Shown piece after piece: positions 1 through 32,309 of a DNA stretch of 32,309 bases. Within the stretch, counting starts at the first letter, position 1. Every line of letters starts with the position of its first letter. Under the pieces are notes generated by a model. That model did not search any database, was not told the origin of the DNA, and saw nothing but the letters and a program-made list of their open reading frames with translations. The position numbers and the translations under genes were made by a program. This DNA comes from Anaerolineae bacterium. Lineage in GTDB: Bacteria; Chloroflexota; Anaerolineae; CG2-30-64-16. The DNA is taken from the NCBI GenBank assembly GCA_025454635.1, contig JALOOB010000005.1:1-32309 (forward strand). The letters are read 5' to 3'.

Positions 1-50
1 CACTGCCCACAGCCGGCCCTGGGCCGACGATCAGAATGGAGCGACCATGA
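1..50 (+). CDS. possible 3' end of an upstream gene
   Basis: One frame is open from the window edge to a TGA at 48-50, ending in the residues TIRMERP. This stop overlaps the ATG at 47-49 of the next gene in the ATGA arrangement typical of coupled operon genes. Only about 15 codons are visible, so the product cannot be identified and the call rests on the overlap geometry alone. Confidence 0.3.
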   Translation, partial: LPTAGPGPTIRMERP

Positions 51-971
51 TCACGCCCGCCCCCCCAGAGCGCGTCCTAGTCGTATACAACCACAGCCCC
101 TACCTGATTAAGGGCGAGCCGCGCGACATGTTGGCCGAGCAAGGCGTGCTCGCGTGCGCGGACGCCATCACCCGCGCGCTGGCGGGGCGCTGCGAGGTCT
201 GCGCAGTCCCGATTCATGCCGACGTCGAGGTCGCCCTGGCAGGTCATTCCCCCCTCGAATGGACAATCTTCAACCTGGGCGAGGGCGTTCAGGGGCGGTT
301 GTTTGAGGAGGCGCGGATTGCGTGGGCGCTTGAGGCGATGGGCTATCGCTTGACCGGATCAGGGGGGCTGGCCCTCGCGCGCTCGATTCACAAGGCGCAC
401 GCAAAGCAGCTCTTCGAACGCGCGGGCGTGCCCACGCCACCCTGGCGCGTCTTTCGGAATGCGCTCGAAGCGGAGGACAGCCTCGGCTTCCCCGTGATCG
501 TAAAGCCTGTTGCGGAGGACGGCAGCCTGGGCATTGGGCCGGATGCGGTGGCGCACAACCGAGGGCCGCGAGTTCAACGTGAGCGTGTGGGGCGATCCGC
601 CGGAGCTATTGCCGTTGGCCGAGATCGACTTTTGCGACTTTGCGGACCCGTTCGAACGGATCGTGTCCTTCGATGCGAAGTGGGACGAGGGCTCCTTCGC
701 ATACCACCACACGCCGGTGATGTGTCCCGCGAACGTGAGCCCTCGTTTGGCCGCGCGCATCAGCAAAGCAGCCCGGAGCGCCTGGGACGCAATCGGCTGC
801 GCAGGTTATGCGCGGGTGGATATCCGGGTCGACGACCAGGAGCAACCGTATGTCGTCGAGGTCAACTGCAACCCGGACTTGTCGCCTGAAGCCGGGTTCT
901 ACCAGGCGGCGCGCGGCGCCGGCTTGAGCTATCAGGACATGGTCTGGCGGATCGCGCGCGCGGTTCTCTAG
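47..971 (+). pseudogene. D-Ala-D-Ala ligase-like ATP-grasp protein, broken by deletion and frameshift
   Basis: The N-terminal half reads in one frame from ATG 47 (VLVVYNHSPY, WTIFNLGEG, HKAHAKQLFERAGVPTPPW, VIVKPVAEDGSLGIG), which is typical of D-alanine-D-alanine ligase-type ATP-grasp enzymes. At about 555-570 the reading jumps to the next frame, which continues with EGREFNVSVWGD, the DAKW segment and the C-terminal metal-binding motif VVEVNCNPDLSP, ending at TAG 969-971. Between VAHN and EGREF the family normally has a further 20-30 residues that include the adenine-contacting hinge (an LVEEFI-like strand); these are missing. The span of 925 bases is not a multiple of three. The lesion therefore combines an internal deletion with a frameshift, so simple frame repair would not restore a working ATP site. 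It is either a decaying gene or an assembly error. Its stop codon overlaps the stop of the convergent protease gene. Confidence 0.8.
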
Positions 972-3559
972 CCCTCAACTTGCGGAGGGGCCTCGGGACC
1001 GCCTTCCGGGTCCTCTTGCGGCGGCTCGGGCCGCTCGCCGGGCAGGTCCGGCTCCGGCCCGCTGGGCTCGGGCTGGTCGCCGGGCAGCGGCGGCTCGCCC
1101 TCGGCAGGCTCCGCCTCGCCGTGCGGGTGGCTGCCTTGCCTGCCGTTGCCGTTCTTCTGTCCGAACTTGTTCAGCCGGTCGGCCAGCTCGAATAGCTTGC
1201 GGTCAACCCGGCCGTTGACGCTCTCCGCAGGATACCGCCCGTCCTCGCCGCGCTCACCCGCGGGCACGCCGGTCAGCAGCTCGATGCCCTCGTCCACCGT
1301 CGACACGGGCCAGATGTGGAACTTGCCGGCCTCCACCGCCGCGATCAGATCGTCGCGCAGCATCAGGTTGCCGACATTGGTCTGCGGGATAATCACTCCC
1401 TGCTCGCCCGTCAGTCCGGCCTTGGATGCGACGCACGCGTCGAAGAAGCCCTCGATCTTGTGCGTCACCCCGCCCACCGGCTGGATCTTGCCGTGCTGGT
1501 CAACCGATCCGGTGGCTGCGATGCCCTGTTTGATCGGGAGCTCGGCCAGGCTCGACATGAGCGCGTAGAGCTCGACCGACGACGCGCTGTCGCCGTCGAC
1601 GCCTTCGTATGACTGCTCGAACGTGATGCTGGCTGACAGGCTGAGGGGCTTGTCCTGCGCATAGCGCCCGCCGAGGAAGCCGGACAGGATCAGCACGCCT
1701 TTATCGTGGATGCGCCCGCTCATGCGCGACTCGCGCTCGATGTTGACTATCCCGGCGCGGCCCTGGAACGTCGTCGCGGTGATCCGGCTCGGCCGGCCAA
1801 ACGCCGCGTCGCCGAGGTCGAGCACGGCCAGTCCGTTGATCTGCCCGACCACCGCGCCGGCCGTATCGACCATGATCGTGCCGTCCGCGATCATCTCGCG
1901 CAAGCGTTCCTCGTACTGGTTCGAGCGCCCGCGCTGCTCGGCCAGCGCCGCGATCACGTCCTCGCGCGTGACGATGGGATGCCCCGCGCGGCTTGCCCAG
2001 AAGGCGGCCTCCTGGATCAGGTTTTCGACCAACGCGAAGCGTGTGGTGAGCTTGTCCTGGTCCTCCACCTGCCGGCCGCTCGTCTCGACGACTTCGGCCA
2101 CCGCGCCCATGTCAAAGGGCGGCAGCCCGAACTCGGCGGAGCGGTTGCGGATGAACTGCGCGATTTTCTCCTCGTTCTCCGGCGTCCAGTCCATCTCCGA
2201 GGAGAAATCAGCGCGCACCTTGAACAGCTTCGAGAACTGCTCGTCCAGCCCGTAGAGCGCGTAGTAGGTTTGGAGGTCGCCGATAAGGACGACCTTGAGG
2301 TCGAGGGGGATCGGCTCAGGGCTGAGCGTGGTGGTGGCGAGCACGCCGGGAGCTTGCAGAGCGTCTTCGATGCGGATGCGCCGGTTGCGCAGCGCCTGCT
2401 TGAGCCCATCCCAGGCCAGGGGCTGGCGCAACAGGACACGCGCGTCGAGCAGCAGGTAGCCGCCGTTGGCGCGGTGCAGCGCGCCGGGCTTGATGTAGCG
2501 GTAGTCCGTCACCAACGTGCCAAGCTGCGCGCGCATCTCGACGCGGCCGATCAGGTTGCCATAGGTGGGGTTGGTTTCGACCACGACCGGCGCGCCATTT
2601 AGCGCGCTGTTGTCGACAAGGATGTTAAGGCGGTACTGGTCGAGCGGGGAGGCGGCCTGCGAGCGCAGCCAGGGGGGCGCAGCGTCGTCTTCCCCCGCGG
2701 CCTGCTGCCGGCCGCGCAAGGCGGCGGTGTTGGCGGCGAGATGGTCGCGCATCCGCGTCAGGTACTCGGTCACCGAGGGCCACTCGCCATATTCGGCGCT
2801 CAGCCGGTCGAACAGCGGCTGAATCGCGGCGGCGGCAATCTCTCGGTCCATGTTCGCCAGCCGTTCGCGCGCGCCCTCTTCGAGGTCCTGCACCTGCCGG
2901 ATGGCGCGCTCCATTTCGTCCTGGAGCGTCTGCCCCAATTCGTTGAGGGCGTCACGCTCCGCCTCGGGGAGCGCCTCGTACTGCTCGGAGGTGAGCGGCT
3001 GGCCGTCCTTCACGGGGGTCAGCATGAAGCCGTCTTCTTTGCGCGTGAGCGCGAATCCCTCGGCCTGCACCTTCGCGTCCAGCGCCCGGAAGACCTCGCC
3101 GCGCGCCTGGTCGAGCTGCCGGCTGAGGAGGTTGCGGCTCTGCGCGTACTGGTCGCCCGCGAACATCTTCTCGAGCGCGTCTGCCGCCTGCGCCAGGAGG
3201 GCGTTCACCTGCCCGCGCAGATGCGCGCCGCCTCCAGGGGGCAGCATGAGCGCGACCGGGCGATCCGGCTCCGCGAAGTTGTGCGCGTAGCCCCAATCGG
3301 GCGGGACGGGGCGGTTAGCGGCCTTGTCTTCGAGGAAGCGGGTGATAATGCTGGTCTTGCCCGCGCCGCCGGGGCCTGTGGCGAAGACGTTGAACCCGGG
3401 ATAGGGGATCTCCAGCCCGAATTCGATCGCGCGGGCGGCGCGCTGTTGGCCGATGATCCCGTCGAGGTCGGGCGCGTCCGCGCTCGTCGCATAGGGCAGG
3501 CGCGCCGGATCGAAGCGGCGGCGCAGCTGGCCGGCGCGGAGTTCTGCAGGTGGGGTCAT
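968..3559 (-). CDS. LonH/YcbZ-type ATP-dependent protease (AAA_32 plus Lon S16 proteolytic domain)
   Basis: This 863-residue protein has a Walker A motif GPGGAGKT at residues 62-69, a long coiled, charged middle region (about 90-280), the AAA-like segment of the AAA_32 family (including VVVETNPTYGNLIGR and GALHRANGGYLLLD), and a C-terminal Lon (S16) protease domain. The catalytic dyad is visible as Ser658 in GVDGDSAS and Lys701 in GGVTHKIEGF. The spacing of 43 residues is that of classical Lon. It resembles E. coli YcbZ (LonH) rather than LonA, because it lacks the LonA N-domain. The last 60 or so residues form a Pro/Glu-rich low-complexity tail, probably disordered. A good SD (AGGAG, 5 bases before ATG) supports this start. 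A TATAAT-like -10 box lies about 32 bases upstream. It probably degrades misfolded or regulatory proteins in the cytoplasm. It is transcribed toward, and its stop overlaps the stop of, the broken ATP-grasp gene. Confidence 0.92.
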   Translation of the reverse strand: MTPPAELRAGQLRRRFDPARLPYATSADAPDLDGIIGQQRAARAIEFGLEIPYPGFNVFATGPGGAGKTSIITRFLEDKAANRPVPPDWGYAHNFAEPDRPVALMLPPGGGAHLRGQVNALLAQAADALEKMFAGDQYAQSRNLLSRQLDQARGEVFRALDAKVQAEGFALTRKEDGFMLTPVKDGQPLTSEQYEALPEAERDALNELGQTLQDEMERAIRQVQDLEEGARERLANMDREIAAAAIQPLFDRLSAEYGEWPSVTEYLTRMRDHLAANTAALRGRQQAAGEDDAAPPWLRSQAASPLDQYRLNILVDNSALNGAPVVVETNPTYGNLIGRVEMRAQLGTLVTDYRYIKPGALHRANGGYLLLDARVLLRQPLAWDGLKQALRNRRIRIEDALQAPGVLATTTLSPEPIPLDLKVVLIGDLQTYYALYGLDEQFSKLFKVRADFSSEMDWTPENEEKIAQFIRNRSAEFGLPPFDMGAVAEVVETSGRQVEDQDKLTTRFALVENLIQEAAFWASRAGHPIVTREDVIAALAEQRGRSNQYEERLREMIADGTIMVDTAGAVVGQINGLAVLDLGDAAFGRPSRITATTFQGRAGIVNIERESRMSGRIHDKGVLILSGFLGGRYAQDKPLSLSASITFEQSYEGVDGDSASSVELYALMSSLAELPIKQGIAATGSVDQHGKIQPVGGVTHKIEGFFDACVASKAGLTGEQGVIIPQTNVGNLMLRDDLIAAVEAGKFHIWPVSTVDEGIELLTGVPAGERGEDGRYPAESVNGRVDRKLFELADRLNKFGQKNGNGRQGSHPHGEAEPAEGEPPLPGDQPEPSGPEPDLPGERPEPPQEDPEGGPEAPPQVEG

Positions 3560-3590
3560 GCGGGCTCCTGAGGATGTGAGTTAGGGAGCC

Positions 3591-3596
3591 ATTATA
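3591..3596 (-). promoter_or_regulatory. putative -10 box of the LonH-type protease gene
   Basis: On the minus strand this reads TATAAT, about 32 bases upstream of the protease ATG. This leaves a leader of roughly 20-25 bases carrying the SD AGGAG. No good -35 hexamer is seen 16-18 bases upstream, so the promoter is only partly supported. Confidence 0.4.
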
Positions 3597-3685
3597 CAAC
3601 GACCTCAGGAATCGCGCTGCGCGACGAGGCGCCGCGAGTCGGCCGGCGCCCGGCGGGAGGGCCAGCGCAACGACCTCGATTAAAA

Positions 3686-3724
3686 GTTCAGGCCGGAGGC
3701 GCTAACTACGCCTCCGGCCTGAAC
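3686..3724 (-). terminator. intrinsic terminator-like hairpin
   Basis: A perfect 16-bp stem (arms 3686-3701 and 3709-3724) closes a 7-base loop. Read on the minus strand, the GC-rich stem is followed directly by TTTTAAT, the classical layout of a rho-independent terminator for leftward transcription. It would end transcripts coming from the GlsB-like gene or from a non-coding RNA in 3725-4037, and it insulates the protease gene, whose promoter lies further left. Confidence 0.75.
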
Positions 3725-3831
3725 CCGGCTCTTCCTCAACCCCTCTTACGACCCCAACGGTTCAATCCGCCAATTCAACCCCGTCACAGTCCTTCGCTAA
3801 TCAACTCAACTCACAGACGCCTGCGCTGCCC

Positions 3832-3930
3832 CGTTCGATCCATCTCACTTACGCGCTCAACCGTTACGACACCCATTACAGAGATAAACGCTCAATCCAA
3901 TTCACTTACGGCTTCGCTCAATACAATTCG
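3832..3930. repeat. cluster of degenerate 15-22 base repeats
   Basis: Copies at 3832-3853 and 3889-3910 share 18 of 22 bases and both end in TCACTTACG. A partial copy at 3915-3930 shares 14 of 15 bases with the start of the second. Shorter relatives occur at 3853-3867 and around 3755-3775. They are irregularly spaced and are not a CRISPR array. They may mark repeated structural units of a non-coding RNA. Confidence 0.4.
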
Positions 3931-3991
3931 ATACTGGTTCTATGCAACTGCCGATCTATGGGCAGACTTCTTAACTCGAGGTTTTGGTTGC

Positions 3992-4015
3992 GCCCCCCTG
4001 ACGGAGCAGGGGGGC
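3992..4015. repeat. perfect hairpin downstream of the GlsB-like gene
   Basis: A 9-bp all-perfect stem, GCCCCCCTG / CAGGGGGGC, closes a 6-base loop and starts 23 bases after the stop codon of the GlsB-like gene (minus strand). There is no U-tract on either strand, so it may be an RNA-stabilising 3' end or a weak terminator rather than a canonical one. Confidence 0.45.
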
Positions 4016-4037
4016 AATCGTTGCGCAGATGCGTTCT

Positions 4038-4310
4038 TTACCGAACGGTGCCCCGGCGAAGCAGATTGACAATCGCCAGAAGGACGATGGCGCCCAGGAG
4101 GGAGACCAACAGGCCGGAAAGGCTGAAGTCGCCCGAGTTAATGTTCCCGCCGCCGATCAACGGATTGAGGACCAGGCCGGCCAGGAAGGCGCCGACGATA
4201 CCGACGATGATGTTCAGCAGGGGACCCTGCTGCGCATCGGTGCGCATGATCATGCTGGCAATCCAGCCGAGCAGACCACCCACGATAATCCATACGATAA
4301 AGTTAATCAT
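4038..4310 (-). CDS. GlsB/YeaQ/YmgE-family small membrane protein
   Basis: A 90-residue protein with three hydrophobic helices: INFIVWIIVGGLLGWIASMI, then LLNIIVGIVGAFLAGLVL, then LVSLLGAIVLLAIVNLL. The glycine pattern and the GxxxGW segment are those of the transglycosylase-associated (GlsB/YeaQ/YmgE) stress-response family, whose members are usually 80-100 residues and lie in the inner membrane. The biochemical role of the family is not established. The start chosen is the ATG at 4310, because GAGGAG lies 9 bases upstream. An in-frame ATG at 4334 would add MSNEESKR but has no clear SD. It appears to be a single-gene unit with hairpins downstream. Confidence 0.85.
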   Translation of the reverse strand: MINFIVWIIVGGLLGWIASMIMRTDAQQGPLLNIIVGIVGAFLAGLVLNPLIGGGNINSGDFSLSGLLVSLLGAIVLLAIVNLLRRGTVR

Positions 4311-4402
4311 CCTCTTACTCTCCTCGTTACTCATCTAACCGCTACGATGTCCCGCAACCCGTACGACGGATTGGCGGGGGCTTGATCGCTCAAGCTGAGG
4401 TC

Positions 4403-4430
4403 ACTATACCGCAGCGCCCGGCCGGGCGCT
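4403..4430 (-). promoter_or_regulatory. putative promoter with palindrome for the GlsB-like gene
   Basis: On the minus strand a TATAGT box (4403-4408) lies about 95 bases upstream of the GlsB-like start. The region where a -35 box would sit is occupied by a perfect 18-bp palindrome AGCGCCCGGCCGGGCGCT (4413-4430). This could be an operator or simply a hairpin. No standard -35 is visible. Confidence 0.3.
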
Positions 4431-4521
4431 ATCAGCAAACGGCGTAGTCTTCCATAGGCATTGCGCCTACGCCTCTGTAAGACAAATCCCACAGGCGAAG
4501 CTGGCGGGGCGTTTAAGCGAA

Positions 4522-4549
4522 TCGACCGGCCTCCCCCAAAGCCGGTCGA
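4522..4549 (-). terminator. hairpin after the response regulator gene
   Basis: A perfect 9-bp stem TCGACCGGC / GCCGGTCGA with a 10-base loop begins 26 bases beyond the stop of the response regulator (minus strand). The following bases lack a strong U-tract, so it is a likely but not canonical terminator. Confidence 0.45.
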
Positions 4550-4574
4550 CTCAATCTCTTACCCCCGGTTCACC

Positions 4575-4964
4575 CTAACTTAGCGTCCCGTACTCTGCGA
4601 TCCTATCCAGTAATTGCTCGAACTCGCTCGACTTGTCGTAAAAATGATCCGCGCCAGCCCGCTGGCACTCGGACCGGTACCGCTCGGTCGCATGATTCGT
4701 CAGCATGATGACTTTGGTTTCCGGATGCTGCCCCTTGACGCGGCGCAGAACGTCGATTCCGTTTTGGACCGGCCCCTCTCCGGGCACCTTGATGTCCAGA
4801 ATGGCGATGTCCGGCTCGTGCTCGTCGATGAGATGCAGCGCGGACACCGCGTCTTCAGCCTGAATAACGCTATCCACGGCATCGATCTCAGCGAGCATGG
4901 CGGCCAGCAGACTGCGCACAACGGCGGCATCGTCCATGACCAGGACGGTGAAGCGTCTAGACAT
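4575..4964 (-). CDS. single-domain response regulator (receiver domain only)
   Basis: About 129 residues forming one CheY-like receiver domain. The acidic pair DD is in LVMDDAAVV, the phospho-acceptor Asp is in AILDIKVPG, the conserved Thr is in IMLTNHA, and the conserved Lys is in FYDKSSE. There is no DNA-binding or output domain after the receiver, and the protein stops at the usual receiver end. The start at 4964 (MSRRFTVLV) is preferred because GGA lies 6 bases upstream; an ATG at 4985 would add seven residues without a visible SD. It lies about 130 bases downstream of the histidine kinase on the same strand and is its likely phospho-acceptor. It may act through protein contacts or as part of a phosphorelay. 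Confidence 0.85.
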   Translation of the reverse strand: MSRRFTVLVMDDAAVVRSLLAAMLAEIDAVDSVIQAEDAVSALHLIDEHEPDIAILDIKVPGEGPVQNGIDVLRRVKGQHPETKVIMLTNHATERYRSECQRAGADHFYDKSSEFEQLLDRIAEYGTLS

Positions 4965-5096
4965 CGGTGTTCCAAAATCCATCATAAATGAAGAATATGA
5001 CTTCTCTCGTTGACAAGGTACCAGAGGAAGTCTCTTTCAGCAATCATCCCTTGCCGCATCCGCTTGTAGTGGTTTGTCTTACAAGGCCACCGCAGA

Positions 5097-6983
5097 CTAC
5101 CGCGGGGCTGCGCTTGCTTGCGGTGGCTGCGGGTTCTCCACCATGTTGAGCGGGGCCTTCAGCAGAACAGTTACGCCGCTAGCGGGCGCATTTTCCACGG
5201 CGACGGAGCCCCCAAGCTGCCGCGCGCGCTCCCGCATGCCGAGGAGCCCGAGCGACCTGCGATTGGGGTCGGGACGCAGCCCTCGCCCATTATCGGTGAC
5301 GCGGAGCGTGAACACATCGTCCTCAGTTCGCAGGCGCACGCTCACCTCCGTGGCTTCGGCATGGCGCGCAACGTTAGTGAGCGCTTCCTGCAGGATGCGG
5401 AACCCTGCAGTCGCCATGTCACGTGAGATGCGTCCCTCGTCCACGTCCGCGTCCATGCTTGTGGCGATGCCGGTGCGATCCTCGAACTGCTGCAACTGCC
5501 ACTCAATGGCCGCGCTCAGCCCGAAGTCGTCGAGGATGCCCGGCCTCAAGTCCGCCGAGATGCGCCGCACGGTCTTGACCGTCTCATCGACCAGTCCGAT
5601 CGTTTCGCCGATGCGCGCGCGCGCCTTCTCTCCGTCGCGGCCGATGAGCCGCTCGACCGTCCGCAGTTCCATTTTGATGGCGGTGAGCAACTGGCCGAGT
5701 TGGTCGTGGATTTCGCGCGACATGCGCGTCCGCTCCTGCTCGGTGCTCTGCATGAGCTGTTCGGAGAGCCGGCGCAGGTCGGCTTGCGTTTCGAGCAACC
5801 TCGTGTTGCTGATCTGCAATTGTTCTGTGCGCTTGATGACCCGGCTCTCGAGCTCGGCGTTGAGTTGCTGCATCTGGCCAATGAGTCGGGCGTTCTCCGC
5901 ATCGCGTTCCTCCAGCGCGGCGGCCATCGAGTCAAAGGTTTGCGCGAGCTGGCCCATCTCGCTGGAGTCGCCGAGGAGGCCGACGCGGGCGGAATAGTCC
6001 CCTGCGCGCATCCGCAGCGCCGCGTCGACGACCTGCTGAGTCCGCCGCACGATCATCAACTCTGCGCTGACCCAGGCCGACACGAGCGCAGCCAATCCGA
6101 TCACCGTCAGCCCAAGCAGGCTCAGGTTGAGCATCCGATTGACGCCCGCGTAGACGTAGTCCGTCGCCAGGCCAGCGAACGCGTACAGGTCGGGATTAGC
6201 GGGGTCGCCAATGGGCGTGAACGCGAAGATGCGTTGGCTGCCGCTCAATCCGGGCGCCTCGATCCAACCTTCGCCGCTGGCCTGTGCGGCGCGAAAGATC
6301 TCGGTGTCCGAGGCGTCCCGGCCGAGGTAACTCTCGGGATCGGGATAACGCAGGACGACGGTTCCATTGCGGTCGATCAGCAGCAGCGAGGCGAATTCAT
6401 AAAACTTGTTGTCGGAGAGCCGGCGGCCGAGCGCGCCGATGTTCAGGCCCGCGCCGATGACCGCCGTCACTTGCCCGTCGCGATCCAGGATCGGATAGCC
6501 GAGGGTCAGATTAGGCTGGCCGGAGGCCTGGCCGATCTGGACGTCGCCGACGGCGAACTCCCGTGTTTCGAGCGCGCGGCGGAAGAATGTCTGTCCCGCG
6601 CTGGTCAGCGCGCCGGATATGGGTCGCTGTGAGGCGAGGCAGCGGACGTCGCCATCCGGCTCCGAAACGCTGAGGCCGAGATAATCTCCCGAGGCTTCAT
6701 AAAACTCACGCAGCCGCGCAGAGCAGGTTGCGGGGTCGCTCCCGACGAGATCGGTGGACAGCGCCAGCCATCCGAGGGAGACGCGGCTGCTTGTGATGAC
6801 TTCCTGGTATTGAGACCGGAGCAACTGCGCGAGCGCCAGGCTTTCGAGGTTGGCGCTTTCTTCCGCGCGCGTGCGTTCCAGCGCGGCGATGGTGAGCAGC
6901 AGGACAAATGCAGGCAGGAGCGCGAGGAAGATGACGGCCACGAGGCGCGTGCGGAGGTTCGGCAAAATTGTTCTCGTCAGCAT
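5097..6983 (-). CDS. sensor histidine kinase (Cache-type sensor, HAMP, HisKA_3, HATPase)
   Basis: 628 residues. A first membrane helix (about 12-34) is followed by a roughly 240-residue extracytoplasmic sensor with Cache/PDC features (YLGLSVSEPDGDVRC, LTLGYPILDRDGQVTAVIG, LLLIDRNGTVVLRYPDP). A second membrane helix (about 283-307), a HAMP linker (308-360) and a coiled coil (355-420) come next. The HisKA_3 motif EIHDQLGQLLTAIKMEL carries the phospho-acceptor His at about residue 426. The ATP-binding domain shows the N box ILQEALTNVARHAEA and the G boxes DNGRGL and LGLLGMRERA. This is the NarX/DegS-type kinase family, which normally pairs with LuxR-type regulators; here the neighbour is a receiver-only protein. 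The SD AAGGA just before the ATG supports the start. The ligand is unknown; small carboxylates or amines are common Cache ligands. Confidence 0.93.
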   Translation of the reverse strand: MLTRTILPNLRTRLVAVIFLALLPAFVLLLTIAALERTRAEESANLESLALAQLLRSQYQEVITSSRVSLGWLALSTDLVGSDPATCSARLREFYEASGDYLGLSVSEPDGDVRCLASQRPISGALTSAGQTFFRRALETREFAVGDVQIGQASGQPNLTLGYPILDRDGQVTAVIGAGLNIGALGRRLSDNKFYEFASLLLIDRNGTVVLRYPDPESYLGRDASDTEIFRAAQASGEGWIEAPGLSGSQRIFAFTPIGDPANPDLYAFAGLATDYVYAGVNRMLNLSLLGLTVIGLAALVSAWVSAELMIVRRTQQVVDAALRMRAGDYSARVGLLGDSSEMGQLAQTFDSMAAALEERDAENARLIGQMQQLNAELESRVIKRTEQLQISNTRLLETQADLRRLSEQLMQSTEQERTRMSREIHDQLGQLLTAIKMELRTVERLIGRDGEKARARIGETIGLVDETVKTVRRISADLRPGILDDFGLSAAIEWQLQQFEDRTGIATSMDADVDEGRISRDMATAGFRILQEALTNVARHAEATEVSVRLRTEDDVFTLRVTDNGRGLRPDPNRRSLGLLGMRERARQLGGSVAVENAPASGVTVLLKAPLNMVENPQPPQASAAPR

Positions 6984-7354
6984 ATCGTCCTTATCACTTC
7001 CGACCGAATGATATCACCACGCTTACTCTTCCCAACTGCGCGAGCATTGACGTTCGATACGAATGCCTGTATAATCGCGCCGTCTTCACCTTCTGACAAG
7101 CGCAGTTATCTCTTTCCGGCGCGCCGGCAGCAGCGCCGGGCGTTTGCCCAGTTCGTCGTCCCTGAAGTTGGCGCATCCCGTCCGGGCCTTCCGCGAAAGG
7201 GGGTGACGTTCTCACAAATCCGCGAAACGCTCCCGGTTGACTACTTCGGTCCGAATTTTGTTCCAATAACCGAGTGTCCCCATTGGGCGAGCGAGCGAGC
7301 AGCAACGATGCGCTCCCTCGTAAAGTGCCTAATTTCACAGGAGGAGCGAAACTT
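6984..7354. other. divergent intergenic region with long leader of the ABC importer
   Basis: This 371-base region separates the histidine kinase (leftward) from the importer operon (rightward). It contains the importer promoter (7047-7075) and about 270 bases of presumed 5' leader. The leader includes the palindrome CCGGCGCGCCGG and two copies of TCCGCGAAA. No known riboswitch class was recognised by eye, and no convincing gene is present. Confidence 0.6.
7047..7075 (+). promoter_or_regulatory. near-consensus sigma70-type promoter of the Liv-type importer
   Basis: TTGACG at 7047-7052 and TATAAT at 7070-7075 are separated by exactly 17 bases, matching the primary sigma factor consensus at 11 of 12 positions. 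Transcription would begin near 7082, leaving a leader of about 270 bases before the binding-protein ATG at 7355. Confidence 0.75.
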
Positions 7355-8515
7355 ATGAAGAGGCTGTTTACACTGTTGTTTGTTGCGGCCATTGTGTTGA
7401 GCGTCGCGGGCTGCGCGGCGCCCGGCTCGGGTGGCGGCGACACGATCAAGATTGGCCTCCAGGCCCCCTTGACGGGTGACTTTGCCTACGAGGGCAAGGG
7501 CATGGAGAAGGCGCTCAAGCTGCTGGTCGAGCAGACCAACGCGGCGGGCGGCATCAACGGCAAGCAGATCGAACTGATCGTCGAAGACGACAAGGGCGAT
7601 CCCAAGGAGGCCGCTCTGGTTGCGGACCGGATGGTCTCCAACAAGGTGGCGGCGGTGATCGGCGCATACAACTCCAGCGCCACGGAACCGGCCTCAGTCA
7701 CCTACAACCGCGCGAATATCCTCCACATCACGCCGTCATCCACGCGCGTGAGCCTGACCGAGAAGGGTTTCAAGCAGTTCTTCCGCGTCTGCTTCCTCGA
7801 CGACCGCCAGGGCCTCTTTGCGGCGAAGTTCATGAAGGAAGTGCTGGGTAACAAGAACATCGCTATCCTGCACGACAACTCCACCTACGCCCAGGGTTTG
7901 GCGGAAGAGACGAAGAAGTACGCCGAGGAAGCGGGGCTCAACATCGTCTTCTTCGACGCGATCAACCCAAAAGACCAGGACTTCACGCCGGTCCTCACCA
8001 AGATCAAGAGCGCCAACCCGGAGACGGTGTACTTCACCGGCTACCATGCTCAGGCGGGCCAGTTGCTGAAGCAGGCGAAGTCGGTGGGCCTGCAGACGCA
8101 GTGGCTCGGCGGCAACTCGTCGAACAATGCCGAGATCATCGACATTGCGGGCCTGGAGAACGCGAAGGGCATGATGTTCACCACGGAACCGCTGCCGAAG
8201 GACCTGGACTATCCGGAGGCGAAGCAGTTCCTCGCGGACTACAAGGCAAAATACAACGAGGACGCTGAGAGCGTGTGGTGGGTCATGGCGGCGGACGCGT
8301 TCCGCGTGCTGCGAAATGCCATGGAGCAGACCAAGAGCACGGATACAGCCAAGCTGGCCGAGTATCTCCACGGCAGCTTCAAGGACTTCCCCGGGATCAC
8401 CGGCCCGATCATCGGCTTCGATGAGAAGGGCGACCGCCTTGGCGCAATCCACAAGGCGTACGTGATCACCGACACGGGCGAGATCCAGCCTTACCCGAAG
8501 CAGCCCGCGCTGTAA
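7355..8515 (+). CDS. ABC importer solute-binding lipoprotein, branched-chain amino acid type (LivJ-like)
   Basis: 386 residues. The N-terminus is a lipoprotein signal: MKRLF, a hydrophobic core, then the lipobox VAGC with Cys20 as lipidation site, so the protein is anchored on the outer face of the cytoplasmic membrane. The mature part is a type I periplasmic-binding fold of the Peripla_BP_6 family (IKIGLQAPLTGDFAYEGKGMEKALKLLVEQTNAAGGINGKQIELIVEDDKGDP, VAAVIGAYNSSATEPA, VYFTGYHAQAGQLLKQAK). ATG 7355 is chosen because a full AGGAGG lies 10 bases upstream; an ORF start 27 codons earlier would bury the signal peptide. It is the first gene of a five-gene importer operon. Members bind branched-chain amino acids, amides, urea and other small polar compounds. 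The specificity here is unknown, but the neighbourhood suggests betaine-like or N-methyl amino acid ligands (inference). Confidence 0.95.
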   Translation: MKRLFTLLFVAAIVLSVAGCAAPGSGGGDTIKIGLQAPLTGDFAYEGKGMEKALKLLVEQTNAAGGINGKQIELIVEDDKGDPKEAALVADRMVSNKVAAVIGAYNSSATEPASVTYNRANILHITPSSTRVSLTEKGFKQFFRVCFLDDRQGLFAAKFMKEVLGNKNIAILHDNSTYAQGLAEETKKYAEEAGLNIVFFDAINPKDQDFTPVLTKIKSANPETVYFTGYHAQAGQLLKQAKSVGLQTQWLGGNSSNNAEIIDIAGLENAKGMMFTTEPLPKDLDYPEAKQFLADYKAKYNEDAESVWWVMAADAFRVLRNAMEQTKSTDTAKLAEYLHGSFKDFPGITGPIIGFDEKGDRLGAIHKAYVITDTGEIQPYPKQPAL

Positions 8516-8547
8516 GAGCAGAATAGGACGCAGATCGCAGAGATAAG

Positions 8548-8600
8548 GGGGATTTGCATGATCTCACCGGCTCGCAAGCCATACGATCATGCAAATCCTC
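8548..8600 (+). repeat. intergenic hairpin between binding-protein and permease genes
   Basis: A perfect 14-bp inverted repeat, GGATTTGCATGATC (8550-8563) and GATCATGCAAATCC (8585-8598), encloses a 21-base loop and can be extended by weaker pairs. There is no U-tract. It lies 35 bases after the binding-protein stop. Such hairpins commonly protect upstream mRNA so that binding protein is made in excess over the permeases; this role is inferred. Confidence 0.7.
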
Positions 8601-8652
8601 TCTAGTCCGCGGCGTCTGCGCCCTATTCCCACCTGCCTGCACGAGGGGTCTT

Positions 8653-9561
8653 ATGGAGCTGTTGGCTCAGAATCTGCTGAACGGGCTGACCATTGGCTCG
8701 TTCTATGCGCTCGTCGCGCTCGGCTATACCATGGTCTACGGTGTGCTCAAGCTGATCAACTTTGCCCACGGCGGGTTGTTCATGTGGGGCGCGTACCTGG
8801 GCTGGACCTTCTTGACCATCCTGGGATTTCTGGTGGCCCGCACCGGGCCGTTTGCGCTCGTGCCGGTTGTGATCCTGGTTATGATTACGGTCGGCCTGAT
8901 GGGTGTTCTGCTCGAGCGGATCGCCTACCGGCCGTTGCGCGGCACGGGTCGCCTGCCGCCCGTCATCTCCGCGCTCGGCGCCGCATTCATCCTGGAGAGC
9001 GCTGCGCGCAATCTTTACGGCGCGAGCTATCAGGTCTACCCGACGGGCGTGGACCTGTCCGGCAGGTTCAACCTGGTGGGTAACCTCACCGTGAGCTACA
9101 CGCAGGTGTTGGCCGTCGTCGCGTCGCTGCTCCTGATGGCCCTGCTCTACATCTACGTCAACTACACGCGCACGGGCACTGCGATGCGCGCCGTCTCCCT
9201 CGACCACGACACGTCGCGCCTGATGGGCATCGACGTTAACCGGATTATCGGCATCGTCTTTTTCATCGGTCCCGCGCTCGGCGGCGCTGCCGGCGTGCTG
9301 GTTGCCCTCCATTACGGCTCGTTTAATTTCACCCTCGGCTGGACCTTTGGCCTGAAGGCTTTCATCGCGGCGATCCTCGGCGGGATTGGCAACATCCCCG
9401 GCGCAATGCTCGGCGGCCTGCTGCTCGGCGGCGTGGAGAGCCTTGGCGCGGTGTATCTCGGCTCGCAGTGGAAAGACGTGATTGCCTACGCCCTGCTCGC
9501 GCTGATCCTGATTGTCCGGCCAACCGGCATCCTCGGTGAACGGGTGGCGGAGAAGCTCTAG
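8653..9561 (+). CDS. ABC importer permease, LivH-like
   Basis: 302 residues, highly hydrophobic, with the typical LivH opening (LLAQNLLNGLTIGSFYALVALGYTMVYGVLKLINFAHG) and the cytoplasmic coupling segment NYTRTGTAMRAVSLDHDTSRLMGIDVNRII. The C-terminal part KAFIAAILGGIGNIPGAMLGGLLLGGVE is the family hallmark. About eight membrane helices are expected. An in-frame ATG at 8554 would lie inside the intergenic hairpin. ATG 8653, preceded by GAGGGG, gives the usual family N-terminus and is used here. It forms the membrane channel together with the LivM-like protein downstream. Confidence 0.94.
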   Translation: MELLAQNLLNGLTIGSFYALVALGYTMVYGVLKLINFAHGGLFMWGAYLGWTFLTILGFLVARTGPFALVPVVILVMITVGLMGVLLERIAYRPLRGTGRLPPVISALGAAFILESAARNLYGASYQVYPTGVDLSGRFNLVGNLTVSYTQVLAVVASLLLMALLYIYVNYTRTGTAMRAVSLDHDTSRLMGIDVNRIIGIVFFIGPALGGAAGVLVALHYGSFNFTLGWTFGLKAFIAAILGGIGNIPGAMLGGLLLGGVESLGAVYLGSQWKDVIAYALLALILIVRPTGILGERVAEKL

Positions 9562-9582
9562 CCTCTCCCCTTCGGAGGTACT

Positions 9583-10587
9583 GTGGCGAAACTGTCGCAA
9601 CGAACGATGGGCCTGCGGCGGATCAAGCCGCTCTACTGGGCGTTAGCCGGCCTCGCGCTCGCGATCGTGCTGCCCCTGCCCATTAACGACTATTACCGGG
9701 CGGTGCTCTGGAGCATGGGCATCTATGTGCTTCTGGGGCTTGGCCTGAACATTATCGTCGGGTATGCAGGGCTGTTCCAGCTTGGCCATGCCGCGTTCTA
9801 TGCGCTCGGCGCGTATACGGCGGCAATGCTCAACCTGCTTCTGGGCATCCCGCTGCTCGCCACCCTTCCGCTAGCCATTCTTGTCGCGGGCGTGGCGGGC
9901 TTCATCGTCAGCCGGCCGATCCTTCACCTGCGCGGGGATTACCTGGCGATCGTGACTATCGCGTTCGGGGAGATCATCCGCATGCTCCTCGTCAACAACG
10001 TAGGCGGGATCACCGGGGGCGCGAATGGCCTTTTCGGCGTCGAACCGATCGAGATCTTCGGCTACGAGTTTACTTCGGTGTTGAGCAACTACTACCTGGT
10101 CCTCTTTTTTGTGGCGATCACCATTTTTGCGGTCAACCGGCTGGAAAACTCGCGGCTCGGCCGGGCGTGGATGTACGTGCGCGAGGACCAGGTGGCTGCG
10201 GAAGCCATGGGCATCGATACGGTGCGGGTGAAGGCGATTGCCTTCGTGCTGGGCTCCGCATGGGCGGGGCTGGCCGGCGTGCTATACGTCAGCCGCATCG
10301 GCTCCGTTTCGCCGGATCTGGGCAGCTTCCTCGAGTCGGTCATCATGTTCGCCATCGTCGTGCTGGGCGGGGTTGGCTCGATCCCCGGCATCCTCGTGGG
10401 CACGCTCGGCATGATTGGCCTGCCGGAGGTGTTCCGGTTTGTGAAGGATTGGCGAGACGCGTTCGTCGGCCTCGCCATGGTCGTGATGATGATCTTCCGC
10501 CCCGGCGGGTTGCTGCCCAACCGGCGTGTGGCGGCGGAACTCGAGACCGAGAAGGATGCGGTCGCAACCACGGCTGCGTCGGGCTAA
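9583..10587 (+). CDS. ABC importer permease, LivM-like
   Basis: 334 residues with about ten hydrophobic segments. Family hallmarks are YVLLGLGLNIIVGYAGLFQLGHAAFYALGAYTAA, HLRGDYLAIVTIAFGEIIRMLLVNN, the coupling loop SRLGRAWMYVREDQVAAEAMGID and SVIMFAIVVLGGVGSIPG. The start is GTG 9583, with GGAGGT a short 3 bases away. ATG 9607 is an alternative start, but its SD would be too distant. The gene follows LivH by 21 bases and precedes the ATPase genes, giving the standard J-H-M-G-F order. Confidence 0.94.
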   Translation: MAKLSQRTMGLRRIKPLYWALAGLALAIVLPLPINDYYRAVLWSMGIYVLLGLGLNIIVGYAGLFQLGHAAFYALGAYTAAMLNLLLGIPLLATLPLAILVAGVAGFIVSRPILHLRGDYLAIVTIAFGEIIRMLLVNNVGGITGGANGLFGVEPIEIFGYEFTSVLSNYYLVLFFVAITIFAVNRLENSRLGRAWMYVREDQVAAEAMGIDTVRVKAIAFVLGSAWAGLAGVLYVSRIGSVSPDLGSFLESVIMFAIVVLGGVGSIPGILVGTLGMIGLPEVFRFVKDWRDAFVGLAMVVMMIFRPGGLLPNRRVAAELETEKDAVATTAASG

Positions 10588-10596
10588 GGAGCGGGT

Positions 10597-11385
10597 ATGG
10601 CGTTGCTTGAGGTGAACCGGCTCACGCGCTCGTTCGGCGGTTTGATGGCCGTGTCGGGCGTCGACCTGAACATCGAGCGCGGCGAGGTCATGGGCATGAT
10701 CGGGCCGAACGGGGCAGGCAAGACGACGGTCTTCAACCTGCTCACGGGCATTTACCGGCCCGACAAGGGCACGATTGTGTTTGACGGGCGCAACCTGGTC
10801 GGGCTTCGCCCGCACACGATCGCTTCCTCCGGGATGGCGCGCACCTTCCAGACGATCCGCCTGTTCCCGAACATGACCGTGTTGGAGAATGTGATGTCGG
10901 GGCGGCACTGCCGCAGCCGGGCGGGTGTGGTGGGCGCAATCTTCCGCCCGAAGGGACAGCGTCGCGAAGAGCAGGACATCCGCAAGGAAGCGGAGCGGCA
11001 CCTGCGTTTTATGAACATCTGGCATTTCCGCAACGAATTGGCGAAGAACCTGCCCTACGGCGATCAGCGCCGCGTGGAGATCGCGCGCGCGCTGGCGACG
11101 GACCCGAAGCTGCTCGTGCTTGACGAGCCCGCAGCCGGCCTGAATGAGCAGGAGAGCGGCGAACTGATGGCGCTGATCCGCCAAATCCGGGATATGGGCA
11201 TTACCATTTTCCTGATTGAGCATGACATGAAGGTCGTGATGGGCGTGTCGGACCGCGTGATGGTGCTCGACAACGGCGAGAAGATCGCGGAGGGCACGCC
11301 GGCGGAAGTGCAGGCGAACCCGCGAGTGATCGAGGCCTATCTGGGCCGCGAGGAAGAAGACTCGTACGCGGAGGCTCCCCTATGA
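10597..11385 (+). CDS. ABC importer ATP-binding protein, LivG-like
   Basis: 262 residues. Walker A is GPNGAGKT (residues 36-43) and Walker B is LLVLDEPAAGLN. The divergent signature NLPYGDQRRVEIARAL, in place of LSGGQ, is characteristic of LivG. The switch His is in LIEHDMKVVMG. The insertion after the Q-loop (SGRHCRSRAGVVGAIFRPKGQRREEQ) and the C-terminal GEKIAEGTPAEVQANPRVIEAYLG are also LivG-typical. SD AAGGAG precedes ATG 10597. The stop overlaps the next start by ATGA, indicating translational coupling with the second ATPase. It works as a heterodimer with the LivF-like subunit to power uptake. Confidence 0.95.
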   Translation: MALLEVNRLTRSFGGLMAVSGVDLNIERGEVMGMIGPNGAGKTTVFNLLTGIYRPDKGTIVFDGRNLVGLRPHTIASSGMARTFQTIRLFPNMTVLENVMSGRHCRSRAGVVGAIFRPKGQRREEQDIRKEAERHLRFMNIWHFRNELAKNLPYGDQRRVEIARALATDPKLLVLDEPAAGLNEQESGELMALIRQIRDMGITIFLIEHDMKVVMGVSDRVMVLDNGEKIAEGTPAEVQANPRVIEAYLGREEEDSYAEAPL

Positions 11386-12143
11386 TTGCCGACACCATGC
11401 AGCCTGCCGCTGCTCAGACGGGCGCCGCGCCCATGCTCGAGGTCAACAACGTCCACGCGTACTACGGGCACGTTCACGCGCTCAAGGGCATATCATTGAC
11501 GGTCGGCCAGGGCGAGGTAGTGGCGCTGATCGGCGCAAACGGCGCGGGCAAGAGCACCACGCTGCGCGCGGTCAGCGGTTTGCTCAAACTCCGCGAGGGC
11601 GAGATCAAGATCGCGGGCAAGTCGATCGCGGGCGTCCCCGCGCATGATGTGGTCTATATGGGGGTTTCGCACTCGCCGGAGGGGCGCAAGATATTCCCCA
11701 CGCTGACGGTCAACGAAAACCTCAACATGGGCGCGTACTCGCTGGGCGGCGCAAAGGCGAAAATCGAGGGGCACCGCGACAGGGTGTTTGCGCTCTTCCC
11801 GCGGCTGCGCGAGCGGCGCAGCCAGCTTGCGGGCACGCTCTCCGGCGGCGAACAGCAGATGTTGGCCATCGGCCGCGCGCTGATGAACGATCCCCGGTTG
11901 CTCCTGCTCGACGAGCCTTCGTTGGGCCTTGCGCCGCTGTTGGTCAAGACCATCTTTGACACCGTGCGCGAGATCAACAAGACGGGCGTGTCTATACTGC
12001 TGGTCGAGCAGAATGCGCGCGCCGCGCTGCGACTGGCGACGACAGGGTATGTCCTTGAAACCGGCAACATCGTTTTGTCCGGCCCGGCGAGTTCGCTGCT
12101 GGCCGACGAGCGGGTGCGCAAGGCGTACTTGGGAGAAGGCTAA
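11382..12143 (+). CDS. ABC importer ATP-binding protein, LivF-like
   Basis: 253 residues. Walker A GANGAGKST is near residues 51-59, the signature LSGGEQQ near 153-159, Walker B LLLLDEPSLGL near 173-183, and the switch region is ILLVEQNARAAL. The ending YVLETGNIVLSGPASSLLADERVRKAYLGEG is the standard LivF C-terminus. A short extra N-terminal segment (MIADTMQPAAAQTGAAP) precedes the usual family start; it is retained because the ATG overlaps the LivG stop. It is the last gene of the importer operon and is convergent, across 33 bases, with the ornithine cyclodeaminase-family gene. Confidence 0.95.
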   Translation: MIADTMQPAAAQTGAAPMLEVNNVHAYYGHVHALKGISLTVGQGEVVALIGANGAGKSTTLRAVSGLLKLREGEIKIAGKSIAGVPAHDVVYMGVSHSPEGRKIFPTLTVNENLNMGAYSLGGAKAKIEGHRDRVFALFPRLRERRSQLAGTLSGGEQQMLAIGRALMNDPRLLLLDEPSLGLAPLLVKTIFDTVREINKTGVSILLVEQNARAALRLATTGYVLETGNIVLSGPASSLLADERVRKAYLGEG

Positions 12144-12176
12144 GCAGGCAGAAGTTGCGCGCCGGCCACGCGCGCC

Positions 12177-13163
12177 CTACAACTCCAACCACACCCCGAT
12201 CCCGCGTTCGACTGCGCGACGGTAGACGATGGGCGCGGTCGCCATGTCGTCGATTGCGAGCCCCAGGTTGCACGCAATCGTCCGTTCGCCGGCGGACTCG
12301 CGGCCCGGCTTCTGCCCCGTCACCAACTCGCCCAGGCTCGCATGAATCGGCGGGAGCGACTGGAAGTAGCCGAGCCCGCGGTAGTGCATGAGCTGGGGCA
12401 CGTCGTCGGTGCAGAACTTGTCAACCTCCTGCAAGGCCGCGCCGTCCCAGTACGAGTCGTAATCCACCATCGAGGCGAACGCGCCGCTGTCCAGCCAGCC
12501 CTGCTTGATCGTGGCATGGGGAATCTTGAGGATGGGTCCCGCGGTCACCACGAGGTCGCACCCGGAGACAGCCGCGCGCGGGTCGTCGACCGCAGTTACC
12601 TGAACGCCCGCGCCCCCGATCTCCGGATGCGCGGCCATCTCCGCCGCGTAGCGCGCTGAGTTCGTCGGATTAGCGTCGTATGCCATCACCTGCCTGACCG
12701 GGAACAGGCATTTCAACGCGCGCAAGTTCGTCCGCCCCTGTACCCCGCAGCCGAGAATGCCGACAGTGGACGAGTCGGGCCGGGCCAGATAGCGCGCCGC
12801 GAGCGCAGTGGCCGCGCCGGTCCGCATCCCCGTGACCCAACTCGCATCCATAACCGCCAACGGCAAGCCCGTCTGGTCGTCATTCACGACGATCAGCCCG
12901 CTGATGTAGGGCAGGTTGCGCGACGGGTTGTCCGGGTAGCCGCTCACCCACTTTAGCCCGATGGCGCGCAGGGCCGGGATGTACGCGGGCATGGCGTGGA
13001 TGAAGGAGTCCGCGCCCGACGAGAGGCTTGGCTTGGGCGGCATCTGCGTGTGACCGAGGCCATGCTCGCGAAACGCGACCGCGAGCGCGTCGATGATTTC
13101 GGGCATCGAAACCCCGACCGCTTCGACGTCCGCACGCGACAGATACAACAGCTTCGGCTTCAT
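12177..13163 (-). CDS. ornithine cyclodeaminase / mu-crystallin family protein
   Basis: 328 residues with the Rossmann motif VGILGCGVQGRTNLRAL and the substrate-domain signatures LKWVSGYPDNPSRNLPYISG (conserved Lys and Gly-Tyr) and MRTGAATALAARYLA. The later segment GCDLVVTAGPILKIPHATIKQGWLDSGAFASMVDYDSYW is also typical. The family is NAD(P)-dependent and includes ornithine cyclodeaminase, ketimine and pyrroline-2-carboxylate reductases, and N-alkyl amino acid dehydrogenases; the substrate cannot be assigned by eye. ATG 13163 is chosen for a strong purine-rich SD (GAGGGGGG) and the normal N-terminus; a 36-codon upstream extension looks spurious. It ends the leftward gene run, 10 bases after the EamA transporter, and probably handles an amino or imino acid released by the demethylation enzymes upstream (inference). 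Confidence 0.85.
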   Translation of the reverse strand: MKPKLLYLSRADVEAVGVSMPEIIDALAVAFREHGLGHTQMPPKPSLSSGADSFIHAMPAYIPALRAIGLKWVSGYPDNPSRNLPYISGLIVVNDDQTGLPLAVMDASWVTGMRTGAATALAARYLARPDSSTVGILGCGVQGRTNLRALKCLFPVRQVMAYDANPTNSARYAAEMAAHPEIGGAGVQVTAVDDPRAAVSGCDLVVTAGPILKIPHATIKQGWLDSGAFASMVDYDSYWDGAALQEVDKFCTDDVPQLMHYRGLGYFQSLPPIHASLGELVTGQKPGRESAGERTIACNLGLAIDDMATAPIVYRRAVERGIGVWLEL

Positions 13164-13173
13164 CGTTCCCCCC

Positions 13174-14124
13174 TCACGTCGCCTCGATGGCCGGCCGCTC
13201 GACGGCGGGCCGGGGCGCGCGATCCATGGCGATGAGCAGGACCCCGGCCAGCACCGCGAGGGCGCCCGCAATCTGAATCGCGTTCATACGTTCGCCGAGG
13301 AACACGAAGGCGAACGCGGCTGCGAACGGGACCTCGACGAGGGCCAGGATTGCCGCGATGCTCGCCTGCAGGTGGCGCAGGCTGAGCGAGTAGAGCGCAT
13401 AGCCGGCGATCGTTGTGATGAGCACCAGGCCCGCGAAGAATGCCAGCGGCTGCCAACCGGTGAGGCTGAGAGGCGGCTGGCCGAGTTGCAGGGGCAGCAG
13501 CGCCAGAGCCGCAAAGCCGAACGAGTAGACCAGGATCGTCCAGGCATTGACGCCGTTGTCGGTGAGCTTCTTGGTGAAGAGCGTGATGCCGGCATACGCG
13601 AAGGCGGAGCCGAGCGCGATGAGCAGCCCGACGGGGGTCAGTTGCAGGTTGCCCGTCGCGCTGATCTGGGCGACAAGCGCGGTTCCGACGAAGGCCAGCA
13701 GCAACGCGACCCACTTGCGCCAGGTTAGCGGCTCGCGCCAGAAGACCCGCGCGAGCAGCGCGACGATGATCGGCGCGTTGGACTGCACGACGGTCGCGAG
13801 CGACGCGCCGTTCGTCACGATCGAGAGGATCCACAATACCTGAAACACGCCGACCGCGAGCACGCCCATGCCCGCGGCCCACAACAGGTTACGCCGCGTG
13901 ATCCGCAGCAGATCGCGCCGGAATGCGACCAGAACGACGAACAGCGCGAGAAACGCGCACAGCACGCGCCAAAAGGCCAGGCCGAGCGGTTGAAGTCCGC
14001 TCCCGCGCAGGCTGCCCGTGACGAAGTAGCCTGCGGTCGACCAGCACAACGCAGCCAGGACGACAAGCCCCGCGCCAAGCCACTGCGCGTTGCCGTTTTG
14101 CCGATGCGCAGCCCCGGTTGTCAT
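13174..14124 (-). CDS. EamA-family (DMT superfamily) transporter
   Basis: 316 residues with ten predicted hydrophobic helices arranged as two EamA repeats. The first repeat contains LVVLAALCWSTAGYFVTG and the helix-4 region VFQVLWILSIVTNGASLATVVQSNAPIIVALLARVFWRE. The second contains GLLIALGSAFAYAGITLFTKKL and ASIAAILALVEVPFAAAFAFVFLGERM. Such proteins usually export amino acids or metabolites, or exchange small solutes, across the cytoplasmic membrane. It starts only 2 bases after the stop of the GntR-type regulator and is followed 10 bases later by the cyclodeaminase-family gene, so the three probably form one unit. The substrate is unknown; a product or toxic intermediate of the neighbouring catabolism is a reasonable guess. 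Confidence 0.88.
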   Translation of the reverse strand: MTTGAAHRQNGNAQWLGAGLVVLAALCWSTAGYFVTGSLRGSGLQPLGLAFWRVLCAFLALFVVLVAFRRDLLRITRRNLLWAAGMGVLAVGVFQVLWILSIVTNGASLATVVQSNAPIIVALLARVFWREPLTWRKWVALLLAFVGTALVAQISATGNLQLTPVGLLIALGSAFAYAGITLFTKKLTDNGVNAWTILVYSFGFAALALLPLQLGQPPLSLTGWQPLAFFAGLVLITTIAGYALYSLSLRHLQASIAAILALVEVPFAAAFAFVFLGERMNAIQIAGALAVLAGVLLIAMDRAPRPAVERPAIEAT

Positions 14125-14126
14125 AG

Positions 14127-14786
14127 TCAGGCCAAACCGCTCAGGTGCGCCCGCACGTCCTCATAGAACTTTGCCACATGGTCGGCCATGATGCGCTCAG
14201 CCGCGGCGGGATCATGCCGCTCGATCGCGTCGACCAGGTCCAAGTGCTTTTCGACCGCTTTCGGCAGCGATTCCGCGTCCGGGTGCTTCGGCCCTGCCCA
14301 TAGCAGATGCCAGAGGCGCAGCGACAGCCCGAAGAAGTGATCGAGCGTCTGCGCCAGGTAGCGGTTGCCCGCGATGGACGCGACGGCCTGGTGGAACTTG
14401 TGGTCGATTTCCAGCAGCCGGCGCGCATCGGCGTCGGCTGCATGCGCGGCGAGCTGTTCCTCCCGCAACGCGCGGAGGACGGCCAGATCGTCCGGCCCGG
14501 CGCGCTGCGCCGCGAGCCGCGCGGCCAGCGATTCGAGCGACAGCCGCAGTTCGCTGATCTGGTCGAGGTCGGGCACGTTGACGTCCGCGACGTAAGTGCC
14601 GTGCCGCGGCGTCACCCGCACGAGGTGGTCGTCGGCCAGCAACTTGAGCGCCTCCTGCACAGGCGCGAGCGGCAGCCCGAGCGACTGCGCAAGCTGCTGC
14701 TCGTTGATCGCCTGCCCGGGCGGCAGCGCCAAGGTGATGATCTGCTCGCAGATCAGGTCGTAAGCCTTCTGTGTGTCAGGTCGCAT
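14127..14786 (-). CDS. GntR-family transcriptional regulator, FadR/FCD subgroup (regulator 1)
   Basis: 219 residues. The N-terminal winged helix-turn-helix (about 1-70) reads KAYDLICEQIITLALPPGQAINEQQLAQSLGLPLAPVQEALKLLADDHLVRVTPRHGTYVADV. The C-terminal all-helical FCD ligand domain contains the metal/ligand-binding residue pattern in EIDHKFHQAV, EKHLDLVDAI and IMADHVAKF. FCD regulators usually repress catabolic genes until a carboxylate-like ligand binds. SD CAGGAG 6 bases before ATG supports the start. It lies 60 bases downstream of the HyuA-like gene and immediately before the EamA gene. It shares family but only moderate similarity with the second FCD regulator at 28005. Confidence 0.92.
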   Translation of the reverse strand: MRPDTQKAYDLICEQIITLALPPGQAINEQQLAQSLGLPLAPVQEALKLLADDHLVRVTPRHGTYVADVNVPDLDQISELRLSLESLAARLAAQRAGPDDLAVLRALREEQLAAHAADADARRLLEIDHKFHQAVASIAGNRYLAQTLDHFFGLSLRLWHLLWAGPKHPDAESLPKAVEKHLDLVDAIERHDPAAAERIMADHVAKFYEDVRAHLSGLA

Positions 14787-14804
14787 CGCGACTCCTGTTT
14801 GCGC

Positions 14805-14831
14805 TAAAAAGCCAACGGTTCGAGAGAACCC
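14805..14831 (-). terminator. weak terminator-like hairpin between HyuA-like gene and regulator 1
   Basis: On the minus strand a 5-bp stem GGTTC/GAACC with loop TCTC is followed, six bases later, by TTTTT (14806-14810). The gap between stem and U-tract is longer than in canonical terminators, so partial termination is the most that can be claimed. It could separate the methyltransferase operon from the regulator-exporter unit. Confidence 0.25.
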
Positions 14832-14846
14832 GCGGCCCTGGCCGGT

Positions 14847-16889
14847 TTAGCTTAGCCGCGGATTCCCCATCGCCCGCGCTCGAATCCGGTACATATCCAA
14901 CCCGTCCGACTGCTGCTCGACGACCACCTGCGGGTTGTCCGCGCCCGAGCGCAGCGCGCCGCCGAGCGCGCGCTCGCGCGCCAGCGTCGTCGCGCGCGCG
15001 AGCGCAGGCGCGAGGTCGTCGACCTCCGCGCGCTCTTCGCCGGTCTGGACGTAATAGCCCAGCACCTCCAGCCCGATCTCGTTGAGCCGGGGATAGACAA
15101 GCACCTCTTCGCTCACCATTACGCTGCCGGCCACCGCGCCCACCGCGTTCGCCACCTCGTGGTGCGTTGGGAGAATCAGGTCAGTGCGCAGCGCGGCCGC
15201 GACCGGCCCGAGGAACAACCCCGCGGGCGCGCCGATGCCGATGATCGGCACTTTGAGCCGGATTTCGGGCTGCAAGTAGGGGTGCGATCCGTAGAGGCTG
15301 TGGTGGAAGAACCACGGCGCGAACGAGGCATCGCGCTCCGGGTCGACCGCGCCCGGTGGGTCGAGCTTCTTGCCGCTGAGGAACGTGATGATGGCGTGCG
15401 CGGCCATCTCGGTGACGCGCTGCCAGACGCGCGCGCAGACCGCGCCGGGATCGGACCCCCGGCCGCCACCGGGCGCGGGGACGTGGTGGCTGAACACTTC
15501 GAGCGCCAGCCCGGCCGATTCGACATCCCACGGCGCGTGCGAGCCCTGGACGTGCATCAGGTCCGTTGGGGTCAGACCGGCTTTGCCGATGATTTCCTGC
15601 CGGTGCAATTCGGCCGCGTCCAACTGCCCCACGTGGAGGGCTTTGAGCCGCTTCAGCAGCTCCGGCACCGGCTGCGGCCCGTCGCGCAGCGCGTCGATCA
15701 GGGCGATCTGGCGGTTGCTCGCGTCCGCCAGAAAGCTCTGCGGCGGCTCGCGCAGGAGATGCCAGTACTCCAACCAGTCGGGCGAAGCCTGTGACCATTG
15801 CCGCCGGACGAGGGCGTGGAGCCGCTTCGCCACGTCCGGGTGCTCCGCGGCGAGGTGGGCCAGGGGCAGAACGCGCTCGGGGCCGATGGCGAGCTGCCCG
15901 TCCCGCGCGAGGGTGATGTGGCTGTCGCCGCCGAGCGCGATGGAGAGCAGGTTCGCGGCTTGCACCGCGGTCTTATACTCGCCCGCAGGGCCGCCGACGG
16001 ACGCGCCCTCGGCCGAGATGCGCACCTGCCCGCCTTCGATCAGGGCAAGATCGGTTGTCGTGCCTCCCACATCGACGACGAGCGCATCCTCAAGGTGCGA
16101 CAGGAAGCGGCCGCCGATGGCCGACGCGGCCGGGCCGGAGTGGATGGTCTCCACCGGCGTGCGCGCGGCGAACTCGTCGCTCATCAGCGTGCCATCCCCG
16201 CGCACGACCATGAGCGGCGCGACGATGCCCCGACGCTCCATCGCTCGGCGCACGGCGATGATGAAGTCTTGCAGGACGGCCAGCAGGGATGCGTTGAGCG
16301 CGGCCGTCGTTGCGCGCTCGACCGAGCCGAGCCGGGTCGAAAGCTGGTGGCCGAGCACGACGGGGAGGTCGCACACGCGGGCAATCGCGGTGTACGCGCG
16401 CTGCTCGTGCTCCGGGTTAAGCGGGCTGAAATAGCTGGAGACCGCGATCGCGTCGACATGGTCCTTGATCTTGAGGACCTGCGCGAGGATGCCGGCCAGG
16501 TCCAACTCCGCCTTCTCCCGGCCGTACAGGTCGTGGCCGCCGGCGAAATAGAAGTAGTGCGGCGTTGCGAAGCGGGCTTGCAGCTTGAAGTTGGCGATCA
16601 GTTCCGGGTCGTAGCCGATGAGGAAGAGGGCGACGCGCTTACCCTTACCTTCCGCGATCGCGTTCGTTGCGAGGGTGGTGGAAACCGACACCATCGAGAT
16701 CGCGGCGGGGTCTTCGATCCTGATGCCGTCGATGACGTTGTCGATGCCGATGGCAAAGTCCCGCTTGGTGGTGAGGCTCTTGCGGGTGGCGAGGACCTTG
16801 CGCGCATGGTAGGCCAGGAGGACGCCGTCGGTGTACGTGCCGCCGGTGTCGATGCCGAGGACCAGGCTATCGTGATTAACGGTCGACAA
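14847..16889 (-). CDS. hydantoinase/oxoprolinase (HyuA-like) ASKHA-fold ATPase, stand-alone
   Basis: 680 residues. The N-terminal phosphate-binding motif VLGIDTGGTYTDGVLL and the second one, ALVVDVGGTTTDLALIEGG, together with STTLATNAIAEGKG and PVETIHSGPAASAIGG, are hallmarks of the hydantoinase A / 5-oxoprolinase family (ASKHA ATPases). The usual partner subunit HyuB is absent. The gene lies directly behind corrinoid proteins and MttB-family genes. Known corrinoid activators (RamA) are also ASKHA proteins but carry an N-terminal ferredoxin domain; none is seen here and cysteines are few. Plausible roles are ATP-driven corrinoid maintenance or a hydrolase acting on a cyclic amide; neither can be decided from the sequence. 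The start is TTG 16889, with AAGGGG 7 bases upstream. It is transcribed after the methyltransferase at 16989. Confidence 0.85.
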   Translation of the reverse strand: MSTVNHDSLVLGIDTGGTYTDGVLLAYHARKVLATRKSLTTKRDFAIGIDNVIDGIRIEDPAAISMVSVSTTLATNAIAEGKGKRVALFLIGYDPELIANFKLQARFATPHYFYFAGGHDLYGREKAELDLAGILAQVLKIKDHVDAIAVSSYFSPLNPEHEQRAYTAIARVCDLPVVLGHQLSTRLGSVERATTAALNASLLAVLQDFIIAVRRAMERRGIVAPLMVVRGDGTLMSDEFAARTPVETIHSGPAASAIGGRFLSHLEDALVVDVGGTTTDLALIEGGQVRISAEGASVGGPAGEYKTAVQAANLLSIALGGDSHITLARDGQLAIGPERVLPLAHLAAEHPDVAKRLHALVRRQWSQASPDWLEYWHLLREPPQSFLADASNRQIALIDALRDGPQPVPELLKRLKALHVGQLDAAELHRQEIIGKAGLTPTDLMHVQGSHAPWDVESAGLALEVFSHHVPAPGGGRGSDPGAVCARVWQRVTEMAAHAIITFLSGKKLDPPGAVDPERDASFAPWFFHHSLYGSHPYLQPEIRLKVPIIGIGAPAGLFLGPVAAALRTDLILPTHHEVANAVGAVAGSVMVSEEVLVYPRLNEIGLEVLGYYVQTGEERAEVDDLAPALARATTLARERALGGALRSGADNPQVVVEQQSDGLDMYRIRARAMGNPRLS

Positions 16890-16903
16890 GGGATTGCCCC
16901 TTT

Positions 16904-16985
16904 CCGGTTCAGAATTGAAGATTGAAGATCGAAGATGACCGGCGCGCCGCTAATCTTCAATCTTCAATCTTCTATCTGTAACCGG
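16904..16985. repeat. long imperfect inverted repeat between MttB-family and HyuA-like genes
   Basis: Two 20-base arms, 16917-16936 and 16953-16972, pair with a single mismatch. They are built from the unit GAAGATT in tandem. The 16-base loop contains the palindrome GGCGCGCC. Outer sequences CCGGTT and AACCGG extend the symmetry with a bulge, for a total of about 80 bases. It could act as an mRNA-processing hairpin, a partial terminator, or a small mobile palindromic repeat. Confidence 0.65.
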
Positions 16986-16988
16986 TTC

Positions 16989-18506
16989 TCAGACGAACAT
17001 CTGCACGTCGAGTTCTTCGTCCTTGTGCCGCGCATCCGCGAGCTCGCAGATGCGGCGGAGCTCCTGGTACATCTTCGGCTCGAGCAGCGGCGCGGCGTCC
17101 GCCTCGAGGATTTCGACCATGCGCTCCTGCACGCGCTGCTGGTAGTCCTTGCAGCCGCTCGTCTCCCAGTCGGCGTACACCTGCCGGTCAGTCAGGGCAG
17201 AGCGCCAGTTTTCCGTCTTGAAGCGGTTGTAGGTGTGGTCGTGGCCGAGGAAGTGGCCGCCGGGGCCGACCTGATCGAGCACGTCCAGCGCCTGCGTGTC
17301 CGCGTTGACCGGGATGCCGCGTAGGATCCGCTTCGTCCGGCTGATGATCTCATCCGACGCAACGAGCATGTGCGGGCTGCTGCACAACCCCTGCTCGATG
17401 TAGCCGATATCGTGGATCATGTTGCCGCCGATCATTGCGGCCGTGCTGATATTGATCGCGGCTTCCATGCAGGCCTGCTCGTCGAAGCATTTCGCGTCCG
17501 AGCAGCCGGCCGTCTCATACTCGGGCACGCGCATCCACTTCGTGATCTCGGTGTAGCCCGCGCTGAGCAGCGCCATTTCCGGCGAACCATACGGGTACAC
17601 CGCGGTCTGCATGTCCATCGCGGACATGAGGCCGCCGATGATGACCTGGCAGCCGGGCTTGCGAAGCTGGCTCAGCACGATGCCGAACAGGCTCTCGGTG
17701 AGCGCCTGCACCATCAGGCCGGCGAGGGTCGCGGGCGCAGTCGCGCCGGCGAGCGGGCACGGCGTGTAGACAATGGGGATGTCGTTGTCCGCGCAGAAGA
17801 GCAGCTTCTGGATGACTTCCTCGGAATGGCTCAACGGGGAAACCGGCTCGTTGTAGAGCGAGAAGCAGGGCGCCTTCTTCCACTCTTCCTTGCCGCCCAG
17901 CCGGATATAGGCCATTTCGAGCTGGTCCTTGAGGCCCTCGATGTCGACCGCGGTGATGTTGATGGGCTTGTTCGTCGCCTCCAGCATGGCAAGGTATTGC
18001 CAGCGGTCGTAGGTGCCGACCGCGGTGTCCTGCGTGATGCCAAGCGACATGAAGAAGTCGACGTTCGGCAGCGCCTCGGCCAGCTTGGCGAGGTTCCTGA
18101 CGTCCTTGTAGGTGGCGCGGCGGCGGACCTGGGTGTAGGGGTCGATGGTGAAAGGCGTGTCGGAGCCAGTGCCGAAGTACATCGTGTTCTTGTACAGGTC
18201 CATGTTGTACTTCCGCTTGCCGTCCCCGTCGGGGGTGCCGATCACGCGGATGCGCTGCGGAAGGGTGGCGCGGGCCTTGTCGACCATCCACGATGGCATC
18301 TTCACGAGCGCGCTGTCGGCCTGGACGTCCTCGACCACCGCGCCGCCCTGGTGGGCCAGGTCCCAACCCTCTTTGTCGTAGACGCGGACGCCGGTCTCGG
18401 AGAGGACCGCGAGCGCCGCGTAGTAGATCGCCTCGATCTGGTTCTCGGTCAACACCTGCATCGTCGGCGTCATGTTGACCGTGTAGTTGTTCTTGCGTAC
18501 TTGCAT
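16989..18506 (-). CDS. MttB-family (non-pyrrolysine) corrinoid-dependent methyltransferase 1
   Basis: 505 residues, full length for the trimethylamine methyltransferase superfamily. Typical segments are YFGTGSDTPFTID, EPVSPLSHSEE, YTPCPLAGATAP, GCSDAKCFDEQACMEA, HDVGYIEQG and GGHFLGHDHTYNRFKTENW. There is no internal amber codon, so it belongs to the non-Pyl branch. Characterised members of that branch (MtgB, MtpB, MtcB) demethylate glycine betaine, proline betaine or carnitine and pass the methyl group to a corrinoid protein. The substrate here is not predictable by eye. SD GAGGTGAG 6 bases before ATG 18506 supports the start. It is preceded by the DUF1638 and corrinoid-protein genes, which together look like one functional cassette. 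Confidence 0.92.
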   Translation of the reverse strand: MQVRKNNYTVNMTPTMQVLTENQIEAIYYAALAVLSETGVRVYDKEGWDLAHQGGAVVEDVQADSALVKMPSWMVDKARATLPQRIRVIGTPDGDGKRKYNMDLYKNTMYFGTGSDTPFTIDPYTQVRRRATYKDVRNLAKLAEALPNVDFFMSLGITQDTAVGTYDRWQYLAMLEATNKPINITAVDIEGLKDQLEMAYIRLGGKEEWKKAPCFSLYNEPVSPLSHSEEVIQKLLFCADNDIPIVYTPCPLAGATAPATLAGLMVQALTESLFGIVLSQLRKPGCQVIIGGLMSAMDMQTAVYPYGSPEMALLSAGYTEITKWMRVPEYETAGCSDAKCFDEQACMEAAINISTAAMIGGNMIHDIGYIEQGLCSSPHMLVASDEIISRTKRILRGIPVNADTQALDVLDQVGPGGHFLGHDHTYNRFKTENWRSALTDRQVYADWETSGCKDYQQRVQERMVEILEADAAPLLEPKMYQELRRICELADARHKDEELDVQMFV

Positions 18507-18537
18507 CGGTTCTCACCTCGTCAGAAACGCTAGAGGG

Positions 18538-18580
18538 GCCAGCGAAGCTGGCGTTAACGTTAAGGCCGCGGGCCTTAACG
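18538..18580 (-). repeat. two consecutive hairpins spanning the DUF1638 stop codon
   Basis: A small hairpin GCCAGC-GAA-GCTGGC (18538-18552) sits next to a perfect 10-bp stem CGTTAAGGCC / GGCCTTAACG with a 3-base loop (18558-18580). The second stem includes the TAA stop codon of the DUF1638 gene. They lie 30-70 bases upstream of the methyltransferase 1 start and may tune expression between these genes by processing or attenuation. No U-tract is present. Confidence 0.6.
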
Positions 18581-19297
18581 CATGAACATGGCTTGTTCGA
18601 TTTGAGAGCCGGGCGGGATGACGAGATAGTCTGCCGCCATGCCTTCGGGCAGACTGCCCGTGTCGCGCAGGTGGATCGCCGCGCGGATCAGTCCGTCCAC
18701 GTAGTCATCGGAGCCGAGCACTTCCTCGTAGGTCATGCCCCAGCGCTCGCAGAAGCGGGCCACTTCTTGCGCCCGCTCGCGGTATTGCGCCATTTCCTCG
18801 TGGTTGGGCGCGACCAGCGCGATCCGCTTGTAGTGACTGTACTGCTGATCCATCAGCCACATCGCGGTTTGCTCGCCCCAGCGGACCGAGTATTCATTGT
18901 ACTCGCGCAGCGGATCGCTCCCCGATTCCAGCCAGCCCTTCGTGAGATAGTAGGTGCCCGGTTCGGTCTGGAAGCGGCGGATGTAGGACCGGTACGAGCC
19001 GAGCAGGATGGCAATGCAGTCGTCCGTGCGCGGCACGAGCAGCGTGTGTTCGCGCGACTCGATCCCCCGCAAACCGTTGCCGCACAGCCCGTAGCCCAGG
19101 ACGATCAGGCTCGGCGCCTCCACCATGTCGATGGCGGCTTGGACGCCGTCGGTGAGCTTCACGGGCACACGGTGGAGACCGTAATCCAGCACCGTCACCT
19201 CGCGCGCCAGGTCCGCGGGCAGCAGGCGCTCCAGCGCGCTGACGAGCACGCGACACGTAATGATCACCACGGGCGGCGCGAGATGGGTGTCGCTCAT
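18575..19297 (-). CDS. DUF1638 domain protein
   Basis: 240 residues. The N-terminal part PPVVIITCRVLVSALERLLP, the segment IDMVEAPSLIVLGYGLCGNGLRGIES and LLVPRTDDCIAILLGS carry three conserved cysteines in positions typical of DUF1638 (TCR, GLCGNG, DDCI). The later segment EPGTYYLTKGWLESG is also characteristic. No enzymatic role is firmly known for the family. The conserved Cys residues could bind a metal or thiol ligand (inference). It begins 4 bases after the corrinoid-protein stop and is followed by methyltransferase 1, which places it within the demethylation system. Possible roles are corrinoid or methyl-group handling. ATG 19297 is used, since an upstream extension would overlap the corrinoid gene. 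Confidence 0.85.
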   Translation of the reverse strand: MSDTHLAPPVVIITCRVLVSALERLLPADLAREVTVLDYGLHRVPVKLTDGVQAAIDMVEAPSLIVLGYGLCGNGLRGIESREHTLLVPRTDDCIAILLGSYRSYIRRFQTEPGTYYLTKGWLESGSDPLREYNEYSVRWGEQTAMWLMDQQYSHYKRIALVAPNHEEMAQYRERAQEVARFCERWGMTYEEVLGSDDYVDGLIRAAIHLRDTGSLPEGMAADYLVIPPGSQIEQAMFMR

Positions 19298-19301
19298 GCG
19301 T

Positions 19302-19943
19302 CTATGCCGCGCCGACGAACTTCTGCGCCAACTCGGCGCCCGCGGGGGCGTTCGAGCCGTAGCCGTCCGCGCCGATGCGCTTGGCGAACTCGGCATCGAC
19401 CGGCGCGCCGCCGACCATGATCTTGACGCGATCGCGCAGGCCGGCTTCCTCGATAGCCTTGATGGTGTGGCCCATCGCGCGCATCGTGGTGGTGAGCATG
19501 GCGGACATGCCGATCACTTCGGGCTGGTGGTTCTTGATCGCCTCGATGAAGTTCTCCGGCTCCACGTTGAAGCCGATGTCTACTACCTCAAAGCCCGCGC
19601 CCTCGCACATCATGCCGACGAGGTTCTTGCCGATGTCGTGCAAGTCGCCCTTAACGGTGCCGAGCACGACCTTGCCGATCTGCTTGTGGCCGCTGGCGGC
19701 CAGCTCGGGGCGCAAGACGACCATCGCGGCCTGCATCGCCTCCGCGGACATGAGGACTTCCGGCACGAACATGTCGCCCGCGCGGAAGCGCACGCCGACT
19801 TCCTGCATCCCGACGAGCAGGCCGTTTTCCAGGACTTCCTTCGCGGAAGTCCCTTCGGCCAGCGCTTTCTTCACCAGATTTGGCATCTTCTCCGCTTCCC
19901 CTTCGAGGATAGCGGTGGACATCTTTTCGAGTAGTTTGCTCAT
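19302..19943 (-). CDS. methyltransferase corrinoid protein 1 (MtbC-like)
   Basis: 213 residues. A helical cap domain (about 1-85, with VLENGLLVGMQEVGVRFRAGDMFVPEVLMSAEAM) precedes a Rossmann-like B12-binding domain with the lower-ligand motif GDLHDIGKNLV, in which the His coordinates cobalt, and the distal signatures GMSAMLTTTM and VMVGGAPV-like IMVGGAPVD. It shuttles methyl groups between MttB-type enzymes and a second methyltransferase acting on tetrahydrofolate or another acceptor. SD GAGG lies 5 bases before ATG, just after the stop of methyltransferase 2. It is closely similar along its whole length to corrinoid protein 2. Confidence 0.95.
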   Translation of the reverse strand: MSKLLEKMSTAILEGEAEKMPNLVKKALAEGTSAKEVLENGLLVGMQEVGVRFRAGDMFVPEVLMSAEAMQAAMVVLRPELAASGHKQIGKVVLGTVKGDLHDIGKNLVGMMCEGAGFEVVDIGFNVEPENFIEAIKNHQPEVIGMSAMLTTTMRAMGHTIKAIEEAGLRDRVKIMVGGAPVDAEFAKRIGADGYGSNAPAGAELAQKFVGAA

Positions 19944-19951
19944 GGTTGCCT

Positions 19952-21415
19952 CTACTTCTTATCCTTCACGCGATCCTCGGCCTCGGCAAGGACCTTCTCG
20001 ATGACCTGCATGGTTTCGGGCTTCACCTGCGACGGCTTGTGCGTCGCCAGGACGTCGCGGACGCGGGCCACCGTACGCTGCTTCATGGTGAGGCTGCCGC
20101 TGGACTCCCAGTTCTCGAAGTCTTGCCGGTCCAGCAGCTTGGGGTAGAAGTATTCGCTCTTGTAATACTTGCGGGTGTGCGGCTGGCGCAGGTAGTGGTT
20201 GTTCGGCCCGACCTTGTTGATAACGTCGACGGCGAGCGTGTCGTCGTCCACCTCGATGCCGCGGATGATGCGCCGCGAGTAGCCGATAGCCTCATCCATT
20301 GCGCACAGTTGGAAGAGCGAGCCGGTCATCGCGCTCTCAGTGTAGCCGACGTCATGGCAGAGGTCGCCCGAGGTGAGCGCGGAGAAGAAGACCGACATGG
20401 CGCCTTCGATCATGGCCTGTCCGTCGAACGTCTTGGAGTCAGTGCAGCCGCCGGTCTGCCACAGGGGCAGGCCCGCGTAATGCGCCAGCTCGGTGAGGCC
20501 GGCCATGTAGAGCGGCAGTTCGGGCGCGCCGTAGGCGAGGATCATCGTGTTCATGTCCATGGCCGAGAACACGCCGCCCATGAAGAACGGCAGGCCCGGC
20601 TGGAGGGTCTGCGCGAGGGTCAGGCCCATCCACGATTCGGCCGCGCCCATCGTGATGATGCCGGCGCCCGTGATCGGCGCGGTGCCGCCCGCAATGGGGC
20701 ACGGGGTGAAGACGAGGGGCACGCGGTGCGTCGCGGCAAAGATCAGCTTGTCGATGGCCTCGAAGGTGCTGACCAGCGGCGAGAGCGGCTCGCAGTAGTG
20801 GACGTAGTTGGGCCGCTGCTCGAACGCGCGCTGTCCGCCCGCTTCCGCCACCGCGATCTCGTGAATGCCCGCGGAGTCGTACTTGTCATAGGACCAGGCG
20901 ACAATGGGCTTGGAAGTGTTCGGGAACATCCCCGCGAACTCGTAGAGCGCGCCGAGGTCGAAATGGACGTCGCCCACGGTGCCGAGCGACTCGCAGAAGT
21001 CGATGTTCGGCAGCGCGTCGACCAGGCGGGCCACGAGCGGGACGTCCGCCTTCGTGTACGGGCGGCGCTCAAGCGTCTCGGGGTCGATGAAGTGGGTGCA
21101 GGTCGGGCCGGGGCCGAAGTGGGCGCGGCCGGGGCCGATGTGGATATTGTGCTTGGGGTTACCGTCGCGCGCCCACAGTGTGAAGCTGCGCGGGGCCTTG
21201 CGGAGCGCATCCTTGACCATGTAGGAGGGGAGACGCACCCGCTCGCCGTCGACCCAGGCGCCGGCCTTGGCCAGGATGTCGCGCGCCTCTTCGTGCTTCA
21301 CGTCGAGGCCGGTGTACATCAGGAGGTGGAGCACGCCGTTGAACATCTCCTCCAACTGGTCCTGCGAGAAGACGTTAAAGCGGACGCCGGCATTAGCTAC
21401 GTAATTCGTCCTCAT
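19952..21415 (-). CDS. MttB-family (non-pyrrolysine) corrinoid-dependent methyltransferase 2
   Basis: 487 residues with the superfamily pattern: HFGPGPTCTHFID, CEPLSPLVSTFE, FTPCPIAGGTAP, GCTDSKTFDGQAMIEG, HDVGYTESAM, and NNHYLRQPHTRKYYKSEYF near the end. No internal amber codon occurs. The gene does end in TAG, but at the normal family length and with another stop a few codons later, so this is ordinary termination. The SD (GAGG) overlaps the stop of corrinoid protein 2, suggesting translational coupling with it. It probably transfers a methyl group from a quaternary or tertiary amine to that corrinoid protein. The N-terminal substrate region differs clearly from methyltransferase 1, implying a different substrate. 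Confidence 0.92.
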   Translation of the reverse strand: MRTNYVANAGVRFNVFSQDQLEEMFNGVLHLLMYTGLDVKHEEARDILAKAGAWVDGERVRLPSYMVKDALRKAPRSFTLWARDGNPKHNIHIGPGRAHFGPGPTCTHFIDPETLERRPYTKADVPLVARLVDALPNIDFCESLGTVGDVHFDLGALYEFAGMFPNTSKPIVAWSYDKYDSAGIHEIAVAEAGGQRAFEQRPNYVHYCEPLSPLVSTFEAIDKLIFAATHRVPLVFTPCPIAGGTAPITGAGIITMGAAESWMGLTLAQTLQPGLPFFMGGVFSAMDMNTMILAYGAPELPLYMAGLTELAHYAGLPLWQTGGCTDSKTFDGQAMIEGAMSVFFSALTSGDLCHDVGYTESAMTGSLFQLCAMDEAIGYSRRIIRGIEVDDDTLAVDVINKVGPNNHYLRQPHTRKYYKSEYFYPKLLDRQDFENWESSGSLTMKQRTVARVRDVLATHKPSQVKPETMQVIEKVLAEAEDRVKDKK

Positions 21416-21422
21416 GGATACC

Positions 21423-22058
21423 TCACGAAACCAGTTTGCGGGCCAGTTCGGCGGCGGATGCGGCGTTGGGCGCGTATCCGTCGGCGCCGATCTGGTTGGC
21501 GAACTCTTGCGTGACCGGCGCGCCGCCGACGATCACCTTGACGCGGTCGCGCAGCCCGGCCTCTTCGAGCGCCTTGATAGTGTGGCCCATGACGCGCATC
21601 GTCGTCGTCAGCAGGGCGGACATGCCAATCACGTCGGGCTGGTATTCCTTGATCGCCGAGACGAACTGGTCGGGGGTGATGTCCTTGCCCAGGTCCTTCA
21701 CCTCAAACCCGGCGCCTTCGGCCATCATGCCGACCAGGTTCTTGCCGATGTCGTGCAGGTCGCCCTTGACGGTGCCCAGCAGCAGCTTACCCGTGTGCTT
21801 CACCCCGGCTTCAGCCAGGATCGGGCGCAGCAGGTCCATCGACGCCTGCATGGCCTTGGCGGAGCGCAGCACCTCCGGCACGAACATGTTGCCGGCCTTG
21901 AATTCGGCGCCGACGTGATCCATTCCGGCCATTAGTCCCTTGTTGAGAACCTCCTGCGCGGGAATCCCGTCGTCGAGGGCCTCCTCGGTCAGGTCGACGA
22001 TATCTTCCACGTTACCGTCGATAATGGCCTCGGAGAGTTGGACAAGAATTTCGCTCAC
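21423..22058 (-). CDS. methyltransferase corrinoid protein 2 (MtbC-like)
   Basis: 211 residues, with the same two-domain layout as corrinoid protein 1 and the cobalt-ligating motif GDLHDIGKNLVGMM. VIGMSALLTTTMRVMGHTIKALEEAGLRDRVKVIVGGAPVT is nearly identical to its paralogue. The start is GTG 22058 with a full AAAGGAGG 6 bases upstream. It stands directly before methyltransferase 2, and 71 bases after the DAO-type subunit gene, so it is probably co-transcribed with the dehydrogenase genes. The close similarity of the two corrinoid proteins suggests duplication of a corrinoid-methyltransferase cassette. Confidence 0.95.
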   Translation of the reverse strand: MSEILVQLSEAIIDGNVEDIVDLTEEALDDGIPAQEVLNKGLMAGMDHVGAEFKAGNMFVPEVLRSAKAMQASMDLLRPILAEAGVKHTGKLLLGTVKGDLHDIGKNLVGMMAEGAGFEVKDLGKDITPDQFVSAIKEYQPDVIGMSALLTTTMRVMGHTIKALEEAGLRDRVKVIVGGAPVTQEFANQIGADGYAPNAASAAELARKLVS

Positions 22059-22129
22059 CGGTTGCCTCCTTTATGGCGGTTGCCTGACAGTGGGTCGAGA
22101 GCTGTTTGGAGCGGGCGAGCCGCTCGTTC

Positions 22130-23329
22130 CTATGCGGCCGCGCGTACTGCGGCCGCGTCTTGTATGAGATCTCCAAACCGGCCGGGCCAGACGGTCCGAG
22201 CCAGTCCTGAAGTCGCCTGACTCTTGCCGTAGGCCGGGTCGATCAGCCAGCGGGCGATGATTTCGCCCGTCACCGGGGCAAGGCCAATGCCCGCCCCTTC
22301 ATGTCCTGTCGCAAGGTACAATCCCGGGACGCCGGCCACCGGCCCGATCAACGGCAGGTGGTCGGGGCTCCACGGACGCAGCCCGGCATACGCCCGGATC
22401 ACGTTGCGCTCCGCAAGCGCCGGAAGATAACGCATCGCGCGTGCCGCAATGGCCTGGGCGACGGCCCGCGACACAGACCGGTCAAATCCAACGAATTCCC
22501 GGCTGCTGCCGAGGAGGAGCGTGCCCCCCGCCGTCATCTCCGCAACCAGCGCGACCTGAGCCGCAGATGTGTCGGCGTGGACTGATGCCGCGTAGCTGCC
22601 TTCGAGCAACGGGTGTTGGATCATGCCCGGCGCCGCGGAGGTCACGAGGATCGTGCCCTTGCGCGGCCTGACCGGCAGTTGCAGCCCGGCGGAGGCCGCT
22701 ATCTCGTTGCTCCACACGCCGGCGGCAAGGACGAAGGCGCCGGCCTCGATTTCGCCCTCGGTCGTTAGGGCCGCGACCACCCTCCCGCCGGCGTCCCTGC
22801 GCAGCCCCGTCACGGAGACCCCTTGCCGGAGTTCCGCCCCGCACCGCCGCGCGGCCTGCAGGAGCGCGAGCGTGGCCCGCCGCGCGTCGACTTGCGCCTC
22901 GTCGAGGTAGTAGATCCCGCCGGCCAGATCGGGCGCGAGATTCGGTTCGAGGGCCAGCAGCCCCGCCGCGTCCAGCATCTCGACTTTCACGCCGCAGCCA
23001 CAGCGGTCGATCGCCTGTTTTCGACCGGCCTCCAGCCCCTCGACCGTGGCATAGACGACGATGACGCCGGTGTTGCCGTACTCGAAGTCGAGATCGAGGC
23101 CCTCGGCCAGCCCCGCCCACAGCCCGGCGCTCACCTGCGCCAACTCCAGTTCTGCGGGCGAGGTCTTGTCGCAGCAGAGGATCAGCCCGTCACAGGCTCG
23201 CGAGGTCCCCGCGGCGGGGAAATCGCGTTCGAGAGCGAGCACGGACAGCCCTGCGCGCGCGAGCGAGTATGCGCATGCCGCGCCCACGATGCCCGCGCCG
23301 ATGACCGCGACGTCAGGCATGCGGCTCAT
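22130..23329 (-). CDS. DAO-type FAD oxidoreductase, beta subunit of an HcnC/opine-oxidase-like dehydrogenase
   Basis: 399 residues. The FAD-binding motif VIGAGIVGAACAYSLARAG near the N-terminus and the C-terminal RAYAGLRPWSPDHLPLIGPVAGVPGLYLATGHEGAGIGLAPVTGEIIARWL identify the DAO superfamily (sarcosine/glycine/proline-type amine oxidation). The start ATG 23329 overlaps the upstream TGA (ATGA), giving strict coupling to the FAD/BFD subunit. In HcnABC, opine oxidase and D-hydroxyproline dehydrogenase-type complexes this subunit oxidises the C-N bond and passes electrons through the other subunits. N-methyl amino acids such as dimethylglycine or sarcosine are plausible substrates given the neighbours (inference). 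Confidence 0.88.
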   Translation of the reverse strand: MSRMPDVAVIGAGIVGAACAYSLARAGLSVLALERDFPAAGTSRACDGLILCCDKTSPAELELAQVSAGLWAGLAEGLDLDFEYGNTGVIVVYATVEGLEAGRKQAIDRCGCGVKVEMLDAAGLLALEPNLAPDLAGGIYYLDEAQVDARRATLALLQAARRCGAELRQGVSVTGLRRDAGGRVVAALTTEGEIEAGAFVLAAGVWSNEIAASAGLQLPVRPRKGTILVTSAAPGMIQHPLLEGSYAASVHADTSAAQVALVAEMTAGGTLLLGSSREFVGFDRSVSRAVAQAIAARAMRYLPALAERNVIRAYAGLRPWSPDHLPLIGPVAGVPGLYLATGHEGAGIGLAPVTGEIIARWLIDPAYGKSQATSGLARTVWPGRFGDLIQDAAAVRAAA

Positions 23330-24738
23330 GCGGCATCCCCTGCCGCTTCCAGCGCGGCAAGCGCGCCAAGGGGCAGCGGCCGCGCGGGTGGCCGCACCGC
23401 GAAAGTGCCAGCCGCCTCCGGCGAGCACCCCGCTTCCGCTGCGATAAGCCGGCCGGCGATGGGGCCGCATGTGCGGCCCTGGCATGGTCCCTGGCCGATG
23501 CGCGTCCAGACCTTCAGCGCGTCGAGCGTCCTAATGCCTGCGGCCTCTCTGACCGCGGCCCGGAGTTCGCCGGCGGTTACTTCCTCGCACCGGCAAACGA
23601 TCGTTTCGTCCGTAATGATCTCTGACAGCCCGCCCGGTGGCGCGCAGACCGCGTTCAGCATGCCGGCAAACCGGAGTTCGCGCTTGCGGCGCCCGGCGAG
23701 CCCGGCCTTCGCGCGCTCCAGGTCGTCCTGGGAGAGAGCCCCAAGCCGGCGCGCGGCCGCGAGGCCGGCAACGCGTCCGGTCAGCAGCGCCAGCCCGGCG
23801 CCACCCACGCCGCCTGTTTCGCCGGCCACAAACAGGCCGGACGCAGTGCTCTCGAGGTTTTCGTCGACCTGTGGCGCCCAGCCCCCGCGCAGCGGATCGA
23901 AGACCATCCATGCGCCGGCTAGCTGCGCCAGTTCGACGTTTGGCGTGAAGCCGAAACTCACGCAGAGCGCGTCGACGGCCACGACTGAGCGACCCTCTCG
24001 CAGCGGCCGGCCCGCTCTGTCCAGGGGAGCGACGGTAACCGATTCCACCCGCTCCGCGCCCTGCGCTGCGACGACTGCGCTGCCGAAGCGATAGGCAACG
24101 CGCGCCTTGCGCAGATCGCTTAGGTAGCGCCACCCTTCCGCAAAGCGACCGCCCTGCCCCCGCGCCGCCGGTGCGTGGCTGAGCCATTGCGCAGGCCGGC
24201 TGGCTTCGAGCACCGCGACGACCGTGGCGCCGAGAGCGGACAGCTTCGCCGCGACCGCGAGCAGGAGCGGTCCGGAGCCCGCGACGAGGACGCGCCGGCC
24301 CGGCAAGACCCCGTGCCGCTTGGCGAGAAGCTGCGCCGCGCCCGCCGTCATCACACCCGGCAGGGTCCAGCCGGGGAAGGGCGCCACTTGTTCGCGCGCC
24401 CCCGACGCCAGCACGATCGCGCCCGCGGCGAGGGTGGTCGCCCGGCCATCCGCAAAGAGGCCGAGCGTTAAGCCCGCTTCGACATTCCAGACCGTCACGC
24501 CGGGCCGCCAGTCGACCTGCCCCGTCTCCAGCCGCCGCAGCAGGTCGCCGCCAAGGCGCTCGCTTTCCGTGAGCGCGCCGCCGTGCGCATGGCCGGGCAG
24601 CAGGTATTGTCCGCCAGGGAGCGAACGCTCGTCGAGCAATGCGACGCGCAGGCCGCATTCTGCTGCCGCCAGCGCGGCTGCCAGCCCTGCCGGTCCCGCG
24701 CCGACGACGGCCACGTCGACGGTCTCAAGCGCGGGCAT
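23326..24738 (-). CDS. FAD/NAD(P)-type oxidoreductase with BFD-like 2Fe-2S domain, alpha subunit (HcnB/OoxA-like)
   Basis: 470 residues. A first dinucleotide-binding motif VVGAGPAGLAAALAAAE lies near residue 10 and a second, VLVAGSGPLLLAVAAKL, near 150. GLFVAGETGGVGGAGLALLTGRVAGL is the third FAD-contact region. The C-terminal part carries a CxC...CxxxxC set (IVCRCEEVT and GPCQGRTCG), the BFD-like [2Fe-2S] domain of HcnB, OoxA and LhpB-type subunits. ATG 24738 is preferred because GAGGA lies just upstream, overlapping the stop of the small ferredoxin gene; GTG 24750 is an alternative that would overlap that stop. It links the DAO-type subunit to the small 2Fe-2S subunit in an electron-transfer complex. 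Confidence 0.9.
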   Translation of the reverse strand: MPALETVDVAVVGAGPAGLAAALAAAECGLRVALLDERSLPGGQYLLPGHAHGGALTESERLGGDLLRRLETGQVDWRPGVTVWNVEAGLTLGLFADGRATTLAAGAIVLASGAREQVAPFPGWTLPGVMTAGAAQLLAKRHGVLPGRRVLVAGSGPLLLAVAAKLSALGATVVAVLEASRPAQWLSHAPAARGQGGRFAEGWRYLSDLRKARVAYRFGSAVVAAQGAERVESVTVAPLDRAGRPLREGRSVVAVDALCVSFGFTPNVELAQLAGAWMVFDPLRGGWAPQVDENLESTASGLFVAGETGGVGGAGLALLTGRVAGLAAARRLGALSQDDLERAKAGLAGRRKRELRFAGMLNAVCAPPGGLSEIITDETIVCRCEEVTAGELRAAVREAAGIRTLDALKVWTRIGQGPCQGRTCGPIAGRLIAAEAGCSPEAAGTFAVRPPARPLPLGALAALEAAGDAA

Positions 24739-25027
24739 GGGTTTCCTCACGCAGGGGCGCCTGCGCCGCGCCGGTCGATACGCGCATGCCCGGCCGAACG
24801 AGGGTCATACAGGCGCGTTGATCCGGGATGTTGTCGATGGTGACGAGGCAGTCGAAGCAAACGCCCATGCCGCAGAAGACGCCGCGCGGCCGACCGCGCG
24901 CAGTGCGGCGAAAAACAAGAATGCCTGCCGCAAGCAGGGCGGCCGCGACCGTCTGCCCGGCCACGGCCGGAACGTCGCGGCCGTCGAGGTCGATCATGAA
25001 GCGATCATCCTCGGGTTGAGGAGGCAT
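24725..25027 (-). CDS. 2Fe-2S ferredoxin-like small subunit (HcnA/gamma type)
   Basis: 100 residues. Cysteines at about 52, 57, 60 and 73 form the C-x4-C-x2-C-x12-C pattern of plant-type [2Fe-2S] small subunits (FCGMGVCFDCLVTID, QRACM). The N-terminus FMIDLDGRDVPAVAGQTVAAALLAAG is typical of the HcnA/SoxA-N family. The SD is weak. The 3' end overlaps the alpha-subunit gene. It is the first gene after the strong promoter at 25112-25140 and therefore heads the long leftward operon. It passes electrons from the flavin subunits to a membrane or soluble acceptor. Confidence 0.9.
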   Translation of the reverse strand: MPPQPEDDRFMIDLDGRDVPAVAGQTVAAALLAAGILVFRRTARGRPRGVFCGMGVCFDCLVTIDNIPDQRACMTLVRPGMRVSTGAAQAPLREETHARA

Positions 25028-25095
25028 AGTTCTCGCACCTGTTTCTGCGGCACGGAAGAACGGCGCCGGCCCACTGCGAAAGACGGGAATAGGCG

Positions 25096-25140
25096 GAGGT
25101 GATATATCAACAGTATATCAATGCGCCGCTCCGCTGTCAA
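25096..25140 (-). promoter_or_regulatory. consensus promoter and candidate operator of the dehydrogenase/methyltransferase operon
   Basis: Read on the minus strand: TTGACA (25135-25140), 17 bases, TATACT (25112-25117), then 4 bases, ATATAT (25102-25107), 2 bases, CCTC. The promoter hexamers are almost perfect. TTGATATA occurs twice, 11 bases apart, around the -10 box and start point. The same arrangement TATACT-N4-ATATAT-N2-CCTC recurs at the promoter of the FCD regulator at 28005, which suggests control by that regulator. Confidence 0.75.
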
Positions 25141-25179
25141 GCCGGATGGAAGGCGTTGCGCGCCAATCGCGGCTCCCGG

Positions 25180-26391
25180 TCAGTGATGGCCGCGCAGGAA
25201 GCTGTCGCCGGCGGAGACAACGCCTTCGGCGTAACGCGTCGGACGGAGCGCGTTGTCTTGCGGGTCCATGACTCCGGTCATCAGGTCTGCAACGCGCTTT
25301 CCTGCCGCTGCCCCCAGCATAACCCCGGCCCAGTATCCGCAGTTGAGATACAGACCCGGCGCTTCGGGCAGCGGCCCGATGAGCGGCTGGTCGTCGGGGG
25401 TGTAGACGTACTGACCCGCGCTCAGCAGCACATCCTTGTGCTTCAGCCCCGCGCAGACCTCCTCCCAGAACGGCGTCAGCGGGATGAGTTTGTCGAGCGT
25501 GTTGGCGGCGAAGTCCCACTCGGTCGGCAGATGCTCGCTCGGCTGGCGGATCGCGTCGTCGGGGTCGACCCAGGCAATGAACGCGCCGCCCGTCTCCGGC
25601 CGCCAGTACGCGTCGCGTCCAACGTCGATCACAAGCGGCGCGTCCTGGGGGATTTGCGGCTTTGGCGTAATGTAGGCCTTCTGCCGCCGCATCGGCGTGA
25701 GAGGCAACTCCACGCCGGCCATTTTTCCGACGATTCCCGCGAACGGGCCCGCTGCGTTCACCACGCGCCGCGTGGCGATGGTTCCCCGGTCGGTCTCGAC
25801 CGCGCAGATGCCGGCCGCGTCGCTGGCGATGCCGGTCACACGCGTGCCCACAAGGAACGCCGCGGAAGCCCCCTGAACGAATCCCTGCAGCACTGAGTGG
25901 CTGGAGAACGCGCCGTCGCGCTGGCGGAAGGTTGCGGCGACGGCGGTCTCGGAGATGTAGGGGAAGTGGCGGCGGATCTCCGCCCCGTCGAGGTATTCGG
26001 AGTCCGTCACGCCGAGCTCGCGGTGTTTGCCGACAGCCGCCTTGAGGCTGGGCGCAAGCGCGGGGTCGTCCGTTACGAACAGGTAGCCCGAGTAGCGCAG
26101 GCCGATATCGTAGCCGGGCAGGCCCGTAATATCGGCAAAGTTCTCGTGAATGGCGATGCTTTGCAGCGCCAGCTCGCACATGGCCGGCTCGGTGAACTGC
26201 GCGCGGAACGACTCGATCGACTGCGCAGACGTCAGGCTGCCCAATTCGCCGCGCATTTCGAGCAAAACGGTGGAGAGGCCCGCCCGCGCGAGCCAGAACG
26301 CCGTAGCGACGCCGACCATGCCGCCACCCACCACCACTACGTCGGCCGTCTTCGGCCATGTTTCCGTCGTTGGAATAAGGACCTTGCCCAT
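25180..26391 (-). CDS. FAD-dependent DAO-family oxidoreductase (second amine dehydrogenase/oxidase)
   Basis: 403 residues with the FAD motif VVVVGGGMVGVATAFWLARAG, the mid segment RVVNAAGPFAGIVGKMAG, and the C-terminal YVYTPDDQPLIGPLPEAPGLYLNCGYWAGVMLGAAAGKRVADLM. This is the DAO superfamily layout of sarcosine-, dimethylglycine- or glycine-oxidising enzymes. It differs considerably from the DAO-type subunit at 22130 and has no iron-sulfur partner genes of its own. GGAGG 6 bases before ATG 26391 fixes the start; the frame is open far upstream but overlaps the methyltransferase gene. It follows methyltransferase 3 by 14 bases, so it may oxidise the demethylated product of that enzyme (inference). 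Confidence 0.88.
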   Translation of the reverse strand: MGKVLIPTTETWPKTADVVVVGGGMVGVATAFWLARAGLSTVLLEMRGELGSLTSAQSIESFRAQFTEPAMCELALQSIAIHENFADITGLPGYDIGLRYSGYLFVTDDPALAPSLKAAVGKHRELGVTDSEYLDGAEIRRHFPYISETAVAATFRQRDGAFSSHSVLQGFVQGASAAFLVGTRVTGIASDAAGICAVETDRGTIATRRVVNAAGPFAGIVGKMAGVELPLTPMRRQKAYITPKPQIPQDAPLVIDVGRDAYWRPETGGAFIAWVDPDDAIRQPSEHLPTEWDFAANTLDKLIPLTPFWEEVCAGLKHKDVLLSAGQYVYTPDDQPLIGPLPEAPGLYLNCGYWAGVMLGAAAGKRVADLMTGVMDPQDNALRPTRYAEGVVSAGDSFLRGHH

Positions 26392-26405
26392 CGGAAGCCT
26401 CCTGA

Positions 26406-27869
26406 CTACGCCAGGACCGGCGCTTCGAACCTCTGCCGCAGAACCTCCGCAATCGTCGCCTCGGCTTCGGCGGAGAGGGGCGGCGCGTGGTGTTCCTTCA
26501 GGAGCCGCCGCGCTCGCTCGTTGGCGCGCGTCGCCATGTCTTTGCTGCCCTTCGCAGCCCAGTTTGCGTACCGCATACGATCGACTACGCGCGGACGCCA
26601 CTGCGCCCACTTCCAGTTCTCCAGTGTGTGGTCGTCTGCGAAGAATCCGGCGCCCGGTCGCGCTCGGCCGATGGCGGCGCGCGCCAGCGTCCGCTCGCTG
26701 ACCTCCACGCCGTCGACGATGAACCGCGTATGCCCGATGATCTCGTCGCAGATCACGAGCAATTCCATGCTGGAGGTGCTGCCGTACTCGATGTAGCCCA
26801 CGTCGTGGACCAGGTTGCACCGGCTGAGGAAAGCGGTCATGATCGTCGACGTGGCCTCAAAGCCCGCCTGCGCGTCGACTACCTTGCTGTCCGACGCGCC
26901 CGCGCCGCCCCAGAACGGCAGCCGGTAGTGCCGCGCCATGTCGCCAAACGCGGCCATTGCCTGGCCCCAGTCGGGCGCGCCATACGCGATGATGGTCGTC
27001 TGCATGTCCAGCGCGGCCACGTTCATCCCGTACAGGAACGGCGTCCCAGGCCGGACGAGTTGCGTCAGCACGAGCCCCGCGAGGCACTCCGCGTTGCCGA
27101 GCGCAATCGCGCCGGCGACGGTGATCGGTCCGCCGCCGCCGGTGTTGGGCGAGGGCGGATAGGCGACGGGGATGCCCTTCTCCGCGCAGAAGAGCAGGTT
27201 GTCGAGCGACTCCTCGTTGTACAGCAGGGGCGAGATAGGCTCCGCGTAAAGCATCAGGAAGGGTCGCGCGCGCAGTTCGGCCTCGCCGCCCGCGACCGCG
27301 CACGCAATCCGGTAGATAGCTTCCATGTCGCGGCGGTCGCGCGCAGTGTACACGTTGGGCTTAACGGAGCCGCGTATCATCCGTATGAAGCTGTGGACAT
27401 AGTGGTCCATCGTCGGCACGTCGCTCGGGATGCCCATCGACATCACGAAGTCGATATTGGGCAGCGCGTCGCATAACTGCGCGAACCGCTCGACGTCGGC
27501 TGCCACCGATGCCCGGCGCTCGCGCGTCTCCACGTCGACGGTGAACGGGCAATCGGACCCCGGGCCGAAGAACACTTTTCCTTCCTCCAGGGGCATGGTC
27601 AGTTCGCCGAGACGGTTATGCATCGGAATACGCGAGGGCGCAGACGCAAGCGCTTGCATCACGAGGCGCTCGGGGATGAGGATGCGCGAGCCGGCTTGCG
27701 ACGCGCCCGCGTCGAGGAGCAGACGGCGCGCCCTGTCCGACCGTAGCTCGATGCCTGTTGCCGACAGGATGTCGAGGCTGGCGCTATGGATGGTCCGGAT
27801 TTGCTCGTCCGAGAGCATCCGAAGGGTGGGGCGGTAAGTGGAACACGCGATTTGCTCGGTCACTGGCAT
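26406..27869 (-). CDS. MttB-family (non-pyrrolysine) methyltransferase 3
   Basis: About 487 residues with superfamily segments FFGPGSDCPFTVD, AEPISPLLYNEE, GASDSKVVDAQAGFEA, HDVGYIEYGS and GAGFFADDHTLENW. The cysteine-containing TPCP segment of methyltransferases 1 and 2 is replaced by PPSPNTGGGGP. No internal amber is present; the terminal TAG is at normal length. Three starts are possible: ATG 27878, ATG 27869 and GTG 27863. GGAGAGG just upstream serves 27863 with ideal spacing and 27869 with short spacing. There is no corrinoid gene beside it, so it may share the two corrinoid proteins of the core operon. It is divergent from the FCD regulator at 28005 and followed by a DAO-type oxidoreductase. 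Confidence 0.9.
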   Translation of the reverse strand: MPVTEQIACSTYRPTLRMLSDEQIRTIHSASLDILSATGIELRSDRARRLLLDAGASQAGSRILIPERLVMQALASAPSRIPMHNRLGELTMPLEEGKVFFGPGSDCPFTVDVETRERRASVAADVERFAQLCDALPNIDFVMSMGIPSDVPTMDHYVHSFIRMIRGSVKPNVYTARDRRDMEAIYRIACAVAGGEAELRARPFLMLYAEPISPLLYNEESLDNLLFCAEKGIPVAYPPSPNTGGGGPITVAGAIALGNAECLAGLVLTQLVRPGTPFLYGMNVAALDMQTTIIAYGAPDWGQAMAAFGDMARHYRLPFWGGAGASDSKVVDAQAGFEATSTIMTAFLSRCNLVHDVGYIEYGSTSSMELLVICDEIIGHTRFIVDGVEVSERTLARAAIGRARPGAGFFADDHTLENWKWAQWRPRVVDRMRYANWAAKGSKDMATRANERARRLLKEHHAPPLSAEAEATIAEVLRQRFEAPVLA

Positions 27870-27900
27870 CCTCTCCATTGCGGAAGCCGCCGAAAAGTGC

Positions 27901-27945
27901 TTGACAGGCGGCAGGGCGGGTAGTATACTCAGAATATATTGCCTC
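27901..27945 (+). promoter_or_regulatory. consensus promoter and candidate operator of FCD regulator 2
   Basis: TTGACA (27901-27906), 17 bases, TATACT (27924-27929), 4 bases, ATATAT (27934-27939), 2 bases, CCTC (27942-27945). The -10 box lies within the palindrome AGTATACT, and an AATATATT palindrome is centred 11 bases further on. The same composite occurs at 25096-25140. Because methyltransferase 3 is transcribed divergently from here, one operator could control both directions and the regulator itself. Confidence 0.75.
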
Positions 27946-28004
27946 GTGCGCAACGCAACATACACGCTACAAGCCTCGGGCAACGCGAACCAAGGAGTCC
28001 TTTC

Positions 28005-28661
28005 ATGGCGGTAACCGATACCCAGCGGGCTTACGAGCTGATCCAGGAAAAGATCGTGACCACCCAGATGCCCCCCGGCTCGGTGATCCACGAGGCATCA
28101 CTGATGGCCGAAATTGGACTCGGCCGCACCCCTATTCGCGAGGCGCTCAAGATGCTCGAGGCGGAACGGCTCGTCACCGTGTCCCCTCGCCGAGGCATGT
28201 TCGTCACCACCATCAATATTTCCGACCTGGCGGAGATTCAGGAAGTCCGCTCGGTCCTTGACTTGTTAAGCGTCCGCCTTGCCGCGCAGCGCATCACGCC
28301 GGCCGAAGTGGCCGAACTACGCGCCCTCCTGCGGGAGATCGACGTCGCGCTTCAGAGCGGGACGGGAAACGGTCACAGGGCCGCCGACATGCGTCTCCTG
28401 ATGACGCTGGACACGCGCTTCCACCGCCTGCTGGCCGCTGCCGCCCGCAACTCGATCCTGATCTCCGAGATCGAGATGCTTTACAATCTCTCCCGGCGCA
28501 TCTGGTATTACTACCTCGACCGTCTCTCGCCGGAAGATCTGGCTTTCCACGCTTTCCCCGAGGTGGTCGAAGCCCTGGAACAGCGGGACGCCGACCGCGC
28601 CGAGCGCGCCCTCTCCGCCCATATAGCCGACTTTAGCGTGGCGATTCGCAAGCGTCTGTGA
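28005..28661 (+). CDS. GntR-family transcriptional regulator, FadR/FCD subgroup (regulator 2)
   Basis: 218 residues. The winged helix-turn-helix reads AYELIQEKIVTTQMPPGSVIHEASLMAEIGLGRTPIREALKMLEAERLVTVSPRRGMFVT. The FCD domain follows with the putative metal/ligand residues in LDTRFHRLLAAAA, EVVEALEQRD and LSAHIADF. SD AAGGAG 7 bases before ATG 28005 fixes the start; the frame is open 22 codons upstream but that part overlaps the leader. It is the only rightward gene in the right half, divergent from methyltransferase 3. The motif shared by its promoter and the core operon promoter makes autoregulation and control of the core operon likely. Confidence 0.92.
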   Translation: MAVTDTQRAYELIQEKIVTTQMPPGSVIHEASLMAEIGLGRTPIREALKMLEAERLVTVSPRRGMFVTTINISDLAEIQEVRSVLDLLSVRLAAQRITPAEVAELRALLREIDVALQSGTGNGHRAADMRLLMTLDTRFHRLLAAAARNSILISEIEMLYNLSRRIWYYYLDRLSPEDLAFHAFPEVVEALEQRDADRAERALSAHIADFSVAIRKRL

Positions 28662-28696
28662 CCCGGCTGCAGGTGAGTCACAGGCAGCTTCCCGCG

Positions 28697-29347
28697 CTAC
28701 GACTGCACGTCCTGCGCATCCAGCACGCGCACAACGAGGGGCGTAACCACGTCGATCAGGTCCTGCTTTGAGATATCCGCAACCTTCATCAGGCAGCCCC
28801 ACGTGCCCGGCTCGTCGCTCTCGAACGCGTTCAGGCTGTGAATGAGCCCGCCCTTCTGAGTGACCGCGGCCGAGATTTGCGCCAGCGAGCCTTTGAAGTA
28901 CGGCGCGAGCGCGGTCAGCCGGACGCCGGCCTCCTTCGCCATCAGCAGCTCCAGAAAGACGTCGAAGATGTCGGACTCCGTGATGATGCCCGCCAGCTTG
29001 CCGTCGCGCAGGACGGGCGTGCCGCCGATGGCGTGCTGCCGCATCAGCCGCGCGGCTTCTTCGATGGGGCAATCCGTGTCCACCGTAATCACTTTGCGCG
29101 TCATGACCTGGCCGACCGTGATCTGGCTCAGCATATAAGTGACCTCCCAAATGCTGAGCGTTGTCACGGAGGACGGGCGTGCGTTGAGCAGGTCGGACTC
29201 GCTCACGATGCCGACCAATTGCCCCTTTTTGTCGACCACGGGGAGGCGGTGCACCTTCTTCTCCCGCATCAGCGCTTCAGCCTCGCCGATGGGCGTCTCG
29301 GGCGGCACCGTGACGGGGTTGCGCGACATTCGGTACTCTACAAGCAT
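28697..29347 (-). CDS. CBS-pair protein with C-terminal ACT-like domain (AcuB-like)
   Basis: 216 residues. Two CBS motifs are clear: MSRNPVTVPPETPIGEAEALMREKKVHRLPVVDKKGQLVGIVSESDLL (about 7-54) and VMTRKVITVDTDCPIEEAARLMRQHAIGGTPVLRDGKLAGIITESDIF (about 80-127). The remaining part (AGVRLTALAPYFKGSLAQISAAVTQKGGLIHSL) looks like an ACT-type regulatory fold. CBS pairs bind adenosine compounds such as AMP, ATP or S-adenosylmethionine. It follows methyltransferase 4 by 15 bases with SD AGGGGGAT and is probably co-transcribed with it and the permease genes. It might sense energy state or methyl-donor level (inference). It is convergent with regulator 2. Confidence 0.88.
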   Translation of the reverse strand: MLVEYRMSRNPVTVPPETPIGEAEALMREKKVHRLPVVDKKGQLVGIVSESDLLNARPSSVTTLSIWEVTYMLSQITVGQVMTRKVITVDTDCPIEEAARLMRQHAIGGTPVLRDGKLAGIITESDIFDVFLELLMAKEAGVRLTALAPYFKGSLAQISAAVTQKGGLIHSLNAFESDEPGTWGCLMKVADISKQDLIDVVTPLVVRVLDAQDVQS

Positions 29348-29362
29348 CTTATCCCCCTGATT

Positions 29363-30778
29363 TCAGCAGCCGTGTTGGTCGACATAAGCGCGCAGTTGCC
29401 GCGCGACGATCGCATCCAGCGGCGGGTCTTCGTGTTTTGCGACGAGTTTCTGCCAGCGCTGCCGCGCGCGCTCCATGATGGGGAGGGTGCGTCCCTGGGC
29501 GTAGGCGTCGAGTCCGGCCCGATCTGACAGCGCGGGCCGCCAGAACTCCGTTCGGCACCGCTGCACGGTGTGATCCTCGGCCAGGTAATTGCCGCCCACC
29601 CCCACTCGTTCGGCCACGTCGAACGCGAGCGTTTCCGGCTCCACCGTGATTCCCTCATGGAGACGGCGGACCATCCCGCACATCTCGTCGTCCAGGACGA
29701 ACTTCTCGAAAGAGAAGGCGAGGTAGGAGCTGAGGATGCCGCCCGCGTGGAGCACGACGTCGACCCCGCTGTTGACCGTCGTGAGCAGGGCCATCATCGA
29801 CTCGAACCCGGCTTGCGCATCCGCGCAGGACGCGTCCGTGAGCGCGCCACCGCTGCGCGAGGGCAGACCGTAGAAGCGCGCCAGCTGAGCGTGCGCCGCG
29901 ATCATCTGCGAGAGCTCCGGGCTGCCGATGGCGAGCGCGCCGCTCTTCATGTCGATGTTGGTCGATGTGGAGCCGACGACGACCGGCGTGCCGGGGCTGA
30001 TGAGCTGGGTCAGCGCCACCCCCGCGAGCAACTCGGCGTTCTGGAGCGCCAACACGCCCGCAAGGCTGACCGGCGCGGTGGAGCCGGCCATGGCCAGCGC
30101 GGCGATGATGAGGGGCTGGCGCATCTCGGCATAGGCGACGAGCGCGTCGAGCATCTCCGCGCTGTAACGCAGCGGTGTGAGGCTGTTGATAAGCCCGACG
30201 CACACGTGGCGGTCGCGCGTGTCGCCGAAGAGGATGTTCGCCATCTCCGCAGTGAACCGCGCGCCTTGCGCGCCTTTCGTGCTGCCCGCGAACGCTTTGT
30301 CCGAGTGGCTCATGTGCGCGTAGAGCATTTGAACGATGGCGGCATCGTGTCCAACGCCCGCCGGCTCGACCAGCAGGTGTCCGCTCATATCCTGATTTGG
30401 TAGCGCGTGAGCGAGCCGCGCGGCCGCATCGTAGTCGCGCAAGGTGGGGGCGCGCACGCCGTCGACAGCATCGACGAGGAACGGCGCGCCGTAGCCCGGA
30501 ATGAAGACCGGGCGTCCGCCGCCCACCGTCACGCTGCGGCCCGGGTTGCGCGCCTCGATCGTGAACTGGCGCGGGGCCGAGGCGAGCGCAGCGAAGAGCT
30601 GCGATTCCGAGAGAAAGACGAGCGCGCCGTCCGTCCTGACGCCGTGCTGTCTGAACACGCGCAGCGCCGCTTCGCTCGGGAATTCGACGCCGACGCGCTC
30701 CAGAAGCCGCACCGTGGTCGCGTGGATTTGGGCGACCGATTCTGCCGGCAGGTACTCCCGCATGTCCTTAGGCGACAT
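29363..30778 (-). CDS. MttB-family methyltransferase 4, divergent
   Basis: 471 residues, recognisable as MttB superfamily from the N-terminal helical region (SVAQIHATTVRLLERVGVEF), NSLTPLRYSAEMLDAL, LAGVALTQLISPGTPVVVG, ADAQAGFESMMALLTTVNSGVD and NYLAEDHTVQRCRTEFWRPALSDR. Several positions shared by the other three copies are changed: the (S/T)DxK segment reads TDASCADAQ, HDVGY is replaced by LHAGG, and the TPCP/PPSP loop by ALAMAGS. Substrate or even activity may differ. The start ATG 30778 has SD AAGGAGA and overlaps the end of the LivM-like permease by 11 bases. No corrinoid gene is adjacent. Confidence 0.88.
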   Translation of the reverse strand: MSPKDMREYLPAESVAQIHATTVRLLERVGVEFPSEAALRVFRQHGVRTDGALVFLSESQLFAALASAPRQFTIEARNPGRSVTVGGGRPVFIPGYGAPFLVDAVDGVRAPTLRDYDAAARLAHALPNQDMSGHLLVEPAGVGHDAAIVQMLYAHMSHSDKAFAGSTKGAQGARFTAEMANILFGDTRDRHVCVGLINSLTPLRYSAEMLDALVAYAEMRQPLIIAALAMAGSTAPVSLAGVLALQNAELLAGVALTQLISPGTPVVVGSTSTNIDMKSGALAIGSPELSQMIAAHAQLARFYGLPSRSGGALTDASCADAQAGFESMMALLTTVNSGVDVVLHAGGILSSYLAFSFEKFVLDDEMCGMVRRLHEGITVEPETLAFDVAERVGVGGNYLAEDHTVQRCRTEFWRPALSDRAGLDAYAQGRTLPIMERARQRWQKLVAKHEDPPLDAIVARQLRAYVDQHGC

Positions 30779-31862
30779 TCGGTTCTCCTTGAACGGGCTT
30801 CGCTGCCCCCTTGCCGCGCCGCAGTTTGGCGACCAGCCAGTAATACACCCCCGCCAGCCCCGCCGGGTAATATATCATCACCACCATCATCAAGATGCCG
30901 TAGATGACGAGGTGCAGGCCCGGCAGCGACGAGAGGCCCGAGCGCAGATACTCCATGATGATCACGATGGGGAAGGCGAAGGCCATGCCTCCCCAGAGGG
31001 ACCCGCGTCCGCCGATGTAGGCAATCGCCAGAACCTCCACCGTCTTGGAGGTGGCCATCAACGTGTTGGGTGTGAGCGAGCCGTAGTAATGCGCGTAGAA
31101 GCCGCCGAGTAGCCCGGCGAACGCGCATGACAGCGCGAAGTTGAACACTTTGTAGCGCGTGGGGTTGATGCCCGAAGCGCGCGCGGCGTCGGCGTTCTGT
31201 CCGATCGCCTTGAAGGCCAGCCCGTAATGCGACTTCGTGACGAGGTTCAGCACGACGTAAGTCAGCAGCAGCATCGCCATGATGATGTAGAAATAGGGCA
31301 GGTTATCCGTCGTCGAGAGCAGCGTCTTGGGGTGCAGGCCCATCGAACCGCGCGTGAGGCGCGTCAAGTTGTTGGCCAGGCCCATGAGCGCGATGCCAAC
31401 AAACCAGGCCATCACCGCCGCGTAGATGCCGCGCAGGCGCAGCGTGAGCATGCCGAGCAGCAGCCCGACCAGGCCGGCCACCAGCGCGCCCACCCAGATC
31501 GTGACCCACGGCGACCAGCCCCAGCGCAGCGCGAGATACGGCGCGGTGTTCGAGAGCAGCGCGGAAGTGTACGCGCCGAGGCCGAGCAAGGCCGCGAAGC
31601 CGAAGTTAACCACGTTGATGAAACCGGCGGTGAAATCGAAGGCAACCGCCTGCGCGGCGATAAACGCGCCCGCGATGAGCCACCGGATGATATGCTGCTG
31701 GTTGAACGGCGGGATCAGCGGCAGGAGGGCGATCAGGACAAGCAGTCCCAACCCGAGTGGTGAAAAGCCCACCCGTCCGAGAGCAGCGGAGATCGTTGAG
31801 CCGGGCCCACGTGTCGCTCCGGCGCCAGGCTGACCCGCGTTAGAGGTGATAGGGGTTGTCAT
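30768..31862 (-). CDS. ABC importer permease, LivM-like (second importer)
   Basis: 364 residues with about ten hydrophobic segments. The hallmarks are AVAFDFTAGFINVVNFGFAALLGLGAYTSALL, LRGIYAAVMAWFVGIALMGLANNLTRLTRGSMGL, the coupling loop SHYGLAFKAIGQNADAARASGINPTRYKVF and TVEVLAIAYIGGRGSLWGGM. ATG 31862, with GTGAGG upstream overlapping the LivH stop, gives the usual start after a short polar extension. The downstream methyltransferase 4 gene overlaps its 3' end, linking uptake and demethylation. Sequence and length differ from the first LivM (9583), so the two importers are not recent duplicates. Confidence 0.92.
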   Translation of the reverse strand: MTTPITSNAGQPGAGATRGPGSTISAALGRVGFSPLGLGLLVLIALLPLIPPFNQQHIIRWLIAGAFIAAQAVAFDFTAGFINVVNFGFAALLGLGAYTSALLSNTAPYLALRWGWSPWVTIWVGALVAGLVGLLLGMLTLRLRGIYAAVMAWFVGIALMGLANNLTRLTRGSMGLHPKTLLSTTDNLPYFYIIMAMLLLTYVVLNLVTKSHYGLAFKAIGQNADAARASGINPTRYKVFNFALSCAFAGLLGGFYAHYYGSLTPNTLMATSKTVEVLAIAYIGGRGSLWGGMAFAFPIVIIMEYLRSGLSSLPGLHLVIYGILMMVVMIYYPAGLAGVYYWLVAKLRRGKGAAKPVQGEPNVA

Positions 31863-31872
31863 CTGTGGGGCC

Positions 31873-32309
31873 TCACTGTTCCTGAACGCCTTTGACTTCG
31901 CTGCCGAAGATGCCGGAAGGCGCCACCAACAGCACGATAACCATGACCACGGTTGGCACCACGTTGATCCACGACATGCCGAAGAACTGCTGGGTCGCGG
32001 TCTGCAGTAGCGCGACGATGAAGCCGCCGATGACCGCGCCGGGGACGTTGCCAAGGCCCACGAGCATGACGACATACCAAGAGTAATACAGCGGGTTCAA
32101 GCCCACATTGGGGTAGGCCGGGTACATGGGCAGGAGGGCCGCGCCGGCCAGCGCGGCGGTTGCCGTGGCCAGCGCGAAGGTGAGAGTCTGGATGCCGTCC
32201 AGGTTGATGCCGACCATTTGCGCGCCGGTCTCGTCCTGCGCCACCGCGCGAACCGCGCGCCCCGTCCTCGTGCGCTGCAGGAAGATCCATACGAGGCCGA
32301 TGACGACCA
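31873..32309 (-). CDS. ABC importer permease, LivH-like (second importer), 5' end outside window
   Basis: The C-terminal 145 residues or so are visible. The frame is open to the window edge and contains the coupling loop QRTRTGRAVRAVAQDETGAQMVGINLDGIQTLTFALATATAALAGAALL and the LivH hallmark MLVGLGNVPGAVIGGFIVALLQT. The ending VVPTVVMVIVLLVAPSGIFG is standard for the family. The gene continues beyond 32309. The partner ATPases and binding protein of this second importer are not in the window and may lie upstream on the minus strand. Confidence 0.92.
   Translation of the reverse strand, partial: VVIGLVWIFLQRTRTGRAVRAVAQDETGAQMVGINLDGIQTLTFALATATAALAGAALLPMYPAYPNVGLNPLYYSWYVVMLVGLGNVPGAVIGGFIVALLQTATQQFFGMSWINVVPTVVMVIVLLVAPSGIFGSEVKGVQEQ

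Follow-up and report, generated by a model that had tools for sequence, protein, structure and literature searches.

Two promoters in the window (the whole stretch of 32,309 nucleotides of an Anaerolineae genome analysed here) read alike over 45 nucleotides, one ahead of a methyltransferase operon and the other ahead of a regulator gene of the FCD type. This raises the question of whether both carry the operator of that regulator. The 45-mer on the minus strand (25140-25096) is TTGACAGCGGAGCGGCGCATTGATATACTGTTGATATATCACCTC and the one on the plus strand (27901-27945) is TTGACAGGCGGCAGGGCGGGTAGTATACTCAGAATATATTGCCTC; both follow TTGACA-N17-TATACT-N4-ATATAT-N2-CCTC exactly. In our reading, which rests on comparative sequence analysis and to which we assign a probability of about 0.82, sites S1 and S2 would be operators of the regulator FCD1, built into sigma-70-type promoters, and FCD1 would be an autoregulated repressor of methylated-amine/betaine demethylation.

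Gene cluster and genomic uniqueness of the two sites

The following genes of the cluster surround the two sites:
26406-27869, minus strand: MttB-superfamily methyltransferase, divergent from FCD1 (PF06253, 4.7e-98, open frame)
25180-26391, minus strand: FAD-dependent amine oxidoreductase of the DAO family (PF01266, 3.5e-47)
24725-25027, minus strand: 2Fe-2S ferredoxin-like (Fer2) subunit, the first gene behind P1/S1 (PF13510)
23326-24738, minus strand: SoxA-like NAD(P)/FAD subunit (PF07992, PF17806; the TIGR01372 match is below its cut-off)
22130-23329, minus strand: DAO-family subunit with the glycine/sarcosine-oxidase fold, matching glycine and sarcosine oxidases
21423-22058, minus strand: corrinoid protein, MtbC-like
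19952-21415, minus strand: MttB-superfamily methyltransferase, nearest solved structures 2qne and 9yce (glycine betaine methyltransferase)
19302-19943, minus strand: second corrinoid protein
18575-19297, minus strand: DUF1638 protein
16989-18506, minus strand: further MttB-superfamily methyltransferase
14847-16889, minus strand: hydantoinase-A/ASKHA protein, which may still belong to the P1 operon

S1 precedes the closely spaced minus-strand run Fer2-SoxA-DAO-corrinoid-MttB-corrinoid-DUF1638-MttB, and between 13100 and 25200 no minus-strand promoter-like match was found besides P1. S2 lies within a 135-bp gap ahead of the divergent MttB-DAO pair, which may be co-controlled through it. The methyltransferase of this pair has no internal TAG and is therefore not of the pyrrolysine type. 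An ornithine cyclodeaminase/mu-crystallin family protein (12177-13166, minus strand) is encoded beside that end of the cluster where the EamA transporter lies.

No third copy of the 45-mer with up to 3 mismatches is present in the window, where shuffled sequences give an expectation of 0. Across the assembly (4.55 Mb in 549 contigs, 76.8% complete) the pattern TATACTNNNNATATAT matches at S1 and S2 only; no 19-mer with 1 mismatch was found there, and matches with 2 mismatches are about as frequent as for the reversed-pattern control. The two sites are 2.8 kb apart. Their flanks and spacers are unrelated, so a recent duplication is excluded and the idea that S1 is a copy of S2 was discarded.

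Layout of the proposed operators and promoters

The predicted regulatory features are:
25112-25140, minus strand: promoter P1, with -35 TTGACA at 25140-25135, a 17-bp spacer and -10 TATACT at 25117-25112, the -10 lying within the left box of S1
25101-25119, minus strand: operator S1, GATATACT-GTT-GATATATC, two 8-bp palindromic boxes with centres 11 bp apart
27901-27929, plus strand: promoter P2 of the FCD gene, TTGACA-N17-TATACT
27922-27940, plus strand: operator S2, AGTATACT-CAG-AATATATT

P1 and P2 are the only two promoter-like matches between 24900 and 28100. Their start points are predicted near 25105, within the right box of S1, and near 27936, within the right box of S2. Both operator boxes are near-palindromic, and 36 sites upstream of FCD genes (at most 1 mismatch) define a conserved core, RRTATAYY-N3-RRTATAYY, whose right box is preceded by T and followed by A. 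Beyond this core the columns are nearly free of information, hence CCTC lies outside the element. In the same 36 sites the left box mostly holds TATACT or TATATT, which reads as a putative -10 hexamer, and in 16 cases a -35 that matches at 4 or more of the 6 positions is found 16-18 nt ahead of it, against 4.4 for random positions.

Further boxes keep to an 11-bp register, being found at -22 in 14, at -11 in 26 and at +11 in 10 of 40 cases, with a mean of 1.2 elsewhere. The operator roughly follows the consensus TRATATAYYA, its second box being equal in strength to the first. With their ATATAT cores, most boxes do not conform strictly to the GT..AC consensus published for the FadR subfamily. 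A single 19-bp dyad bound by one dimer is possible and was less favoured, as some boxes are 22 bp apart and some arrays comprise at least three of them. In the held-out loci described below (among L191-L265), an extra box-like signal was seen at -23 from the anchor, off the 11-bp register, in 19 of 46 upstream regions.

The original prediction had taken the whole composite as the operator and had placed both ATATAT and CCTC beyond promoter consensus. The ATATAT element is supported, as its fixed spacing is kept near genes of the regulator's close family; TTGACA belongs to an ordinary promoter, and CCTC was dropped from the operator because it is not conserved in relatives. The many unrelated occurrences of the composite that would have spoken against the prediction did not appear in the genome scan, which gave 2 sites in 4.55 Mb. 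The long composite was rejected as a search motif for other genomes, since a class-wide scan with TTGACAN{15,18}TATACTNNNNATATA also catches unrelated promoters and sites of other regulators, and the 19-mer core was used instead.

Conservation with the regulator family

Two FCD regulators are encoded in the cluster:
28005-28661, plus strand: FCD1, a GntR-type wHTH plus FCD regulator of 218 aa (Pfam GntR PF00392, 2.9e-17; FCD PF07729, 1.4e-23)
14127-14786, minus strand: FCD2, a sister regulator with the degenerate recognition helix LPLAPVQEAL, in the hydantoinase-like operon and without an operator of its own

Both domain matches of FCD1 are above cut-off, which places it in the FadR/FCD subfamily of the GntR superfamily. 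Its recognition-helix segment GRTPIREAL is nearly unchanged in the operator-bearing homologues. The PDB matches of the FCD1-family profile include the GntR-family chain 6z74, which we take to be Atu1419, and related entries. By alignment, without a structure, the recognition-helix Arg that corresponds to Arg45 of Atu1419 is retained in FCD1 and in its operator-bearing relatives; in Atu1419 this residue contacts an operator guanine (PMC7797058).

We scanned 400 bp upstream of 55 FCD1-type homologues from Anaerolineae genomes, picked on protein similarity alone. The 19-mer was found exactly at 18 of the 55 and with at most 1 mismatch at 32, against 0 and 0.025 in shuffles. When spacers from N0 to N13 were tried upstream of these genes, exact matches were obtained at N3 only. 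Some FCD1 homologues have no nearby site; several of them are located inside operons, which accounts for the absence there. A held-out set of 60 previously unused loci, many from Actinomycetota and other Chloroflexota, was then obtained by a profile scan of genome contigs; having been selected on the peptides GRTPIREAL and PRRG[MT][FY]V, and thus sampling regulators with this recognition helix, it gave 11 exact sites, 16 with at most 1 and 35 with at most 2 mismatches (shuffles 0, 0.01 and 0.28). A single TGATATATCA box, allowing one mismatch, is present at 41 of these 60 loci, against 0.55 in shuffles. As a negative control, distant FCD regulators of the class yielded 0 exact sites in 23 and 2 in 23 with at most 1 mismatch.

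These counts bear on the simplest objection, that two strong sigma-70 promoters are alike by chance and the ATATAT and CCTC matches are coincidental. TTGACA-N17-TATACT is indeed near consensus, and for CCTC, which is unconserved, the objection stands. For the ATATAT element it is refuted by the fixed N3 spacing, the recurrence in many genera ahead of one regulator family, the near-zero counts in shuffles and the presence of 2 sites in 4.55 Mb, which makes chance an extremely improbable account of the sites as a whole. We regard the element as a putative DNA switch that is conserved across two phyla, beside one regulator family and beside genes for betaine-type uptake and demethylation.

The operator could instead serve another protein, such as FCD2 or an FCD1/FCD2 heteromer, as the FCD2 gene belongs to this cluster and probably to the S1-driven operon. 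This is very unlikely, though, given that none of the 25 FCD2-type paralogues scanned as a further negative control, which mostly follow a hydantoinase-like gene, has an exact site upstream, that FCD2 has lost the arginines of GRTPIREAL, and that many site-bearing genomes are without an FCD2-clade member in the tree. FCD2-type proteins form a separate branch without sites; the GRT arginine is lost in most of this clade and the operator is upstream of none of its members. FCD2 may be a partner that does not read DNA or is differently targeted. Phylogenetic footprinting ties the element to the close family of the 28005 regulator, FCD1, and we infer that FCD1 very probably binds S1 and S2.

Sites and neighbouring genes in other genomes

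The closest comparison is G003, of the same family and a different genus, whose FCD1 orthologue has about 64-66% identity. Upstream of its FCD gene the sequence is TTGACA-N17-TATACT-CACA-ATATATC, with the operator GATATACT-CAC-AATATATC (L033:18485) in a place equivalent to S2. A second site (L085:6668), in the position equivalent to S1, precedes the Fer2 gene and heads a ferredoxin/SoxA/DAO/corrinoid/MttB operon, and a third, weaker site follows a DAO gene (L033:10761). It had been predicted that the regulator would have its operator near its own promoter and that its regulon would include the core operon. The former agrees with the position of S2 in P2 and with the upstream sites at 32 of 55 FCD1-type genes; the latter is borne out, as far as conserved position can tell, by the site ahead of the core operon in this second genus. 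Among other genomes, the site heads an operon containing FCD1 in G331, G191 and G070 (L087, L131 and L133 are loci with this arrangement), and G303 has it in the region separating FCD1 from a divergent MttB operon.

A search of 20 whole genomes for the exact 19-mer gave about 30 sites, with 0-3 in each genome, against 2 for the reversed control. Ten of the 13 distal exact sites flank genes for betaine uptake or methyl/C1 metabolism, a fit judged by eye afterwards and without a matched random set. Genes for ProV and choline dehydrogenase (both above NCBIfam cut-offs) and for MTHFR are found at the distal sites of G191, and OpuAC-type binding proteins at those of G243 and G213, the G213 call coming from near-identity to the G243 protein. 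The distal site of G109 adjoins a DAO-GcvT fusion of the dimethylglycine-dehydrogenase type, that of G058 a GcvT-like protein, and those of G178 a DAO gene and a NuoE-like gene. A NuoE-like gene was also detected in G331, a NuoG/formate-dehydrogenase-like protein in G003 and HdrA in G359. At the other three of the 13 distal sites (G147:C404, G243:C157 and G179:C501) there is no obvious fitting neighbour.

Proposed mode of regulation

In each operator the -10 TATACT falls within the upstream box, and the predicted start point within the downstream one. FCD1 dimers sitting on both boxes in the absence of inducer would shut RNA polymerase out of P1 and P2, and most simply one dimer would occupy each box, adjacent on one face of the DNA; the 11-bp recurrence of the boxes fits this stoichiometry. 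The exclusion of polymerase would repress both FCD1 itself and the Fer2-SoxA-DAO-corrinoid-MttB operon, and a betaine-type or N-methylated metabolite would release FCD1. A methylated-amine or betaine-type metabolite is likely as the inducer; that it is specifically betaine, choline or an N-methylglycine has about an even chance.

Some members of the GntR family act as activators, and the regulator often heads, or sits in, the operon under its presumed control. An activating or mixed role of FCD1 at S1/S2 is nevertheless unlikely: the boxes overlie the -10 and the predicted start, where a bound protein normally gets in the way of polymerase, and the hexamers of P1 and P2 are already near-consensus. 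The characterised relatives Atu1419 (PMC7797058) and NanR (PMC8012715) are, moreover, repressors. From these points we infer that FCD1 probably represses at S1 and S2.

Residues D136, H140 and H206 are invariant in the FCD1 alignment. The ligand set of the metal site in the FCD domain presumably consists of one Asp and three His. At a further presumed metal-site position many relatives have His, while FCD1 and its nearest orthologues have Phe or Leu. This replacement of the presumed third metal-site His may change the metal or effector site of FCD1.

Comparison with known systems

The closest architecture is that of Atu1419 from Agrobacterium fabrum, an FCD-family GntR repressor whose 10-bp palindrome, ATGTATACAT, overlaps the -10 box and which regulates a catabolic cluster as well as the region of its own gene (PMC7797058). 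Common to both are the FCD/GntR protein, a short palindromic site at the -10 box, putative in the case of FCD1, and control, likewise putative for FCD1, of catabolic genes and of the regulator's own gene. However, Atu1419 is a tetramer whose palindromes are about 109-190 bp apart, with looping (PMC7797058), whereas here at least two adjacent boxes, mostly ATATAT-cored, are in 11-bp phase. NanR of E. coli, also an FCD/GntR repressor, has repeated GGTATA boxes in the promoter region, as S1 and S2 have repeated boxes, and several dimers bind there cooperatively (PMC8012715). Its boxes are three GGTATA repeats and not 11-bp-phased palindromes, and its cooperativity needs an N-terminal extension of 32 residues (PMC8012715), which is absent from FCD1, whose wHTH match begins at residue 7 of 218.

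In a comparative survey, operators of the FadR subfamily follow the consensus NyGTM-N0-1-KACNy with TKGT/ACMA boxes, 13 FadR groups have additional, weaker boxes at 7-12 nt from the centre of the site, and single-site divergons are described (PMC4494728). A/T-rich palindromes near the regulator's own promoter are common to these operators and ours, but the extra boxes of the survey are weaker (PMC4494728), while the second box here is as strong as the first. With respect to the survey's consensus, only the left box of S2, AGTATACT, contains GTATAC; the remaining boxes are GATATACT, GATATATC and AATATATT. The terms trimethylamine and sarcosine are absent from the survey text (PMC4494728).

No paper naming TGATATATCA or GATATATC together with GntR was found in the open-access subset, which is weak evidence of novelty, and none presenting the FCD1 regulator was found in the literature on MttB/GntR, betaine/GntR and MtgB/regulator, covered mostly at the level of titles and abstracts. 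FCD-type GntR repressors are known; the operator layout here is unusual in its 11-bp phasing. An uncharacterised FCD family gains a defined, testable DNA target and a candidate gene set. In uncultured Chloroflexota, knowledge of the corrinoid/MttB and sarcosine-oxidase-like clusters has so far come mainly from gene content; a specific operator, with 0-3 exact copies per genome, makes it possible to list probable target genes by sequence and points to substrates. One regulator would group betaine uptake, demethylation and C1 oxidation in several genomes. A broader scheme is possible but doubtful in its entirety, namely a regulon for betaine/methylamine demethylation and C1 oxidation spanning Chloroflexota and Actinomycetota, governed by an undescribed FCD family whose dimers would bind cooperatively to 2-4 palindromic boxes spaced by one helical turn, one of them enclosing the -10, and in which FCD2, its arginines lost, would be an accessory sensor or partner.

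Other matches to the promoter composite

Some class-wide matches to the composite precede unrelated regulators, such as PadR-like ones. At L099 (G386:C41, about 8604) a composite with a longer ATATAT palindrome lies ahead of a small gene judged by eye to encode a PadR-like regulator, so the combination of promoter and ATATAT is found with regulators outside the FCD type too. Similar composites were found at L086 (G009:C268, about 6723) and L091 (G179:C501, about 2346) ahead of a gene starting VTTLFFATDVHGSD. By eye this gene resembles a metallophosphoesterase, and both genomes, G009 and G179, carry FCD1 orthologues.
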